Assembly (NCBI GenBank): GCA_021295155.1 | Contig: JAJTJC010000035.1 | Location: 1,178,001-1,242,000, forward strand | DNA: 64,000 nucleotides | From: Flavobacteriaceae bacterium D16 | GTDB taxonomy: Bacteria > Bacteroidota > Bacteroidia > Flavobacteriales > Flavobacteriaceae | Reading direction: 5' to 3' | In this document: in pieces, positions 1 through 64,000 of the stretch | How positions within the stretch are numbered: the first letter of the stretch is position 1 | Layout: each line of letters begins with the position of its first letter | Notes under the pieces: generated by a model | The model's database searches: none | The model's input: the letters and a program-made list of their open reading frames with translations, nothing else | Told to the model about the DNA's origin: nothing | Position numbers and translations under genes: made by a program

Positions 1-42
1 AAAAAGAAAATACGCGTTATCAGTAATTAATAGCAAAGAAGT

Positions 43-534
43 ATGAGCAAAGTAGCCGTAGTAATGGGAAGCACAAGTGATCTCGATGTGATGCAGGAAG
101 CTGTAGACATTCTAAAATCCTTTGATATCGCTGTAGATGTAGACATCGTATCCGCACACCGAACTCCGGAGAAACTGTTCGAGTTCAGTAAAAATGCCCA
201 CATCAATGGGTACACTGTTATCATAGCCGGAGCCGGAGGAGCCGCCCATTTGCCGGGTATGGTGGCCTCGCTTTCCCCTTTACCGGTTATTGGAGTTCCT
301 GTAAAAAGTCGAAACTCCATAGATGGTTGGGATTCGGTTTTGTCTATCCTTCAAATGCCAGCTGGCGTTCCTGTGGCTACCGTAGCCCTTGATGGAGCCC
401 GTAATGCCGGAATATTGGCAGCCCAAATTATTGGAAGCCAGAATCCTGAAATCCTTGAAAAAATTGCTCAGTTTAAAGAGGGGCTTAAGGAAAAGGTTAT
501 TAAAGGGTCCGAGTCAGTGCGCCAATCGAATTAA
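43..534 (+). CDS. purE: N5-carboxyaminoimidazole ribonucleotide mutase PurE
   Basis: Purine biosynthesis enzyme (class I PurE, cytosolic) that moves the carboxyl group of N5-CAIR to give CAIR. The 163-residue length is normal for the family. Visible signatures are the phosphate/substrate loop GSTSD (residues 9-13), SAHRTP (about 37-42), the glycine-rich GAGGAAHLPG stretch (about 63-72) and MPAGVPVATVA near residue 106. The start ATG at 43 gives the standard N-terminus. A purK partner would be expected just upstream, outside the window. The next gene begins 40 bp downstream on the same strand, so co-transcription is possible. Confidence 0.97.
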   Translation: MSKVAVVMGSTSDLDVMQEAVDILKSFDIAVDVDIVSAHRTPEKLFEFSKNAHINGYTVIIAGAGGAAHLPGMVASLSPLPVIGVPVKSRNSIDGWDSVLSILQMPAGVPVATVALDGARNAGILAAQIIGSQNPEILEKIAQFKEGLKEKVIKGSESVRQSN

Positions 535-574
535 ATACAATCCAAAGAATCGATCCAGTAGATTACAAATATAA

Positions 575-2620
575 ATGAAGAGTATGTCAGAGGTAAACCC
601 CCTACTAGCTTCGTTTGACGAAGCGCCTTTTTCCCGCATAAGAGATGACCATTTTAAACCTGCTTTTCTGGCTGCATTAGAAGAGGCGCGAAAAGAAATT
701 GAGGCGATTGCATCAGCACCGGAATCTCCAACCTTTGCCAATACCATAGAAGCACTGGAATACAGCGGCGAACATTTAGATCGAATCTCAAGTGTTTTTT
801 TCAATCTTAATGCTGCTAACACCAATGAAACCCTTCAGGGACTAGCGCAGGAGATTTCACCCATGCTAACAGAATTCAGCAATGACATAACACTCAATGC
901 AAAACTTTACGACAGGATCAAATCCGTATATGAGTCACCTGAAGACCTGGAACTGAATCCGGAGCAGCAAACCCTGCTGGAAAAGAAATACAGGCACTTT
1001 ACCAGAAATGGAGCCAACCTGTGCGAGGAGGACAAAAAACGCCTTAGAGAAATTGACACGGCTTTGGCAACCCGCAAGCTTTCTTTTGGGGAAAATGTAT
1101 TAGCCGAAACCAATAAGTATGAACTCCACATAAAAGAATCGTCCCAATTGAAAGGTCTTCCTGAAGGTGTGGTTGAAGCTGCACGCCAGCTTGCCGAATC
1201 CAGGGACAAGGACGGCTGGGTTTTTACGCTGGATTATCCAAGTTATATTCCTTTCATGAAATATGCCCAAAACCGTGAATTACGGAAACAGCTGTATCTT
1301 GCCTTTGCCAGTAAAGGATTCCACGGAGACGAACTGGATAATACTACTCTGGTCCTCGAAATTGCAGGCCTGCGGTTTGAAAGAGCACGATTATTAGGTT
1401 ATCAAACGCATGCCGATTTTATTCTTGAGGAACGAATGGCAGATACTCCTGATAAGGTGATGAATTTCCTAGAAGAGCTGCTTGAAAAAGCCAAACCAGC
1501 TGCCATGAAGGAATTAGAACAGCTAGGTGAGTTTGCCAGGGAAACAGACGGTATTACCACATTGGAAAAATGGGATTCAGCCTATTATTCTGAAAAACTA
1601 AAACAAAAGCTTTTTGAGCTGGACGATGAACAGCTCAAGCCCTATTTTAAACTGGAAAACGTTCTTGACGGTGTGTTCCGCGTAACGGAAAAACTTTTTG
1701 GGCTACGATTTAAGGCGGTTGAGGATGTTGATAAATATCACGAGGAGGTAATTACCTACCGGGTTTATGATCAGGAAGATAGCTTTATAGCCCTGTTTTA
1801 TGCAGATTTCCATCCCAGATCCGGTAAAAGAGGAGGAGCCTGGATGACTTCCTTTAAACCCCAATTTCAAAAAGCCGGAATCAACCACAGGCCCCATATC
1901 TCAAATGTGTGCAATTTTACGAGGTCTACCAAAACCCGGCCTTCACTTCTGAGTTTTAATGAAGTGACCACACTCTTCCATGAATTTGGACATGCCCTTC
2001 ACGGTATGCTTGCAGACACAAAATATCCGAGCCTCTCAGGAACTTCCGTATACTGGGATTTTGTTGAACTCCCAAGTCAGCTACTGGAAAACTGGTGCTA
2101 TGAAAGAGAAGCATTGGAACTGTTTGCCTTCCACCATGAAACTGGAGAGCCAATCCCCATGAATTTAATTGAAAAGATAAAGGCTTCGGCTACCTTCCAG
2201 GAAGGGATGGCAACCTTGAGACAACTGAGCTTTGGGTTATTGGATATGGCGTGGCATGGCAAGGATCCCTCTGGAATTAAGGACGTAAAAGCCTATGAAA
2301 CCAAGGCTTTCCAGGATACGCAACTGTTCCCTGACAACCAACAGACCTGCATGAGTACGGCATTCTCACATATTTTCCAGGGAGGTTATTCTTCTGGATA
2401 CTACAGCTATAAGTGGGCCGAGGTACTCGATGCAGATGCATTCGCTTATTTTAAAGAACGGGGTGTTTTTGATCAGAAAATAGCACAAAAGTTGCGCACC
2501 CATATTCTAGCCAAAGGAGGAACCGAAAAACCCATGGAGCTCTATGTGCGTTTCAGAGGTAGAGAGCCCCGATTGGAAGCACTGCTGGAACGTGCAGGGC
2601 TATTAAAGAAAACGGCTTAG
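575..2620 (+). CDS. M3 family zinc metallopeptidase (oligopeptidase A / Dcp type)
   Basis: Cytoplasmic oligopeptidase of 681 residues, the usual size for OpdA/Dcp. The zinc motif HEFGHALHG begins at about residue 469, and the typical downstream YxSGYYSYKWAEVLDADAFA-like segment is present near the C-terminus. No signal peptide is seen, so it likely degrades peptides in the cytosol. ATG codons at 575 and 584 are both possible starts; the second gives a more usual N-terminus (MSEVNPLL). It lies directly after purE on the same strand. Whether it is a carboxydipeptidase or an endo-oligopeptidase cannot be decided from sequence alone. Confidence 0.93.
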   Translation: MKSMSEVNPLLASFDEAPFSRIRDDHFKPAFLAALEEARKEIEAIASAPESPTFANTIEALEYSGEHLDRISSVFFNLNAANTNETLQGLAQEISPMLTEFSNDITLNAKLYDRIKSVYESPEDLELNPEQQTLLEKKYRHFTRNGANLCEEDKKRLREIDTALATRKLSFGENVLAETNKYELHIKESSQLKGLPEGVVEAARQLAESRDKDGWVFTLDYPSYIPFMKYAQNRELRKQLYLAFASKGFHGDELDNTTLVLEIAGLRFERARLLGYQTHADFILEERMADTPDKVMNFLEELLEKAKPAAMKELEQLGEFARETDGITTLEKWDSAYYSEKLKQKLFELDDEQLKPYFKLENVLDGVFRVTEKLFGLRFKAVEDVDKYHEEVITYRVYDQEDSFIALFYADFHPRSGKRGGAWMTSFKPQFQKAGINHRPHISNVCNFTRSTKTRPSLLSFNEVTTLFHEFGHALHGMLADTKYPSLSGTSVYWDFVELPSQLLENWCYEREALELFAFHHETGEPIPMNLIEKIKASATFQEGMATLRQLSFGLLDMAWHGKDPSGIKDVKAYETKAFQDTQLFPDNQQTCMSTAFSHIFQGGYSSGYYSYKWAEVLDADAFAYFKERGVFDQKIAQKLRTHILAKGGTEKPMELYVRFRGREPRLEALLERAGLLKKTA

Positions 2621-2979
2621 TCTTTGGACTCCAGCCAGGCATCATAACCTCCGGTAAGGTCAATCACTTGTTTGTATCCGAGCGATTCCATTAATTCTAC
2701 TGCTTCAGCACTACGCCCGCCTATTTTGCAATAAACATAGACCTTGTCTTCCTTATCCATAACCTCCAGTTGCTTGGCAAAATCGGGCTGATACCAATCG
2801 ATATTTACAGCACCTTCAAGATGTCCTGCTGCAAACTCTTCCGGTGTGCGGACATCTAATAGAACCGCATTTTCTAAATCGACGGAGGTCAATTCTGAAA
2901 TGGGCATTTTACTCTTTTTCGAGTCAGCACAGGAAATAAGCAATCCCCCCACAAAAAATAAAACTAGTAATCGTTGCAT
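2617..2979 (-). CDS. Rhodanese-domain lipoprotein
   Basis: Small (120 aa) secreted rhodanese. Residues 1-17 form a lipoprotein signal peptide with lipobox LISC (Cys17), so the mature protein should be anchored in the periplasm or outer membrane. The rest is one rhodanese-like domain with LLDVRTPEEF (about 40-49) and the active-site loop YCKIGGRS carrying Cys84, so it is probably catalytically competent for persulfide transfer. It converges with the M3 peptidase gene and overlaps its stop codon by 4 bp. The physiological sulfur donor is unknown. Confidence 0.9.
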   Translation of the reverse strand: MQRLLVLFFVGGLLISCADSKKSKMPISELTSVDLENAVLLDVRTPEEFAAGHLEGAVNIDWYQPDFAKQLEVMDKEDKVYVYCKIGGRSAEAVELMESLGYKQVIDLTGGYDAWLESKD

Positions 2980-3043
2980 GTTAAAAGGTTTTATTCAAAA
3001 ATAGTGATATTTATACTTGCCAATATACCGTAACTTAGCGCTA

Positions 3044-3616
3044 ATGCCAAGTGGTACAACTACACATCAACTGCAACCTGATACCTGGGTGGATGCCCAT
3101 GCAGATTACCTGTATAACTATGCTGTTTCCAGAGTTAGTGATTCAGAAATAGCACATGACCTGGTTCAGGAAACCTTTTTAGCCGGTCTAGGTTCGGCGA
3201 AGAATTTCAAAGGAACAGCCTCAGAACGCACCTGGTTGGTAGCCATATTAAAGCGCAAGGTTATTGATCACTATCGCAAGATCAATTCCAAAAAAGGGAA
3301 GGCAGAAGTACGAATGCACTATTCCTCCCAGGAAGATTCTGAGGGTAACTGGCTTGAAGAGCGCGCAGCAGACCCTTTAAGCACAAAGGAACACGGTGTC
3401 CTGGAAAATGAAGAACTGGGACAGGCCATACAGGAATGTATTGCCAAATTACCGGCTAAACAGGCCAAAGTGTTTACCTTGAAAACCATTGAGGGCCAGA
3501 GCACCGAAGATGTGTGTAATGAATTAGGAATAAATCCGTCTAACCTTTGGGTATTGATACATAGGGCGCGTACGTCGCTCATGGCTTGCCTGGACAAAAA
3601 CTGGTTTGGAGAATGA
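3044..3616 (+). CDS. ECF-type sigma-70 family RNA polymerase sigma factor
   Basis: 190-residue sigma factor with region 2 (YNYAVSRVSDSEIAHDLVQETFLAG, about residues 25-50; -10 recognition helix) and region 4 (LPAKQAKVFTLKTIEGQSTEDVCNELGI, helix-turn-helix, about 134-165), joined by a linker. The ATG at 3044 is preferred over an in-frame TTG at 3017 because it gives a conventional N-terminus. The stop overlaps the start of the next small gene as ATGA, so translation is coupled. The neighbour encodes a zinc-finger anti-sigma-like peptide, the classic partner arrangement. Targets cannot be read from this window. Confidence 0.93.
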   Translation: MPSGTTTHQLQPDTWVDAHADYLYNYAVSRVSDSEIAHDLVQETFLAGLGSAKNFKGTASERTWLVAILKRKVIDHYRKINSKKGKAEVRMHYSSQEDSEGNWLEERAADPLSTKEHGVLENEELGQAIQECIAKLPAKQAKVFTLKTIEGQSTEDVCNELGINPSNLWVLIHRARTSLMACLDKNWFGE

Positions 3617-3840
3617 TTACATGTGAAGAAGCCGCACATATTTGTACTAGAAAGCAGTACAGTGAAGCCTCCTGGAAAGAGCGTTTACAACTTTACTTAC
3701 ACATTCTTATTTGTAAGGCATGTGCTTCTTTTTCCAGAAAGAATACCCAACTTACCAAACTCTGCGATAAAGCCCAATTACAAACCCTGTCTAAGAAGGA
3801 AAAGGAGCACATAAAAAAGAAAATACAGGAACAATCCTAA
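3613..3840 (+). CDS. Small zinc-finger (ZAS-like) anti-sigma factor candidate
   Basis: 75-residue protein starting at ATG 3613, which overlaps the sigma-factor stop codon (ATGA). It begins MITCEEAAHICTRKQ and contains H-x3-C-x2-C (HILICKAC, about residues 29-36), the core of zinc-binding anti-sigma domains. No transmembrane helix follows the motif, so the protein would be a cytosolic anti-sigma of minimal length. The role is inferred from the motif plus strict coupling to the ECF sigma gene. It could equally be a non-inhibitory accessory protein. Confidence 0.75.
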   Translation: MITCEEAAHICTRKQYSEASWKERLQLYLHILICKACASFSRKNTQLTKLCDKAQLQTLSKKEKEHIKKKIQEQS

Positions 3841-4658
3841 AAGGTTTCTAACAACCAAATCATTCCCAGCCAAAGAATTGGCAATCCCTCAACCCAAAAT
3901 GATGCAAAGTAGCCCGATTGCCTCTTCCTTGTTAATGCAAGGGCGATTACTAACATGAACAGCAGAAATCCCTTGCTTAGGAGTTCGCTGGGGTGTAATT
4001 GATCTTTCAGGAAGGTCAAAAGGAAATAGACGAACGCAAGAAAATAGCCCAGACCTTTAGTAGCTAACTCCCCAATACGCTGTGGTATGGTTCTGAGTTC
4101 CGGGAGATCCACGTTCAAATCCCTGATTTCAAAAGGAACCATTAAAACCAATATCAGAATGAAACGTTGGGTTATAGCTATATAGCTATCCCACCCCCAC
4201 GCTATACCATATTGCAGGAATGGGAGCACCGTAGTTATAAGTGTCCAAACCAGAGCCACCAATAACACTTTAGGGATACCGTAATTCCTCAGGTTCTTAA
4301 TTCTCGGGTAAACGGGGATGGTATAAATTCCAATCAAAACAGCTACTATCAACAATAACAGTATACTAGCCTTGTTCAAGTACCCGATATAGAGAAATGC
4401 CAGAACAAGGTTGACAAAACTGAACAATTGTATTCCTCTTTGGTAACGATTAGATACAATAAGATACTTATGGGCCTCTACCCCATATTTTATAAAATTG
4501 TAAGTGGCAATAGTGCTGCTAAAAATAAAAATACTCAACTCTTTACCCGGGATCTTGTTTAAGAAATAGCAAGTAGCCCATATCAGGGAAATTACGGCCA
4601 GACTAACATGGATACTGGACCGCAGATAAAACTTAAAAACGTCCTTAAAGAACTTCAT
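3837..4658 (-). CDS. UbiA-like multi-pass membrane protein (degenerate prenyltransferase fold)
   Basis: 273-residue protein with about eight hydrophobic helices and the overall pattern of the UbiA prenyltransferase superfamily. The second Asp-rich loop is recognisable as EIRDLNVDLPELRTIPQRIG (about residues 177-196). The first Asp-rich motif (NDxxD-type) is not visible; the equivalent region reads TYNFIKYG. It therefore may not be an active prenyltransferase. It is convergent with the anti-sigma gene (4-bp overlap) and divergent from gcvP. No closer function can be assigned. Confidence 0.6.
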   Translation of the reverse strand: MKFFKDVFKFYLRSSIHVSLAVISLIWATCYFLNKIPGKELSIFIFSSTIATYNFIKYGVEAHKYLIVSNRYQRGIQLFSFVNLVLAFLYIGYLNKASILLLLIVAVLIGIYTIPVYPRIKNLRNYGIPKVLLVALVWTLITTVLPFLQYGIAWGWDSYIAITQRFILILVLMVPFEIRDLNVDLPELRTIPQRIGELATKGLGYFLAFVYFLLTFLKDQLHPSELLSKGFLLFMLVIALALTRKRQSGYFASFWVEGLPILWLGMIWLLETF

Positions 4659-4755
4659 TAAACAAATGTAACCAAACCCTCCAAATCGTTGATTTGTGGT
4701 TAAAAACTTTCGGTTTCGGGGGCTGTGATTAGACTATTTTAAGAGAATTAATCCC

Positions 4756-4763
4756 TAATTTTG
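4756..4763 (+). promoter_or_regulatory. -7 promoter box upstream of gcvP
   Basis: TAATTTTG is a perfect match to the Bacteroidota -7 element TAnnTTTG, 24 bp before the chosen gcvP ATG. I could not find a convincing TTTG -33 element at the expected distance. Confidence 0.45.
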
Positions 4764-4787
4764 TGCATTTCAAAATTTGCAGCGAAA

Positions 4788-7640
4788 ATGAATACGGAAA
4801 AATTTGCTTTCAGGCATATTGGCATTAGACAACAAGACCTCAATCATATGTTTCAGACCATTGGGGTTAAAGACCTCAATGAGCTAATTCAAGAAACCAT
4901 CCCTGGGGAAATCCAGCTGAAAAAGTCGCTGGAACTGGACAATGCCATTAGCGAAGCAGAATTCCTTAACCATCTGCAAGCGCTATCCAGAAAAAACAAG
5001 GTATTTAAGAACTATATAGGCATGGGGTATCACGACAGTGTAACCCCTTCGGTAATTAAAAGGAATATCCTGGAAAACCCGGGCTGGTATACCGCATACA
5101 CACCCTACCAGGCTGAAATAGCCCAAGGTAGGCTTGAGGCACTTCTGAATTTCCAGACCATGGTTACCGACCTTACTGGAATGGAGCTTTCCAACGCTTC
5201 ATTACTGGATGAAAGCACAGCTGCCGCGGAAGGAATGACCATGTTGCATCAGTTGCGAAGTAGGGAGCAAAAAAAACAGAATATTCATAAATTCTTTGTT
5301 TCTGAAAATGTTTTGCCGCAAACATTGTCATTGCTTACCACCCGCTCCAAGCCTGTGGGTATTGAATTGGTAGTAGGTAAACCAGAGGACTTTGATTTTA
5401 GTTCGGATTATTTTGGGGCTATTTTACAATATCCCGGCAAATATGGACAAGTCCAGGATATTGGTGATTTTATTTCCGAGGCTCAAGCCAAGAATATCAA
5501 AGTCATTGTGTCGGCTGACCTTCTGAGCCTGGTTTTACTTACCCCACCTGGTGAACTAGGGGCCGACGTAGTTGTTGGAACTACTCAGCGATTAGGTATC
5601 CCACTCGGATATGGAGGACCTCATGCTGCATATTTTGCCACACGCGAGGCTTATAAACGTCATATTCCGGGAAGGATTATTGGTGTTACGGTGGATATGG
5701 ATAATCAACCTGCCATGCGCATGGCCCTACAAACTCGTGAGCAACATATTAAAAGGGATAAAGCCACATCTAATATTTGTACCGCCCAGGTACTTCTGGC
5801 CGTAATGGCGGGGGCCTACGGGGTATATCACGGTCCGGATGGTTTCCGTTATATCGCAAATGAAATACACAGGAAAGCAAAAGTTCTGGATGCATTTCTA
5901 CGTGATTCAGGGATTGAACAAGAAAACAGCCTATTCTTTGATACGCTGAAGATCAGGGTTGACGATATTAATACCATTAAAAAACTTGCAGAAGATCAGG
6001 AGATCAACCTGAATTATATTGACGATAACACCATATCGATCTCATTGAATGAGGCTACCACCCAAAAAGATCTGATGCAGCTGGCTGGCTGTTTATCTGG
6101 GTCCGCGGAGCCTGTTGACTTGTCGGCATACAATTCAGTCTCTGAGAATATTTTTCCGGATACCTTACAAAGGTCCTCCGCCTTCATGGAACATGAAGTA
6201 TTCAATTCTTATCATTCTGAAACAGAATTGATGCGATATCTGAAAAAACTGGAGCGCAAGGATCTGGCCCTGAACCATTCCATGATCGCACTGGGCTCCT
6301 GTACTATGAAACTTAATGCTGCCACTGAGATGCTACCACTAAGCACTCCGGAATGGGGCAACATACACCCATTTGCACCTGTTGAACAGGCCGCCGGATA
6401 CCACGAAGTATTGCGCAAACTGGAAGAGGACCTGACTACAATTACCGGGTTTGCAGCTACTTCATTACAGCCCAATTCAGGGGCTCAGGGTGAATATTCC
6501 GGATTAATGACCATAAGAGCCTATCACGAATCCCGTGGAGATACCCACAGGAATATCTGTATTATCCCCGCTTCGGCCCATGGTACCAATCCAGCTTCCG
6601 CTGTAATGGCCGGAATGAAAGTTGTAGTGACAAAAACAGATGAACATGGAAATATTGACATGGTCGATCTCGAAGAGAAGGTAATCGCTAATTCTGCTAA
6701 TCTGGCTGCTCTAATGGTCACCTATCCATCTACACATGGGGTTTTCGAATCTTCCATCAGGCAAATTACCCAATTGATCCACGATCATGGCGGTCAGGTT
6801 TATATGGATGGCGCCAACATGAACGCTCAGGTGGGCCTTACCCATCCCGCGGCAATTGGAGCCGATGTATGCCATCTGAATTTACATAAGACCTTTGCGA
6901 TTCCACATGGTGGTGGTGGTCCGGGAGTAGGGCCCATCTGTGTGGCTGATCAATTAGCCCCTTTCCTGCCCGGACATCCATTAGTTTCAACCGGTGGGGA
7001 AAAGGCCATCACTGCCATCTCGGCAGCACCCTGGGGTAGCTCTCTAGCCTGTCTCATTTCCTACGGATATATTAAGATGCTCGGGGAAGAAGGACTTACT
7101 GAAGCTACTAAAATAGCAATCCTCAACGCCAACTATATTAAAAACCGATTGGAGGCGAAATACAACATTCTCTATACCGGCGAGCGAGGACGCGCAGCAC
7201 ATGAAATGATCGTTGATTGCAGGCCTTTCAAACAATTTGGAATAGAAGTTACTGATATTGCCAAACGACTTATGGATTACGGATTCCATGCACCAACGGT
7301 ATCTTTTCCCGTTGCCGGAACGATGATGATAGAACCCACGGAGAGTGAAAGTCTGGCGGAGCTAGATCGCTTTTGCGATGCCATGCTGGCCATCTATGGA
7401 GAAATTGAATTGGCAGGCCAAGGGATTGAACGATACAAGCAGTTATTGAAGAATGCCCCGCACACAATGGGCATGATTAGTTCGGACGATTGGCCCTATG
7501 AGTACAGCCGGCAGGAGGCCGCATTTCCGCTACCTTTTGTGGCTGAAAACAAGTTCTGGCCCAGCGTTAGACGGGTTGACGATGCGTATGGGGATCGGAA
7601 TCTAGTATGTAGCTGTGCCCCTATAGAAGCATACGCCTAA
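4788..7640 (+). CDS. gcvP: Glycine dehydrogenase (decarboxylating), P-protein GcvP
   Basis: 950-residue homodimeric-type P-protein of the glycine cleavage system. It decarboxylates glycine with PLP and passes the aminomethyl group to lipoyl-GcvH. Two tandem PLP-fold halves are present. The catalytic half has the PLP lysine in HLNLHKTFAIPHGGGGPG (Lys at about 701). ATG 4788 (MNTEKFAFRHIG) is the likely start, since the usual FxxRHIG block follows directly; a TTG-type start 27 bp upstream would lie within the -7 box region. gcvH and gcvT are not nearby. It is monocistronic by spacing. Confidence 0.98.
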   Translation: MNTEKFAFRHIGIRQQDLNHMFQTIGVKDLNELIQETIPGEIQLKKSLELDNAISEAEFLNHLQALSRKNKVFKNYIGMGYHDSVTPSVIKRNILENPGWYTAYTPYQAEIAQGRLEALLNFQTMVTDLTGMELSNASLLDESTAAAEGMTMLHQLRSREQKKQNIHKFFVSENVLPQTLSLLTTRSKPVGIELVVGKPEDFDFSSDYFGAILQYPGKYGQVQDIGDFISEAQAKNIKVIVSADLLSLVLLTPPGELGADVVVGTTQRLGIPLGYGGPHAAYFATREAYKRHIPGRIIGVTVDMDNQPAMRMALQTREQHIKRDKATSNICTAQVLLAVMAGAYGVYHGPDGFRYIANEIHRKAKVLDAFLRDSGIEQENSLFFDTLKIRVDDINTIKKLAEDQEINLNYIDDNTISISLNEATTQKDLMQLAGCLSGSAEPVDLSAYNSVSENIFPDTLQRSSAFMEHEVFNSYHSETELMRYLKKLERKDLALNHSMIALGSCTMKLNAATEMLPLSTPEWGNIHPFAPVEQAAGYHEVLRKLEEDLTTITGFAATSLQPNSGAQGEYSGLMTIRAYHESRGDTHRNICIIPASAHGTNPASAVMAGMKVVVTKTDEHGNIDMVDLEEKVIANSANLAALMVTYPSTHGVFESSIRQITQLIHDHGGQVYMDGANMNAQVGLTHPAAIGADVCHLNLHKTFAIPHGGGGPGVGPICVADQLAPFLPGHPLVSTGGEKAITAISAAPWGSSLACLISYGYIKMLGEEGLTEATKIAILNANYIKNRLEAKYNILYTGERGRAAHEMIVDCRPFKQFGIEVTDIAKRLMDYGFHAPTVSFPVAGTMMIEPTESESLAELDRFCDAMLAIYGEIELAGQGIERYKQLLKNAPHTMGMISSDDWPYEYSRQEAAFPLPFVAENKFWPSVRRVDDAYGDRNLVCSCAPIEAYA

Positions 7641-7678
7641 TCCGGATAGATAAACTATTCCTGAACCGGGGAATCAAT

Positions 7679-7707
7679 AACCTCTAAAGTTTTTATAATC
7701 AGAGGTT
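7679..7707 (+). terminator. Weak hairpin after gcvP
   Basis: Inverted repeat AACCTCT / AGAGGTT with a 15-base loop lies 39 bp after the gcvP stop, followed by TATACCTTTTT. It may be the gcvP terminator, but the stem is short. Confidence 0.35.
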
Positions 7708-7813
7708 TATACCTTTTTAAGGAGGCGTTGGGTATCGTAGAAATCAGCGTTCTTTTGTTGAACGCAAAAGATAATTTTGTTACATTATCCCTTTTGTAAC
7801 CATTGGAAAAAAT

Positions 7814-8875
7814 ATGATTAACGTTGCATTAAGAGGTACGGGCTGTTATATCCCTACCATAAAAACTACAAATCAAGATTTTAGCGAGCATAATTTTCTC
7901 AACAGTAATGGGACGCCCTTTGACCAGCCCAATACGGTGATCATTGATAAATTCAAGGCCATTACCGGTATCAAAGAAAGGCGCTACGCCCTTGACCATT
8001 ATAATACTTCAGATCTCGGGTTCTTTGCCGCTGAACAGGCTATCGAAGATGCCGGAATAGATAAAGAGTCGCTGGACTACATCATTTTTGCGCATAATTT
8101 TGGCAATGTATCCAAGGGGCACACGCAATCTGATATGCTCCCAACCCTGGCTACACGGGTTAAAAACCGACTTAATATTCAAAACCCAGGATGTGTGGCT
8201 TATGATATGCTCTTCGGTTGTCCAGGCTGGATAGAGGGGGTAATACAGGCAAAAGCGTTTATCCAAAGTGGAATGGCCAAAAATTGTCTGATCATAGGGG
8301 CAGAAACCTTATCGCGGGTTGTAGATCCTGTAGACCGGGATTCCATGATTTATTCAGATGGCGCCGGAGCTTGTGTACTGTCGTCTGAAGGGTCTTCAGG
8401 TAGTATTCTTGCTCATGCTTCCCTGACCTATGCAAATGAAGAGGCTTATTTTTTATTCAATGGGGAAACGTACAATAAGGACAGTAACGATAGGACTCAT
8501 TACATCAAAATGTACGGACGTAAAATTTACGAATTTGCAATTTCACATGTTCCCCAAGCCATGAAACAATGCCTGGAAGAAAGCGGCACTCCTATTACAG
8601 ATCTTAAAAAAATATTCTTGCATCAGGCTAATGAAAAAATGGATGAAGCCATTGTAGCTCGTTTTTACAGACTTTACGGCATGAAACCTCCGAATGATAT
8701 TATGCCCATGAATATCAATAAACTGGGAAACAGTTCAGTTGCTACGGTGCCTACCTTATTCGATATGGTAAAACGCGGCAAACTGGATAACCATGAGGTT
8801 AAAAAAGGCGATATTGTCATGTTTGCAAGTGTGGGAGCGGGAATGAATATCAATGCCTTTGTATATCGTTGTTGA
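7814..8875 (+). CDS. 3-oxoacyl-ACP synthase III family protein (FabH-like)
   Basis: 353-residue ketosynthase III. The catalytic triad is visible: Cys136 in FGCPGW, His in FLHQANEKM and Asn in INKLGNSSVATVP. It would condense an acyl-CoA or acyl-ACP starter with malonyl-ACP. It is longer than housekeeping FabH (about 320 aa) and sits not with fatty-acid genes but just upstream of a methyltransferase-like gene (6 bp gap) and a glycosyltransferase. This suggests a specialised lipid or surface-glycolipid pathway (inference). A TAATTTTG -7 box at 7772-7779 lies 34 bp upstream of the ATG. Confidence 0.9.
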   Translation: MINVALRGTGCYIPTIKTTNQDFSEHNFLNSNGTPFDQPNTVIIDKFKAITGIKERRYALDHYNTSDLGFFAAEQAIEDAGIDKESLDYIIFAHNFGNVSKGHTQSDMLPTLATRVKNRLNIQNPGCVAYDMLFGCPGWIEGVIQAKAFIQSGMAKNCLIIGAETLSRVVDPVDRDSMIYSDGAGACVLSSEGSSGSILAHASLTYANEEAYFLFNGETYNKDSNDRTHYIKMYGRKIYEFAISHVPQAMKQCLEESGTPITDLKKIFLHQANEKMDEAIVARFYRLYGMKPPNDIMPMNINKLGNSSVATVPTLFDMVKRGKLDNHEVKKGDIVMFASVGAGMNINAFVYRC

Positions 8876-8881
8876 TCTCTT

Positions 8882-9409
8882 ATGTACGAAAAGTCATATC
8901 CAAGCAAGCGGTATAGCAAGACTATAACTTTCCTTGAAAAACATGTAACCCAGCCTGCTCAAATTCTGGACCTTGGCGTGGAAAATCCGTTTTCAGAAAT
9001 CATGAGATCACGGGGATACACCGTAGAAAATACGGGTGGGGAAGACCTGGACCTGGATCTAAATGGAGTAACAGCTTCCAAATCAGATGTTGTTACTGCT
9101 TTTGAGATACTCGAGCACCTTGTTGCCCCATTCAACGTATTGCAGGCATTAAAGGCGACAAAGCTTGTGGCTAGCGTACCTTTGAAGCTATGGTTTGCAA
9201 GTGCCTACCGAAACAAAAAGGATCCCTGGGACAGGCATTACCATGAATTTGAGGATTGGCAGTTTGACTGGCTACTGGAAAAAGCCGGTTGGGAAATCAA
9301 AGACCGAAGCAAATGGACGCATCCCGTCAAAAAAATTGGGTTCAGGCCCTTACTCAGGTATTACACTCCCCGGTACTATATTGTTTATGCCGAACGTAAA
9401 AAAAGCTAA
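8882..9409 (+). CDS. SAM-dependent methyltransferase-like protein (short)
   Basis: 175-residue class I methyltransferase-like fold: ILDLGVENPFSEIM (about residues 31-44) stands for the SAM-binding loop, followed by DVVTAFEILEHL (about 71-82), the motif typical of type 11/12 methyltransferases. The glycine-rich loop is diverged (DLGVENP instead of DxGxGxG), so activity is uncertain. It is packed between the ketosynthase III gene and a GT2 gene and is very probably co-transcribed. The substrate is unknown. Confidence 0.7.
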   Translation: MYEKSYPSKRYSKTITFLEKHVTQPAQILDLGVENPFSEIMRSRGYTVENTGGEDLDLDLNGVTASKSDVVTAFEILEHLVAPFNVLQALKATKLVASVPLKLWFASAYRNKKDPWDRHYHEFEDWQFDWLLEKAGWEIKDRSKWTHPVKKIGFRPLLRYYTPRYYIVYAERKKS

Positions 9410-9426
9410 TTTTTTTGGCCCTCACT

Positions 9427-10278
9427 ATGGAGTATTATATTGTCATCCCAGCGCATAATGAGGCTGAATTTCTTGCTAAAACACTTGACTCTGTGGTGGC
9501 GCAGACTTTACCCCCTAAGAAAGTGGTTGTTGTAAATGATCATTCAACGGATGATACGGAAAAGATTATCGATCATTTTGTAAGCAATCATCCTTTTATA
9601 GAGAAGCGAAATCGGCACTCCTCAGACAAACATATGCCTGGGAGTAAGGTTGTGCAAACCTTTAATTATGGTTTAGAAGTCCTGGATGATGCCTTTGACT
9701 TTATTGTAAAGTTAGATGCCGATATCATTCTACCTCCGGATTACTTTAAGCATATTGCCAGAATGTTTCAGGAGAATCCGAAAGTGGGGATTGCCGGAGG
9801 CTTTGCTTACGAAAAAGATGCCAAAGGCGAATGGAAACGCAACCATCCTATGAATAACGACCATGTAAGAGGTGCATTTAAATCATACACAAAGTCCTGT
9901 TTCAAAGCTATAGGAGGTTTAAAAGTAGCTATGGGCTGGGACACAGTTGACGAACTGCTTTCAGCCTTCCATGGCTTTTCCACTTATACCGATGAGGCGC
10001 TCAAGGTTAAACATTTGAGACCGATTGGAGCTGCCTACAACAAACGCGCTAAGTTTTTGCAGGGGGAAGCCATGTATGCCCTGCGCTATGGGTTGGGTAT
10101 TACCCTAATTGCTTCCATCAAGATGGCCGTTAAATCGAAAAAACCACGTGCATTTACAGATAACCTGAGAGGCTACTTTTCGGCCAGGAAAAATCGCAAA
10201 CCTTTTATTGTCAATGAGGCTGAAGGAAGTTTTATCCGCAAATTGCGCTGGAAAGGAATACGCGAAAAGCTATTCTAA
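9427..10278 (+). CDS. Family 2 glycosyltransferase
   Basis: 283-residue GT-A fold enzyme. The N-terminal nucleotide-sugar motif VIPAHNEAEFL (about residues 6-16), VVNDHSTDDT (about 38-47) and the metal-binding DxD-like KLDADI (about 96-101) are present. No membrane helices are evident, so it is likely cytosolic or peripheral. The ATG at 9427 is preferred over TTG 9415. It ends the ketosynthase/methyltransferase/glycosyltransferase cluster and converges with the phosphatase gene, overlapping by 9 bp. Acceptor unknown. Confidence 0.88.
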   Translation: MEYYIVIPAHNEAEFLAKTLDSVVAQTLPPKKVVVVNDHSTDDTEKIIDHFVSNHPFIEKRNRHSSDKHMPGSKVVQTFNYGLEVLDDAFDFIVKLDADIILPPDYFKHIARMFQENPKVGIAGGFAYEKDAKGEWKRNHPMNNDHVRGAFKSYTKSCFKAIGGLKVAMGWDTVDELLSAFHGFSTYTDEALKVKHLRPIGAAYNKRAKFLQGEAMYALRYGLGITLIASIKMAVKSKKPRAFTDNLRGYFSARKNRKPFIVNEAEGSFIRKLRWKGIREKLF

Positions 10279-11943
10279 CACTTCTTCAATAGGGCTGCCG
10301 GTAGTGCCGTTTGGAAATGCTATACCCAATAGTGCGGAAATAGTTGGAGCAATATCCGGTATTTCCGTTCGGCCTGTAGTGCTTCCTTTTTTTATTCCAT
10401 TTCCATAGAACAACAAGGGTACATGGGTATCATAAACATGGGGAGAACCGTGGGTAGAACCCGTCCTGGAATATGAAGCATACGCCGGATCCAAGACCAT
10501 TAGGATATCTCCGGAACTCTTTGGGTTGTATCCATTTTGCAGGATATAGGGAATACCTTCCTGATAGGTATTTTGGCGCATCTGATACCCGGTATAGGTA
10601 CGGCTTATCCCTTCATACTTTAATAATTCCTGTGCCAGGTCTTCCTGTACTTCACGAAGACTGAGATCGAGATTACGAATCACTGCATGATCCAAAAAAA
10701 TCTGGAAGTTGGAATAATTCTTTATCAGATCTGTAGTCCCATAACGATATCTTAGAAACTCATTAAGCTGTTCCCGGTATTTGGAAAGTGTAAAATACCC
10801 CGCAGGGATCTTCATATCACTCAGGTAAGCAGGGACGTTTACCGCGGCATGGTCCGCAGTAAGAAATACGGTATATTGGCCTTTTCCCACTTCCTTGTCC
10901 AATTCCTTTAACAATCGCGCCACATCCTGATCCAATCTCAAATACGTGTCCTGAATCTCTTTGGAATTCACCCCAAAAAAATGACCTACATAATCCGTAC
11001 TGGAATAACTAATAGCAAGGAAATCCGTTACCTGATCCTTGCCCAGATCCTCACCTTTCAGGGCTGCAAGAGCAAAATCTGTGGTTATGCTATTCCCGAA
11101 TGGAGTTATCCGAAGCAGTCCAAATTTTCCATTATTCTCCCAAAGGTTTTCCAGGTCATGCGGAAAAACAGGAGCAGTTTCACCATTGAAAGTACCTTCA
11201 TATGCATTGTTATCACTTCCGCTTTGGGTGTAGGTATTAATCGGTTTTAGCGTGGTCCAGACTTTTTTATAGCGTTCTACGACATCCGATTTATTGAAAG
11301 CATTAACCCATCGGGGAAGTGCTTCCATATAATAAGAACTGCTTATCCAGTTCCCTTCCGTACCCCCAGTATACCAATAAGCGGCATTGGCGGTGTGACC
11401 GCCCGGTAAGACAGCTCCCCTGTCTTTTAATGCTATGGCAATAACCTTGGCCTGCATCTGGGTATGTAATCGCAATTCATCTGTTATCGTTGTTACGCCC
11501 ATTCGGTGCGGAGACATCTCGCCCGCATCTGATTGCGTTCCAACCGAGGTTTGCGTAGTATCCGAGGCACAATAAACCGAGCTATCGGAATACTTGTCGT
11601 ACCAATTATTTCCAATTATACCATGTGTAGCCGGGGTGGTCCCGGTATAAACAGAAGCATGCCCGGGGCCTGTACTTGTAGGGGCGTAATTAAAATGGTT
11701 GTTTTTACAATTGAAGCCCTCATTGACCAGGCGTTTGAAGCCTCCTTCTCCATAGTGATCCCAGAATCGTGTGAGGTAATCATACCGCATTTGATCAACC
11801 ACTATACCTACTACCAGCTTGGGTCTTTTATATGGCGCCGTTTGTTCGGCATTACCGGCTCTATCCCTTTGCGCAAAAAGAGCATTATCTGTGGCAAAAA
11901 GGATGAAAAACAGGGCTAACAGGAGTTGTTGGAAACGCTTCAT
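10270..11943 (-). CDS. PafA-like secreted alkaline phosphatase (AP superfamily)
   Basis: 557 residues beginning at ATG 11943, with a cleavable signal peptide (about 1-24, ending ALFAQ). The alkaline phosphatase superfamily core is clear: VVGIVVDQMRYDYL with a metal-binding Asp (Asp50), the nucleophile-region Thr in TSTGPGHASVYTG (about 89-91), the GNNW Asn and TADHAAVNVP for the second metal set. These features match the calcium-insensitive, constitutive flavobacterial PafA type, which hydrolyses diverse phosphomonoesters in the periplasm. An alternative upstream GTG/ATG at 11952 adds three residues. Confidence 0.88.
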   Translation of the reverse strand: MKRFQQLLLALFFILFATDNALFAQRDRAGNAEQTAPYKRPKLVVGIVVDQMRYDYLTRFWDHYGEGGFKRLVNEGFNCKNNHFNYAPTSTGPGHASVYTGTTPATHGIIGNNWYDKYSDSSVYCASDTTQTSVGTQSDAGEMSPHRMGVTTITDELRLHTQMQAKVIAIALKDRGAVLPGGHTANAAYWYTGGTEGNWISSSYYMEALPRWVNAFNKSDVVERYKKVWTTLKPINTYTQSGSDNNAYEGTFNGETAPVFPHDLENLWENNGKFGLLRITPFGNSITTDFALAALKGEDLGKDQVTDFLAISYSSTDYVGHFFGVNSKEIQDTYLRLDQDVARLLKELDKEVGKGQYTVFLTADHAAVNVPAYLSDMKIPAGYFTLSKYREQLNEFLRYRYGTTDLIKNYSNFQIFLDHAVIRNLDLSLREVQEDLAQELLKYEGISRTYTGYQMRQNTYQEGIPYILQNGYNPKSSGDILMVLDPAYASYSRTGSTHGSPHVYDTHVPLLFYGNGIKKGSTTGRTEIPDIAPTISALLGIAFPNGTTGSPIEEVLE

Positions 11944-12054
11944 AGAAATCATTTAGTAACTCCAAAAATAACGAATTAAAGCCTCAAAAAAAGAATCGAA
12001 AGTCAAATGAAGGTTAATATTGTTATTTTTACGCAAAGAATTTACCGCGCTTAG

Positions 12055-12792
12055 ATGAAATACCTTTCCGCTATTGGAAGTTATGCCATAATGGTTCGTG
12101 AGGTTTTCAAGAAACCGACCAAATGGCCAATTATGAGGAATCTGATCCTCAAAGAAATAGACGAACTTATTTTTGGTTCGCTGGGTATAATCATATTTAT
12201 ATCTGTCTTTATCGGAGGTGTGGTAGCGATACAGACAGCTCTTAACCTTACGAATCCTTTGATCCCCAAAAACCTCATTGGTTTTGCAACCAGGCAATCT
12301 GTAATCCTTGAATTTGCCCCAACTTTCACTTCAATTATCATGGCTGGTAAGGTAGGTTCTTATATTACCTCAAGTATTGGCACTATGCGTGTGACCGAAC
12401 AAATAGATGCCTTGGAGGTTATGGGTGTAAATTCACTCAATTACCTTGTTTTCCCCAAGATAATTGCCATGTTGTTTTATCCGTTTATAGTTGCCATCGC
12501 CATGTATGTGGGAATTTTTGGAGGCTGGATTGCCAATGTAATGGGTAACCACAGCTCCAGTGCGGAATTTGTAGAAGGGATCAAACTCGACTTCATCTCC
12601 TTCCACGTTACCTATTCCTTTATCAAATCGGTGGTATTTGCGTTTATCATTGCCACCATACCTTCTTTTCACGGGTATTTTATGAAGGGCGGAGCACTTG
12701 ATGTTGGAAAAGCAAGTACGGTGGCTTTTGTATGGTCCAGTGTGGTCATTATCATTCTTAATTTTATTCTCACTCAATTACTACTAGGCTGA
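12055..12792 (+). CDS. MlaE-type ABC transporter permease (copy 1)
   Basis: 245-residue permease of the MlaE/YrbE family, with five to six membrane helices and the conserved GxMRVTEQIDALEVMGVNS segment near residues 115-135. Family members move phospholipids between the inner membrane and a periplasmic MlaD shuttle. The stop overlaps the start of the ATPase gene by one base, so the two form one unit. No mlaD gene follows, unlike the second set near 56-58 kb. This two-gene arrangement next to phosphatase and DUF389 genes suggests a separate substrate or a shared MlaD. Confidence 0.9.
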   Translation: MKYLSAIGSYAIMVREVFKKPTKWPIMRNLILKEIDELIFGSLGIIIFISVFIGGVVAIQTALNLTNPLIPKNLIGFATRQSVILEFAPTFTSIIMAGKVGSYITSSIGTMRVTEQIDALEVMGVNSLNYLVFPKIIAMLFYPFIVAIAMYVGIFGGWIANVMGNHSSSAEFVEGIKLDFISFHVTYSFIKSVVFAFIIATIPSFHGYFMKGGALDVGKASTVAFVWSSVVIIILNFILTQLLLG

Positions 12793-13559
12793 TGATAGAA
12801 GTAGTAAACCTCCATAAATCCTTTGGTGATGCCCTTGTATTAAAAGGCATTACTACCACCTTTGAAAAAGGGAAGACCAATCTGATTATTGGTCAAAGTG
12901 GTTCGGGTAAAACTGTTTTTATGAAATGCCTACTGGGATTAATGAACCATGATGAGGGAACCATCAGTTATGATGGAAGGAGATGGAGCGTTTTATCCGG
13001 AGACGAAAGACGTGACCTCAGGCAGGATATGGGGATGGTATTTCAGGGAAGCGCGCTTTTTGATTCAATGACGGTAGAAGGGAATGTTATGTTCCCCCTG
13101 GAAATGTTTACCAACCAATCGCGTTCCGAAATGGAAGATCGAGTGAACATTGTACTAAATCGCGTGAATCTTATTGATGCCCATAAAAAATTTCCCTCGG
13201 AGATTTCAGGGGGCATGCAGAAGCGAGTAGCCATTGCCCGGGCTATCGTAATGAACCCGAAGTACCTGTTTTGTGATGAGCCCAACAGCGGACTGGATCC
13301 CAATACAGCTATACTCATCGATAACCTTATACAGGAAATTACCAAAGAGTTCGATATTATCACCGTAATTAACAGCCATGATATGAACTCAGTTATGGAG
13401 ATCGGTGAAAAGATCATATTCCTGAAAAATGGGGTCAAAGAATGGGAAGGCACCAATAAGGACATCTTTAAAACCGACAATAAGGCGATTACGGAATTTG
13501 TCTATTCCTCGGAACTATTTAAGAAAGTACGACAGATGTATATCAATGAAGAAAATTAG
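12792..13559 (+). CDS. MlaF-type ABC transporter ATPase (copy 1)
   Basis: 255-residue ATP-binding subunit. Walker A is IIGQSGSGKT (about residues 33-42), the signature is EISGGMQKRVAIARAI, Walker B is YLFCDEPNSGLDP, and the H-loop is INSHDM. The family's partner is an MlaE permease, encoded immediately upstream with overlapping codons. The gene ends convergent with the DUF389 gene, with a 4-bp overlap. Confidence 0.92.
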   Translation: MIEVVNLHKSFGDALVLKGITTTFEKGKTNLIIGQSGSGKTVFMKCLLGLMNHDEGTISYDGRRWSVLSGDERRDLRQDMGMVFQGSALFDSMTVEGNVMFPLEMFTNQSRSEMEDRVNIVLNRVNLIDAHKKFPSEISGGMQKRVAIARAIVMNPKYLFCDEPNSGLDPNTAILIDNLIQEITKEFDIITVINSHDMNSVMEIGEKIIFLKNGVKEWEGTNKDIFKTDNKAITEFVYSSELFKKVRQMYINEEN

Positions 13560-15022
13560 TAGGTAAAAGTCTTCAGTTGAATGGCGTCATTTTTTAGCCT
13601 CAGCTTAAGCCATTCATGCAGCTTCCTGCTGTCCTTAGCGATCTCGTTATTGTTAGTCGCATCTTTCCATTTAACTTCAAAAATCGGGATCGTATCCGTC
13701 TTGCTGAAATCGGTTCGTATGCTATAATAAAAACTAAAGCCATCCAAATTCTCATAGGAAGCCCGTGCCTCTGCACTGATATCTTCAAAGGGAATTTGTT
13801 GTGTGGCTTGTTGGCTCAGGTTAGCCAGTTCTGCTTCCAGTATTCTAATACGCTCATCCTTATTCAATAACTCAGCCTTTTTGGCTTCGTAGAGCTCGTT
13901 GACATACCTGAACTTTTGTTCCGAATCATCCCTACCACCCTGCACAACGCGCAGTTCAGCTTCCTCAAGACGTGGATACTTACTTTTTTGATTGCGCCAG
14001 GTATTGATCACGTTCTCCGGGATAATCTCATCTCCCATACATACCAGTTCGATGTAGGAGTTTCCTTCCTGATCATAGTTAATTTCCGTAAGGTTTTCCA
14101 TGTAGCGTCCGCTCTCCTTGAACTCATATATCTCGATGGTTTCATCGATCAATTGACGTGCCTGATTCATAAACTGGGATTCCTGAAAAACATTGTAAAA
14201 AGTATAACCCGCGGGTACCATAACCAATAAGGCTACCAAAGAGGCCACACGGGCTGTAAAACGCCTTTTTTTTGAATTGGCATAGCGCGCCATAGGAAAG
14301 CGTAGAATCTTAATGACCAGAAAAGTAGCCAATCCTATAAATATGGTGTTGATTATGAACAGATACATGGCACCTCCTGCATAACTGAGGTTACCAATAG
14401 CCAGTCCAAAACCAACCGTACAGAGCGGTGGCATCAGTGCGGTGGCTATAGCCACACCAAAGATTACCGAGGCAATAGTTCCTTTTTTTGCACGGGCAAT
14501 TACCAGGGCCAATCCACCGAAAAACGCAATCAGTACATCCCGGATATCGGGTGCTGTTCTTGCCAAAAGTTCAGATGATTCATCCCTTAGGGGAAAGAAA
14601 TTGAAAAACAGGAAGGCGGTAAGCACACTCAAAACTACCATTACCGCAAAATTCTTGAGCGATCTCCTAAGGGTAAAAATATCGTTTATTGCTAACGACA
14701 TGCCAATGCCCAATATAGGACCCATAAGCGGGGAAATTAACATAGCCCCAATAACTACAGCAGTTGAATTGGCATTAAGGCCTATCGAGGCTATGAATAT
14801 GGAACAAATGAGAATCCATGAGGTATGCCCTTTAAAAGGAATATCTGCAATAATAGCCTCCTTGGTGGCGTCCTGATCTGTATTCTGGCGGATATTCAGA
14901 AGCTCTGAAAGGAACTTACGTACATTGCCCAAAAGGCCCTGAAAATCCCGTTTTATTTCTTCCCCGCTGCCATTTCCTGGATCGGGAGATGTAGTGTTTT
15001 CCTTGTCGAATTCCTGATTCAT
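13556..15022 (-). CDS. DUF389 family membrane protein
   Basis: 488 residues. After a charged N-terminus, residues about 60-260 hold six or so membrane helices with the DUF389 hallmark NSTAVVIGAMLISPLMGPILGIG. A long soluble C-terminal part contains a probable coiled coil (ELYEAKKAELLNKDERIRILEAELANL, about 380-405, described here by ends only). The function of DUF389 proteins is not known. It is the last gene of a sprT-like / manC / DUF389 operon with gaps of 4 and 6 bp. Confidence 0.88.
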   Translation of the reverse strand: MNQEFDKENTTSPDPGNGSGEEIKRDFQGLLGNVRKFLSELLNIRQNTDQDATKEAIIADIPFKGHTSWILICSIFIASIGLNANSTAVVIGAMLISPLMGPILGIGMSLAINDIFTLRRSLKNFAVMVVLSVLTAFLFFNFFPLRDESSELLARTAPDIRDVLIAFFGGLALVIARAKKGTIASVIFGVAIATALMPPLCTVGFGLAIGNLSYAGGAMYLFIINTIFIGLATFLVIKILRFPMARYANSKKRRFTARVASLVALLVMVPAGYTFYNVFQESQFMNQARQLIDETIEIYEFKESGRYMENLTEINYDQEGNSYIELVCMGDEIIPENVINTWRNQKSKYPRLEEAELRVVQGGRDDSEQKFRYVNELYEAKKAELLNKDERIRILEAELANLSQQATQQIPFEDISAEARASYENLDGFSFYYSIRTDFSKTDTIPIFEVKWKDATNNNEIAKDSRKLHEWLKLRLKNDAIQLKTFTY

Positions 15023-15028
15023 ATCCTT

Positions 15029-16111
15029 CTAAACATAATGCTTTCCAAATTTTTCTCCAACTACAGATCTGACTTTCTTGATATCCTGCTCTTTACTCTT
15101 AGGAACGATCATCAAAACCTCCTCTTTATCTACAATAATATAGTCACTTAATCCATCAAGTACAACCAGTTTACCATGAGGCACGTGGATAATATTACCC
15201 ACGGCATCCTGACCTATATACTTGCCATTTACCACAACATTCTTACGTTGGTTTTCAGCCAGTTCATCATATAGGGCTCCCCAGGTACCCAGGTCGTTCC
15301 AGTCAAAAGAGGCAAGCAGTACCAAGGTGGTTTTTGCATGCTCGAGAATAGCATAGTCAATTGAAATATTTTCGGCCTGAGGATAGTGTTTGTTAATAAA
15401 CTCTCCTTCTTGTTCTGTATTCAAAACGGGTATCCCTGTTTCGAATAAGCTGTACATTTCAGGTTGATATTTTGAAAAGGCATCAATGATAGTCCGGGCA
15501 CTCCAAACAAAGATACCCGCATTCCACAGGAAATTTCCTTGTTCTAAAAAGCTTTGTGCCGTAACATAATCCGGCTTTTCCCTGAATTGCCGTACCGGCC
15601 TTAATCCTTCTTCATTATCTCCCTTTTCCAATTCAATATAACCATATCCAGTTGTTGGAAAAGTGGGCTTTATACCCAGTGTGCACAAAACCGCATCCGA
15701 TTTGGATTTCTCAAAGCAGCGCGTCACATCTTCCTTAAAAGCCTCCTCATTCTCAATCCAGTGGTCACTGGGAGCTACTAGCATCAAGGCATCAGGATTT
15801 TTCTTGTAGATCTTGAGTGCCGCATACAAAATACAAGGAGCTGTATTTCGCATAGCCGGTTCCGGAACAACTTGTGAACGATCAATTTCAGGGAGTTGCT
15901 CCATAACCAGATCCTCATATAATTCATTGGTAAGGATATATATGTTTTCAGCTGGAATAAACCGCTTCAAACGGCTAAAAGTCTTCTGAATAAGGGTTTC
16001 GCCGCTACCCAACAAATCGTGAAATTGCTTGGGATATTCCTTGGTGCTTACCGGCCAAAATCGGGAACCTACCCCGCCAGCCATTAATATTGCGTAATAC
16101 TTACTGTTCAT
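15029..16111 (-). CDS. manC: Mannose-1-phosphate guanylyltransferase
   Basis: 360-residue nucleotidyltransferase making GDP-mannose for surface polysaccharides and protein glycosylation. The pyrophosphorylase signature AGGVGSRFWP lies at residues 11-20, and VAPSDHWI, FREKP and the C-terminal NDLGTWGAL segment (SFDWNDLGTW) are also seen. It lacks the C-terminal cupin isomerase domain of bifunctional enzymes, so it is monofunctional. It lies in an operon with the SprT-like protein upstream (4-bp gap) and DUF389 downstream. The gene symbol follows the family's usual name. Confidence 0.95.
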   Translation of the reverse strand: MNSKYYAILMAGGVGSRFWPVSTKEYPKQFHDLLGSGETLIQKTFSRLKRFIPAENIYILTNELYEDLVMEQLPEIDRSQVVPEPAMRNTAPCILYAALKIYKKNPDALMLVAPSDHWIENEEAFKEDVTRCFEKSKSDAVLCTLGIKPTFPTTGYGYIELEKGDNEEGLRPVRQFREKPDYVTAQSFLEQGNFLWNAGIFVWSARTIIDAFSKYQPEMYSLFETGIPVLNTEQEGEFINKHYPQAENISIDYAILEHAKTTLVLLASFDWNDLGTWGALYDELAENQRKNVVVNGKYIGQDAVGNIIHVPHGKLVVLDGLSDYIIVDKEEVLMIVPKSKEQDIKKVRSVVGEKFGKHYV

Positions 16112-16115
16112 ATGA

Positions 16116-16715
16116 TTAGTTACCTAAATATTCTACTTCTGTATGTGGTTGGAAAAGATACACCCTTCCTGAATGCATTTCTGCACATTCAAAGCGTTTC
16201 ACGCGTTGTTGCCCCTTTTTGAATTGCCTGCCGTTATGTATCGCAAAAACACTTCCTTGTGGCAAATCCAAAAGGTATAGCCGCTCTTCCTTTTCGTCAA
16301 ACCGGTTCAAAGCTAGAGATAATTTTGCGTCAACCGCACTGCTGGCCTTTGGATTGATAAAATGTTTCGCCAGATGGGGCAAAAGCTCCGACGGAAAGAT
16401 ATCCGGTCTCAGGAAAGGCAGCATCAAATCTTTAAACGTCTGTTTCCATTCAATCCCATGTGGTTTTATTCGCCTTCCATACATTTCAAAAGCCTTAAGA
16501 TGGGCTATTTCATGGATAAGTGTAATCAGGAAACGATATGGGTTCAGCGATGAATTTACCGTTATCTGATGGTACCCTGAGGGAGTTTTTCTGTAATCAC
16601 CATGTTTACTTACACGATGGTTTACTACCTTCACCTCAACCCTGTGACTGCCTAATAACTCCAGGCAAGGATCAATAGCTGAATCAGGGATATAGTGCAT
16701 CAATAGCTCCTTCAT
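16116..16715 (-). CDS. SprT-like metallopeptidase domain protein
   Basis: 199 residues with the zinc motif HEIAH (68-72) and a third-ligand candidate His86 in KPHGIEW, the arrangement of SprT/Spartan-like proteases. The C-terminal half (about 120-199) is a small beta-rich region (FAIHNGRQFKKGQQR) similar to the nucleic-acid-binding tails of this group. It may act in DNA-protein crosslink or stress proteolysis (inference only). First gene of the operon with manC. Confidence 0.85.
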   Translation of the reverse strand: MKELLMHYIPDSAIDPCLELLGSHRVEVKVVNHRVSKHGDYRKTPSGYHQITVNSSLNPYRFLITLIHEIAHLKAFEMYGRRIKPHGIEWKQTFKDLMLPFLRPDIFPSELLPHLAKHFINPKASSAVDAKLSLALNRFDEKEERLYLLDLPQGSVFAIHNGRQFKKGQQRVKRFECAEMHSGRVYLFQPHTEVEYLGN

Positions 16716-16842
16716 GAATCCAAAAATAGGCTTAAATGATAAGTAATAGAAAACAATTGACCAGTAGTTTTTGACAAAATCACCTCAACAAATCTCATTT
16801 TCCTGGACAACCTTTTTAGGTTATTGGAATCATAATAATACC

Positions 16843-17235
16843 ATGAAAAAACTTTTATACATTCTATTACCGGTATTTCTTCTGACCGGGTGTGATAAGG
16901 ATGAGGCTACAACAGGGATTGTCGGGGAGTGGAAGCTCATTGAAGTACTTTCAGATCCGGGCGATGGCAGCGGCCGTTTCAGGGCAGTGAATAGCGATAA
17001 ACGCATCACCTTTCTGGAAGATGGAACCTACACCTCAACAGGTTTGGTTTGTAGCTTTTCAACTGACGTTGTGGGCATGACTAATGGTACATATACAACA
17101 ACGGAAACAGGATATCAGATAGGTTGTAGTGAAACCCTGGACCATTCAGTTAATCTGCAAATTGATAGCGGTTTTCTGATTATTAGCTTTCCCTGTATTG
17201 AACCTTGCCTTCATAAGTTCAGGAAAACAAATTAG
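16843..17235 (+). CDS. Lipocalin-like lipoprotein
   Basis: 130 residues from ATG 16843. Signal peptide with lipobox LLTGC (Cys16), then the pattern typical of small Bacteroidota lipocalin-like proteins: GIVGEWKLIEV (about 24-34), ITFLEDGTYTSTG (about 55-67) and a beta-strand-rich end. It is probably an outer-membrane or periplasmic lipoprotein binding a small hydrophobic ligand, but no ligand can be named. Convergent with the SDR gene, with a 4-bp overlap. Confidence 0.8.
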   Translation: MKKLLYILLPVFLLTGCDKDEATTGIVGEWKLIEVLSDPGDGSGRFRAVNSDKRITFLEDGTYTSTGLVCSFSTDVVGMTNGTYTTTETGYQIGCSETLDHSVNLQIDSGFLIISFPCIEPCLHKFRKTN

Positions 17236-17912
17236 GGAGTAGACTTAGAAACCGGCAGTACTTTTCCATTGTAATACCGATGTCCCTCAAGGGCAAACCG
17301 TTTTATATAGGCGGCCATTTCTTCAGCACTTAGCGGTGCCTGGTATCCGGGAAAAGCCTCTTCCAGCATCTCCGTTTGTACGGCTCCCAATGCCAGAACA
17401 TTGAAAGACGGTCCGTTGTCTTTGTATTCTTCTGCCAATAATTCGGTTAAGGTTATCAAAGCTCCTTTACTGCTACTATACGCAGACAAACCGGGAAATT
17501 TGGCACTCCCCTGAACACCACCCATAGAACTGATATTAAGCACATGGGCCTGCTGATTCATGTGAGGTAAAACTGTTTTGATAAGTTCAGCAACACCATA
17601 AACATTTACTGCGTAAACCGCTTCAAACTCGGATGCTGTAGTTTCCAGAAATGGCTTGTTCAAAAGCAGCCCTGCATTATTGATAAGTACATCTACCCCT
17701 TTCCATGACGAAGTAATATGTTCTGATACCCGATCGATATCGGATTTTTGAGTGATATCAAATGGAAAACATGTAACATCATCCAACCGTAAATTCGCCA
17801 CTGGGGTGGGGTTACGGGATAAAGCCAAAACCTGATGTCCGTCTTTCGCAAAGATTTGGACCAATTCCAATCCTATACCTCTGCTGGTGCCTGTAATAAT
17901 TATATTTGCCAT
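17232..17912 (-). CDS. Short-chain dehydrogenase/reductase (classical SDR)
   Basis: 226-residue NAD(P)-dependent oxidoreductase. The Rossmann loop GTSRGIG is at residues 8-14, NNAG near 85-88, and the active-site Ser with YSSSK near 145-149. Substrate not predictable. It starts at the stop of the upstream M28 peptidase gene (TAA/ATG adjacent on the minus strand), so the two are co-transcribed. Confidence 0.92.
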   Translation of the reverse strand: MANIIITGTSRGIGLELVQIFAKDGHQVLALSRNPTPVANLRLDDVTCFPFDITQKSDIDRVSEHITSSWKGVDVLINNAGLLLNKPFLETTASEFEAVYAVNVYGVAELIKTVLPHMNQQAHVLNISSMGGVQGSAKFPGLSAYSSSKGALITLTELLAEEYKDNGPSFNVLALGAVQTEMLEEAFPGYQAPLSAEEMAAYIKRFALEGHRYYNGKVLPVSKSTP

Positions 17913-18943
17913 TATTTCAATTTAACTTGCTGATCAGGGCTATTGGTAAGCCCTTCCACAATAGGAATCATCTTGTTTACCAAGCCCGACATATGATTAT
18001 AATCCAATTCTTCCGGCTCATCTGTAGTTTTATGATAATGCGGGTAGTTGTTAAAATCAAATGTACAAAACGTATGGGAGGGAATTTGGAAAATACTATG
18101 GAATGGGTAATTATCTGATCTCTGAAAAAGATTGAATTCTGTCTCGGTGGGCAAATATCCAATAGGGTCATCGGGCACCAGTGAATTAGCTACCGAAGCC
18201 AGGTTCGATTTAGAAAAGCCCGTAATATAAACCAGGTAATCCTCTGTACTCATTGGAACGCCGGTCATTTCAAAATTGAGCATCAGATACAGTTTAACCC
18301 CTTCTTTATTTAATCTTCCAGCAAGGTGACTGGAACCGAGCAGTCCTCTTTCCTCCGCACTGAACAAAGCAAATATAAGGCTGCGCTTGTTGGTTTTTTC
18401 CTTTCCAAAATAGCGGGCGAGTTCGAGTACCGTTGCTGTGCCGGAAGCATTGTCATTAGCACCATTGGCAATGGCGTCGCCATTAACGATGTTAACTATG
18501 CCTATATGGTCATAATGGGCGCCTATCAGGATGTATTCATCGCGAAGCTCAGGGTCATTTCCAGGTAGAAATCCCACCATGTTATAAGCGATGGCTTTGG
18601 TATTTTGCAAAGTATCCCGATATCGCGGATAAAAGGCACCTAATCCATTCTGGATGAAAAGTTTTTCAATAAACTCTGCAGCAAATCCAATCTCTGAACT
18701 TCCAGTATCCCTGCCTTTCATCTCATCGGAGGCCAGGTAATACACCAGGTTACGCATGTGGGTGCTATCTGTAAACGTACCTCCCGAGGCTTTTCTCCTA
18801 TTGCTCTTAAGAACACGATTCATTTCGGCTTCACGATCGTGTACTACAGGCAGGTCGCCAGCCTCAACTTCACTCGCATCCTTTTTTGAAGCACAGGCAA
18901 TGAAAACCAAAAAGCTGAAAATTCCGATAAAGAACTTTACCAT
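17912..18943 (-). CDS. M28 family aminopeptidase lipoprotein
   Basis: 343 residues. Signal peptide with lipobox FIAC (Cys17), so it is exported and lipid-anchored. The M28 zinc ligands are visible in GAHYDHIG, ANDNASGTA and AEERGLLGS, plus the C-terminal PHYHKTTDEPEELDY. Two-zinc exopeptidases of this family trim peptides at the cell surface. First gene of a pair with the SDR. Confidence 0.92.
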   Translation of the reverse strand: MVKFFIGIFSFLVFIACASKKDASEVEAGDLPVVHDREAEMNRVLKSNRRKASGGTFTDSTHMRNLVYYLASDEMKGRDTGSSEIGFAAEFIEKLFIQNGLGAFYPRYRDTLQNTKAIAYNMVGFLPGNDPELRDEYILIGAHYDHIGIVNIVNGDAIANGANDNASGTATVLELARYFGKEKTNKRSLIFALFSAEERGLLGSSHLAGRLNKEGVKLYLMLNFEMTGVPMSTEDYLVYITGFSKSNLASVANSLVPDDPIGYLPTETEFNLFQRSDNYPFHSIFQIPSHTFCTFDFNNYPHYHKTTDEPEELDYNHMSGLVNKMIPIVEGLTNSPDQQVKLK

Positions 18944-18963
18944 AACGGTCTCCCTTTTTACGA

Positions 18964-18999
18964 TAAAAGCATCTTTTGTATATGTAAAAGATGCTTTTA
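18964..18999 (-). terminator. Rho-independent terminator after pdhC
   Basis: A perfect 14-bp inverted repeat (TAAAAGCATCTTTT and its complement) with an 8-base loop lies 30 bp after the pdhC stop. The stem is A/T-ended, so it could serve both strands, but it best fits the end of the pdhA-pdhC transcript. Confidence 0.75.
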
Positions 19000-19029
19000 G
19001 ATTTATTTAATTTTATTTAACTCCTGCCA

Positions 19030-20661
19030 TTAGGCCAGCATGGTTACCGGGTTTTCCAGATACATCCTGAGTGTCTGAAGGAATTGGGCCCCTGTGGCTC
19101 CGTCCACCGTCCGGTGATCACAAGCCAGGGATAACTTCATTGTACTCCCTACCACAATATTACCGTCCTTAACAACAGGCTTGTCAACAATAGCCCCTAC
19201 AGAAAGGATAGCTGAATTGGGCTGGTTGATAATAGAGGTAAATTCCAGTATTCCAAACATCCCGAGGTTAGAGACCGTAAAGGTACTTCCTTCCATTTCT
19301 GCCGGAGTGAGTTTTTTATTTCTGGCCCTGCCTGCAAGATCTTTTACTGCAGTTCCAATCTGAGTAAGGGACATCTGGTCTGTAAATGGCAATACAGGAA
19401 CTACCAGGCCATCTTCTACAGCAACTGCCACCCCAATGTTAACGTGGTGGTTGTATTTGGTAGTATCCTCGTTCCAACTGGTATTTACCTGAGGATGTTT
19501 TTTGAGTGCCATGGCGCATGCCTTGACGACCATATCATTGAATGACACCTTGGTGTCCGGGATATCATTGATATGAACCCTGGAGGCTTTTGCATTATCC
19601 ATATCAACCTCAATGGTCAAATAATAATGTGGCGCTGAGAATTTCGATTCACCTAGTCTTCTGGCAATTACTTTTCGCATTTGAGAATTCTTGACCTCCT
19701 CCACGTGCTCTTCTCCCACGGGAAGAAAAACCGGGGCCGCCGGTGCCGATGCAGTCTCAGCTGCAGGCTTACTTGCCGCAGCTGCAGCAACCGGTGCCTT
19801 GTAATTCTCAATATCTCTTTTAATGATACGGCCTTGATCTCCTGAACCATTAACAGTATTCAAATCAATGCCTTTCTCTTTGGCCATCTTCTTGGCAAGC
19901 GGAGAAACAAAAACGCGTTGTCCTTCAACAGCTGGAGTTGGAGCGGCAGTAGCCTGAGCTTCCGCGACAGTTGGTTCGGCTTGCTTCTCTTCCGTTTTTG
20001 AAGTTTCGGCAGAAGCAGGTATTCCCCCGGCCAATACAGCACTGACATCGGTGCCCTCCGGGCCAATAACAGCAAGGACCTCATCAACCGGAGCTGATTC
20101 TCCTTCTCCTATCCCTACATAGAGTAATGTGCCTGAATAAAAAGATTCAAACTCCATGGTGGCTTTATCGGTCTCAATTTCAGCTAAAATATCCCCTTCT
20201 TCAACAGTATCACCAACTTTTTTCAACCAGGTTGCCACAGTTCCTTCTTCCATGGTATCACTGAGGCGTGGCATCTTAATAATTTCTACTCCCTCCGGGA
20301 TTTCTGCTGCCGCTGAAGGAGTACTGGCAGGGGTATCGGATTTTACCTCTGGGGCTTCGGCAGCTTCCTGCGTGGCCTCTTCTTTTGATGCACCCGCATT
20401 AAGCAGTGCCGAAATATCCTCACCTTCTTCTCCAATGATAGCCAGGAGTGAATCGACAGGGGCGCCATCTCCTTCCTGTATCCCGATGTGTAAAAGCACA
20501 CCTTCATGGAAAGATTCAAATTCCATAGTGGCTTTATCCGTTTCTATCTCCGCCAGAATATCCCCTTCTTCCACCTTATCTCCAACATTCTTAAGCCATT
20601 TAGCCACGGTTCCTTCCTCCATGGTATCGCTTAGTCTGGGCATGTTGATTATTTCTGCCAT
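19030..20661 (-). CDS. pdhC: Pyruvate dehydrogenase E2, dihydrolipoamide acetyltransferase
   Basis: 543-residue E2 core of the pyruvate dehydrogenase complex. Two lipoyl domains (about 1-78 and 126-200) carry the lipoylated lysines Lys43 and Lys166, both in DKATMEFES. Ala/Pro/Glu-rich linkers follow. The E1/E3-binding domain is near 250-290 (VFVSPLAKKMAKEKGI...GRIIKRDI), and the catalytic domain ends with DHRTVDGATGAQFL. The two lipoyl domains are nearly identical in sequence, indicating internal duplication. Follows pdhA by 4 bp. The E1-beta subunit is not encoded beside it. Confidence 0.97.
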   Translation of the reverse strand: MAEIINMPRLSDTMEEGTVAKWLKNVGDKVEEGDILAEIETDKATMEFESFHEGVLLHIGIQEGDGAPVDSLLAIIGEEGEDISALLNAGASKEEATQEAAEAPEVKSDTPASTPSAAAEIPEGVEIIKMPRLSDTMEEGTVATWLKKVGDTVEEGDILAEIETDKATMEFESFYSGTLLYVGIGEGESAPVDEVLAVIGPEGTDVSAVLAGGIPASAETSKTEEKQAEPTVAEAQATAAPTPAVEGQRVFVSPLAKKMAKEKGIDLNTVNGSGDQGRIIKRDIENYKAPVAAAAASKPAAETASAPAAPVFLPVGEEHVEEVKNSQMRKVIARRLGESKFSAPHYYLTIEVDMDNAKASRVHINDIPDTKVSFNDMVVKACAMALKKHPQVNTSWNEDTTKYNHHVNIGVAVAVEDGLVVPVLPFTDQMSLTQIGTAVKDLAGRARNKKLTPAEMEGSTFTVSNLGMFGILEFTSIINQPNSAILSVGAIVDKPVVKDGNIVVGSTMKLSLACDHRTVDGATGAQFLQTLRMYLENPVTMLA

Positions 20662-20665
20662 TTGT

Positions 20666-21664
20666 CTATAATTTATGTGGTAAGAATGGATAATCCTCTT
20701 GTTCGTATACTACGTCGTATAATTGCTCAACAGGTGGATATGCAGATTCTTCTGCAAATTGTTCACATTCCTTAACCTTATCTTTTACCCGCTTGTCTAT
20801 TTCCTTTATCTCGTCTTCTGAAGCATATTTCTTTTGGAGTATCACTTCCTTCACCTGAGTAATCGGATCGATCTTTTTGTAATTCTCTACCTCTTCTTTG
20901 GTTCTGTAATGCTGGGCATCAGACATGGAATGCCCCCTGTAACGGTATGTTTTCATTTCCAGGAAAGTAGGGCCTCCACCATTTCGCGCACGCTCAATCG
21001 CCTTGCTCATCTCCTGAGCTACCTTTTTTGGATCCATACCATCCACCGGAGCAGATGGCATTTCATAACCAAGACCTAATTTCCAAATCTCTTCATGGTG
21101 TGCAGTTCGCGCTACCGAGGTACCCATAGCATAACCATTGTTTTCACAAACGAATACTACCGGCAACTGCCAGAGCATAGCCAGGTTGAAGGTTTCATGA
21201 AGACTTCCCTGCCTAACAGCACCATCTCCCATATAGCAGAGGGTAACATTATCTTGTTTAAAATATTTGTCGGCGAAGGCAAGACCAGCTCCGAGGGGAA
21301 TTTGTCCCCCAACGATACCGTGACCCCCGTAAAATCGTTTTTCCTTATTAAATATATGCATAGAACCACCCATACCTTTAGAGGTACCAGTTACCTTTCC
21401 ATATAGTTCTGCCATTACCTTTTTGGGATCTACTCCCATACCTATAGGTTGCACGTGATTCCGGTATGCCGTTATCATTCTGTCTTTGGTAAGATCCATG
21501 GCGTGCAGTGCGCCGGCCAAAACCGCCTCCTGTCCATTGTAAAGATGCAGGAAACCCCGAACTTTCTGCTGAATATATACTGCTGCAAGCTTGTCTTCAA
21601 ACTTCCTCCAGAACAACATGTCCTCATACCATTTCAGATAAACCTCTTTAGTTATTTTCTCCAT
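20666..21664 (-). CDS. pdhA: Pyruvate dehydrogenase E1 alpha subunit
   Basis: 332 residues. The thiamine diphosphate motif is GDGAVRQGSLHETFNLA...VFVCENN (about residues 160-195). A Ser phosphorylation-loop-like segment (YRYRGHSMSD) is near 243-252. With E1-beta (elsewhere), it decarboxylates pyruvate and transfers the acetyl group to PdhC. Heterotetrameric type E1 is indicated by the short length. Upstream 171 bp to cdd hold no other gene and should contain the operon promoter. Confidence 0.97.
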   Translation of the reverse strand: MEKITKEVYLKWYEDMLFWRKFEDKLAAVYIQQKVRGFLHLYNGQEAVLAGALHAMDLTKDRMITAYRNHVQPIGMGVDPKKVMAELYGKVTGTSKGMGGSMHIFNKEKRFYGGHGIVGGQIPLGAGLAFADKYFKQDNVTLCYMGDGAVRQGSLHETFNLAMLWQLPVVFVCENNGYAMGTSVARTAHHEEIWKLGLGYEMPSAPVDGMDPKKVAQEMSKAIERARNGGGPTFLEMKTYRYRGHSMSDAQHYRTKEEVENYKKIDPITQVKEVILQKKYASEDEIKEIDKRVKDKVKECEQFAEESAYPPVEQLYDVVYEQEDYPFLPHKL

Positions 21665-21835
21665 GAAACAGGTCGATTTTGGTTTAATTATTTTGAGGAA
21701 ATACGTGATTTGTCCTCAAAAATGGAACACAAAAATACACATTAAATCCATTGAGAAAAAGAAATGCAGAAAAAGGGGAAACTGAAAATAATATGGTCTA
21801 CCAAAGTTCTTTGTGGAATCCCTGAACAAAGGTAA

Positions 21836-22321
21836 TCATCCCAGAAAATCGTTATTGAAGGCGATGGGTAATAAACTAGCCATAGACTTACACTTGAATA
21901 CCCGTCCATCACTCCCCATCATCAAAATGCTGATCGGCTTTTCCTGCTTGCTTTCGTATTCATAAATGGCCTGTCTGCAATTACCACAGGGAGCAGCAGG
22001 TTTAGCTGAACTGGAGTCAACAGCCGCGGCAACTATGGCAACCGTCTTAATGGGAACCCCGGGGAAACTCGCGCCGGCATGAAAAACCGCAACCCGTTCT
22101 GCACACAATCCCGAAGGGAATGAGGCGTTTTCCTGGTTACTGCCAATTACTATTTCATCATTATCTAAGAGAACTGCGGCCCCTACTTTAAAATTGGAAT
22201 AAGGTGCATAGGCATCTTCCCTTGCTTTACTTGCCTTATGGAGCAATTCCTGCTCTTCCTGAGATAGTTCACTGAGGTTTTCGAAAATGTATATTTCGCT
22301 TACAATAGTCTTCTTTTTCAT
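21836..22321 (-). CDS. cdd: Cytidine deaminase
   Basis: 161-residue tetrameric-type cytidine deaminase of pyrimidine salvage. Zinc ligands are Cys73 with catalytic Glu75 (CAER), and Cys112/Cys115 (PCGNCRQ). Substrate loop FKVGAAV near 44-50 and ENASFPSG near 64-71. Separated from porV by a strong terminator, so it is its own unit or the head of a transcript toward pdhA, 171 bp away. Confidence 0.96.
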   Translation of the reverse strand: MKKKTIVSEIYIFENLSELSQEEQELLHKASKAREDAYAPYSNFKVGAAVLLDNDEIVIGSNQENASFPSGLCAERVAVFHAGASFPGVPIKTVAIVAAAVDSSSAKPAAPCGNCRQAIYEYESKQEKPISILMMGSDGRVFKCKSMASLLPIAFNNDFLG

Positions 22322-22352
22322 TTTGGAGTACTACACTTATGGTAAAAATAAG

Positions 22353-22377
22353 AAAACCTGCCGTGAAGCAGGTTTTT
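22353..22377 (-). terminator. Bidirectional terminator between porV and cdd
   Basis: AAAACCTGC / GCAGGTTTT hairpin with a 6-base loop and T-run on both strands. It lies 29 bp after the porV stop and before cdd, so it ends the porV transcript. Confidence 0.8.
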
Positions 22378-22406
22378 ATCATTAATTGGTTGCCTGGCAA
22401 CTATTA

Positions 22407-23561
22407 TTAATTGTTTATAAACTCCTCACCTAGGTTGAAAGTCAATGAAAATCTCAGGGTGTTTTCCAATGGATTTCTAACCTGCGAAGTAGAAAACAGG
22501 TAAGACAGGTCTATCTGAGCTGCCTTGAATTTAAATCCGGCTCCCAGGGTAAAGAACTTTCTGGACCCCTTATTCTCACTTTCATTGAAATAACCTGTAC
22601 GGACCATGAAGGAATCCTGATAGCTGTATTCTGCGCCTAATGCCCAGGTTACTTCTTTTAATTCTTCACTAAAACCATCCGGGGCATCACCGAAAGAAGA
22701 GAAAACCCCCTCCAAGAAGGATTGTTCCTGATATTCTAGATTATCATCTGAATCTATATCGCCATCTCCATCAAAATCCTTGGGAGTAGGAACAAGCAAT
22801 TTGTTGAATTCCATAGTTAATCCAAGTGTATTATCGGCGTCAAATATAAAATCGAAACCACCTCCAAATCCCAAATTGGTTGGGAGGAAGTTTTCCTGCC
22901 CACCTTCATCATAACTAATTTTTCCACCCAAGTTAGACAGGTTAAAACCAGCTCTCCATCGCCCGCTAAAACTATTATAGGCTATTTCATTCGATCGATA
23001 GTACCCAGCCACATCCACTGCAAAAGAACTAGCAGCCTGAGAATCCACATCTCCGTTTTCGGGTAGTTTCAGGTTTGATCTTATAAATCGACCTCCAACA
23101 GCCATAGAGAATGTCGGACTTAATTTAAGGGCATAAGAACCATCAAGGGCTAATTCATTTGGCTTGGCCAGCGTACCGGGATCATTGGCAAATTGCCGTA
23201 ATTCAATTTCTCCCAGCGTGAAATATCGCAAGCTAAACGCAAACGCACTCTGATCATTGATCTTGTTATAGAAGTTACCCCCTAAAAGGGATATATCCGT
23301 AATAATACTTTCCAGGTAGGGTGTATAACTTACCCCTATTCCCATTTTTCTTTCAGCAAAAGCAAACTTTGCGGGATTCCATTGTTGACTAAAAGCATCT
23401 ACAGAGGTAGCCACACCCATATCGCCCATCCCAGCTGCCCTTGCATCTGCGGCAATGGTCAGGAAAGGAACTGCGGTGGTGATTACTCTATCCTCCTGGG
23501 CAGCAGCCTTGTACAAAAGGAGGAATGTGATTAGCAACGGTAATTTTTTCATCCAATTCAT
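22407..23561 (-). CDS. porV: T9SS outer-membrane protein PorV (LptO)
   Basis: 384-residue outer-membrane beta-barrel of the FadL-like group that receives T9SS cargo from the Sov/SprA translocon and delivers it to the attachment complex. Signal peptide 1-25 (ending AAAQEDR), the PorV N-terminal block FLTIAADARAAGMGDMGVAT near 38-57, and alternating amphipathic strands to a C-terminal aromatic-rich end. Start ATG 23561 (MNWMKK) is chosen because the upstream extension has no signal-peptide character; 23552 is a close alternative. Together with gldJ this marks a gliding/T9SS organism. Confidence 0.93.
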   Translation of the reverse strand: MNWMKKLPLLITFLLLYKAAAQEDRVITTAVPFLTIAADARAAGMGDMGVATSVDAFSQQWNPAKFAFAERKMGIGVSYTPYLESIITDISLLGGNFYNKINDQSAFAFSLRYFTLGEIELRQFANDPGTLAKPNELALDGSYALKLSPTFSMAVGGRFIRSNLKLPENGDVDSQAASSFAVDVAGYYRSNEIAYNSFSGRWRAGFNLSNLGGKISYDEGGQENFLPTNLGFGGGFDFIFDADNTLGLTMEFNKLLVPTPKDFDGDGDIDSDDNLEYQEQSFLEGVFSSFGDAPDGFSEELKEVTWALGAEYSYQDSFMVRTGYFNESENKGSRKFFTLGAGFKFKAAQIDLSYLFSTSQVRNPLENTLRFSLTFNLGEEFINN

Positions 23562-23572
23562 ATGCAAAATTT

Positions 23573-23602
23573 CAAGTATATAGAGTATATGGTATAAAAC
23601 AA
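23573..23602 (-). promoter_or_regulatory. Putative porV promoter
   Basis: On the minus strand, TTG (23602-23600), 19 bases, then TATACTTG (23580-23573), one mismatch from TAnnTTTG. The box ends 11 bp before the porV ATG, so the leader would be extremely short. Confidence 0.4.
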
Positions 23603-24004
23603 CAGAACGAAGCGATCTTCTACTTATTGTTTGAACAGATCTCAATTCGATTAATATGTCGAGATATATCTTTATAAATATGATTGTGTTTTCAGCATCT
23701 CACCGGCTATACCTGTAAAACCTGCTTAATCCACTAATTTTAACCGTATATAGACCCATTTGGGAATGGTTTCTTTAGCACTATATGCATTCAGGAAGAA
23801 TTAGGATATACTAATATGATAGGCTTTGCGTTATCATTTTGTCGAAAAGTACCGAAATACTGGGCTGCCAGAAAGCAGTAAAAAATTTCGGGGCTATAAA
23901 ATATTATGGGTAAATGCTCGTTCTATTAGCCAAAAGCGACACTTAATTTATCTAAAACCACAAACCGACTAGTGCGGTTTGACTAAGTAAAGTCCTAAAT
24001 ACAG
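23603..24004. other. Intergenic region between porV and gldJ
   Basis: About 400 bp without a supported gene between divergent porV and gldJ. It is A/T-rich. The only clear structure is a hairpin CAAACCG / CGGTTTG (23961-23981) with a 7-base loop, 24 bp before the gldJ ATG. It must contain the gldJ promoter, but I could not pick out a convincing TTG/TAnnTTTG pair. Confidence 0.6.
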
Positions 24005-25672
24005 ATGAAAAAACAAATGACCAGGGTTTTTCTCTCTTTAACCGTTATTGCGGGAGCCCTAAGCCTTAATAGCTGTAAAAAGTCATCTTCAAGTTCGAAG
24101 AATACCTCTCGGGCTACTGGATGGAAGATCAATGCCAAGGAAGGTGGATTCCAGTACAATTCCGAATTTAAGGAACAGGAAACGGCTCCAGGCCTTGTTT
24201 TTATTGAAGGTGGAACGTTTACCAAAGGAAAGGTACAGGATGATGTGATGCATGAATGGAATAATACCCCAACCACGCAGCACGTGCAATCGTTCTATAT
24301 GGATGAAACCGAGGTAACCAATGTGATGTATCTGGAATACCTGGACTACCTGAAAGCGGTGTACCCACCGGAAAATCCTAAATATGCCAATATCTATAAG
24401 GGAGCTCTACCGGATACACTGGTTTGGAGAAACCGACTGGGCTTTAACGAAACCATGACCAACAATTATTTACGGCACCCGGCTTACGCTGAGTACCCTG
24501 TGGTTGGTGTTAACTGGGTTCAGGCTGTTGAGTTCGCCGAGTGGCGAACTGACCGTGTAAATGAAGCTTTATTAGAGCGTGAAGGATACCTGGATTCCGA
24601 AGCAAAATACAAACCGCTAACTGGAGAAAGCTCCGGGACCTTTAATACGGAGGCATATCTGAACAAACCTGAATCTGTCTATGGTGGTGAAATTGATTCC
24701 CTCCAGGGTAAGAAAAAGCGGGATTCCGTATCTGTCTTTGCGAAAAGAAGTTCTGGTATTATAATGCCAGAATACCGATTACCCACTGAAACTGAATGGG
24801 AATATGCCGCACAGGCCCTAATAGGTACCCGTGAGTACAATAACTACCGGGGAAGAAAAAAATACCCATGGGAAGGAGATTATACCCGAAATGGTCAGCG
24901 TGTTGGACGTGGAGACCAATTAGCCAACTTTAAGCAGGGCAAAGGAGACTATGGCGGAATTGCCGGATGGTCCGATGACGGTGCCGATATCACAGCAGAG
25001 GTTAAGTCATACAAGCCCAATGACCATGGATTATACGATATGGCTGGGAATGTTGCAGAATGGGTTGCCGACGTATACCGACCCATTGTAGATGACGAAA
25101 TTTCAGATTTCAACTACTACCGCGGTAACATCTACATGAAGACTGCGATCGATAAAGATGGGAAAGTAAAAATCCTTGAAGACAATATTGTTTACGACAC
25201 CTTGCCCACAGGGAAAGTAGTAGCCGTAAACCTGCCTGGAGAGATTAAAATGGTACCTGTAGATGAACAAGAAACCTACCTGAGAACCAATTTCTCCGAT
25301 AGTGATAACAGATCTTACCGAGATGGTGATCCTGGTTCATCCAGGTTCTTTGATCGCTTCAGCGATGAAGATGAAGAAGATCAGCGACAGATGTACAATT
25401 CACCTGAGCACAAAGTGGAAAGGGATTCTACCGGAAAACTGATCCGTGAGTACGATAAAGATAACTACCGAACTTCACTTATCAATGATGAGGTTCGCGT
25501 ATACAAAGGTGGCTCCTGGAGAGACCGTGCCTACTGGTTAGATCCTGCCCAAAGAAGATTTTTACCTCAGTACATGGCTACCGATTACATTGGTTTCCGA
25601 TGTGCCATGTCAAGAGTTGGTTCCAAATCTAAGACCAAGAACAAAACCGTTAGAGGAAAAAAAGCTAGGTAA
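24005..25672 (+). CDS. gldJ: Gliding motility lipoprotein GldJ
   Basis: 555 residues. Lipoprotein signal with lipobox LNSC (Cys24). The rest is a formylglycine-generating-enzyme/sulfatase-modifying-factor fold (about 65-540): FIEGGTFTKG, MDETEVTNVMYLEYL, LPTETEWEYAAQA, MAGNVAEWVADVY and YKGGSWRDR. GldJ is a structural part of the gliding/T9SS machinery in Flavobacteriia and is not expected to be catalytic. An acidic insertion (DRFSDEDEEDQRQ) and a basic tail (KTKNKTVRGKKAR) are lineage-typical. Followed by a strong terminator and murF. Confidence 0.95.
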   Translation: MKKQMTRVFLSLTVIAGALSLNSCKKSSSSSKNTSRATGWKINAKEGGFQYNSEFKEQETAPGLVFIEGGTFTKGKVQDDVMHEWNNTPTTQHVQSFYMDETEVTNVMYLEYLDYLKAVYPPENPKYANIYKGALPDTLVWRNRLGFNETMTNNYLRHPAYAEYPVVGVNWVQAVEFAEWRTDRVNEALLEREGYLDSEAKYKPLTGESSGTFNTEAYLNKPESVYGGEIDSLQGKKKRDSVSVFAKRSSGIIMPEYRLPTETEWEYAAQALIGTREYNNYRGRKKYPWEGDYTRNGQRVGRGDQLANFKQGKGDYGGIAGWSDDGADITAEVKSYKPNDHGLYDMAGNVAEWVADVYRPIVDDEISDFNYYRGNIYMKTAIDKDGKVKILEDNIVYDTLPTGKVVAVNLPGEIKMVPVDEQETYLRTNFSDSDNRSYRDGDPGSSRFFDRFSDEDEEDQRQMYNSPEHKVERDSTGKLIREYDKDNYRTSLINDEVRVYKGGSWRDRAYWLDPAQRRFLPQYMATDYIGFRCAMSRVGSKSKTKNKTVRGKKAR

Positions 25673-25694
25673 TCTTTTAAGCAAAGTGTTATTG

Positions 25695-25727
25695 AGCCCT
25701 GACGCAAGATGTGTCAGGGCTTTTTTT
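25695..25727 (+). terminator. gldJ rho-independent terminator
   Basis: AGCCCTGAC / GTCAGGGCT 9-bp stem with a 9-base loop and seven T residues, 23 bp after the gldJ stop. Confidence 0.9.
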
Positions 25728-25734
25728 ATCTTTG
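25727..25734 (+). promoter_or_regulatory. -7 box of murF, overlapping the gldJ terminator
   Basis: TATCTTTG is a perfect TAnnTTTG match starting at the last T of the gldJ terminator and ending 4 bp before the murF ATG (25739). If real, the mRNA would be leaderless or nearly so. No -33 element is visible. Confidence 0.35.
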
Positions 25735-25738
25735 AACC

Positions 25739-27013
25739 ATGGACATTGCAACACTGCACAGCTTATTTCTTGAAACACCGAATGTATGCACGGATACCCG
25801 AAAGATTGATGGCCCGTGTATTTTTTTTGCCCTAAAAGGCGATAATTTCAACGGTAATGCATATGCCCGGCAAGCTTTGGATAAAGGAGCAGTCCTGGCC
25901 GTAATCGATGAAGAAGAATACCAAATAGATAATCGTACCATACTGGTATCAGATGTCTTAAAAACGCTTCAAGACCTGGCACTTTATCATCGGAATTTTT
26001 ATGGCACCAAAGTACTTGCCCTTACCGGAAGCAACGGGAAGACTACAACTAAAGAACTTATCCACAGCGTACTTAAATCTAAGTACAGGACTATTGCCAC
26101 TAGAGGAAATTTAAATAACCATATCGGAGTTCCGCTGACCCTGCTTACCATTACTTCAGAAACCGAAATCGCCATTATTGAAATGGGGGCCAACCACCAG
26201 AAGGAAATTGCCTTTTTGTGCACTCTTGCAGAACCTGACTTTGGATATATCACCAATTTTGGGAAGGCACATCTCGAAGGTTTTGGAGGTGTTCAGGGGG
26301 TAATCAAAGGAAAAAGCGAGCTCTATGATCATCTAATAGCCAGGGAGAAGTTTATCTTTTTTAACGCGGACGACCCCATACAACTTGAAAAACTTGAGAG
26401 ATACCACAGGAAAGCAGGCTACAGCAAGGATAAACCAAATAATAAAATCATCCGATTCCTCCGGTCTGAACCTTTCGTGGAAATGGAACTTGAAGGCCTT
26501 CCTATCAAGTCGCATTTAATAGGAGCCTACAACTTTCCAAATTGTTGTGCTGCACTGCTAATTGGTGGGTATTTTGAAGTCCCTGTTCAGGACATGAAGC
26601 AGGCAATTGAAAGCTATATCCCCATGGATAACCGCTCACAGTTAATTCAACGCGAAGGACTGACTATTGTTCTGGATGCTTATAATGCCAATCCAAGCAG
26701 TATGAAAGTGGCTTTGGAAAACTTTAAAAGTATTAAGGGAAAATACAAACGGGTTTTCCTGGGAGACATGTTCGAATTAGGGCAGGATAGTGAAATAGAA
26801 CACCAGCAAATTGCTGAACTGGCAGACAAGATGGGCTATCGGGAAGTATTTCTTATTGGGGAACACTTTTTCAAAACCAAAACAGCTGCTAAAAAATTCA
26901 AATCTTTCGAGGAACTAAAAGAATACCTGAAGGAACACCCTGTAAAAGAAGGGACACTTTTCATCAAAGCCTCCAGGGGGATGGCCCTGGAACGTATTCT
27001 CGATTTACTTTAA
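25739..27013 (+). CDS. murF: UDP-N-acetylmuramoyl-tripeptide--D-alanyl-D-alanine ligase MurF
   Basis: 424-residue Mur ligase adding D-Ala-D-Ala to the peptidoglycan precursor in the cytosol. N-terminal UDP-binding domain with CTDTRKIDGPCIFFALKG, ATP loop GSNGKTTTK (97-105), central NNHIGVPLTLL and EMGANHQKEI blocks, and the C-terminal domain with LDAYNANPSSM. It does not lie in a dcw cluster but after gldJ, an arrangement I have seen described for Flavobacteriia. ATG 25739 gives the normal N-terminus. Confidence 0.97.
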   Translation: MDIATLHSLFLETPNVCTDTRKIDGPCIFFALKGDNFNGNAYARQALDKGAVLAVIDEEEYQIDNRTILVSDVLKTLQDLALYHRNFYGTKVLALTGSNGKTTTKELIHSVLKSKYRTIATRGNLNNHIGVPLTLLTITSETEIAIIEMGANHQKEIAFLCTLAEPDFGYITNFGKAHLEGFGGVQGVIKGKSELYDHLIAREKFIFFNADDPIQLEKLERYHRKAGYSKDKPNNKIIRFLRSEPFVEMELEGLPIKSHLIGAYNFPNCCAALLIGGYFEVPVQDMKQAIESYIPMDNRSQLIQREGLTIVLDAYNANPSSMKVALENFKSIKGKYKRVFLGDMFELGQDSEIEHQQIAELADKMGYREVFLIGEHFFKTKTAAKKFKSFEELKEYLKEHPVKEGTLFIKASRGMALERILDLL

Positions 27014-27310
27014 TCCGTATTCACCCTTCATATTTAGTTCGTTTAAGCTATCCACCTCTTTTCTAAACCTCAAAATCATAAAACTATCCAGTTCCTGTCC
27101 GATACTATCCCGAATAGTATTCCAGTTGGAGCTATCCATTTTGATGGTATAATCCCGGATCTTGTAGAATCGGGTCATATTATAGCGATTGGCCGACCAG
27201 GCTGCCTCGGTACTTTCCTTATGCTTAAGGTCCTGTAGGTAGATCCCAACACTAAAACCTACAACAACTATAATCAGAGCTATAATAAAGTGTTTTCTAG
27301 TTTTCAGCAT
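27005..27310 (-). CDS. Small single-pass membrane protein, unknown
   Basis: 101 residues. One N-terminal hydrophobic helix (about 8-26, HFIIALIIVVVGFSVGIYL) preceded by basic residues, so a signal anchor with the rest outside the cytoplasm. The remainder is charged and shows no motif I recognise. Convergent with murF, overlapping its last 9 bp. It looks like a real gene from the helix plus balanced codon use, but has no assigned role. Confidence 0.55.
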   Translation of the reverse strand: MLKTRKHFIIALIIVVVGFSVGIYLQDLKHKESTEAAWSANRYNMTRFYKIRDYTIKMDSSNWNTIRDSIGQELDSFMILRFRKEVDSLNELNMKGEYGLK

Positions 27311-27520
27311 GCTTCAGTTTTTGCCTTCTCCAATGAACCAAATACCATTGAATTATCTGCTAAAATAGGATTTAATCCTCTGGTTTGTAAAGTTTTAAGA
27401 TAAAAGTGTCAGAATAAGGGTTATCCAGGAAAAAAGACACAGTAATATTTCTATGTTGCCGCGATTTTTTGGTTGATATGGGAGATTTGGAATAGCTCAT
27501 CGAGTTTGCAGATCAACATA
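27311..27520. other. Gene-free stretch before the tandem repeat
   Basis: No supported ORF or RNA. The last 35 bases (about 27490-27520) resemble a diverged end of the 125-bp repeat unit that follows. Confidence 0.5.
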
Positions 27521-27911
27521 CAGTCCACGGCTGCAACTTGTCCCAACCAGGACGTAGGGATAAAAAATCCAATGCCGCCTGTGCAACATTATTGTTTTGT
27601 CCCCTTCTTAACATTGGATTACTCACTGCGTTCGTGATCCAAAGTCAGTCCGCGGCTGCAACTTGTCCCAACCAGGACGTAGGGATAAAAAATCCAATGC
27701 CGCCTGTGCAACATTATTGTTTTGTCCCCTTCTTAACATTGGATTACTCACTGCGTTCGTGATCCAAAGTCAGTCCGCGGCTGCAACTTGTCCCAACCAG
27801 GACGTAGGGATAAAAAATCCAATGCCGCCTGTGCAACATTATTGTTTTGTCCCCTTCTTAACATTGGATTACTCACTGCGTTCGTGATCCAAAGTCAGTC
27901 CGCGGCTGCAA
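27521..27911. repeat. 125-bp tandem repeat, three units plus a 16-bp partial
   Basis: Units at 27521-27645, 27646-27770 and 27771-27895, with a 16-bp fragment to 27911. The units are identical except one base in the first (cagtccAcgg versus cagtccGcgg). Each contains the inverted repeat AATCCAATG / CATTGGATT (53 bases between arms start to start) and a GGATTACTCAC...GTGATCC imperfect hairpin. Each unit also holds an apparent 74-codon reading frame, which is a by-product of the repeat and not called as a gene. It lies downstream of tRNA-Val on the minus strand. Confidence 0.93.
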
Positions 27912-27922
27912 TTAGAAAATCC

Positions 27923-27947
27923 ACAACTACTGTTGTAGTTGTTTTTT
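27923..27947 (+). terminator. Terminator-like hairpin after the repeat
   Basis: ACAACTAC / GTAGTTGT stem, 4-base loop, followed by a T-run on the plus strand. No plus-strand gene lies just upstream; the only candidate transcript is the repeat itself. Confidence 0.5.
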
Positions 27948-27999
27948 CATTTTCCTTCCAAAGCTCAAATGCATTTGGCTTTCTTCGGAAAATGAAAAA
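27943..27999. repeat. Extended imperfect hairpin
   Basis: TTTTTCATTTTCC (27943-27955) pairs with GGAAAATGAAAAA (27987-27999). Inside it, AAAGC and CAAATGCATTTG and GCTTT form a second stem. No coding potential. Confidence 0.55.
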
Positions 28000-28020
28000 T
28001 CCACGCCATTGCGTGGATTT
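27997..28020 (-). terminator. tRNA-Val terminator
   Basis: AAATCCACGC / GCGTGGATTT 10-bp perfect stem with a 4-base loop, 12 bp beyond the tRNA 3' end in minus-strand direction and followed by T-rich sequence. Confidence 0.85.
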
Positions 28021-28031
28021 TCTGAGTGATG

Positions 28032-28106
28032 TGGAGTGTATTGGATTCGAACCAACGACCCCCGCCCTGTCAAGGCGGTGCTCTAAACCAACTGAGCTAA
28101 CACTCC
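28032..28106 (-). tRNA. tRNA-Val (anticodon GAC)
   Basis: Read on the minus strand, a full cloverleaf folds: acceptor GGAGTGT / ACACTCC, D-arm GCTC...GAGC, anticodon stem CCGCC / GGCGG with loop TTGACAG (anticodon GAC at positions 34-36), variable GGGTC, T-arm GTTGG TTCGAAT CCAAT. Discriminator A at 28032; CCA is not encoded. The anticodon region closely resembles E. coli tRNA-Val(GAC). Confidence 0.95.
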
Positions 28107-28280
28107 TGATCCTATTTAGGATAGCCCCGATATTCATAAATATAGGCCGACGAATATCGTAAATTTATAGGCTATTTCCCGAAAATAGTATCATAATTTT
28201 TATCCTGGGGAATATGCGAATAACAACTAACTTTATAACCACCTTATTAATTAGCATCACTATAGCCAATTGCGGTAAAT

Positions 28281-29042
28281 ATGAAAATTATATCCTGGAA
28301 TGTAAATGGCGTTCGCGCCGTGGTCAAAAAAGAATTTTTCAAATCCCTGGATGAACTGGAATGGGATGTCCTCTGTTTGCAGGAAACGAAGGCACAGGAT
28401 GAGGAGGTAGCAGCTGCCCTAGCTCCCTTCGGAGATTACCACTGTGTATTCAATTCTGCCATAAAAAAAGGATATTCCGGTACGGCTGTGATCAGTAAAC
28501 CACCCCTTGAAAGTCATTCCCTGGATATCGGTATTCCTGAATTTGATCAGGAGGGGCGGGTTATTTGTGTTACATTCCCTTCTTTTTATCTCGTTAATGT
28601 TTATGTCCCCAATTCTGGTCAAAAGCTGGACCGACTTGAGTACCGCCAAGCATGGGATAACGCTTTTCTTAACTACCTCAAAAATCTGGAAACAACAAAG
28701 CCCGTTCTGGTATGTGGGGACTTCAATGTAGCGCACCGACCTATTGACCTGAAAAATGACAAAACCAATTACAATAAAACGGCCGGGTATACTCAAATTG
28801 AAATAGACGGAATGGATAATTACCTGCAGCAAGGTTGGGTAGATACCTTTAGAACGCTCTACCCCGATACAGTATCCTACACCTATTGGAGCTATCGATT
28901 TAAGGCACGTGAAAGAAACACCGGATGGAGAATTGATTATTTTCTGTTAAGCAAATCACTGCTTCCCAAATTAAAGGAAGTTGAGATACTCTCAGACATT
29001 TACGGCTCGGACCATTGTCCTTTAAGGCTTGTTTTGGATTAA
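28281..29042 (+). CDS. xth: Exodeoxyribonuclease III (AP endonuclease)
   Basis: 253-residue ExoIII/APE-family nuclease for base-excision repair. MKIISWNVNGVRAV at the N-terminus, CLQETKAQ with the metal-binding Glu (about 35-42), VYVPNSGQ, CGDFNVAH (Asp/Asn catalytic pair, about 145-152), GWRIDYFL and the C-terminal SDHCPL with the catalytic His. Length and motif order are standard. Convergent with the sigma-like gene (4-bp overlap). Confidence 0.96.
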   Translation: MKIISWNVNGVRAVVKKEFFKSLDELEWDVLCLQETKAQDEEVAAALAPFGDYHCVFNSAIKKGYSGTAVISKPPLESHSLDIGIPEFDQEGRVICVTFPSFYLVNVYVPNSGQKLDRLEYRQAWDNAFLNYLKNLETTKPVLVCGDFNVAHRPIDLKNDKTNYNKTAGYTQIEIDGMDNYLQQGWVDTFRTLYPDTVSYTYWSYRFKARERNTGWRIDYFLLSKSLLPKLKEVEILSDIYGSDHCPLRLVLD

Positions 29043-29737
29043 ATCAGTCTGAACTTTTCAGAAATGATACGGAGTATCCGATTTACTTTCTCCAGTTCGA
29101 TCTTCATAATCTCTGAAATTTGATTTTCAGCCTGCTCTCCAAAGACAAATAACTCCAGGATATGCCGGCTTCGGGAAGGGATAGCACCATAAACACTACC
29201 CATCATACTGCGCTTTTCTTCTGCCACAAAATTGGATTCATCCAGGTCCAGTTTTTCGATCAATTGCCGCTCGAGGTCTTCATCCAATATTATTTTAGGA
29301 GACCATTGGTGATCCTGTTTGTAGGAGATGTCGTCTAACTCGGTTTTAAGCAATAAATCTCCGTCTATATCCACAAACCATTTTTCCTGCAACCTGTTCA
29401 ATTCTCCCTTCAGGATATCATCCGCGTGAATTGAAGTGGATATTTCGGCCTCCTTTTGGACTAATTCGTCAATCTTGGTTACAGATTTTTCGAATAAAAG
29501 TTGTTTTAAGGCGTCGATTTCCAGATTCTCCGGTAAATTTTGGAAAACATCTAAATACACCTCATCAAGCATACCTATAGGGTCGTAGAATTGTCGGTCT
29601 ATCTTACCCTGGTTTTCTGACACTTTCAGACTGGCTACCATGAAGCGTTCAAGTTCCGGAACAAGAGACTTTATCTTTTCATAAAAGTCCTTAAAATTAT
29701 CTTCCGCTTTATATCTTAATAATTCCTTCGTTGGCAT
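29039..29737 (-). CDS. Sigma-70-like regulatory protein, diverged
   Basis: 232 residues from ATG 29737 (a GTG at 29743 is an alternative). The C-terminal part AIPSRSRHILELFVFGEQAENQISEIMKI (about 190-220, given by ends) resembles sigma region 4: a helix-turn-helix after an acidic FVFGEQ segment. The N-terminal EDNFKDFYEKIKSLVPELERFMVASL looks like a region-2 helix pair, but the -10 recognition residues are not recognisable. A sigma-like transcription regulator is the best guess. Its own promoter carries a TGAYnnnnRTCA site (29824-29835), so it may relay the island's signal. Confidence 0.55.
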   Translation of the reverse strand: MPTKELLRYKAEDNFKDFYEKIKSLVPELERFMVASLKVSENQGKIDRQFYDPIGMLDEVYLDVFQNLPENLEIDALKQLLFEKSVTKIDELVQKEAEISTSIHADDILKGELNRLQEKWFVDIDGDLLLKTELDDISYKQDHQWSPKIILDEDLERQLIEKLDLDESNFVAEEKRSMMGSVYGAIPSRSRHILELFVFGEQAENQISEIMKIELEKVNRILRIISEKFRLI

Positions 29738-29823
29738 AATCACCGTTTTATACGTTAATACTATTCTTTAGAAATGCCTTCCAAAGCTTTCCTAAAGCTA
29801 CATTATCCTAGTCAGGCTGTCTA

Positions 29824-29835
29824 TGACATCTATCA
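29824..29835 (-). promoter_or_regulatory. FNR-like operator, sigma-like gene
   Basis: TGACATCTATCA. A -7-like box TAGCTTTA (29800-29793, minus strand; 7 of 8 positions allowing nn) begins exactly 29.5 bp from the palindrome centre toward the sigma-like gene. Confidence 0.65.
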
Positions 29836-29916
29836 GGTTTTAAGATCGGAAATCTATCTGTAGTCTAAGAAATAAAGTAGTAAACTATCAGTATATCAGA
29901 ACGTTAATACTCGGGC

Positions 29917-29928
29917 TGATGAAGATCA
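29917..29928 (+). promoter_or_regulatory. FNR-like operator, hsp20
   Basis: TGATGAAGATCA, followed at 29.5 bp from its centre by TACTTTTC (29952-29959), one mismatch from TAnnTTTG, 35 bp before the hsp20 ATG. Confidence 0.7.
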
Positions 29929-29994
29929 TTTCAAAGCAATAGGTTTTCGATTACTTTTCCAGCCGAATTTATGTATAACCCAAAAGTTTTTATC

Positions 29995-30462
29995 ATGTCA
30001 CTTGTAAAATTTAAAAAAAGAAGACGACCTTTTGCTGATCTGGTTACTTCCGATTTTTTTGACATGGAGGATTTCTTTGATAATCGATTCTGGAAAAGAG
30101 GCATGCTTAATGAACGCTTCTGGAATGGCAGGACTGGGGAACCAGCGCTGAACATTAAGGAATTGGATGATCATTTTGAAATTGAACTGGCGGCACCGGG
30201 ATTTGCCAAGGAAGATTTTGACATTACCCTGGAGGACGGCTACCTGCGTGTTTCTGCTGAAAAATCAGCCGAAAAAGAAGAAAAAGAAGAAGAATTCACC
30301 AGAAAGGAATTCAGCTACAATGCTTTCGAAAGGTCACTATTGTTACCAGAAAGCGTAAAGGAAGAAGAAATTGAAGCCAAATACAAAGATGGTATTCTTC
30401 GTTTCAATCTGGTAAAAAAGGAAGTCGTGAAAAAAACACCTAAAAAGGTGGAAATTTCATGA
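29995..30462 (+). CDS. Hsp20/alpha-crystallin family small heat-shock protein
   Basis: 155-residue ATP-independent holdase chaperone, cytosolic and oligomeric. The alpha-crystallin domain spans about 45-140: EPALNIKELDDHFEIELAAPGFAKEDFDITLEDGYLRVSA (by ends), then ...FERSLLLPESV and the G-I-L-R-F motif (DGILRFNL) near 135-142. The N-terminal arm has Phe/Arg-rich FDMEDFFDNRFWKRG, typical of substrate-binding arms. ATG 29995 (MSLVKF) is preferred to 29971. Driven from a TGATnnnnATCA promoter. Confidence 0.94.
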   Translation: MSLVKFKKRRRPFADLVTSDFFDMEDFFDNRFWKRGMLNERFWNGRTGEPALNIKELDDHFEIELAAPGFAKEDFDITLEDGYLRVSAEKSAEKEEKEEEFTRKEFSYNAFERSLLLPESVKEEEIEAKYKDGILRFNLVKKEVVKKTPKKVEIS

Positions 30463-30486
30463 TGGTCTTGTTTAATTGGGAAGGCT

Positions 30487-30528
30487 CCGGAAAAACTAAA
30501 TAGTCCATGTAATTATGAGGTTTTCCGG
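30487..30528 (+). terminator. Terminator between hsp20 and the patatin gene
   Basis: CCGGAAAA / TTTTCCGG stem with a 26-base loop between convergent genes. The T-rich flank is modest. Confidence 0.5.
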
Positions 30529-30554
30529 GGTCTTTTATGTTTATAACTTGCCGC

Positions 30555-31322
30555 CTATTCATCCAAAATAGATCGATTTGCATCCAGAGTCCTGAGGGTA
30601 GATTCATAGCCCAACTGATAAATAGCTTCTAAATCGTTGAGATCAAAAGTGTTAAATCGTTTTAGTCCTTCTGGTGATATAACAAGCGTACAATCATCAA
30701 ATTTGGAGAGTGAATCATGAGCAGCCCTTATCTGATAGGCGCGTTCCAGAATGGATAAAGAACGTTTAAAATCCTTGTATGCCCTTTTTTCAAAAGGATT
30801 TACATAAATCCCAATGATCTTCTTGCATTTACCAGAAATAAGATCCACCGGAAAATTGTTCAATACGCCTCCATCGATATAATAATTATCTCCTATTTGT
30901 ACCGGGGCAAACACCCCTGGAAAAGCTGCCGAAGCTAGAATTGGACGTACCAGTTCACCTTCAGTAAAAACAACTGGCGAACCTGACAACAAATTGGTAG
31001 CGGTAACCAACACAGGGATTGAAAGTGCTGCAAAATTATCGGAGCTAAAGCATTCCCTAAAACGATCGTAGAATTTCTCTGTATCTACAAATCCGGGTTT
31101 ATTCCTGGCATATTTCTTCAAACTGAATATTTCCGTGCTCTGGATAAACTCAAAAATATCTTCAGGCTGCATTCCTGAGGCATAAAAGGCAGCAATGATG
31201 GCACCAGCACTTGTACCTGAAATTATACTGGGTTCAATACCTTCCTCTCTTAATACCTGCAGTGCCCCAAGATGGGCTATTCCGCGTGCACCTCCTCCTG
31301 ATAAAGCCAGTCCTATTTCCAT
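30555..31322 (-). CDS. Patatin-like phospholipase
   Basis: 255-residue cytosolic Ser-Asp hydrolase from ATG 31322 (MEIGLALSGGG), chosen because the family starts just before the oxyanion loop; upstream in-frame residues lack similarity. Oxyanion GGGARG (9-14), nucleophile Ser38 in GTSAG, and DGG near residue 158. Family members release fatty acids from phospholipids. It lies beyond the terminator of the YtxH operon, and its own upstream 115 bp show no palindromic operator. Confidence 0.92.
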   Translation of the reverse strand: MEIGLALSGGGARGIAHLGALQVLREEGIEPSIISGTSAGAIIAAFYASGMQPEDIFEFIQSTEIFSLKKYARNKPGFVDTEKFYDRFRECFSSDNFAALSIPVLVTATNLLSGSPVVFTEGELVRPILASAAFPGVFAPVQIGDNYYIDGGVLNNFPVDLISGKCKKIIGIYVNPFEKRAYKDFKRSLSILERAYQIRAAHDSLSKFDDCTLVISPEGLKRFNTFDLNDLEAIYQLGYESTLRTLDANRSILDE

Positions 31323-31411
31323 AATCCCAGTATTCAATATTTTAAATGCTTTAATTGAACCTGCCAAATTTAGAAAAGTTGCCTGTCTTAGCCGAGGTGG
31401 ATATAAGGAAA

Positions 31412-31438
31412 TAAAAAAAGCCACAAATAATTGTGGCT
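31412..31438 (-). terminator. Terminator overlapping the 77-aa gene's stop codon
   Basis: AGCCACAA (31419-31426) / TTGTGGCT (31431-31438), 4-base loop, followed by a T-run on the minus strand. The stop codon (31437-31439) lies inside the stem. Confidence 0.85.
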
Positions 31439-31670
31439 AGACTTCCTCTTTTTTACGGGATTGAATTTTCTTCATTACGCGGCTTATAATTAGCGGAATC
31501 ATGACTCGGGCTATGGTACCGTCCATACTTCGAACCAGATTTACAGGATACAAATGGTTTTTGATATCATAAATCCTGAGCTTCGCACATTCCTTATCTA
31601 TTTCTCTTTTAAGACTAAGAATCTTAAGTTGCTCATCTATTTCATCAAAAGAATTAAATCGCATTGTCAT
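31437..31670 (-). CDS. Small hypothetical protein of the YtxH/holin-like operon
   Basis: 77 residues, mostly helical and charged, with IARVMIPLIISRVMKKIQSRKKEEV at the end (amphipathic and basic). It starts 4 bp inside the upstream gene, so translation is coupled. No family recognised. Its position beside a YtxH and an Actinobacterial-holin-type protein suggests a membrane-associated stress function like the YqjD/YqjE/YqjK set of E. coli (analogy by gene order, not sequence). Confidence 0.7.
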   Translation of the reverse strand: MTMRFNSFDEIDEQLKILSLKREIDKECAKLRIYDIKNHLYPVNLVRSMDGTIARVMIPLIISRVMKKIQSRKKEEV

Positions 31671-32017
31671 GACTCGTCAAAATAATATTTTGAAAACATC
31701 CTCAAAATAGGTTTGTTCAACCTTTCCCTGAAGGCAAAACCAATAAGTGCCAGTATCAGGTAAACCAAACCAACAACCAAATATCCATATAATTGATTAT
31801 TAAATGCTTCTCCTAAAACATAAGAAGCAGCCAGGCTCAAAAACAGCAAGGACAGTATGGTAATGACACCCACCAAAACAACTTTGGCAAAATAGGTTAC
31901 CAATACCATTGAGATCTTAAAACTTTTGAGCTTGGCATACTCCAGGCTGTGCTCTACATATGCAGACACTTCCTTATCGATCTCCGAAAAATCGTGCTTC
32001 AATTCTTCAAAAGCCAT
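31667..32017 (-). CDS. Holin-superfamily (YqjE-like) membrane protein
   Basis: 116 residues with two membrane helices (about 45-70 and 80-100) after a charged amphipathic N-terminus (LKHDFSEIDKEVSAYVEHSLEY). This matches the phage-holin-like / DUF1469-type layout of small stress membrane proteins. Middle gene of the three-gene operon, 3-bp gap from YtxH, coupled to the 77-aa gene. Confidence 0.75.
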   Translation of the reverse strand: MAFEELKHDFSEIDKEVSAYVEHSLEYAKLKSFKISMVLVTYFAKVVLVGVITILSLLFLSLAASYVLGEAFNNQLYGYLVVGLVYLILALIGFAFRERLNKPILRMFSKYYFDES

Positions 32018-32020
32018 GGA

Positions 32021-32353
32021 TTAGGTTTTCTGAAGTTCAGCATTTTTTTCTCGGAGTTCCTCTAATTTTCGCTCCAAGGTTACAATGATATCATCGGCCT
32101 TATAGCTCATGGTAGATATGGTATCTTCCAGTTTTTGCTCAAATGCCTCTTTCTTCTCATTGGCAGTCTTAGTTAATTCTTCCTTGGCGTGTACTATCCT
32201 TTCGGTAAGATCTTCTTTAGCATCAATTGCTTTCTTTTTAATCTTTTTCCTGGTTTTAATTCCTTCATCCGGAGCATACAGGATACCGATTCCCGCTCCT
32301 ATTGCAGCACCTGTCAATAATGCTAACAATACATTTCCACTGTTATCTGTCAT
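32021..32353 (-). CDS. YtxH domain-containing protein
   Basis: 110 residues: N-terminal glycine-rich hydrophobic helix (LLALLTGAAIGAGIGILYAPDEG, by ends) followed by KTRKKIKKK and a long coiled coil to the end (repeats of ERI/KEEL/KKEAFEQKLED). This is the classic YtxH arrangement seen in general-stress proteins. First gene of the operon; its promoter contains a 22-bp perfect palindrome. Confidence 0.88.
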   Translation of the reverse strand: MTDNSGNVLLALLTGAAIGAGIGILYAPDEGIKTRKKIKKKAIDAKEDLTERIVHAKEELTKTANEKKEAFEQKLEDTISTMSYKADDIIVTLERKLEELREKNAELQKT

Positions 32354-32408
32354 GACTATAAACGTTTTAATTATTTAATACCCCAATGTACAGGTTAGGC
32401 CTATCCTG

Positions 32409-32430
32409 TGAAATGACCTAGGTCATTTCA
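32409..32430 (-). promoter_or_regulatory. FNR-like operator, YtxH operon (22-bp perfect palindrome)
   Basis: A 22-bp perfect palindrome with core TGACCTAGGTCA at 32414-32425, the strongest copy in the window. Toward the YtxH operon, TACATTGG (32390-32383, minus) begins exactly 29.5 bp from the centre. Toward the lipoprotein gene on the plus strand no good box sits at that distance. Confidence 0.75.
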
Positions 32431-32478
32431 AAAGTTAATTTCCCGTTTTTATTTAGAGCTCTCTAAAATCATATTCTG

Positions 32479-32868
32479 ATGAAAGTATTGATTCTTATTC
32501 AGCGCTTATTGCTTGGTGGATTTATATGGTTGCTAATGGGCTGCGGACCAGTAATTGTCACCTCCAGGTCAACTGCTCCCCCACCTCCCTGGTTTTATCC
32601 CAATCGTCTGGAAGTAGTCCGATATGTCTATTTCCCTGAGTTAACTATTTACTATGACCTCCATACCAGTATGTACCTCTACCTCGACGGAGGTATATGG
32701 GTAAGAAGGAATGTTTTGCCTCCCCGTTATCGACAATACAACCTGAGGAAGTCCCGCTATGTAAGGGTTAAGGATTATAGAGACGATCGCATAGAAGAAT
32801 ATCACAATAACAAGGCTAATCGGGGCCGAAGTAACCTGGACAGATCCAGAAACCGCAGGAATGAATGA
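32479..32868 (+). CDS. Lipoprotein, unknown function
   Basis: 129 residues. Signal peptide with lipobox LLMGC (Cys22), a Pro-rich segment (APPPPWFYPN), a Tyr-rich middle (VYFPELTIYYDLHTSMYLYLDGG, by ends) resembling small beta-strand secreted proteins, and a basic Arg-rich C-terminus. No family assigned. A short inverted repeat (TTTAGAG/CTCTAAA) lies in its leader at about 32452-32467. Confidence 0.7.
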   Translation: MKVLILIQRLLLGGFIWLLMGCGPVIVTSRSTAPPPPWFYPNRLEVVRYVYFPELTIYYDLHTSMYLYLDGGIWVRRNVLPPRYRQYNLRKSRYVRVKDYRDDRIEEYHNNKANRGRSNLDRSRNRRNE

Positions 32869-32901
32869 TTCTGATGAACTGTTAAACTTAATTATATCGC
32901 T

Positions 32902-33384
32902 ATGAGAACAATTATTGCCATGCTATTGGTGTTGTGCCTTACAGGATGTAATGGGCAACGGAAAGGAGAACAAACTGTAGAAGAAAGTAGCAAAACGAAG
33001 GTCGATACCCCATTAGGTAATTGGAAGGTGAGAAAAGAGTATGACGAATTCGGAAACCTGATACGATATGACTCGACTTATTCCTGGTCTTATTCCAATA
33101 TTCCCGGAGATTCTATTAGGGTAAATCTGGACAGCATCATGGACTTGTTCCAGGGCCATTTTGAGACAGATACCCGGGATCCCTTTATGAACCGCTTTTT
33201 TTACTTCCCTGAAGCTGATTCCTTATTTATGCAGGATTTCTTTAAAGAAGACTATTTCTTTAAAAACTGGGAAAGGCATAATCAGCAAATGGAAGATTTT
33301 ATGCGGAAAATGGATTCTTCAAGGAATATTTTTCTGAAAAGGTTCCACCCGGGGCTTATGGAGTCTGGAAAAATTGAGGAATAA
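32902..33384 (+). CDS. Lipoprotein, unknown function
   Basis: 160 residues; lipobox LTGC (Cys16). The mature part starts with a charged linker, then LGNWKVRKEYDEFGNLIRYDSTYSWSYS (by ends), a Phe/Asp-rich tail ending in amphipathic helices (FFKEDYFFKNWERHNQQMEDFMRKM). It follows the previous lipoprotein by 33 bp and is probably co-transcribed. Not recognised. Confidence 0.7.
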   Translation: MRTIIAMLLVLCLTGCNGQRKGEQTVEESSKTKVDTPLGNWKVRKEYDEFGNLIRYDSTYSWSYSNIPGDSIRVNLDSIMDLFQGHFETDTRDPFMNRFFYFPEADSLFMQDFFKEDYFFKNWERHNQQMEDFMRKMDSSRNIFLKRFHPGLMESGKIEE

Positions 33385-33417
33385 ACTACCCTCCCCATTT
33401 CAGGCCTTAACTACTGT

Positions 33418-34602
33418 TTATTGTAGCAAACGGTATGTCTGCCTGGCAATTTCCAGTTCTTCATTGGTGGGGACGATCAGGATTTTTATGCGGGAATCGT
33501 CAGACTGCAGTTCCCAAATACCTCGTTGAGGGTTTTGGTTGCGATCTGGATCGATCTTAATGCCCAGATAATCCATATTCCTGCAGACACCCTCCCTGAC
33601 CAGAGCTGAATTTTCTCCAATCCCAGCTGTAAACACCAGTACATCCAGGCCATTCATAATTGCCGCGTAAGCCCCAATGAATTTTTGTATGCGGTAATTC
33701 ATCATATCCAGGGCCAGTAGGCTTTTTCTGTCTCCTTTAGCGGCGGCCTTCTGAATATCGCGCAGGTCTTTAAACCCGGTAAGGCCGTACATTCCACTTT
33801 CACCGACCAAAATCTGGTTGACTTCTTTAGCGGAGTATCCCAGCTCCTCTATCAGATAGAAGATCAGGGAATGATCAATATCTCCGCTTCGCGTACCCAT
33901 GATCAGTCCGTTAGAAGGTCCAAAACCCAAGCTGTGATCAATACTCTTACCGTCTTTGACTGCAGTAATACTGCATCCGTTTCCCAGATGTATAGTGATC
34001 ATTCTGGATGGGATTTTTCCAAGGTATTCCGCTACCTGTTCAGAGACATATTTATGGCTGGTTCCATGAAAACCGTATACCCGAACCCCATATTTATCAT
34101 AGAATGAATTTGGAATCGCATAGCGATGTGCTTTTTCGGGTATTGATTGGTGAAAAGCGGTGTCAAATACTGCAACCTGGGTCGCTTCCGGGAACAATTC
34201 TTCGGACACTACTATGCCCAAAAGGTTATTGGGGTTATGCAAGGGGGCGAGGGAAGCCAGTTCCTTGATCTTGTCCTTTACGGCCTTGTTAACCCGAACG
34301 GTTGCTGAATAAACCTTTCCACCATGCACCACCCTGTGTCCTACTCCCCTGATCTGCTCACCAGCTTGCAGCAGGTCCAGTTTGGGATCCATCAAAGAAT
34401 CTGCGATTACTGCAAGACCCTTTTTATGATCAGCTAAGCCCTTTTTAATATCGACCTCAGCGTCTTTTGTTTTAAGATAAAAACGGGCATTGGGGCTTCC
34501 GATTCGCTCCACCAGGCCAGAACACCTCAATTCGCCCGATGGCATATCCAAAAGTTGGAATTTTATAGAGGAGCTTCCCGAATTCAGTACAAGAATCAGC
34601 AT
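33418..34602 (-). CDS. ackA: Acetate kinase
   Basis: 394-residue ASKHA-fold kinase interconverting acetyl phosphate + ADP and acetate + ATP. MLILVLNSGSSSIKFQL at the start, HRVVHGG (about 93-99), FGFHGTSHKYV-like GFHGTSHKYVSE near 171, and MGTRSGDIDHSL, then FTAGIGENS at the C-terminal side. Encoded 13 bp after pta, so the two form an operon yielding ATP from acetyl-CoA. In an island otherwise made of stress genes, this fits fermentative ATP supply under low oxygen (inference). Confidence 0.97.
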   Translation of the reverse strand: MLILVLNSGSSSIKFQLLDMPSGELRCSGLVERIGSPNARFYLKTKDAEVDIKKGLADHKKGLAVIADSLMDPKLDLLQAGEQIRGVGHRVVHGGKVYSATVRVNKAVKDKIKELASLAPLHNPNNLLGIVVSEELFPEATQVAVFDTAFHQSIPEKAHRYAIPNSFYDKYGVRVYGFHGTSHKYVSEQVAEYLGKIPSRMITIHLGNGCSITAVKDGKSIDHSLGFGPSNGLIMGTRSGDIDHSLIFYLIEELGYSAKEVNQILVGESGMYGLTGFKDLRDIQKAAAKGDRKSLLALDMMNYRIQKFIGAYAAIMNGLDVLVFTAGIGENSALVREGVCRNMDYLGIKIDPDRNQNPQRGIWELQSDDSRIKILIVPTNEELEIARQTYRLLQ

Positions 34603-34615
34603 ATCTTAATCCAAA

Positions 34616-36706
34616 TTATTCCTGTGCCTGTATGGCCGTTATGATTACTGTATTGATGATGTCGTCTACAGTACATCCTCTGCTTAAATCGTTAACAGGT
34701 TTATTTAATCCCTGGATGACAGGGCCAATAGCCAGTGCTTTTGTTTCCCGTTGTACTGCTTTGTAGGTGTTATTTCCGGTATTGAGATCCGGAAAAATAA
34801 ATACGCTCGCCTTCCCAGCTACTTTGGAATCCGGTAGTTTGCTCTTTGCTACGTCAATATCTACAGCAGCATCGTACTGGATTGGACCTTCGATAAGAAG
34901 GTCTGGCCGCTGTTTTTTTACCAGGGCAGTAGCCTCTCTTACGCGTTCCACGTCTTCTCCAGTACCTGAAGTACCGGAAGAGTAAGACAACATGGCGATT
35001 CGGGGCTCTATACCAAACATCTTGGTAGTTTCGGCAGAGGATATGGCAATTTCCGCAAGCTGTTCTGCCGTCGGATTCGGATTAATAGCACAGTCTCCGA
35101 ATACCGTAACCCTATCTTCCAGACACATGAAGAATATAGAGGAAACAATGGATGCTTCCGGCTTGGTTTTGATGAACTGCAGCGCTGGTCTAATAGTATG
35201 TTGCGTAGTGTGTGCAGCCCCGGAAACCATACCATCGGCATGGCCTTTGTAAACCATCATGGTTCCGTAATGCGAAACATCTTCCATAAGGTCCCTGGCC
35301 ATAGCCAGATTAACATTCTTATGTTTCCGCAATTCGTACAAGGTCTGCGCATAGTCATCAAAATTGGGGGAATTTACGGGGTCAATGATGTTAACCTGGT
35401 CCAGATCAAGGTCCAGATCCATTTGCTTTACCTTGTTACTGATCCGTTCAGGCTCCCCTAATAAGGTCAGGCTTACGGCATTATCGTTCAACAACTCCTC
35501 TGCTGCCATTAAAATTCGCTCATCGGTACCTTCTGGAAGAACAATATGTTTTTTATCGGACTGTGCTTTCTTGAGCAGGTCATACTGGAACATTCTGGGA
35601 GTCATTCCTTTACTCCTGGATGTGACGAGTAAACTGGCCAACTCATCCTCCTCGATATAGGTAAGAAAATCCTTGATCGAAATATTAATTTTTGGCGTAT
35701 TCTCGGCATATATCCTTGGTTTTATAGCGCCAATTTTATTGGTTACCACATAGGTCTCTCCCTGGACAGATATTATGGGAACCACCTCTGATAGGCCTTG
35801 AATCAGTTTAATAATGGAATCTGCCGGAATTAGTCCCCCACTGAGAATGATCCCGGAAACTGCCGGGTAATTAAGTGACAAATTAGCCTGTAGAGCTCCC
35901 AGAATAATGTCCGAACGATCCCCTGGTGTAATCACCAGCATATCCTCTTTCATATGGGTTAGGTAATTGTTCAGTTGCATGGCTCCTACCGCAAAATTAC
36001 CAGCCTGGTTATGAAGGTTTTGTTCTCCAAAGAGCACCTCCCCGCCCATTTCTTCAAGTATTTCTTGTAGTGTAGGATTTCCCAGAAGAGGGTTTAAGGG
36101 AATAGCCCCGATAAGCACTTCGGGTGGAAGTTTTTTGCGCAATGCACGCCGTACAGCTTTGAGATTAACGGGCTGTACTTTATTGGCAATTACCATCAGC
36201 ACCTCCACTCCCTTACTTTTAAAAGAATCATAGGCCAGGAAAAGGTTGCCTACTATTTCTTCTTCAGTTTTAGTTGAACCAGCCGCCAGTAATATAGCTG
36301 GAATACCGAGATTCTGAGCGATTAGAACATTAAAGTCCCATTCAATTACAGAACTTTCAAGAGAGAAATCGGTCCCTTCCACCAGGACCAGATCGGACTT
36401 ACTTTCAATGGCCTTGTATTTCTCAAATATGGTGTCCAGAATTTCATCCGCCTTGTCAACACCGCTCTTTTGCACTACCTCACTACGGGTACAGGCAAAG
36501 GATTCCTCGTAGGTCTGGTCCAGTTTGAAATGAGTAATTACCGTATTGATATGATTGTCACGTGTGCCCTCCGGATAATCATCGATTATTGGTCTAAAAT
36601 AGCCCACACGGGCGGCTCTACCAGTCAGTACCTGCATAACCCCCAGGGTTATGATAGATTTACCACTGTTGGGTTCAGAGGTGGCAATATAAACCGCTTT
36701 GCTCAT
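34616..36706 (-). CDS. pta: Phosphate acetyltransferase (long type)
   Basis: 696 residues: N-terminal P-loop/DRTGG regulatory region (ATSEPNSGKSIITLG at 8-22; DRTGG core about 215-330) and C-terminal phosphotransacetylase domain (about 370-690) with the VLPEGTDERIL, SHYGTMMVYKGHADGMVSGAAHTT and LSYSSGTSG blocks. Converts acetyl-CoA + Pi to acetyl phosphate. It lies 105 bp downstream of the USP operon on the same strand. A weak TGAGAATATTCA half-match at 36780-36791 is the only candidate operator. Confidence 0.96.
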   Translation of the reverse strand: MSKAVYIATSEPNSGKSIITLGVMQVLTGRAARVGYFRPIIDDYPEGTRDNHINTVITHFKLDQTYEESFACTRSEVVQKSGVDKADEILDTIFEKYKAIESKSDLVLVEGTDFSLESSVIEWDFNVLIAQNLGIPAILLAAGSTKTEEEIVGNLFLAYDSFKSKGVEVLMVIANKVQPVNLKAVRRALRKKLPPEVLIGAIPLNPLLGNPTLQEILEEMGGEVLFGEQNLHNQAGNFAVGAMQLNNYLTHMKEDMLVITPGDRSDIILGALQANLSLNYPAVSGIILSGGLIPADSIIKLIQGLSEVVPIISVQGETYVVTNKIGAIKPRIYAENTPKINISIKDFLTYIEEDELASLLVTSRSKGMTPRMFQYDLLKKAQSDKKHIVLPEGTDERILMAAEELLNDNAVSLTLLGEPERISNKVKQMDLDLDLDQVNIIDPVNSPNFDDYAQTLYELRKHKNVNLAMARDLMEDVSHYGTMMVYKGHADGMVSGAAHTTQHTIRPALQFIKTKPEASIVSSIFFMCLEDRVTVFGDCAINPNPTAEQLAEIAISSAETTKMFGIEPRIAMLSYSSGTSGTGEDVERVREATALVKKQRPDLLIEGPIQYDAAVDIDVAKSKLPDSKVAGKASVFIFPDLNTGNNTYKAVQRETKALAIGPVIQGLNKPVNDLSRGCTVDDIINTVIITAIQAQE

Positions 36707-36811
36707 AGGTGTGATTTTCCTGCCACAAATTTATGGGATATACCCACTAAATGTTAGTGGTGGGTAAGAATAATTTTAATGAGAATATTCAGGCCTCGCA
36801 GACGCTCAGAT

Positions 36812-37657
36812 TTAAGGGATTTCAGGTAATACAAGAAAGGGGACTTCTGTATGGAATGCGATGCGTTTAACCACCGGCTCTCTCAGTAGTCTGCTGAAAA
36901 ATCCATGCTTGCAATTAATCATAGTAATCATGCCCACTTGGACATCCCGGGACCATTCCTGAATCCGCGAAGCAATATCAGGATAATAGGCAATGTCTGC
37001 ATATCTAATATCTACACCCTCGAGTAGTCTTCCTAACAATTTGCGAAGTTGTTTTTGTTCTTCATCTAAAGCCTCCTCCATGGCTATATGGGTGATAATA
37101 ATACTTGACCGGATTATTTTAGCGATTTCGAGCAAGGGTTGGATTTCAACCTTTTTATAGTGGTGTTTAAAGTCAGTTGCAAAGAGGATCTCATTATAAG
37201 AGCCAAATTCAAATTGTTCCGGGACTACCATAACCGGACAATTCTCAATGTTGCGAATGAGCCTGACTGTATTACTTCCGAGAAAAACTTCCTTCATACC
37301 TGTGGCTCCCTGAGTTCCCATAAAAACATAGTCAATGTCCTGGTCTATGATATGCCTGCCGATTGCATTGAGCAGCGAATCAGGTTCCAGTAATCCCACA
37401 AATTGTCGACCTGGCACTTTGTTTATTGAATTAAGGTGATTAATGATCTTGTTTAGTTTCTCCTGAGCTTCCAGCAGGGTAATCTCAAATAAACGCGTAT
37501 CCCGTTCTTTGTTAATGGTACTCACCAAACCTGAAGGACTAACCTGATGTGCATGGAGAACATAGAATTGACAGGGAATTTTTTCAAACAGGAACAGGGC
37601 ATACTCAATAGCCTGCCAGGCATTCTTCGAAAAATCGGTTGGAAGCAATATGCGCAT
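36812..37657 (-). CDS. Universal stress protein, two UspA domains (third of the operon)
   Basis: 281 residues, tandem UspA folds (about 1-145 and 155-281). The first carries the ATP-binding signature G-x2-G-x9-G-S in GTQGATGMKEVFLGS (about 115-129). The second lacks it and ends in the conserved variant RLLREPVVKRIAFHTEVPFLVLP. Such pairing of one nucleotide-binding and one degenerate domain is common to all four USPs here. Last of three USP genes on one transcript; function is stress survival in general terms only. Confidence 0.92.
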   Translation of the reverse strand: MRILLPTDFSKNAWQAIEYALFLFEKIPCQFYVLHAHQVSPSGLVSTINKERDTRLFEITLLEAQEKLNKIINHLNSINKVPGRQFVGLLEPDSLLNAIGRHIIDQDIDYVFMGTQGATGMKEVFLGSNTVRLIRNIENCPVMVVPEQFEFGSYNEILFATDFKHHYKKVEIQPLLEIAKIIRSSIIITHIAMEEALDEEQKQLRKLLGRLLEGVDIRYADIAYYPDIASRIQEWSRDVQVGMITMINCKHGFFSRLLREPVVKRIAFHTEVPFLVLPEIP

Positions 37658-37691
37658 GACATGTTTATTGTAAGATTAAGGAAATTCAAGT

Positions 37692-38537
37692 CTACAAATC
37701 AGGCAATACCAACATGGGAACCGGAGTGTGAAAACCGATCTTTTTTATTACCGGCTCGTGGGTCAGTCGTTCCATAAAAGTATGCTGATAGTGAATCAAG
37801 GCAATCATATCTGCATCACAGGTGTCGATATATTCCATAATCGCGGCTTCAACAGTGCTTTTCAGGCTCCCTCTTTTCCATTCCACCTCGGTGGATTCCA
37901 GGCGTTTCTCCAAAAGCTTCTTATTATTAATTTGCTCAGGGCTTAATTTAAATTCCTGAGCTACCTGAAAGACAATAATTTTAGCCTGCCAGGCCTTTAC
38001 AAGGTCCAATAAGGGAGACAATTCATAGGGGTCATAATGCTGTGTAAAATCCGTAGGGAAAATGACAGCCTGCAGCGTTTTGAAGTCATGCTCCGCAGGA
38101 ACAACCAGAATAGGACAATTACGGACTTTCCTGATCACCTTAACCGTATTGCTGCCCATAAACACTTCACGTGCGCCCGTAGCTCCTTTAGTTCCCATCA
38201 CAATCAAGTCGATTTCCTCTTCCCTGACGGTTTTATGAATACCTTCTAAGAGGTCTTCTGCCATAGAAAGAGTCCTGAAATGATGTTGAGGTTCATGATG
38301 GTGAACGTCAAGATAATCCTCAATCTTATCCAATTCATCATGGGTGTGTGCCTGCAGAGAATCGTAAAGTACTCCTACCCTTCGCTTCGCTTTACTACTC
38401 AATACCCCGGCAAAACCAGGCTCATAGGTATGTAGTAAAAAGAACTGGCATTGACGCCCCTCATGCAATTTAAGAGCGGTAAATAACGCATTCCATGCGG
38501 GATCAGAAAAATCGGTAAGTATCAGGATTTTTTTCAT
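37692..38537 (-). CDS. Universal stress protein, two UspA domains (second of the operon)
   Basis: 281 residues, same two-domain design as its neighbours. ATP motif GTKGATGAREVFMGS near residue 121. The C-terminal domain carries the family-specific HTFMERLTHEPVIKKIGFHTPVPML ending. Gap of 8 bp to the first USP gene, 34 bp to the third, so one operon. Confidence 0.92.
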   Translation of the reverse strand: MKKILILTDFSDPAWNALFTALKLHEGRQCQFFLLHTYEPGFAGVLSSKAKRRVGVLYDSLQAHTHDELDKIEDYLDVHHHEPQHHFRTLSMAEDLLEGIHKTVREEEIDLIVMGTKGATGAREVFMGSNTVKVIRKVRNCPILVVPAEHDFKTLQAVIFPTDFTQHYDPYELSPLLDLVKAWQAKIIVFQVAQEFKLSPEQINNKKLLEKRLESTEVEWKRGSLKSTVEAAIMEYIDTCDADMIALIHYQHTFMERLTHEPVIKKIGFHTPVPMLVLPDL

Positions 38538-38545
38538 GGGATAAA

Positions 38546-39400
38546 CTATTTTACAATGTTCGCGTTATCTCGTATAACCAGGAAGGGAACAGGGGTATGG
38601 AAGCCTATCTGATCTACATTCTGTTTCCAGAGCAGTCGTTCCATAAAGGAGTGTTTTCGGTTCATCATAGCAAGGAGTTGATAGTCGTGCTCGGTTATAT
38701 AATCGATCACAGCATCCGGCATCAGAGCTCCTTTCTTCTCTTCAAACTGATGAGGCACACCTTTAAGACATTGTCCAAGGTGCTCTTTATTGGCTATTTG
38801 TGTATCCTTAAGATCGTATTCCTCCTTTACATGCAGAACGGTGATCTCTATTCCGTGAATAGCGGCAAACCCTTTAATGGTATCCACATCTTCCTGTTTA
38901 TATGCGGTCCAGTAATCTGTAGGGAACACCATTTTATCAACTTTTCGAAAGCTATATCCTTCCGGGATAACAAGCACTGGGACCATGGCTTTGCGTAATA
39001 CAAATACGGTATTGGAGCCCAAAAAAATCTCCGCAGCTCCGGTAGCGCCCTGGGTGCCCATTACGATCAAATCAATATCCTTTTCTTGGGAAACCTCGTT
39101 AATCTCATCGGTAAGCAAATTAAAGGCCGAAATGGTCTTCAGGGTGTGTTTGGGATTATTAAACGTCTTCTGCACCTGCTCCAAAGTATTCTCAAGGCCT
39201 GCCTGCGAGATATCTACGCCCACATCCGGAATAGCGCTAAATGATGGTCCGCCCATCATATAGTCCATCCGATAGAAGGCCGGGGTATAGGTATGCAGCA
39301 GGTAAAATGTGGCTTGCTCCTCTTTAAAGAATTCCATGGCATAGCTTATGGCATTCCAGGCGTTATCAGAAAAATCCGTTGGCAGCAGAATTTTAAACAT
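38546..39400 (-). CDS. Universal stress protein, two UspA domains (first of the operon)
   Basis: 284 residues. N-terminal domain LLPTDFSDNAWNAISYAMEFF, ATP motif GTQGATGAAEIFLGS near residue 119, degenerate second domain ending in GFHTPVPFLVI. First gene of the three-USP operon; its promoter has the best match in the window between operator and a perfect -7 box. Confidence 0.92.
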   Translation of the reverse strand: MFKILLPTDFSDNAWNAISYAMEFFKEEQATFYLLHTYTPAFYRMDYMMGGPSFSAIPDVGVDISQAGLENTLEQVQKTFNNPKHTLKTISAFNLLTDEINEVSQEKDIDLIVMGTQGATGAAEIFLGSNTVFVLRKAMVPVLVIPEGYSFRKVDKMVFPTDYWTAYKQEDVDTIKGFAAIHGIEITVLHVKEEYDLKDTQIANKEHLGQCLKGVPHQFEEKKGALMPDAVIDYITEHDYQLLAMMNRKHSFMERLLWKQNVDQIGFHTPVPFLVIRDNANIVK

Positions 39401-39453
39401 AAACTTGCTTTTTGAGTTAACTCAAAATTACGGATAGCCTCACGGAGACGCTA

Positions 39454-39465
39454 TGATTATGATCA
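39454..39465 (-). promoter_or_regulatory. FNR-like operator, USP operon
   Basis: TGATTATGATCA. A perfect TAATTTTG box (39430-39423, minus) begins exactly 29.5 bp from the centre and 22 bp before the USP ATG. Confidence 0.85.
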
Positions 39466-39532
39466 GTCTGAATGAATTGATAATGGCAATCCATACGATG
39501 GTTATGGAAACCGAGAGTTTTATACCATCAAC

Positions 39533-39544
39533 TGATCATGATCA
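39533..39544 (+). promoter_or_regulatory. FNR-like operator, DUF2267 gene
   Basis: TGATCATGATCA, a perfect 12-bp palindrome 61 bp before the DUF2267 ATG. This is the one site with no good -7 box at the standard distance; the nearest TAnn sequence (39570) is poor. Confidence 0.55.
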
Positions 39545-39605
39545 TTTCAGGGAAATCATGAATTCGCCATATTGAGTTTTTATTAGAACACTTAAAACAC
39601 AGATC

Positions 39606-40058
39606 ATGGCACTTAATTTTAATCAGTATGCAACAGAAGGCAACACCTTCTTAAAACATTATGCTAAGGAGATGAACTTGGGAGATAACCGGGAAAAGGC
39701 AGGAAGGATTCTGACAGCCATTCTCCATGCTCTCAGAGATATCATTACCACTGAAGAATCCCTTCAATTTATAGCTCAATTACCCATGTTCCTCAAAGCG
39801 GTGTATGTAAATGGGTGGACTATCAGGAGAGATCGACCCAAGGTAAGAAGGATACCTGAATTTATTGACCTGGTACGCAAACACGACGGTCCTGCTGCCA
39901 TTAACGACTTTGAGTATAGCGATGAGGTAGCAGAGCAGTATATCAATACCACCTTTATCTATCTCAGAAAATATGTTTCCCTAGGAGAAATGGAAGATAT
40001 CAGGGACGGTTTGCCTAAAGAATTGAAAAGCCTCATTTATTCCAATATTATGTTCTAA
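39606..40058 (+). CDS. DUF2267 domain protein
   Basis: 150 residues, all-helical, matching the DUF2267 pattern of small stress-associated proteins: DNREKAGRILTAILHALRDIITTEES (by ends) and a second half-repeat around FIYLRKYVSLGEMEDIRDGLPKELKSL. Biochemical role unknown. Divergent from the USP operon and preceded by its own palindromic operator. Confidence 0.85.
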   Translation: MALNFNQYATEGNTFLKHYAKEMNLGDNREKAGRILTAILHALRDIITTEESLQFIAQLPMFLKAVYVNGWTIRRDRPKVRRIPEFIDLVRKHDGPAAINDFEYSDEVAEQYINTTFIYLRKYVSLGEMEDIRDGLPKELKSLIYSNIMF

Positions 40059-40155
40059 GGCTGACAAGTAGTCTTATCTCCATATGCTTAATATACAGAG
40101 CATTACCCCCTATTCTAATACGAATGTGTTTCGGGGTGAAATATCTTTATTTGCC

Positions 40156-40167
40156 TGATTAAAATCA
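40156..40167 (+). promoter_or_regulatory. FNR-like operator, WG-repeat gene
   Basis: TGATTAAAATCA with a perfect TACCTTTG box (40191-40198) beginning exactly 29.5 bp downstream of its centre, 33 bp before the ATG at 40231. Confidence 0.85.
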
Positions 40168-40230
40168 TAGTTTACGCCTCTATGTAGCAATACCTTTGAG
40201 CTTAATTATAAATCTCTAAATAAGATAATT

Positions 40231-40863
40231 ATGAGAAGCTTGACCTTAATTGTTCTGTTGTCATTTCTTTCGTTTACCAGCCATGGACAGGAATTGAAAG
40301 ATATTGACGAAGTAGCTCCTTTTAGCGAAGGTTTGGCTGCGGTAAGAGTAGGAAACCAATGGGGTTTCATCAATGAACAGGGAGATCTGGTAATCGACTT
40401 TAGGGATGACCTTGTTTGGAACAAACTAGCTGACAGAGACAAGCTGGATATAGAAAGTATCCGATACCCCCTTTTTAAGGACGGGCTTTGTATAATCAGA
40501 GAAATGCTCGAAGAAGAGGAGATATACGTTTACGGGTTCATTGACAAAACTGGTGCCACGAAAATCAAACCGGAGTATCTCAATGTAACGGAATTCAATC
40601 AGGGCTATGCGGTGGGCATACTAATGACCAAGAACTTCCGGGGTAAGAATAATTTTCAGCTTAATATCTACGATTACAAGTTTAGTGAAGTAATTGTAGA
40701 CCAAAAAGGGGATATCATGCGACTGCTTGCCAAGCGAGATAATATCCAGATGTCTAAAAGACGCTATGAACTGCCTGAACTGCGTGCCAAGTTACTTTCA
40801 AAAACCCTGGCCGCCGTTAAAAAAGGAGAAAACTGGGAGTTAATGAAACTTGACCTTGACTAG
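40231..40863 (+). CDS. WG-repeat secreted protein
   Basis: 210 residues. Signal peptide 1-19 (SFTSHGQ cleavage region). WG repeats are seen as FSEGLAAVRVGNQWGFINEQGDLVI (about 31-55, by ends) and VYGFIDKTGATKIKPEYLNV near 105-125. WG repeats form small beta units of unknown ligand. The C-terminus is charged and helical. It heads a plus-strand series with an FMN-binding lipoprotein 112 bp downstream. Confidence 0.85.
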   Translation: MRSLTLIVLLSFLSFTSHGQELKDIDEVAPFSEGLAAVRVGNQWGFINEQGDLVIDFRDDLVWNKLADRDKLDIESIRYPLFKDGLCIIREMLEEEEIYVYGFIDKTGATKIKPEYLNVTEFNQGYAVGILMTKNFRGKNNFQLNIYDYKFSEVIVDQKGDIMRLLAKRDNIQMSKRRYELPELRAKLLSKTLAAVKKGENWELMKLDLD

Positions 40864-40974
40864 CAATGTTTGCTAAAACAGAAATATCATAAAGTAATGG
40901 GCTGGAACCTTCGGTAATACTGTTGGATCCGGTCCTTTACTATACAATCAAATACATAATTATAATCTAAAAAA

Positions 40975-41646
40975 ATGTTCTCAAAAAGACTATACCTCAT
41001 GTCCTTGTTGATTCTTTTGATGGGTAATTCCTGTAAGGACAAACCTCAACCAGAAAAAGAAGCCCAGGAACCTCAAGTAGAAAGCGTCAAAAGTCTCTCA
41101 CCGCTTTATAAAGAAATAGCAGCATTTATGGACCTCGAGGTTTCAGACAGTACACAAATTGAGGAGGTTCTCGATTTTAAGGCGCTTATAGGGGAAGGTG
41201 AAGTTGTCACTTCTGATGCAACACAAAACCTTAGTTTCTATAAGGCTATCATGAAAAACGGAAAAGCTGCTTCCCTTCCAATTTTTGAAGCAGTTGGATC
41301 TGATATGACCCTTGTTATTTTCACTGGCAAGGGTTATATAGGAACCCTGTGGGCCAAAGTGCTGATTGATAAGGCTACAGGCAAAACAATAAAGGTCCGG
41401 TTTGGCCATAAAATGGAGAGCGAAGGGTATGGGAATGGGATTGTTAGCTCGGCCTTCGGGGATCAGTTTAGCAATAAACAAATCTCATTTGAAGAGAACT
41501 CCTTTGGACTCAATCAAAATGGAAAGCTGGTAATAAAAGGAATAGCCGGGATAGATGGAGTTTCCGGTGCAACGATCACCAGTTCGGCGGTGGTGGCAAT
41601 GCTCAATGATGGACTGAAAAATTATAAGACCTATTTATCTCCCTGA
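40975..41646 (+). CDS. FMN-binding domain lipoprotein (RnfG/NqrC-like), likely flavinylated
   Basis: 223 residues. Signal with lipobox GNSC (Cys20). The FMN-binding domain covers about 90-215 and ends in D194-GVSGAT-IT, the D-x2-S-G-A-T motif at which ApbE transferases attach FMN to Thr (Thr200 by this alignment). This is an extracytoplasmic flavin electron carrier rather than part of an Rnf or Nqr complex, because no partner subunits are nearby. It could pass electrons to an external acceptor (inference). Confidence 0.82.
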   Translation: MFSKRLYLMSLLILLMGNSCKDKPQPEKEAQEPQVESVKSLSPLYKEIAAFMDLEVSDSTQIEEVLDFKALIGEGEVVTSDATQNLSFYKAIMKNGKAASLPIFEAVGSDMTLVIFTGKGYIGTLWAKVLIDKATGKTIKVRFGHKMESEGYGNGIVSSAFGDQFSNKQISFEENSFGLNQNGKLVIKGIAGIDGVSGATITSSAVVAMLNDGLKNYKTYLSP

Positions 41647-41674
41647 TAAAGCCAGACTGTCATTAACCCAACCA

Positions 41675-42448
41675 ATGAAGACAAGCTTTAATATTGTAGA
41701 TATTACACCATCCAATGTTCAGGAAGAGACTTTGTTTTGTCTAAAGAATGTAAAAAGCAACGGCTTTAAGAGTAAAAAAACCTGGTTCTCACAGCGTTAT
41801 AAGGAAGGATTACGCATAAATATCTTAAAGGATGTCGCCGGGAAAATGGCCGGATTTATAGAATATGTCCCGGGAGAATTAGCCTGGAGGCCCATTAAGG
41901 CTAAGGGCTACCTGTTTGTGCAATGTCTATTGGTTTACCCAAATAAGTATAAACACCTGGGCTTTGGTTCTGCATTGGTAATGAAAGCTGAAGCGGTGGC
42001 AAAAGAAGCTGGCTACTCGGGCATTTGCACCATCTGCAGTAAAGGCGCCTGGATGTCCGATGCTGATCTTTTCCTCAAACTCGGTTTTGAAAATATTGAA
42101 CAGAAAGGCCGTTTCGATCTACTTTGTAAAAGCTGGAATACAAAGGCTTCTGTACCTCAATTTAGGGACTGGGAGAAGGAACAAAAACACTATACCGGAT
42201 GGCAGCTGGTATATGCCGACCAATGTCCCTGGCACGACAAAGCGGTTGAAGCCATGTGGAACACGGCCCAGGACTTCGGGATTGACCTGAAACTCACCTG
42301 CCTGAAGTCAGCTGAGGATGCCCAACAAGCTCCTTCCGGCTTTGGGGTTTTTAGTCTGTTGCATGATGGAAAGCTCCTTGAGGATCACTACCTCAGCGCC
42401 ACGCGTTTCAGGAATATTCTTAACAAAGAATTACAGCTGAATACCTGA
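41675..42448 (+). CDS. GNAT-family N-acetyltransferase
   Basis: 257 residues. The acetyl-CoA loop is VYPNKYKHLGFGSALVMKAEAVAKEAGYSG (by ends; R/Q-x2-G-x-G/A replaced by HLGFGSAL), about residues 89-118. The extended C-terminal third (about 160-257, PWHDKAVEAMWNTAQDFG) is unlike ordinary GNATs and resembles a thioredoxin-like or YoaP-type extension. It starts 28 bp after the FMN-binding gene, and thus is probably co-transcribed. Substrate unknown. Confidence 0.78.
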   Translation: MKTSFNIVDITPSNVQEETLFCLKNVKSNGFKSKKTWFSQRYKEGLRINILKDVAGKMAGFIEYVPGELAWRPIKAKGYLFVQCLLVYPNKYKHLGFGSALVMKAEAVAKEAGYSGICTICSKGAWMSDADLFLKLGFENIEQKGRFDLLCKSWNTKASVPQFRDWEKEQKHYTGWQLVYADQCPWHDKAVEAMWNTAQDFGIDLKLTCLKSAEDAQQAPSGFGVFSLLHDGKLLEDHYLSATRFRNILNKELQLNT

Positions 42449-42484
42449 ACAATCCAAAGTTTTACTATGAATATGTCTTACTGA

Positions 42485-43231
42485 CTAAGATTCATCCTTC
42501 TTTTTACCCCTTGGAAGTACCTCTTCCGGGAATGGGAACAAAATGGTGGAATTCTTCTCTGCAGCAATGTTAGATAAGGTTTGGTATAACCGCAGTTTAA
42601 TAGCCGAAGGCGATTTATCGATTTGCAAGCCGGCTTCCAATAATTTGTTAGCTGCCTGCTCTTCTGCCTCAGCCAGGATGATCCGGGCCCTCCTGGAGCG
42701 TTCGGCCTCCGCCTGATTGGCCATCATACGCCTCATATTCTCCGGGAGTTGAATATCCTTGATCTTGACATCAATGATCTCAATACCCCATTCATGGGTT
42801 TCTTTCTCTACAATGGACTTGATGTTTTTACCCATCTCCTCCCGGTTGGAAAGAATGGTATCCAGTTCTACCTTACCGCAAACATCGCGCAAGGCTGCCT
42901 GGGATAATTGGGAAATTGCAAAAGAGAATTCCTCAACTTCCAGAACTGCCTTTTCAGGATCATAAATTTTGAAGAATACCACACCGTCTATACTACAAGG
43001 CACATTATCTTCGGTCATTACTTCCTGTGAAACAATATTCACCGTGATTACACGGATGTCTACCACTTGAATGGTATCTACAATAGGAATGATCCACCGG
43101 AAGCCTGGATTCAGTGTTTTTACAAACTTACCAAATCGGAATTTTAGTGCTCTTTTGTATTCATAGATTACTCGAATCCCGGCCAGCAGGAACAAGCCGA
43201 GCATAATAAGAAGATAAAACGTTGGGTTCAT
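42485..43231 (-). CDS. SPFH/slipin-family membrane protein (stomatin-like)
   Basis: 248 residues. One N-terminal membrane helix (about 4-22), then the SPFH domain (RALKFRFGKFVKTLNPGFRWIIP... to about 170) and a helical end with RRMMANQAEAERSRRARIILAEAEEQAANKL, which drives oligomerisation. Bacterial slipins are usually paired with a NfeD protein, which is absent here. Last of a zinc-ribbon / membrane protein / slipin series. Confidence 0.92.
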   Translation of the reverse strand: MNPTFYLLIMLGLFLLAGIRVIYEYKRALKFRFGKFVKTLNPGFRWIIPIVDTIQVVDIRVITVNIVSQEVMTEDNVPCSIDGVVFFKIYDPEKAVLEVEEFSFAISQLSQAALRDVCGKVELDTILSNREEMGKNIKSIVEKETHEWGIEIIDVKIKDIQLPENMRRMMANQAEAERSRRARIILAEAEEQAANKLLEAGLQIDKSPSAIKLRLYQTLSNIAAEKNSTILFPFPEEVLPRGKKKDES

Positions 43232-43308
43232 GATTCAATATTTAGAGTTAATAAATAAGAGTATTTGCATCTAGCAATTAGCTCCACTTTTATTCAAATT
43301 TGTATTCA

Positions 43309-43980
43309 TCAGGCTAACCTGTCCTGGGATATGTGCTGTTGTTTTGTTCTGTTTTTAAGCATGCGGTACAACTTCAGATCTACCCAGATAAACCAGGCAA
43401 TGAATCCGCTAAATGTAACCTTTTGGATTACCGGCAGGCTATACAGTCCTTCCCCGGTTTCATAGATATAATAGTTGCCCAGAAAAATGAATAAACAGAC
43501 AAAACCAAATTTCACCAGCGCCGGGTAACCTGCTTTCCACATCTCGGCAAATGCGCTTAAAAGGGCAATTGCTCCAAGAACACCGGCTATACGAATAGTA
43601 AGGTCATGAGTGCCCGATGAGAGCAACATGGTAGTTATCAGCGCTATAATCCCTGAAAACCACATCAGCCTGGTATTCCAGCTCCATTTTTGAAAAAGAT
43701 GGGGGAGGTATACCCAGAGGTAAATCAAACTAATACATAAGACTCCCAGAGCGGCCCGAGCGTAATACCTTCCGCTGTTTATTTCACCATTAAGCGACTT
43801 ATAATCCAGCAAATCGCATAAGTAATTATGCCAGAAACTAAAGCCAGGTGTTGTTGGATCAATCCAGGTACCGCCCGGATAATTCAACGCTGATAAGACA
43901 TACAGGATTACAAAAAGACCCATGCCCAAAACGGGAAGCAGCAAATAACTATGGTGGGGCTCCTTGGGTATTAAATACAT
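43309..43980 (-). CDS. Multi-pass membrane protein (DUF998-like)
   Basis: 223 residues with six to seven membrane helices. HNYLCDLLD near residue 51 and the general helix layout recall DUF998 proteins, but I am not certain. Between the zinc-ribbon gene (71 bp upstream) and slipin (77 bp downstream), all on the minus strand. Function unknown. Confidence 0.65.
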   Translation of the reverse strand: MYLIPKEPHHSYLLLPVLGMGLFVILYVLSALNYPGGTWIDPTTPGFSFWHNYLCDLLDYKSLNGEINSGRYYARAALGVLCISLIYLWVYLPHLFQKWSWNTRLMWFSGIIALITTMLLSSGTHDLTIRIAGVLGAIALLSAFAEMWKAGYPALVKFGFVCLFIFLGNYYIYETGEGLYSLPVIQKVTFSGFIAWFIWVDLKLYRMLKNRTKQQHISQDRLA

Positions 43981-44051
43981 ACGATCTTGTATTGCGGAAC
44001 CTGACGATTCCTATGGAATTGATCATTCCTGTTCTGCCCCTTCTCTATAAA

Positions 44052-44339
44052 TCAGGAAGTTAACTTTTTGCCAGGCTTTCGCCAGCGGGCTAATCCAGGT
44101 AAAGTATCCACAGCCTTTCTAAGCGCCTTCTTCCGGGATATTCCCAGTTTCAGGGCCAGGGCAATATTTCGTGCAATTTTTTCTTCAATTGTGATATCCT
44201 GATCAGTAAAATGACCCTCCTCGTAACAATGGAAACAATACTCGGTGTTTACACTGCCATCCGGGTAGGTTCCGAAATCGGACACATTTCTTATCTGCAT
44301 GCCACAACTCTTACAAACATTCATCTCGGTGGTTTTCAT
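44052..44339 (-). CDS. Small zinc-ribbon protein
   Basis: 95 residues from ATG 44339 (GTG 44342 adds one residue). N-terminal treble of cysteines: CKSCGMQI (Cys8, Cys11) and EYCFHCYEEG (about 34-43), matching the putative zinc-ribbon family PF12674 as I recall it. The C-terminal half is helical and basic (LGISRKKALRKAVDTL). Preceded by a TGATnnnnATCA site, so part of the island regulon. Confidence 0.8.
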   Translation of the reverse strand: MKTTEMNVCKSCGMQIRNVSDFGTYPDGSVNTEYCFHCYEEGHFTDQDITIEEKIARNIALALKLGISRKKALRKAVDTLPGLARWRKPGKKLTS

Positions 44340-44406
44340 CACGCTAATTACTGAGTACGTTTTTTTTGATTAACAACAAGATAAGCTACTCAGAGCACTG
44401 TAAATA

Positions 44407-44418
44407 TGATACTTATCA
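44407..44418 (-). promoter_or_regulatory. FNR-like operator, zinc-ribbon operon
   Basis: TGATACTTATCA. TATCTTGT (44383-44376, minus; six of eight matching TAnnTTTG) begins exactly 29.5 bp from the centre. Located between the DUF1611 stop and the zinc-ribbon start. Confidence 0.6.
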
Positions 44419-44429
44419 GGTTTGAAGAC

Positions 44430-45455
44430 CTACAACAAGAAACCGGTGCGTTCCGTGAGGATTTGTTTCAATTCCGGGGTAGTACTGAAATCGATCAAAT
44501 TAAGGGCCTTTACTCCACAAAGCTCCTCAACCATAGCCCTTCCGGCAATGGTATTGGAAGCAATACCCGTCACAATATCGGGTACAATTTCAAAGGCTTT
44601 CATAAGTCCATAAACGGCATAGGGATCCGAAGCACTCAGGATGGTACACTTGATTTGATCCCGAATCAGTTTTATGGCAATATCCCCGTTGTAAGGTTCG
44701 AGAGGAGAAGCTCCGATTTCAATTATGGCGATATCGGCCTGTTGGTTTTCAATATAGCTTAATAGCAATTTCATTCGCTCTTTGTAAGGAATCCTTGGGA
44801 AAATGGATGAGGGAAGACCAACATCAACAAAATCCATAACAGCTTCCGCACCCACATCTTTTATGGCCAATATGTCTTTAAACCTTCCGGCACCGGCAAG
44901 CTTGGCACCTACAACCCTGTAGTTGGCCTGCACAAAAAGATTAGTTACGATCCGGGCTGAAGTGGTTTTACCTGCAGACATCGAGGTTCCCGTAAACAGA
45001 ACAACGGGTGTTTTAAAGGGAACCATAGGGATTGAGACAACAAAATCCTGCATACGAACCTTATTCCCATAGCGCATTACATGACCCAGATAAACTACCT
45101 CCATCATATTGGGTATAAACACGGATTTGGAGGTTAGTTTCCCAAGTAAGCCCGCTGCAGTAAGAACATGCATCCTCAAATCATCTCCTACTTCCCGCCA
45201 GGTACCTGTGGCTTCCAGTGTTGCGTGGCGTTCACCCAAAGCACCAACAATGGACTCACCACCAATGACACCTCGCATTCGACCTGTGGTTAGCTCTAAA
45301 GTCAGGATATTATTACTCCCGGGGTCAAGGATCTTACAGACAACATAGTCACCAGTATCCCATTGGGTTCGATCTATTTTTTTTAATCCGAAATCTTTGC
45401 TATTCAGATCCGAAATCCGGGTTAAGGAAGTGTATATATATTTATGATCCATCAT
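44430..45455 (-). CDS. DUF1611 family P-loop protein (DgcN-like)
   Basis: 341 residues: N-terminal domain (about 1-130) and a P-loop NTPase domain with LFTGTSMSAGKTTSARIV (about 152-169) and IIEIGASPLEPYNGD. DUF1611 members include the D-glutamate N-acetyltransferase DgcN described in marine bacteria (from memory). No DgcA partner is here; instead the gene is coupled (ATGA overlap) to an M20 peptidase and a flavin reductase, suggesting amide bond chemistry on an N-acyl amino acid (inference). Confidence 0.82.
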   Translation of the reverse strand: MMDHKYIYTSLTRISDLNSKDFGLKKIDRTQWDTGDYVVCKILDPGSNNILTLELTTGRMRGVIGGESIVGALGERHATLEATGTWREVGDDLRMHVLTAAGLLGKLTSKSVFIPNMMEVVYLGHVMRYGNKVRMQDFVVSIPMVPFKTPVVLFTGTSMSAGKTTSARIVTNLFVQANYRVVGAKLAGAGRFKDILAIKDVGAEAVMDFVDVGLPSSIFPRIPYKERMKLLLSYIENQQADIAIIEIGASPLEPYNGDIAIKLIRDQIKCTILSASDPYAVYGLMKAFEIVPDIVTGIASNTIAGRAMVEELCGVKALNLIDFSTTPELKQILTERTGFLL

Positions 45456-46624
45456 GCTCCATTTGTAGGTTCCGTCAATAATAATAGTGTCAGTAAGGCC
45501 GTGCGTTCCAGCAGTTTTTTCTCAAATATGAATTCATGAAGGGCATGTGCTCCGTCTCCCGGGGTTCCCAAACCATCCAGGGAAGCGGTATACAGGCTGG
45601 TGGTATTTGCATCTGATCCTCCACCTGCGGTGGCCTGCTCCAAGTTCAGCCCAAGCTGTTTTCCCTGAAAGCGTGCAATCCGCCACAATTCCTGATTTCT
45701 GGGTGTTTTCTCCATGGGGGGCCGACCTATTCCACCTTCAACATTCAATTGAACATCATCAAGTTGGGGTTTGAGATTTCGGATTTTTTCGGTGATAAAA
45801 TCCCCGTCTTTTTCACTTAAAACCCGAACATCCACTACAGCTTTGCTCATTGGGGCTACAGTATTAGGGGAAATACCTCCTTCTATGGTACCCACGTTAA
45901 CCGTTATTCCTCGTTCATGGTCGTTCATGGCAAATAACTCCTGTACCTGGTGTGATAATTCCACAATGGCATTAATTCCTTTGGTAGGATCCAGTCCCGC
46001 ATGTGCCGCTTTCCCTTTAACGGTAATGGTAAAGCGACCGATTCCTTTTCTGGCTGTTTTCAATTTACCATCAAGGCCTAAGGGCGGCTCCAGTATAAAG
46101 GCTCTGTTGGCAATCCTTGATAATCGCTTTATTATACCCGTAGATTCCCAGCTTCCAATTTCTTCGTCGGAGTTGATTACCACCACTGGTTCTACGCTAA
46201 CAGGAAGCGGCATGCTGCGGATGGCAGCCAGGGCATAGAAAATTTGTGTAAGCCCTGCTTTCATGTCGTAAACCCCGGGACCTTTTATTTTGCCCTTTTC
46301 ATAAGACAATGGCATTTCCTCCAGGGTACCCGCAGGCCAAACAGTATCGCAATGACCAATTAACAACTGTATTGGAAGGCTCTTGTCCCGGTCAGTAGGC
46401 CGGGCATACAAATAGCCTCCTGTTTTCTTTCCAGGAAAATGGACTGCATAGAAGCCAAGAGCCTCAAACCTTTCCCTTAAAACCTCAAGGATAATATGCT
46501 GGGCCTCTATTTTATGGGATGGGGTCTCCATAGTCACTAAATCCTGAAGAAACTGTCGCATTTCATCCTCATGTGCTTTCAGGAAATTTTGTATTTCCGC
46601 TGCTCTGTGGCTTACCTTATTCAT
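45452..46624 (-). CDS. M20-family metallopeptidase (carboxypeptidase G2 / deacylase type)
   Basis: 390 residues. Zinc ligands and catalytic residues: GHCDTVWPAG (about 90-99), GVYDMKAG, SDEEIGSWES (catalytic Glu pair), EPPLG, and the dimerisation domain GKAAHAGLDPTKGINAI. No signal peptide, so cytosolic. Family members cleave N-acyl or glutamyl C-terminal amides. Middle gene of a tightly coupled three-gene operon with DUF1611 (4-bp overlap) and flavin reductase (4-bp overlap). Confidence 0.92.
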   Translation of the reverse strand: MNKVSHRAAEIQNFLKAHEDEMRQFLQDLVTMETPSHKIEAQHIILEVLRERFEALGFYAVHFPGKKTGGYLYARPTDRDKSLPIQLLIGHCDTVWPAGTLEEMPLSYEKGKIKGPGVYDMKAGLTQIFYALAAIRSMPLPVSVEPVVVINSDEEIGSWESTGIIKRLSRIANRAFILEPPLGLDGKLKTARKGIGRFTITVKGKAAHAGLDPTKGINAIVELSHQVQELFAMNDHERGITVNVGTIEGGISPNTVAPMSKAVVDVRVLSEKDGDFITEKIRNLKPQLDDVQLNVEGGIGRPPMEKTPRNQELWRIARFQGKQLGLNLEQATAGGGSDANTTSLYTASLDGLGTPGDGAHALHEFIFEKKLLERTALLTLLLLTEPTNGA

Positions 46625-47232
46625 CGTTTGAAGTCTTTGGGAAACGGGAAATTAAACGTCTGGGAAATCCTGGCGAAACGTCCGGGAGCTACGTAGACTA
46701 ACAAAGGATTCTCTTGAAGCTGCTCCTGTTCATCTCGTTCAGATCCCAGGGCATAGTCTTCATCGGCATAGGCAGCCACAACCTCTCCGGTTATTATGGC
46801 ATAATCGTCAAAACCATCCAATATCTTTATAGACCGGCATTCCAGATATAAATATGCTCCTTCTATAACCGGCACATCCATATTAAGTGCTTTTGCCACA
46901 GGCAGCGCATCCAGCACTAAGTCCGATTTTGAACAACTGTCATTCCGTGGGGTTGCACTCAGGGAGGTAAAAACCAGTTGGTCCGGTTTAGGAAAACTCA
47001 CAGTAAATTCTCCGGTGGCCACAATATTGTGGAAAGTATTGTGTCTTGGGGTACATACAAACCCAAAATACGGACCAAAGCCCAGAGGGGTGACCATGTG
47101 CTTGGGGGCCAGGTCGTATTTTTCTCCTTCTCGTGTTCCCACAATCACCAAAGGGGCAACGGTAAATACCTGATCCCAGAGGGATTGTTTGACATTGAGT
47201 TGGGCGAGTCTCTGTTCCTTGATTCTTTCCAT
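46621..47232 (-). CDS. Flavin reductase-like domain protein
   Basis: 203 residues of the flavin reductase-like FMN-binding split-barrel fold: VGTREGEKYDLAPKHMVTPLGFGPYFGFVC (by ends, about 32-61), NIVATGEFTVSFP and SKSDLV, all typical of DIM6/NTAB proteins that reduce or use FMN. Cytosolic. First gene of the operon with M20 peptidase and DUF1611, with a perfect operator/-7 pair upstream. Confidence 0.9.
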   Translation of the reverse strand: MERIKEQRLAQLNVKQSLWDQVFTVAPLVIVGTREGEKYDLAPKHMVTPLGFGPYFGFVCTPRHNTFHNIVATGEFTVSFPKPDQLVFTSLSATPRNDSCSKSDLVLDALPVAKALNMDVPVIEGAYLYLECRSIKILDGFDDYAIITGEVVAAYADEDYALGSERDEQEQLQENPLLVYVAPGRFARISQTFNFPFPKDFKR

Positions 47233-47288
47233 TTTCTTCCTGGATGCGATTATCTCTCAAAGTTATATCAGGGTACAGATATAGGGAA

Positions 47289-47300
47289 TGATCTTCATCA
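47289..47300 (-). promoter_or_regulatory. FNR-like operator, shared divergent promoter
   Basis: TGATCTTCATCA. To the left, a perfect TAACTTTG box (47265-47258, minus) for the flavin reductase operon; to the right, TAGTTTCA (47324-47331) for the site-2 protease gene, a partial match. Both begin exactly 29.5 bp from the centre, so one operator could serve both genes. Confidence 0.8.
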
Positions 47301-47345
47301 TTGCTGATATTGGTATATCTGCATAGTTTCATGTAAATTATAGAC

Positions 47346-48437
47346 ATGAAAGGCGTATTACATTTGGGGAGGGTAGCCGGTATTAAAATTGAGGTACACT
47401 GGACCTTTAGCCTGTTGTTGATATGGGTGGTTTATCTGGATATCAGACGGGGAGGTGACCTGAACTCTGCCCTAATGAATATCGCACTGATTCTCTTCTT
47501 ATTTCTCTGCGTTGTACTGCACGAACTTGGGCACGCGCTAACCGCCAGAAAGTTCAATATAGGCACCAAAAAAATAACCCTACTTCCCATTGGCGGAGTA
47601 GCTTCTCTGGAGAAGATGCCTGAAAAACCCCAACAAGAATTACTGGTTGCCCTGGCGGGGCCAGCGGTCAATGTGGTGATTGCAATGCTATTGCTGATTG
47701 TGGTTCCCCTCAGGACCTATCTCAGTATGGATGCAGAGAACCTGGAAGCCCTGCTTACCACACTTAATTTTAACACGCTGCTTTTTTACCTGCTAATTGC
47801 CAATATCATGTTGGTAGTATTTAACCTGATTCCTGCTTTTCCCATGGATGGTGGAAGGGTATTACGTGCTTTGCTGGCTTTTAAGATGAGTAGAGCTAAG
47901 GCAACAGAAATAGCAGCTACACTTGGACAAACCCTAGCCGTGGTCTTTTTTATTCTCGGTTTGTTTTTTAACCCATTCCTGGTTCTGATAGCCTTGTTTA
48001 TTTTTATTGGAGCCTATGGTGAGAACCAGATGGTTAAACAGACTACGCTCCTTGAAGGACATTTGGTCAGGGATGCCATGCTTACCCAAATTACTACCGT
48101 AACTCCAACCAATACAATGGCACAGATTATTGACCTTTTACTGGCCAGTACAGAGAAAGATTTCGTTGTAGTTGAGGAAGGACGTATAGTGGGCACCCTT
48201 ATCCATAAAGAAATCATCAACCGGAGTAAAGACCGGAATCTGCTGGTCCGTGACTTTATGAATACCCGCTACCATATTATGCGGGAAGAAGGACCCCTAA
48301 GTGAATTTTTTGAGTTGGCTGCACGTGAAAACCAGCGCTTCTTCCCCGTTATTGATCATTCGGAAAACCTGGTTGGTGCAATTGACATGACCAATGTCAG
48401 TGAATTTTTGTTGATTAAGAATACGCTAGCCCAATAA
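47346..48437 (+). CDS. Site-2 protease family membrane peptidase with CBS domains
   Basis: 363 residues. Several membrane helices; zinc motif HELGH at 59-63 and the third ligand in NLIPAFPMDGGRVLRALL (about 160-177). A C-terminal pair of CBS domains (about 240-355, e.g. VRDAMLTQITTVTPTNTM and VRDFMNT) may sense adenylates. Such intramembrane proteases release membrane-bound regulators. It is divergent from the flavin reductase operon and shares its operator. Confidence 0.94.
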   Translation: MKGVLHLGRVAGIKIEVHWTFSLLLIWVVYLDIRRGGDLNSALMNIALILFLFLCVVLHELGHALTARKFNIGTKKITLLPIGGVASLEKMPEKPQQELLVALAGPAVNVVIAMLLLIVVPLRTYLSMDAENLEALLTTLNFNTLLFYLLIANIMLVVFNLIPAFPMDGGRVLRALLAFKMSRAKATEIAATLGQTLAVVFFILGLFFNPFLVLIALFIFIGAYGENQMVKQTTLLEGHLVRDAMLTQITTVTPTNTMAQIIDLLLASTEKDFVVVEEGRIVGTLIHKEIINRSKDRNLLVRDFMNTRYHIMREEGPLSEFFELAARENQRFFPVIDHSENLVGAIDMTNVSEFLLIKNTLAQ

Positions 48438-48460
48438 CCGCTATGTACATTTCTCAGGCC

Positions 48461-48472
48461 TGACGCATATCA
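48461..48472 (+). promoter_or_regulatory. FNR-like operator, baeRF-like gene
   Basis: TGACGCATATCA with TACTTTGG (48496-48503; one mismatch) beginning exactly 29.5 bp from the centre. This places the start of transcription near 48508 and rules out the TTG at 48500 as the start codon of the next gene. Confidence 0.75.
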
Positions 48473-48520
48473 TTTTGCATTAGCAAGGCATTCGCTACTT
48501 TGGTTGAAAATGTAAATGAA

Positions 48521-49690
48521 ATGCGGTCAAAAAATACAAACCCCCTACCCCAAAAAACTTTTAAAAACCTTCTGGAAAAACGCAATCCTTATTGCATCAG
48601 CATCTATTTGCCCATGTTTAAAAAAGGCAAGGAGCAGAATCAGGATATGGGTCCTGCAATATTGAAGGTCCATATCAATAAGCTCGAAAAAGAGTTAATT
48701 GCCCTCGGTTTAAAAGACCAGGAAATCAAAAAGTACCTGGAACCACTTTACACCCTGGTTCAGGACCGGGAATTGTGGCGTAATCCCAGTGACGGACTGG
48801 CCATCTTTATGGATAAAGAATCCGGACTTCAATACTACCTGTTGCCCGTTTCCTTCCGTGAAACAAGCTACCTGAGTGATCACTTTAATATGTTACCATT
48901 ATTCCCCTTATACCATCAGAACGGCGAATATTTCATCCTTGGACTTAGCAGGGACTATGTAAAGCTTTATCAAGCAGACCGATTTGGTCTTAGGGATTTA
49001 TCCCTGGAAGCCCATGCCCCGGAACAACTAGAGGAGGCAGTGGGTTACGATTACGCACAAAAAAACCTACAATTCCGCACCGGACAGGCAGGACACAAGC
49101 AAGGATCCTTCCATGGCCATGGGGAAGGTAAGGATGATGAAAAATTAGAACTGCTCAAATTCTTCAAGGAAATCGACAAGGGAGTAAAGGAGCTGCTTGG
49201 TGACAGTAGTGCACCGCTAATCGTAGCAGGAGTTTCAAGATGGCACTCCCTATACAGGGAAACAAATTCATATCCAAATTTGTATGGAGAAGCCCTTCTG
49301 GGAGATCCTGAATTTAAGGATATCAATACCCTGCACCAGGAATCCTGGGAACTTATCAAGCCCTATTTCAGTGCTACTTTGGATTCCAAAACGCAGGCGT
49401 ACCTCAACCAGGAACACCTGCCCACTACATCAAATCAGCTATCAGATATTATTCCAGCTGCCGAGGACGGGCGAGTGGACACCTTATTTATAGAAAAGGA
49501 AAGAGATCAATATGGCAGCTATACCGAAAAACAATGTCTTATCCTGGATTCGGAAAAATCCAATAAGAACATCTCCCTTTTTAATAAGGTTGCCCGGGAC
49601 ACCTTCCTTAAGGGGGGCAAAGTATATACGCTGGACAGAGTGAATATGCCATATTCTAAAAGACCATTAAATGCGCTTTTGAGGTTCTAG
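48521..49690 (+). CDS. Bacterial archaeo-eukaryotic release factor-like protein (baeRF)
   Basis: 389 residues from ATG 48521. RNPYCISIYLPM near 20-30, a His/Gly-rich loop HKQGSFHGHGEGKDDEK (about 200-216), LIVAGVSRWHSLYRE near 236-250 and a C-terminal VDTLFIEKERDQYG segment match the bacterial proteins related to eRF1/Dom34 (baeRF families 7-11). These are thought to act in ribosome rescue or hibernation; this is inference from fold only. The eRF1 catalytic GGQ is not visible; GHGEGK occupies the equivalent loop. The next gene follows by 12 bp. Confidence 0.72.
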   Translation: MRSKNTNPLPQKTFKNLLEKRNPYCISIYLPMFKKGKEQNQDMGPAILKVHINKLEKELIALGLKDQEIKKYLEPLYTLVQDRELWRNPSDGLAIFMDKESGLQYYLLPVSFRETSYLSDHFNMLPLFPLYHQNGEYFILGLSRDYVKLYQADRFGLRDLSLEAHAPEQLEEAVGYDYAQKNLQFRTGQAGHKQGSFHGHGEGKDDEKLELLKFFKEIDKGVKELLGDSSAPLIVAGVSRWHSLYRETNSYPNLYGEALLGDPEFKDINTLHQESWELIKPYFSATLDSKTQAYLNQEHLPTTSNQLSDIIPAAEDGRVDTLFIEKERDQYGSYTEKQCLILDSEKSNKNISLFNKVARDTFLKGGKVYTLDRVNMPYSKRPLNALLRF

Positions 49691-49702
49691 CACCCATTAC
49701 TT

Positions 49703-50677
49703 ATGCCAAAGGAATCCATTATAAACTGGTTATTGGCTGGAGATATATCCATACAGTATCAGACTCATCGTGATTTAATGGGGGAGGATAATAAAGACCT
49801 TCAATTGCATATTGCGCATAAAGGATGGGGCAAGGCATTTCTAGATAAAAGGAAACCCAATGGGCACTGGGGGAAGAAATTTTATCAACCTAAGTGGACT
49901 TCCACACATTATACCCTGCTTGACCTTAAAAACCTGAACATTTCACCTGATATTCCTGAGATCAACAAATCCATTCGGTTGATAGCAGCTAACAGGAAAA
50001 GTCAGGATGGAGGCATTAATCCTGCAGAAAGTATAGTCAACAGTGATGTTTGTGTTAATGGCATGTTCCTGAACTATGCCAGCTACTTCAAAACATCGGA
50101 AAAAGAACTGAAATCCGTAATCGATTTTCTATTGACCCAAAAAATGCAGGATGGGGGATACAACTGCTGCTCAAACCGCTCCGGCGCCGTACATAGCTCC
50201 ATGCATACTACCCTGTCGGTAATGGAAGGTTATGTAGAATATTTGAAAAATGGGTATTCCTATAAAAAGGAAGCGATAAAAGAATCTTTACTGGAGGCCA
50301 AATCTTTTTTGCTGATTCATCGCTTGTTCCTTTCAGACAGAACAGGGGAAATTATACATCCTGAATTTCTAAAAATACGTTTCCCCAGAAGATGGAAATA
50401 CGATATCGTAAGTGCCCTTGACCTTTTTCAATATGCCAGTTTTCCCTGGGACGAACGAATGCAACCTGCATTGGAAGTCCTAATCCGAAAACGAAACAAA
50501 GACGGCACCTGGAATCTTCAGGCCAAATTGCCTGGAGCCCTTCATTTTGAAATGGAAAAACCTGGAAAACCGAGTCGATGGAACACTTTACGTGCTCTTA
50601 GAATTTTAAAGCATTATTATCAAAAACCACTATTTGTCAATCAACCTGAGCAAGGTCATTTCCGAATAGCGCTTTAG
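49703..50677 (+). CDS. Alpha-toroid (terpenoid cyclase-like fold) protein, unknown function
   Basis: 324 residues with repeated helical hairpins and Q/K-D-G motifs typical of the alpha/alpha-toroid fold: KSQDGGINPAES, KMQDGGYNCC, NKDGTWNLQ, and ETTLS-like MHTTLSVMEGY. The catalytic DxDD of squalene cyclases is not seen, so it is more likely a protein- or ligand-binding toroid. It is coupled to the baeRF-like gene (12 bp) and followed by dodecin (39 bp), giving a three-gene operon. Confidence 0.72.
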   Translation: MPKESIINWLLAGDISIQYQTHRDLMGEDNKDLQLHIAHKGWGKAFLDKRKPNGHWGKKFYQPKWTSTHYTLLDLKNLNISPDIPEINKSIRLIAANRKSQDGGINPAESIVNSDVCVNGMFLNYASYFKTSEKELKSVIDFLLTQKMQDGGYNCCSNRSGAVHSSMHTTLSVMEGYVEYLKNGYSYKKEAIKESLLEAKSFLLIHRLFLSDRTGEIIHPEFLKIRFPRRWKYDIVSALDLFQYASFPWDERMQPALEVLIRKRNKDGTWNLQAKLPGALHFEMEKPGKPSRWNTLRALRILKHYYQKPLFVNQPEQGHFRIAL

Positions 50678-50716
50678 CCCATACCTTTCGAGTGTTTAAC
50701 CCTTAATATATATATT

Positions 50717-50926
50717 ATGGCTGTTTTAAAAGTAGTCGAGATTTTAGGAAACTCCACAGTGAGTTTTGAAGATGCCCTGAAGAATGTAGTAACCGAGGCC
50801 TCAAAAACCATTCGGGATATCCGTTCGGTTTATGTTCAGGAGATGCAGGTAACGGTAACAGAAAATCAAATTACAGAATACCGCATAAATGCCAAAGTGT
50901 GTTTTGGTATCATGGATATGTCCTAA
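50717..50926 (+). CDS. Dodecin
   Basis: 69-residue flavin-storage dodecamer subunit: VVEILGNSTVSFEDALKNVVTEASKTIRDIRSVYVQEM (by ends) matches the dodecin beta-alpha-beta-beta fold; the Trp that sandwiches the flavin in archaeal dodecins is not obvious here. It likely binds FMN or riboflavin or CoA. With flavin reductase and FMN-binding lipoprotein in the same regulon, a flavin theme is evident. Ends convergent with the phosphoribosyltransferase gene. Confidence 0.9.
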   Translation: MAVLKVVEILGNSTVSFEDALKNVVTEASKTIRDIRSVYVQEMQVTVTENQITEYRINAKVCFGIMDMS

Positions 50927-50957
50927 ATAGAGTACGATTCTACACAAGGATTGTCAA

Positions 50958-51599
50958 TTAAAGGATAGCACTATTTACCTCATCCAAAATTCGAATAGCT
51001 TCCTCATCTGAAACCTGATAGAAATGCAGGTAAAACTGCCCCACTGCTCGGAAGTCAGATGGGGTGGCCAGGCATATTACTTTGTCTACTTCAGGCAGGG
51101 CATCCAGCATGCGAACGGCCTGTCTCGGGGCAACAGGTATACCAACTATGATTTTGGCAGGAGACTGCTTAGCAACTAATTGCACGGTGGCCATAAGCGT
51201 ATTGCCGGTAGCAATCCCATCATCTACCACAATTACGAGTTTGTCTCTCAAGGGTACAGGTTTACGGTTCTTATAATACTGATCCTGACGTTTTCGAAGT
51301 GTTTCCCTTATGCGGGCAGTTTCCTCTTCTATATAAGCTTTAGGAATGGTTTCCGTATCACTGATAACCATACTCTCTAAACTAACAGCACCCAGAGCAT
51401 ATTCCCGGTTATAAGGATGACCGATCTTTTTGGATAGGGCAACATCCAATGGAGCTTTCAGAATCCTGGCTACTTCTGCCCCAATGGGCAGACCGCCCCT
51501 GGGGATTGCAAGGACTACAACATCCCTTCCCTGATAGCTTATCATCTGTTTAGCCAGTTGTTTTCCGGCATCGGTTCTATTTTCGTACAAATAACCCAT
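50958..51599 (-). CDS. Phosphoribosyltransferase domain protein
   Basis: 213 residues with the type I PRTase fold: LAIPRGGLPIGAEVARIL (about 32-49) and the PRPP loop VVDDGIATGNTL (about 120-131). Substrate unknown; stand-alone proteins of this type are frequent in stress islands. Last gene of the operon USP4 / membrane protein / hydrolase / PRTase (1-bp gap from hydrolase). Confidence 0.88.
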   Translation of the reverse strand: MGYLYENRTDAGKQLAKQMISYQGRDVVVLAIPRGGLPIGAEVARILKAPLDVALSKKIGHPYNREYALGAVSLESMVISDTETIPKAYIEEETARIRETLRKRQDQYYKNRKPVPLRDKLVIVVDDGIATGNTLMATVQLVAKQSPAKIIVGIPVAPRQAVRMLDALPEVDKVICLATPSDFRAVGQFYLHFYQVSDEEAIRILDEVNSAIL

Positions 51600-51600
51600 C

Positions 51601-52239
51601 TTAGGTAAAGTATTTTTTAAACCACTTAGTTGCTAAGCGGGCAACTTCTTCCAATTTACCCGGTTCTTCAAATAAATGGGTGGCACCTTCAACTATTTCC
51701 AGACTTTTTGTTCCAGGCAGCTTGTCATAGGCTTGTTGATTGAGACCAATCACCACCTCATCCCTCCCACCTACCAGGAGCAGGGTAGGTGCATTTACCG
51801 ATTCCAAAACGTCCAGAGCCAAATCCGGCCTCCCTCCCCTGGAAACTATAGAAGCGATTTGTTCACCAAAATGAGCTGCAGCTCCCAAGGCAGAGGCGGC
51901 GCCCGTACTGGCACCGAAATAAGCAACGGGAAGCCTCTTGGTCTCTTCTTTAGCTTTGATCCATGCGGTTACGGCAATTAATCTTCTGGTAAGCTTAGGG
52001 ATATCAAATCGGGTTTCATAGCTCTGGTCTTCCCACTCAGTCAGTAAATCAAACAAAAGAGTAGCCATTCTCTCTTGCTGTAAAACGGAAGCTACATAGT
52101 TGTTCCTGGAGCTCAATCTGCTACTTCCACTCCCATGTGAAAACAGCACAATACCACGGGCATGATCGGGTATGGCCAGGATTCCTTTAAGGCTTACTGA
52201 TTTCAAATTTATTGTAACGGGTATTGCTTTTGTTTCCAT
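51601..52239 (-). CDS. Alpha/beta hydrolase (dienelactone-hydrolase-like)
   Basis: 212 residues. Nucleophile Ser in YFGASTGAASAL (G-x-S-x-G), FSHGSGSSR oxyanion loop near 33-40 and the catalytic His in GATHLFEE near the end. No signal. Commonly found fused to or beside the PRTase of the kind that follows it, implying a joint role. Stop-to-start spacing of 2 bp to the membrane protein gene upstream. Confidence 0.9.
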   Translation of the reverse strand: METKAIPVTINLKSVSLKGILAIPDHARGIVLFSHGSGSSRLSSRNNYVASVLQQERMATLLFDLLTEWEDQSYETRFDIPKLTRRLIAVTAWIKAKEETKRLPVAYFGASTGAASALGAAAHFGEQIASIVSRGGRPDLALDVLESVNAPTLLLVGGRDEVVIGLNQQAYDKLPGTKSLEIVEGATHLFEEPGKLEEVARLATKWFKKYFT

Positions 52240-52241
52240 AG

Positions 52242-52856
52242 CTATTCAGTTAATTCAAGAATTTTTTCCCTGTTGTCCCAAACATATAATACGGTAATGC
52301 CATAAGTAACTATCAGAACCAGGGCATAACCAATTGCCCCGAGTAAGGGAAATAACAGGATAAGATCCATTATGGTAACCATGGCAAGGCTTAATAATAT
52401 GATGGTCCAGAAGTTCCAGGAATCTACATTTCGGGAGTTGAGATAATGGGTTACAAGTAAGGCTGCAAGACAATTACCACACCATAAACTCAGGATAAAA
52501 ACCATCAATAATAATACTCCGGAGGGAATACCCAGTATACTGACCAGACAAAAAGCAGCGATTACCGGAATCCCAAAAAGATAGCCTAATCCGGTTGCCA
52601 GTATCTTGAACCTGCTTTCGTAGGTATGCGTAACCATTTTTATCAGCGTTTTCCTTAAAAGAAGATGCAATACCAAAAGGGTTAAAAAATTCACCAAAAG
52701 ATTGAAAAGCCAAAGGCCATAGCCCCAAAAGGCACTGCCCCTGCCGAACCAGTCGTCTTGCATTTGCAGTAGCGGATATAAAATAGTTTCCATAATGTCA
52801 CTACCTGCCAATGCTACGGGGGAGCAAATCAATATGATCCCTAAAAGCTTAATCAT
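52242..52856 (-). CDS. Multi-pass membrane protein, unknown
   Basis: 204 residues from ATG 52856 (a GTG at 52868 would add four). Five to six membrane helices; no motif recognised. Situated between USP4 and the hydrolase in one operon, so probably part of the same stress response. Confidence 0.65.
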   Translation of the reverse strand: MIKLLGIILICSPVALAGSDIMETILYPLLQMQDDWFGRGSAFWGYGLWLFNLLVNFLTLLVLHLLLRKTLIKMVTHTYESRFKILATGLGYLFGIPVIAAFCLVSILGIPSGVLLLMVFILSLWCGNCLAALLVTHYLNSRNVDSWNFWTIILLSLAMVTIMDLILLFPLLGAIGYALVLIVTYGITVLYVWDNREKILELTE

Positions 52857-52884
52857 ATCGTTTGACACATCCTATTCTTGCTCA

Positions 52885-53748
52885 TCAGGCGAATCCTGTA
52901 GCGTGCTTTTTGATTTTGGGGATACTTAACAGTGGCAGATTACTTTCGCCCTTCATCCTCTTAACCAGGTCCCTATGCCAGATACTTGAAAGTAAGTGGT
53001 GTTCTTCCCTTTCCAGCATGGCGAGAATATCAGCTTTTACTTCGTATAAGTAGTCCATCAAAAAGGTATAGACATCCTCGGCAAATCGCAGTTCAAAATG
53101 GAGCTTTGGATAATCCACTTTTTGTGCCAGCATTTCTTTAAACCATTCCATCTGGTCTTCTCCGGCGTATTCATCCTTGGTAGAAACATGAAATACCTTA
53201 ATATCCGCATCAAAAAGTATAGCCCATTGGGTAATAGCATGAATGGCATAAATATCGGCCTGTTCAAATGCAGTTGCGTAAACAATGGTTTCAATATTGT
53301 CGTATTCATGGCCCTGAGGTAATAGCATAACCGGTACATGAGATTTTTCAATCAATCCGCTAGCCGTACTCCCTATAAAGAGGTCACGCATCAGGGAACT
53401 TCCTTTTTTCCCGGCCAAAATCATCCCCGCCTCGTATTCCTCAGCTTTTTCGAGGATGCTCACGGAAGCAATGCTATTCTCATCTACTACCGTGATTAGT
53501 TTCTTTTGATCTGGTTCTACTGAAAGGTGTGCCAGGCAGAATTCCCTAAGTTTTTCTGCATGTTTATAAAATGCAGCTTCCTCCATTCTTGCATAGGCGA
53601 TACTCACCGTACTAATGAATGTGGCATTAATATCAAAAACATGGATTACGTATAGGGGGACATCCATTTTTTGGCTGAGGTTCCAGGCGAACTTAAGGGC
53701 AGGTACCGAATTGGGGGAATAATCTGTGGCATACAACAAGGATTTCAT
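52885..53748 (-). CDS. Universal stress protein, two UspA domains (fourth)
   Basis: 287 residues from ATG 53748 (MKSLLYATDYSPNS), a normal UspA start; residues upstream to 53796 show no similarity. ATP signature GKKGSSLMRDLFIGS near residue 129; second domain degenerate with LEREEHHLLSSIWHRDLVKRM. It is more distant from the three USPs at 37-39 kb. Heads an operon running to 50.96 kb. Confidence 0.9.
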   Translation of the reverse strand: MKSLLYATDYSPNSVPALKFAWNLSQKMDVPLYVIHVFDINATFISTVSIAYARMEEAAFYKHAEKLREFCLAHLSVEPDQKKLITVVDENSIASVSILEKAEEYEAGMILAGKKGSSLMRDLFIGSTASGLIEKSHVPVMLLPQGHEYDNIETIVYATAFEQADIYAIHAITQWAILFDADIKVFHVSTKDEYAGEDQMEWFKEMLAQKVDYPKLHFELRFAEDVYTFLMDYLYEVKADILAMLEREEHHLLSSIWHRDLVKRMKGESNLPLLSIPKIKKHATGFA

Positions 53749-53802
53749 CTGCTCGTCTTTTAGGTTACAATGCAAACTATTAAAAAGGCCTTCCAAATGA
53801 AA

Positions 53803-53814
53803 TGACGGTAATCA
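53803..53814 (-). promoter_or_regulatory. FNR-like operator, USP4 operon
   Basis: TGACGGTAATCA. TAGTTTGC (53779-53772, minus) begins 29.5 bp from the centre; it contains TAnTTTG, one base shorter than the ideal box. Confidence 0.65.
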
Positions 53815-53842
53815 GTTTCACAAGGCTAGCGGCAATATTACA

Positions 53843-53854
53843 TGACAAAGGTCA
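53843..53854 (+). promoter_or_regulatory. FNR-like operator, ArsC/Spx-like operon
   Basis: TGACAAAGGTCA (within ATGAC-AAAG-GTCAT). TAACTTTA (53878-53885; 7 of 8) begins exactly 29.5 bp from the centre, 56 bp before the ATG at 53941. Confidence 0.75.
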
Positions 53855-53940
53855 TTTTTACAGTTCGAGAGTTGCGCTAACTTTAACAAAACCACATCCG
53901 GTACCCCTTGAAATACCGGGTTTGTATTAAAATTTTCGCC

Positions 53941-54306
53941 ATGGGAGAAATTGCCACATCAGATCGTCAAATTACCCTCTTTTATAATTCAAAGAGCAGT
54001 CGTGCCAAACAAACACTGGCCTATGCCAAAGCCGAAGGACTACCTATCCAGGAAATTGATGTATTAAGAACTCCGGTTACCGGTACCCAGATCATAGAAA
54101 TAGCGGATAGATTGGGTATTAAGGTATCCGAATTGGTTAACCAGGATCATCCAACCTACAGCACAAAGTTCAATAAGGCAGATCTTTCTTCCGAAGATTG
54201 GATTAAAATGATCCAGAACAATCCAGATATAATGAAACAACCCATTGCCATAAGAGGGAATATCACTATACTGGTAGAAACACCATCGGACATTATTAAA
54301 ATCTGA
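53941..54306 (+). CDS. ArsC/Spx-family thioredoxin-fold protein lacking the catalytic cysteine
   Basis: 121 residues from ATG 53941. The ArsC/Spx layout is clear: QITLFYNSKSSRAKQTLAYAKAEG (by ends, about 10-33), IQEIDVLRTPVTGTQI, and the late PIAIRGN loop (about 104-110). In ArsC the first loop carries the active Cys; here it reads YNSKSSRAK with no Cys anywhere in the protein. It therefore cannot be an arsenate reductase or a redox-switching Spx and may act by protein binding. First of an operon with CDP-alcohol transferase and GyrI-like genes. Confidence 0.82.
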   Translation: MGEIATSDRQITLFYNSKSSRAKQTLAYAKAEGLPIQEIDVLRTPVTGTQIIEIADRLGIKVSELVNQDHPTYSTKFNKADLSSEDWIKMIQNNPDIMKQPIAIRGNITILVETPSDIIKI

Positions 54307-54317
54307 ATTAAGGATTT

Positions 54318-54920
54318 ATGCGATTTTTCAAGGACTTCAATATTGCGGACTGGTTTTCCTTCTACCGCATTTTTGCGATCCCCATCCTTATTATTTTTAT
54401 CTGGCTTGGTGAACGAGAATTGTTCTCCTGGTTTATGCTGATAAGCTACTCTACAGATGCTATTGATGGCTACCTCGCCCGAAAATTGAAGATCACCAGT
54501 GCACGCGGTTCCCAGCTCGATTCCTATGGGGACCAACTTACCCTGATCATTGCTTTATTTGGCCTGCTTATTTTTGAATACGATTTCATGCGGGAGAATT
54601 TTATCCTGATCCTTATCGCCTTTACCCCTTACATTATCCAGATGCTTATCGCCTTAAACAAATACGGCAGGGCAACTGCATTTCACACCTATCTTGCAAA
54701 ATTATCCGCAATTACGCAGGCAGCCTTTGTGCTTTGGATACTATTTTTTGGACCGGTTTATTGGTTATTCTATACCATGATCATCCTGGGTGTTATCGAA
54801 ACCATCGAAGAAATTACCTTAATTACTATGTACGACAAATGGGTTGAAGGAGTAAAGGGTATTTATTGGGCAAAACGCGACCCAAGAAGGAAGGCAAATA
54901 AGTCAGAGAGTAATGAGTAA
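54318..54920 (+). CDS. CDP-alcohol phosphatidyltransferase
   Basis: 200-residue integral membrane enzyme with the complete CDP-alcohol motif: D47-x2-D50-G51-x2-A54-R55-x8-G64-x3-D68-x3-D72, and several membrane helices. Forms a phospholipid headgroup linkage; which alcohol (glycerol-3-P, inositol-P, serine) cannot be told. Overlaps the GyrI-like gene by 8 bp. Confidence 0.93.
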   Translation: MRFFKDFNIADWFSFYRIFAIPILIIFIWLGERELFSWFMLISYSTDAIDGYLARKLKITSARGSQLDSYGDQLTLIIALFGLLIFEYDFMRENFILILIAFTPYIIQMLIALNKYGRATAFHTYLAKLSAITQAAFVLWILFFGPVYWLFYTMIILGVIETIEEITLITMYDKWVEGVKGIYWAKRDPRRKANKSESNE

Positions 54921-55521
54921 AAGAGACCTAAAAAAAGAACTTAAGTCCTTTTATCAACCCCGCCAATCCAAGGTGGTTACCGTTGATGTTCCCAGATTTA
55001 GTTTTCTTATGATCGACGGAAAAGGAGATCCCAATACGGCTATCGAATACAAACAAGCCGTTGAGGCCCTTTTTTCCTTATCCTACACTCTGAAGTTCAT
55101 TGTTAAAAAAGGGCTCTTGGGCATTGATTATGGGGTAATGCCGCTGGAAGGCCTATGGTGGGCTGAGGATATGGAGAATTTTGAAAATATCCCTAAGGAC
55201 GATTGGTTTTGGACGGCTATGATCATGCAACCTGAAATGATTAGCCAGGAACTTGTAACAGAAGCTACGGAAAACCTTAAAAAGAAGAAAGAGCTGCCGG
55301 CACTTGAAAAAGTTAGATTTGAAGCTTTTGAAGAAGGTAGAGTGGCACAAACACTTCATATAGGGCCCTTTTCAGAAGAGGGCCCAACGATAAGGAAGGT
55401 TCATGAATATATTGAGGAAATGGGATTTGCTCCCAATGGCAAACATCATGAGATCTATCTGTCCGATATTCGTCGGGCTGCACCTGAAAAGTGGAAAACC
55501 ATTATCCGACAGCCTTATTGA
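54913..55521 (+). CDS. GyrI-like small-molecule-binding protein
   Basis: 202 residues matching the GyrI-like domain of YdhR/Lin2189-type stand-alone proteins: VPRFSFLMIDGKGDPNTAIEY near 26-46 and the C-terminal EGPTIRKVHEYIEEMGFAPNGKHHEIYLSDIRRAAPEKWKTIIR (by ends). Expected to bind a small hydrophobic or toxic molecule. It lacks the DNA-binding domain of MerR-type BmrR regulators. Third gene of the ArsC/Spx-like operon. Confidence 0.85.
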   Translation: MSKRDLKKELKSFYQPRQSKVVTVDVPRFSFLMIDGKGDPNTAIEYKQAVEALFSLSYTLKFIVKKGLLGIDYGVMPLEGLWWAEDMENFENIPKDDWFWTAMIMQPEMISQELVTEATENLKKKKELPALEKVRFEAFEEGRVAQTLHIGPFSEEGPTIRKVHEYIEEMGFAPNGKHHEIYLSDIRRAAPEKWKTIIRQPY

Positions 55522-55524
55522 TCC

Positions 55525-56520
55525 TTAGGGAGAATTATCTTCGTTTTTAGCAGCCTTTCGCTCTTCCCTTTCCAATTTCTTAAAATATCCTCTTGTCAGG
55601 AAATTGTGTTTCAGGGCTTCCATATTCTCGTTGAATTTGGCTGTTCCCTCCTCAATGTTTTTCATGGTAACAGACAGTCGCTTTACCAGGGTGGTATCCT
55701 GAGTAAGATAATTAAAAGCCCCGCTGCTTTCACTCAAGCCTTTTACCAGGGTATCTAACTCCCGGGTTACCTCAGTCATATTTTTACTGGACGCTTCCAG
55801 ATTAACCAATATTTCCTTTACGCGCCTTCCACTTAAAGTATCTGTTAGTAAAACATTAGCTATGCTTTCCCTGCCCTTCATACCCTTGGCCAGGCTGTTG
55901 AGTTCCCTGAACATGATGTCGGCCTCTCCACTGGCTCTCCGCAGGTGGTATATCGTTTGTTCCAGATTCCGGGCCATGGTAGTATCATTAAGAAGTCTGC
56001 CTAAAGTACCTTTGCCCTGCCTTAAAGAAGTTGTTACCTTGAGAAGATCTGCAGTCAGCAAGGCCGCATTCTCATTGGTAACATTAAGTGTACTCATCAT
56101 ATCCTTAGCGCCAATTCGGCTGTAGGAAGTTATCCGGCCTCCATCCTGTACCAGAGGTCCAATACCGTTTCCAGGAACAATATTGACAATCATACTGCCT
56201 ACCAATCCGTCAGAACCAATTGTCGCGATTGCATCAGTCTTGATGTGCGATTGCATTTTTTCCTGAACCAGCATCAGAACGCGAATCAGGGTATCGTTTA
56301 CCATGTCAATATCCCTTACGGTACCTACATTAATACCTGCATAACGGACATTATTACCCTTCTGGAGGCCGTTCACATTTTTAAAGACTGTTTCTATGGT
56401 AAAGTTCTGACCAAACATGTTTTGGCGGTTGCCAATTAAATAAGAGGCAAGAACAAGTAATGCGGTCCCGAGGATCACAAAAACACCTAATCTGAATTTT
56501 TGAACAGTAGATTTTTCCAT
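55525..56520 (-). CDS. MlaD-family protein (MCE domain)
   Basis: 331 residues. N-terminal membrane anchor (about 12-30) then one MCE domain (about 35-115; FKNVNGLQKGNNVRYAGINVGTVRDI) and a long helical stretch (to about 331) likely forming a needle-like extension. Substrate-binding part of a lipid ABC system with the ATPase and permease upstream (3 bp gap). Convergent with the GyrI-like gene. Confidence 0.92.
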   Translation of the reverse strand: MEKSTVQKFRLGVFVILGTALLVLASYLIGNRQNMFGQNFTIETVFKNVNGLQKGNNVRYAGINVGTVRDIDMVNDTLIRVLMLVQEKMQSHIKTDAIATIGSDGLVGSMIVNIVPGNGIGPLVQDGGRITSYSRIGAKDMMSTLNVTNENAALLTADLLKVTTSLRQGKGTLGRLLNDTTMARNLEQTIYHLRRASGEADIMFRELNSLAKGMKGRESIANVLLTDTLSGRRVKEILVNLEASSKNMTEVTRELDTLVKGLSESSGAFNYLTQDTTLVKRLSVTMKNIEEGTAKFNENMEALKHNFLTRGYFKKLEREERKAAKNEDNSP

Positions 56521-56523
56521 ATC

Positions 56524-57306
56524 CTATTTCTTAAAAAACGCTTCTACCTTAGGGTCTTTGGAAAGCAAAAGTTCCTCATAAGTCCCCTCGGCATAATTAA
56601 CCCCATCTACCAGCAGAATCATACGCTCCGAAATAACCCTGGCGCAATCCACATCGTGGGTGATTATAAGCGATGAGGTTCCATATTGCTCCTGAATGTT
56701 ACGCATCAGTTCAATAATCTCCTTGGCTGTTATCGGGTCCAAACCGCTAGTAGGTTCATCATATAATATAATCTTGGGTCTCAGGATCAAGGTCCTGGCC
56801 AATGCTACCCGCCTTTTCATACCACCGGATAATTCCTCAGGCATCAGTTCCATGGTATGAGCCAATCCTACACTTTCCAATGCTTCCTGTACCAAAGGCA
56901 GGGTATTGTTAATCATCCCCAGTTTCTCCCGGTGCCTCCGCATAGGAAATTCCAGGTTTTCCCGTACTGTCATGGAATCATAAAGGGCACTTCCCTGAAA
57001 GAGAAAGCCTATATCCGATCTGAGTATATCCAGTGCTTCCCTGTCCAGCTTAGTAATTTCATTGCCCATTACGGAAATCCTCCCTTTATCTGGTTTCATA
57101 AGTCCAACCAGGCATTTTATCATCACAGACTTACCAGAACCTGATTTCCCCATTACTACCAGGTTTTCCCCTTTTAATAGCTTCATATTAAAGCCGTTAA
57201 GCACATGATTGTCCCCAAAGCTTTTATAAAGGCCTTCTATCCGGATCATCACCTCCTGAGAGTCCTCTTTATTCAGTAGAGTCGTATGTGAAGACGAAGT
57301 TTTCAT
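56524..57306 (-). CDS. MlaF-type ABC transporter ATPase (copy 2)
   Basis: 260 residues. Walker A GKSGSGKS (about 53-60), signature LSGGMKRRVALARTL and Walker B IILYDEPTSGLDP. It starts at the stop of the permease gene (ATGA overlap). Middle member of an MlaEFD operon. Confidence 0.94.
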   Translation of the reverse strand: MKTSSSHTTLLNKEDSQEVMIRIEGLYKSFGDNHVLNGFNMKLLKGENLVVMGKSGSGKSVMIKCLVGLMKPDKGRISVMGNEITKLDREALDILRSDIGFLFQGSALYDSMTVRENLEFPMRRHREKLGMINNTLPLVQEALESVGLAHTMELMPEELSGGMKRRVALARTLILRPKIILYDEPTSGLDPITAKEIIELMRNIQEQYGTSSLIITHDVDCARVISERMILLVDGVNYAEGTYEELLLSKDPKVEAFFKK

Positions 57307-58085
57307 AATTCATAAAAAATATCGGAGATAAAAACAGCGATGAAGTCGATCACAAATAGCAGCATGGAAGTAAAAACTACTGCGGTGTTGGCGGCAAGGC
57401 CTACCCCGGCAGTCCCCTTTTTACTGTAATACCCTTTAAAACAACCAACCAACCCAATTGCAAAACCAAAAAAGAAAGACTTTATAGTAGCGGGAACCAA
57501 ATCACCATACTCAAGTGCATCAAAAACCCGATTGAAATAAAGCTGGAATGACACACCACCTTTAAAGTTCTCAACCAGGGCAGAACCATAAAGGGCTACT
57601 GCATCTCCGAGGATAACCAAAAGGGGAAGCATCAGTGTTGTGGCCAGAATCCTGGTTACCACTAAATACTTAAAGGGATTGGTACCGGATACTTCCATGG
57701 CATCAATTTGTTCTGTAACCCGCATAGATCCCAGTTCAGCACCAATACCAGAAGCAATACGTCCCGCACATACCAAAGCAGTAATAACAGGGCCTAATTC
57801 GCGTACAATAGAAATCCCCACCATGTCCGGCATCCAGGATACAGCACCAAATTCTACCAGGGTGGGTCTGGACTGAAGTGTAAGGACCAGGCCAATAATA
57901 AAACCGGTTACCAATACTAGGGATAAAGAACGGTTACCCATATTATAGCACTGCCGGAGCAGCTCCTTGAATTCAAAGGGAGGCTTGACCGCTTCTTTAA
58001 AGAATCGACCGGCAAACAGGGACATTTCACCAATCTCCACAAAGAAATGGCGCATCCCCACGGATATGGGTTTTGCCGTATTCAT
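57303..58085 (-). CDS. MlaE-type ABC transporter permease (copy 2)
   Basis: 260 residues with the MlaE signature GSMRVTEQIDAMEVSGTNPFKYLV and membrane helices as in copy 1. Unlike copy 1 it is followed by an mlaD gene and lies in the stress island with its own operator. A set dedicated to lipid maintenance under the island's inducing condition is plausible (inference). Confidence 0.93.
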   Translation of the reverse strand: MNTAKPISVGMRHFFVEIGEMSLFAGRFFKEAVKPPFEFKELLRQCYNMGNRSLSLVLVTGFIIGLVLTLQSRPTLVEFGAVSWMPDMVGISIVRELGPVITALVCAGRIASGIGAELGSMRVTEQIDAMEVSGTNPFKYLVVTRILATTLMLPLLVILGDAVALYGSALVENFKGGVSFQLYFNRVFDALEYGDLVPATIKSFFFGFAIGLVGCFKGYYSKKGTAGVGLAANTAVVFTSMLLFVIDFIAVFISDIFYEL

Positions 58086-58145
58086 CCGGGTATATTATAG
58101 TGGCTGGGTACTTTCAAAGGTACCGAATCAGATACAGGGTCAAAA

Positions 58146-58157
58146 TGACATAAATCA
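58146..58157 (-). promoter_or_regulatory. FNR-like operator, MlaEFD operon
   Basis: TGACATAAATCA. A perfect TACCTTTG box (58122-58115, minus) begins exactly 29.5 bp from the centre, 30 bp before the permease ATG. Confidence 0.85.
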
Positions 58158-58168
58158 TGCCCAAAGAA

Positions 58169-58180
58169 TGACCAATGTCA
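58169..58180 (+). promoter_or_regulatory. FNR-like operator, coiled-coil / permease operon
   Basis: TGACCAATGTCA within AATGAC-CAAT-GTCATT. TAGATTTA (58204-58211; 7 of 8) begins exactly 29.5 bp from the centre, 24 bp before the ATG at 58235. Confidence 0.8.
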
Positions 58181-58234
58181 TTTTATAAGACACCCAAACC
58201 CCCTAGATTTACGGTATATCTAACGATTTACAAT

Positions 58235-58630
58235 ATGAATAATATGCAAACCAAACCCATCTTTAACGAGGACATTCATTTTGAGCACCAGCAATGGGAA
58301 AGAGAGCTCGATTTTTATGATGATGAGATCAAGATTTTCAAGAACCGCCTTGCAGAAATCCTACACAAAAGTGAGGACAAGGAATTCCTGATAAAACTGG
58401 ACCATTTTGAAAATCGATTCAGGATTCACCATTCTAAAATCGAAGCTTTCAAGCAACGTATCCGGGCACATGAACTCAATATGTCCAGGCACTATGAAGC
58501 AGGTGAAAATACCATGGACCGTGTATTGTATGATTACCATGTGGATTTCAGGGAACAAATGCAGACGGAACGAGAAATGTATAATGAACTTAAAAAGGAG
58601 TTTTTCGATTTTATGACGAAGAACTACTAA
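58235..58630 (+). CDS. Coiled-coil protein, unknown
   Basis: 131 residues from ATG 58235. Almost entirely helical with heptad character and many His/Glu/Phe (NEDIHFEHQQWERELDFYDDEI, by ends). No membrane segment and no family recognised. Followed by the AI-2E-type permease 19 bp downstream, probably one transcript with its own operator. Confidence 0.7.
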   Translation: MNNMQTKPIFNEDIHFEHQQWERELDFYDDEIKIFKNRLAEILHKSEDKEFLIKLDHFENRFRIHHSKIEAFKQRIRAHELNMSRHYEAGENTMDRVLYDYHVDFREQMQTEREMYNELKKEFFDFMTKNY

Positions 58631-58648
58631 GTTTTATTAAAAACCATC

Positions 58649-59776
58649 ATGAGGAATGCGGGTATTAGCTTGAAGAATATTTTCTATTTCCTCGGAATCA
58701 GCACCTTGGTGGTGTGGATTACTATTACCGCCAGGGTGGTCCTGATCCCGGTCTTGTTCAGCATTTTGCTTGCCCTTTTCCTTAATCCTATTGTTAATTT
58801 CTACGAGAAGTATATCCGGAATAAAATTCTGTCGATACTGGCATCGTATATCACGGCAGTAATCCCTTTTCTGCTTATCATCGGCTTCTTTTTTAACCAG
58901 TCCAGAATCTTGTTTGGAAGCTTGCCATCCTCCAGGGATAAACTCAAGGAGAAAATGACGCTACTGATGGACTGGGTGGATGAGAAGTTCAAACTGGATG
59001 CAGAATCAACCGCACAATGGGTTGATGAGAACATCAATTCTATGGTAGATGTCCCGGTCGATTTTGTTCGTGAAAGCCTGACCTCTACCACCACTGTGAT
59101 GGCCCATTTGGTTCTTATAATTGTACTTACCTTTTTCCTACTACTGTACCGGGTTAGTTTTAAAAACTTTTTACTTTCCCAGGTAGGGCCTGATGAACGC
59201 AATAAGCTGGAAGCACTTTTTATTAAAATCCAGTTCCTCACCAAACGCTACCTCATGGGTCAGGGAATAGTTATCCTTATACTCGGTATATTAATAGGTA
59301 CAGGACTTTGGATAATTGGAGTACCCTATCCTTATTTCTGGGGTTTCCTTGCAGGATTCCTGGAGATAATCCCCTATGTTGGGACTACAATCGGGGTGGT
59401 CTTACCCTTCTCCTATATGCTCATCATTTCAGATACCTTATGGCAACCGTTTGCAGTAGTAGGGCTCTACATTCTGATCCAGCAGATAGAAGGCAACTTA
59501 ATCTCACCCAATGTCATGGGGCCTAGTATTAAAATCAATCCCCTCTTTATCATTATGGGCTTGTTTATTGGTGCAATTGTTTGGGGTATTCCTGGTATGA
59601 TCCTGGCACTTCCTGTCCTGGCTATCACCAAGGAAATACTAAGGGGGTTCGACCGCACTGCTCCGTTAAGCTACCTGATGGAAAACGGTCTGTCTCGAAA
59701 GAGTGGTATTTTCCTCAGCAAGTTTGATTCCGAGAAATTCCGGCTGATCAAACCTTTGATGAAAAAGGAGGAGTAG
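58649..59776 (+). CDS. AI-2E-family transporter
   Basis: 375-residue membrane protein of the AI-2E/PerM family: eight helices, GILIGTGLWIIGVPYPYFWGFLAGFLEIIPYVGTTIGVV (by ends, about 220-255) and GPSIKINPLFIIMGLFIGAIVWGIPGMILALP near 293-325. Members export quorum signal AI-2 or act as Na+/H+ exchangers; which applies here is not known. Second gene of the 58.2-59.8 kb unit. Confidence 0.92.
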   Translation: MRNAGISLKNIFYFLGISTLVVWITITARVVLIPVLFSILLALFLNPIVNFYEKYIRNKILSILASYITAVIPFLLIIGFFFNQSRILFGSLPSSRDKLKEKMTLLMDWVDEKFKLDAESTAQWVDENINSMVDVPVDFVRESLTSTTTVMAHLVLIIVLTFFLLLYRVSFKNFLLSQVGPDERNKLEALFIKIQFLTKRYLMGQGIVILILGILIGTGLWIIGVPYPYFWGFLAGFLEIIPYVGTTIGVVLPFSYMLIISDTLWQPFAVVGLYILIQQIEGNLISPNVMGPSIKINPLFIIMGLFIGAIVWGIPGMILALPVLAITKEILRGFDRTAPLSYLMENGLSRKSGIFLSKFDSEKFRLIKPLMKKEE

Positions 59777-59899
59777 CCTATTTCACAGGCTGATCCCGCT
59801 AGCCTTTGGAATATATAATTGATCTACAGCAAAAAGAATATTCCATTGAAGCAATTTTCTTAATATTTTCGCGCATCTTAGTCGCACTGTTACCAATCC

Positions 59900-60847
59900 A
59901 TGTTTAGAGAACAGTTAAACAAATGGGGGAAAGAAGGCAGGCCTTTTGTTTTTCTAATTGATTTTGAACAGAAAAAACCAAAAGCCTGGCCAATAGATGA
60001 ATGTCCGGAAAGTTTTAAATACAACTTTAACGGGCTAACCAATGTAAAGAACAAGCTTAACGGTATAAAGAGCTTCAATTTCTCTAAAACCATAATTGAC
60101 AAAGACCAATACCAATCAAAATTTGATAAGGTAAAAGATCATCTTCATCACGGAAACAGCTATCTGGTAAACCTAACCGTTTCCAACCAACTGGAAACCA
60201 ACTTAAGCCTGGAGGAAATATTTCATAACTCGGTATCCAAATATAAGGTGTGGTTTCAAAATGAGTTTGTTTGTTTCTCTCCTGAATCATTTGTGCAGAT
60301 TAAAAATAACCGCATTTGTACCTTTCCCATGAAAGGCACCATTAATGCGGATATTGAAGATGCCGAAAACCGGATACTGGCCGACAAAAAAGAACAGGCA
60401 GAACATGCCACAATTGTAGATCTGTTGCGGAATGATCTGAGCAAGGTAGCCACCAAGGTCATGGTCAATAAATACCGCTATTATGAAGTGATTAACTCCA
60501 ATTCCAAAAACCTCGGACAGGTCAGTTCAGAAATTTGCGGTACGCTCCCTGATAATTTTGAAAGTGTGATAGGTGATATCATATGGGAGCTATTACCTGC
60601 CGGGTCCATTTCGGGAGCACCAAAGAAAAAGACTGTTCAAATCATACAAGAAGTAGAAGGAATGGAGCGTGGGTATTATACCGGAATTGCTGGTTATTTT
60701 GATGGGAAAAACCTGGATAGCTGTATATTGATCCGTTATATAGATCAAAACTTTGCCTATAAGAGCGGAGGGGGTATAACCTATTTGAGTTCAATGGAGG
60801 AAGAATATCAGGAACTGATAGATAAGATATATGTCCCGATTTATTGA
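59900..60847 (+). CDS. pabB: Aminodeoxychorismate synthase component I-like (PabB / anthranilate synthase I family)
   Basis: 315 residues covering only the chorismate-binding core: AGSISGAPKKKTVQIIQEVEGMERGYYTGIAGYFDG near 235-270 and IRYIDQNFAYKSGGGITYLS near 282-301. The usual N-terminal domain (about 150 residues) is missing, as in many Bacteroidota. Makes 4-amino-4-deoxychorismate for folate. It overlaps the aminotransferase gene by 17 bp, so the two work together. Confidence 0.92.
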   Translation: MFREQLNKWGKEGRPFVFLIDFEQKKPKAWPIDECPESFKYNFNGLTNVKNKLNGIKSFNFSKTIIDKDQYQSKFDKVKDHLHHGNSYLVNLTVSNQLETNLSLEEIFHNSVSKYKVWFQNEFVCFSPESFVQIKNNRICTFPMKGTINADIEDAENRILADKKEQAEHATIVDLLRNDLSKVATKVMVNKYRYYEVINSNSKNLGQVSSEICGTLPDNFESVIGDIIWELLPAGSISGAPKKKTVQIIQEVEGMERGYYTGIAGYFDGKNLDSCILIRYIDQNFAYKSGGGITYLSSMEEEYQELIDKIYVPIY

Positions 60848-61427
60848 ATCCATCCGGATTGCCAACGGACAGATCGAAAACCTAAAACTACATCAGGAAC
60901 GGGTTAATCGAACGCTGAAAGACTATACTGCCTCCTCACGGATTACCCTGGAAGAACATATTGATCCAAGAGTAGGTTTAAAAGAGCAGGTTTATAAATG
61001 CAGGCTTACCTATGATTTGAATGGCATTCTGGATATAACTTATGATCGCTATCAAAAAAGGAAAATAAGATCCCTTGGGATTGTACGGGACGATAGTATA
61101 GACTACCGGCATAAATACGCCAACAGGGATCACCTCAATAAACTTCTTGGCAGCTCGAATGCAGATGATATTATCATCATTAAAGATGGGCGTATAACTG
61201 ACGCCTCGTACACCAATTTGATGTTCTTTGATGGTAAAGACTGGTATACCTCCGATACCCCGCTTCTTAGGGGAGTACAACGGGAGCAGTTGATCAGGAG
61301 CAACACCATTAAGGAAACGGAAATAACAGAAAAGGACATTCCCGACTTTTCCAAAATAAGGCTGGTTAATGCGATGATCCCCTGGGAGGAGGCATTGGAA
61401 CTACCCATTAGTGGCATTCTTAGGTAA
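60831..61427 (+). CDS. Aminotransferase class IV, PabC-like
   Basis: 198 residues, short for class IV aminotransferases (about 270-300) but with fold landmarks: RFIESIRIANGQIENLKLHQERVNRTL (by ends), DDIIIIKDGRITDASYTNLMFFDG and TPLLRGVQREQLI. Probably 4-amino-4-deoxychorismate lyase given the overlap with pabB. Alternatively a fold relative of different specificity. Confidence 0.85.
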   Translation: MSRFIESIRIANGQIENLKLHQERVNRTLKDYTASSRITLEEHIDPRVGLKEQVYKCRLTYDLNGILDITYDRYQKRKIRSLGIVRDDSIDYRHKYANRDHLNKLLGSSNADDIIIIKDGRITDASYTNLMFFDGKDWYTSDTPLLRGVQREQLIRSNTIKETEITEKDIPDFSKIRLVNAMIPWEEALELPISGILR

Positions 61428-61505
61428 GTGAAAAAATTACTGGCCAAAAGTTGCCCCTAAAATTAATACGTTCCACAGATGAAAAGCTTTTCATCCTGGA
61501 TATAA

Positions 61506-61531
61506 AAAACCCGGCTATAACCGGGTTTTTT
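61506..61531. terminator. Bidirectional terminator between pabC-like gene and T9SS substrate
   Basis: AAAACCCGG / CCGGGTTTT 9-bp stem with a 6-base loop and T-runs on both strands, between convergent genes. Confidence 0.88.
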
Positions 61532-61556
61532 ATTAAATAGGGTAGAAATACCCTCA

Positions 61557-64000
61557 TCATTTTTTGATGATCCTGAAAACAGACCTTTCCCTGCCATTTA
61601 GTTCCAGGACAAAATAGAGTATTCCGGGTTTTAGGGCAGAAATATCAACAGGAACCTCATAGTAGGTGTTTTCCGGGTATTTCTCGCTTAACATAAGTTT
61701 ACCTACTTCATCATAAATTTGAATCGAGAAGGCTGTGGGTTCGGAACCAATATCCAGGGTAACAAAATTAGTTGCCGGGTTGGGGTAAAATATGGAAGCA
61801 TTCAATTGATCAGTGGAGGCTTCCAGGTCGGAAATTTGCAACTCGGTAACCAGGTTGTTGGAACAGGGATCCGCATTGGAACCATTGGCAGATTTGAACG
61901 CACTGTTACAGCCCGGACTCTTTATTTGCCACTGCAGGTTTCCACCATCCGTGTATACCTCGAATGTATGAATACCAGGTTCAAAGAAGGAAGGTGCTGC
62001 CCCTTCGAAATAGGCATTTCCCTTAAAAAAGTTTGCAGAGGGCGAATCTCCGGTGAATTGGACATAGATAGGTACATCCAGGCGGTTCTCATAGGTAAAC
62101 GTCAATTTAGTGGTAATTGCCGGATTCGGATAATCCGAAACGGGTTGTTTACAAAGGTCGACTGCCTTGATCCGGTCATTGCAGCTTACTGACGGATTGT
62201 TATAGGTCACTTCAAAACAGAATGGCCTCGTATAGATCCTGAAATTATCGTTAGCAATAACTCCGGGAACGATACATTGCGTACCCGGTTCGAGACCAGT
62301 AAGCACATTTACCGCTTTAAGGTTAATAGGCACGTTAACCTGGCTATTATCTGCATCCAGATTCGTTAACAGGATAAGCGCATTATCCAGAGCCGTTTCC
62401 GGGGTCTGCGAACCATAAGGTTGATCCGAATTAACAAAGCTGAAGCCGTTTACAAAACTAAAACCATTGACAAAACTGAAACCATTGACAAAGCTAAAGC
62501 CGTTGACAAAGCTAAACCCATTAACAAAGCTGAAGCCGTTTACAAAATTAAAACCATTGACCATGCTGAAGCCGTTTACAAAGCTGAAGCCGTTTGGATT
62601 GGCCAGGGGTTCGTATTGAAATGGGAATGCAATATCCGTATTAGATGTCTCGTCCTCCTGTACCTGATTGATTAAGCTTACATCAAGGGGAATTAACCTC
62701 TCTGTTCCATCTCCATTTACGAAAGAAAATCCATTGGCTGTGGCGGTCTCTGCGTTTTCTTCCGTCGATTCGGAGGCAAAGAAGGCCCGGTTGACCATGG
62801 AAAATCCATTGAGTGTGGGCTCCCCATTTACAAAACTAAAGCCGTTGACAAAACTGAAACCGTTGACAAAGCTGAAGCCATTGACAAAACTAATACCATT
62901 GAGCTGGGTAGCATCCAGAGCATTTGTCAATGCTGTTTCATCGATATCCGGTGGAACTTCTCCTTCCGGCTCGCCATAGGTATATTTAAACGCAATGGGA
63001 GGTAAATGCGTTCCGTATTCCCAGCTGGTAATTTCCGTACCGTCTGTATCTTCCAGATATGGCTCTAAGACAACGGGCATGGCCTCAATGACCAACTGCC
63101 CGGGCTGAAATATGCTCGTGTCAAGCACGGGATCCCCATTGGAATCGAATACCGGATTCCCATCGGTATCGGTCTGTTGTATATTGTAAAGTTCAAAGAA
63201 TGCCTGATTAACTATAACAGGAGCAGCGGCATCAAACACAACGGGGCTCGATGTTCCCGCGGGAGTGGAAGATGTTGCCTCTGATGTGAAACTTATCTGA
63301 AACTTAGTAGTGTCCAGGAACAGATCGATTTCGGGTGATAGCAAAATACTGCCAAGTGATCCATCCGCATTCTTTTCATATACCTTAAAGCCAGTAAATT
63401 CCGGATTAAGCTGACCGAACAGGCGGGTGGCATCATCGGGTATTATCACAATATCCTTCCTGGGTTGATTCAGGATGGGTATGGAAACAGAGGTACCCCC
63501 ATCCGTTCCGTTGGTAATGGCATTAGGCGGCGTTAATACATAAAACACCGGATTTCCAATATAGGGGCCAAGATAAACCACAATAGTAGTATCGTCCAGT
63601 ACCCAAAAGGTGTCTTCATCGCCAGGGCCTAAGGTAGAAGCATCTACTGGGTTACCCAGGCTGCTGGGGTCTTCCAGATCTGAATTTGCCGTAAGAGGAT
63701 CGCCCCTGTAATAGACTACGGATTCATCGGTAAAGTAGGCCCCAATAAGATAGACATACGAAGCTTCACCACCGTTCCCTGTGTAAACTGTTGAGCCATC
63801 CGCAGTATCACTAAATTTAGAAAAGGTCGGTATGGGATTGGCAAAGGATCCCAGGGCACCATCCACGGAGATAAACCCATTGCCATTTTTTGTGTCGTAT
63901 CCGGGATTACCGGACATGGGAATAGTATTGTTGATCAATAGTTGGTCAGGGTTGTAATTTGAGATGTCTGACACGGTATAATTTCCCTGATCGTCTTTGA
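61557..64000 (-). CDS. Large T9SS type A sorting-domain protein with NGFSFV repeats (partial)
   Basis: At least 814 codons, open at the right window edge, so the N-terminus is outside. C-terminal T9SS type A sorting domain (last about 80 residues: YPNPATNFVTLDIG, PVDISALKPGILYFVLE...RSVFRIIKK), which targets it to the cell surface through PorV. Upstream are MBG-like beta-sandwich segments (DATRLFGQLNPEFT; YGTHLPPIAFKYTYGEPEG) and two arrays of the hexapeptide NGFSFV at 62433-62594 and 62793-62900. Likely a surface adhesin or matrix protein (inference). No Cys cluster, no catalytic motif seen. The start is outside the window; a GTG at 63974 is not its start. Confidence 0.9.
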   Translation of the reverse strand, partial: KDDQGNYTVSDISNYNPDQLLINNTIPMSGNPGYDTKNGNGFISVDGALGSFANPIPTFSKFSDTADGSTVYTGNGGEASYVYLIGAYFTDESVVYYRGDPLTANSDLEDPSSLGNPVDASTLGPGDEDTFWVLDDTTIVVYLGPYIGNPVFYVLTPPNAITNGTDGGTSVSIPILNQPRKDIVIIPDDATRLFGQLNPEFTGFKVYEKNADGSLGSILLSPEIDLFLDTTKFQISFTSEATSSTPAGTSSPVVFDAAAPVIVNQAFFELYNIQQTDTDGNPVFDSNGDPVLDTSIFQPGQLVIEAMPVVLEPYLEDTDGTEITSWEYGTHLPPIAFKYTYGEPEGEVPPDIDETALTNALDATQLNGISFVNGFSFVNGFSFVNGFSFVNGEPTLNGFSMVNRAFFASESTEENAETATANGFSFVNGDGTERLIPLDVSLINQVQEDETSNTDIAFPFQYEPLANPNGFSFVNGFSMVNGFNFVNGFSFVNGFSFVNGFSFVNGFSFVNGFSFVNGFSFVNSDQPYGSQTPETALDNALILLTNLDADNSQVNVPINLKAVNVLTGLEPGTQCIVPGVIANDNFRIYTRPFCFEVTYNNPSVSCNDRIKAVDLCKQPVSDYPNPAITTKLTFTYENRLDVPIYVQFTGDSPSANFFKGNAYFEGAAPSFFEPGIHTFEVYTDGGNLQWQIKSPGCNSAFKSANGSNADPCSNNLVTELQISDLEASTDQLNASIFYPNPATNFVTLDIGSEPTAFSIQIYDEVGKLMLSEKYPENTYYEVPVDISALKPGILYFVLELNGRERSVFRIIKK
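62433..62594 (-). repeat. Hexapeptide repeat array, nine NGFSFV units
   Basis: Nine 18-bp units inside the T9SS protein; in translation order NGFSFV, NGFSMV, NGFNFV, then NGFSFV six times. The third codon positions vary between units, so the protein sequence is under selection. Confidence 0.95.
62793..62900 (-). repeat. Hexapeptide repeat array, six units, one degenerate
   Basis: Units NGISFV, NGFSFV (three), NGEPTL, NGFSMV in translation order. A single NGFSFV also occurs between the arrays, at about 62713-62733. Confidence 0.93.

Follow-up and report, generated by a model that had tools for sequence, protein, structure and literature searches.

The window analysed here, a 64,000-nucleotide stretch of the 3.22 Mb genome of Flavobacteriaceae bacterium D16, ends inside a minus-strand gene for an exported protein of 1884 amino acids. 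The gene occupies 61557-67211 (locus L004 1557-7211), with its reading frame taken from the adjoining DNA; it is truncated at the window edge, and the window covers just the C-terminal 813 amino acids (61557..64000). The encoded protein, hereafter the motif protein, has an S8 domain that is a divergent subtilase, a TIG-like stretch, a domain of MBG type that holds arrays of a six-residue motif, and a T9SS type A C-terminal sorting domain. The last of these, at 61560..61787 (-), scored above the cut-offs of both PF18962 (5.3e-8) and TIGR04183 (5.5e-7), in agreement with a sequence-only reading of this DNA in which the repeats were said to be attached to a T9SS surface-sorting domain. Elsewhere in the window, at 27521-27911, is a 125-bp tandem repeat (3.1 copies, 99% identity) that is unrelated to the motif arrays.

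The arrays comprise 15 canonical hexads, in frame on the minus strand and grouped as 4+1+1+9, plus one degenerate unit, NGEPTL. Eleven of the canonical units are NGFSFV and two are NGFSMV, with NGISFV and NGFNFV occurring once each; the estimate of about fifteen tandem NGFSFV units made from the sequence alone was thus accurate. Array 1 contains four hexads (NGISFV followed by three NGFSFV; 62829..62900). Directly after it come the degenerate unit (62811..62828), which has the form xEPTx in most homologues of the hexad clade, and a single NGFSMV (62793..62810). Another single hexad, NGFSFV (62718..62735), is bordered on both sides by spacers that are conserved in the homologue alignment, and array 2 contains the remaining nine hexads (62433..62594). 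Tandem Repeats Finder reported arrays with an 18-bp period at 62434-62594 (8.9 copies, 76% matches) and at 62824-62902. Where two window hexads have the same amino acid, 56% of the codon pairs differ, compared with 61% expected from the codon use of the gene.

The arrays separate two segments at 62952..63086 and 62196..62330 (both (-), limits approximate) that appear to be the first and second halves of one MBG-type domain. The joined flanks fall below the Pfam cut-off, and a profile-profile comparison with controls was used instead. Aligned in full to the MBG domains further downstream in the respective proteins, the joined flanks reached an hhalign probability of 86%. A proven MBG domain lying upstream reached 81%; among the negative controls, the value was 14% with the halves swapped and 0.3% for the TIG-like stretch, and none of 30 column shuffles exceeded 3%. 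Because the flanks match MBG while these negative controls stay low, the arrays are most readily interpreted as an insert, about 200 residues long, within a predicted MBG-type beta-sandwich. Several MBG_2 domains were identified in homologues with Pfam. The motif proteins resemble T9SS-exported MBG subtilases in domain order and in having S8, MBG_2 and type A sorting domains, but differ from them in carrying this inserted motif array.

The subtilase domain is recognizable but unusual. Peptidase_S8 (PF00082) matched the motif protein above its cut-off (1.6e-5), and the GTSxAxP serine motif, of the GTS[AS]AAP type, is invariant in ten homologues. Profile matches to solved structures span just the Ser end of the domain. 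At the position of the subtilisin HGT motif, which carries the catalytic His, all ten aligned homologues have DEGRAM as judged by eye (e.g. L004 3852-5252). This suggests that Glu has replaced His, and the domain may be catalytically altered or inactive.

Homologous repeats in relatives and in other T9SS substrates had been proposed as worth searching for, and they exist: across Flavobacteriaceae and Saprospiraceae the layout is kept, but the unit is not. The close hexad relatives are from Eudoraea, Robiginitalea, Maribacter, Algibacter, Xanthomarina, Formosa and Saprospiraceae, and one further hexad homologue comes from a family of the same class that is less closely related. These proteins retain approximately 4+1+1+10 units together with the spacers. 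Their hexad cores vary by lineage (LSLV, ISLV, VSLV, IALV, IPLV, LSVI, FNLV and FSL[RST], compared with FSFV in the window), while Asn is near-invariant in every hexad unit and an NG turn is frequent. In Saprospiraceae, L042 (7119-8633) encodes about 500 residues of near-continuous hexads of the form [SN]-L-[VI]-[ND]-[GA].

A search with the protease domain recovered a sister clade in which the units have 7, 8 or 9 residues and are partly dispersed. Heptads include KFQAVVN, RFKAVVN, GFKALVN, RARALVN and SFKGLAN, and one octad array consists of ten copies of NGQALGII. The nine-residue units of the L144 homologue (NDFRQSAIM type) are less uniform than the heptads. Many heptads occur singly between conserved spacers, with spacings of, for example, 7, 28, 35, 7, 22 and 7. 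In two genomes, G814 and G815, there are two copies of the motif protein (L125 and L129, L128 and L130), and the two in G815 have different motifs, KFKAIVS and RFNAVVN.

Copies are nearly identical within a protein and divergent between proteins. For 22 heptad proteins with 126 copies, copies in the same protein were 98.1% identical and copies in different proteins 57.8%, with 16 different modal motifs. The copies are uniform even where spacers of 20-35 residues part them, although some motif-positive proteins (G827, G293 and G375) have mixed copies. Asn or Ser precedes the unit in 125 of the 126 heptad copies, and Asn or Ser also stands at the unit end. In the heptads, the synonymous codons of identical residues differ in 52% of codon pairs, compared with 60% expected from codon use. 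Codon continuity, followed slot by slot between congeneric species, yielded little signal, since synonymous sites approach saturation.

Slippage or gene conversion could in principle homogenize the copies and leave them uniform without any function. Array length does vary slightly, and in one Saprospiraceae protein (L035 7977-8909, NGIALV) adjacent units are near-identical in their codons (0.19 compared with 0.63 expected), which indicates recent slippage there. In most of the remaining proteins that were examined, identical units differ from one another in their codons almost at random, a result that largely refutes this explanation, and dispersed 21-bp copies between diverging spacers would be poor substrates for gene conversion. 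We regard it as very improbable as a general account. Within the window, the third-position variation that had been taken as a sign of selection on the protein holds up quantitatively, and the possibility raised alongside it, copies identical at the DNA level through recent slippage, is contradicted by the near-random codons of the hexads. The combination of identical residues and near-random codons argues that selection on the peptide, not recent duplication, is what keeps the copies equal, L035 excepted.

A gene for a TPR-cyclase is adjacent to the motif gene in 41 of 41 loci with enough flanking sequence, a count that excludes three loci ending at a contig edge and L040. In the heptad/octad clade it usually lies downstream of the motif gene on the same strand, with a gap of no more than about 20 bp. 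In the encoded protein, a signal peptide is followed by a TPR region (Pfam TPR_12, 3.8e-38), one TM segment and a class III cyclase domain (PADLOC PycC, 8e-16). In a structure-profile search the TPR region resembled peptide-binding TPR proteins, including GPSM2 and, as a weak match, Rap receptors. An HD gene is also usual at motif loci. Orthologues of the HD protein with >50% identity were found in 3 of 99 related genomes, and only in those that have the hexad protein.

Some loci additionally include a gene for a PycTM-family membrane protein, which is missing from many others. In the genome that contains the window this gene (L004 7455-7994) lies outside the window, beside the motif gene and in the opposite orientation, as in several relatives; its product matched PF18967 (1.3e-11) and PADLOC PycTM (1.7e-22). 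Pycsar defence consists of a PycC cyclase with a PycTM effector. The motif loci share with it the class III cyclase and, at some loci, the PycTM-family protein, but here a signal peptide, a TPR region and a TM segment belong to the cyclase, motif and HD proteins are linked, and PycTM is often missing. One locus (L086 3917-9966) encodes TPR-cyclase, PycTM and HD proteins together with two small secreted proteins and has no motif protein. This suggests that the receptor module may also serve partners other than the motif protein.

The motif and the TPR region diverge together in one pair of genomes. In G808 and G809, which belong to one genus, the operon DNA is 92-100% identical outside two islands, between which lies a nearly identical stretch of about 1.25 kb. 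The first is the motif region (80% DNA identity), with seven KFQALVS in one genome and seven KFQAVVN in the other, and the second is the half of the cyclase that contains the TPR (70-82% DNA identity). Protein identity along the motif protein falls from 0.99 in S8 to 0.79 in the motif region and is 0.95 in the C-terminus; in the TPR-cyclase, the TPR region stands at 0.72, compared with 0.99 for TM plus linker and 1.00 for the cyclase domain. Two same-motif pairs, G027/G818 and G811/G814a, have no comparable drop in the TPR region. In the surrounding 98 kb of G808 and G809, median identity is 98.4% and 45 of 392 comparison windows fall below 88%, chiefly in a 7-kb SusC/SusD-type block; islands as such are therefore not unique to the motif operon.

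Across 17 loci of the heptad clade, motif distance was correlated with TPR distance when the distances of cyclase and S8 were controlled for (partial r=0.38, permutation p=0.005). The same partial correlation was not significant in the 14 loci of the hexad clade to which the window belongs (r=0.31, p=0.09), and in both cases the permutation leaves species relatedness in. Against the link, G156 and G809 share one motif, yet their TPR regions are 32% different.

We propose that the repeats are a multi-copy, lineage-specific recognition peptide sensed by the linked periplasmic TPR cyclase, and we put the probability of this reading at about one half. A T9SS-exported subtilase-like protein would carry many copies of one peptide, and the periplasmic TPR domain of the membrane cyclase would bind that peptide, whether it is still part of the intact protein or has been released. 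Binding would set the cyclic-nucleotide output of the cyclase, the linked HD phosphodiesterase-like protein would end the signal, and the PycTM-like membrane protein, where present, could receive it. We infer the binding, the signalling, any release of the peptide and the role of each neighbour. A single receptor that reads identical copies would account for why the copies are uniform, change between lineages and can be dispersed, and also for the linked genes and the paired islands.

The chief rival is like-with-like beta stacking. Each copy would contribute one strand and its Asn(-Gly) turn, equal residues would stack within one molecule or, between cells, as an adhesive or amyloid-like zipper, and this stacking would oblige all copies to change together. 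The alternating hydrophobic residues, the near-invariant Asn of each unit, the frequent NG turn and the tandem arrays of 9-12 units are all consistent with such a homotypic structure, and strand lengthening could permit unit length to vary between families. AlphaFold models of two arrays, however, were of low confidence: for the window array with 17 homologues the mean pLDDT was 42 (22-28 in the array), and for a 505-aa homologous array alone it was 33, values compatible with strand, arch or amyloid structure as well as with disorder. Single copies that lie apart are no less uniform than those in tandem, charged and polar positions at which stacking is disfavoured are uniform too (RFRTVL, RARALV, KFQ/KFR), and a co-diverging TPR domain would be left unexplained. 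We therefore consider this structural alternative rather unlikely. A left-handed beta-helix was initially favoured from the V-N-G-x-S-x pattern and was dropped once units of 7 and 8 residues were found. A curli-like, amyloid or solenoid stack, as suggested in the sequence-only reading, does share short regular repeats and hydrophobic alternation with the arrays, but neither the curlin repeat nor Hexapep (left-handed beta-helix) had a Pfam match in the motif protein at E<=1, and a profile search of the array region against solved structures found no relative (best match E 0.038). Given homologous units of 7, 8 and 9 residues and scattered copies, a fixed-period solenoid is ill-suited.

A stronger form of the recognition-peptide reading would make the motif protein the precursor of a released pheromone. 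The exported protein would be cut beside Asn/Ser, and the freed peptides of 6-8 residues would pass through the outer membrane to reach the TPR sensor and bind it. The identical copies, the Asn or Ser on either side of the heptads and the unit lengths of 6-9 residues are compatible with this, and tandemly duplicated pheromone propeptides are known in Firmicutes (PMC11343458). Tandem units abut, though, without a separate cleavage spacer, the carrier is large and domain-rich, unlike known propeptides, and both processing and subtilase activity are only putative. We judge release to be less probable than the structural alternative.

Comparable logic is found in peptide signalling systems of Firmicutes. 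RRNPPA receptors bind short pheromones via TPR domains, and some of their propeptides hold several pheromones (PMC9765709, PMC11343458). Like these Firmicutes systems (Rap-Phr, PlcR-PapR, AimR-AimP, Rgg-SHP), the motif loci combine short, linear, lineage-specific peptides with TPR receptors and adjacent ligand and receptor genes. The RRNPPA receptor is cytoplasmic, whereas the TPR here is predicted to be periplasmic and is connected with a class III cyclase through a TM segment; the copies sit in a large exported subtilase-like protein, the phylum differs, and the homology seen is limited to generic TPR similarity. In Bacillus, at the ComQXPA pherotype locus, the variation of ComP falls in its sensor half while its output half is conserved (PMC4008528), and a variable ligand paired with a variable N-terminal sensor half is likewise seen here. 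ComQXPA uses a histidine kinase and a single modified peptide, as opposed to a cyclase and an unmodified, multi-copy motif. The motif/TPR-cyclase system belongs to neither the RRNPPA nor the ComQXPA family.

Scattered identical peptide copies that are under selection while their codons drift are a rare clean case in bacteria, and peptide identity amid drifting codons is a strong marker of a recognized ligand. The table of motifs provides ready cognate and non-cognate peptide pairs. Peptide signalling through TPR receptors is already known from Firmicutes; in the literature searched we found no counterpart in Bacteroidota, and nothing that matched on Bacteroidetes peptide signalling with cyclases or on MBG repeats in T9SS proteins. 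Tentatively, then, these loci may represent a form of peptide communication or self-recognition in Bacteroidota, in which a T9SS-exported protease would release or display up to 16 copies of a species-specific peptide of 6-9 residues, a receptor cyclase would sense it with its periplasmic TPR domain, and ligand and sensor would be exchanged jointly as specificity alleles.
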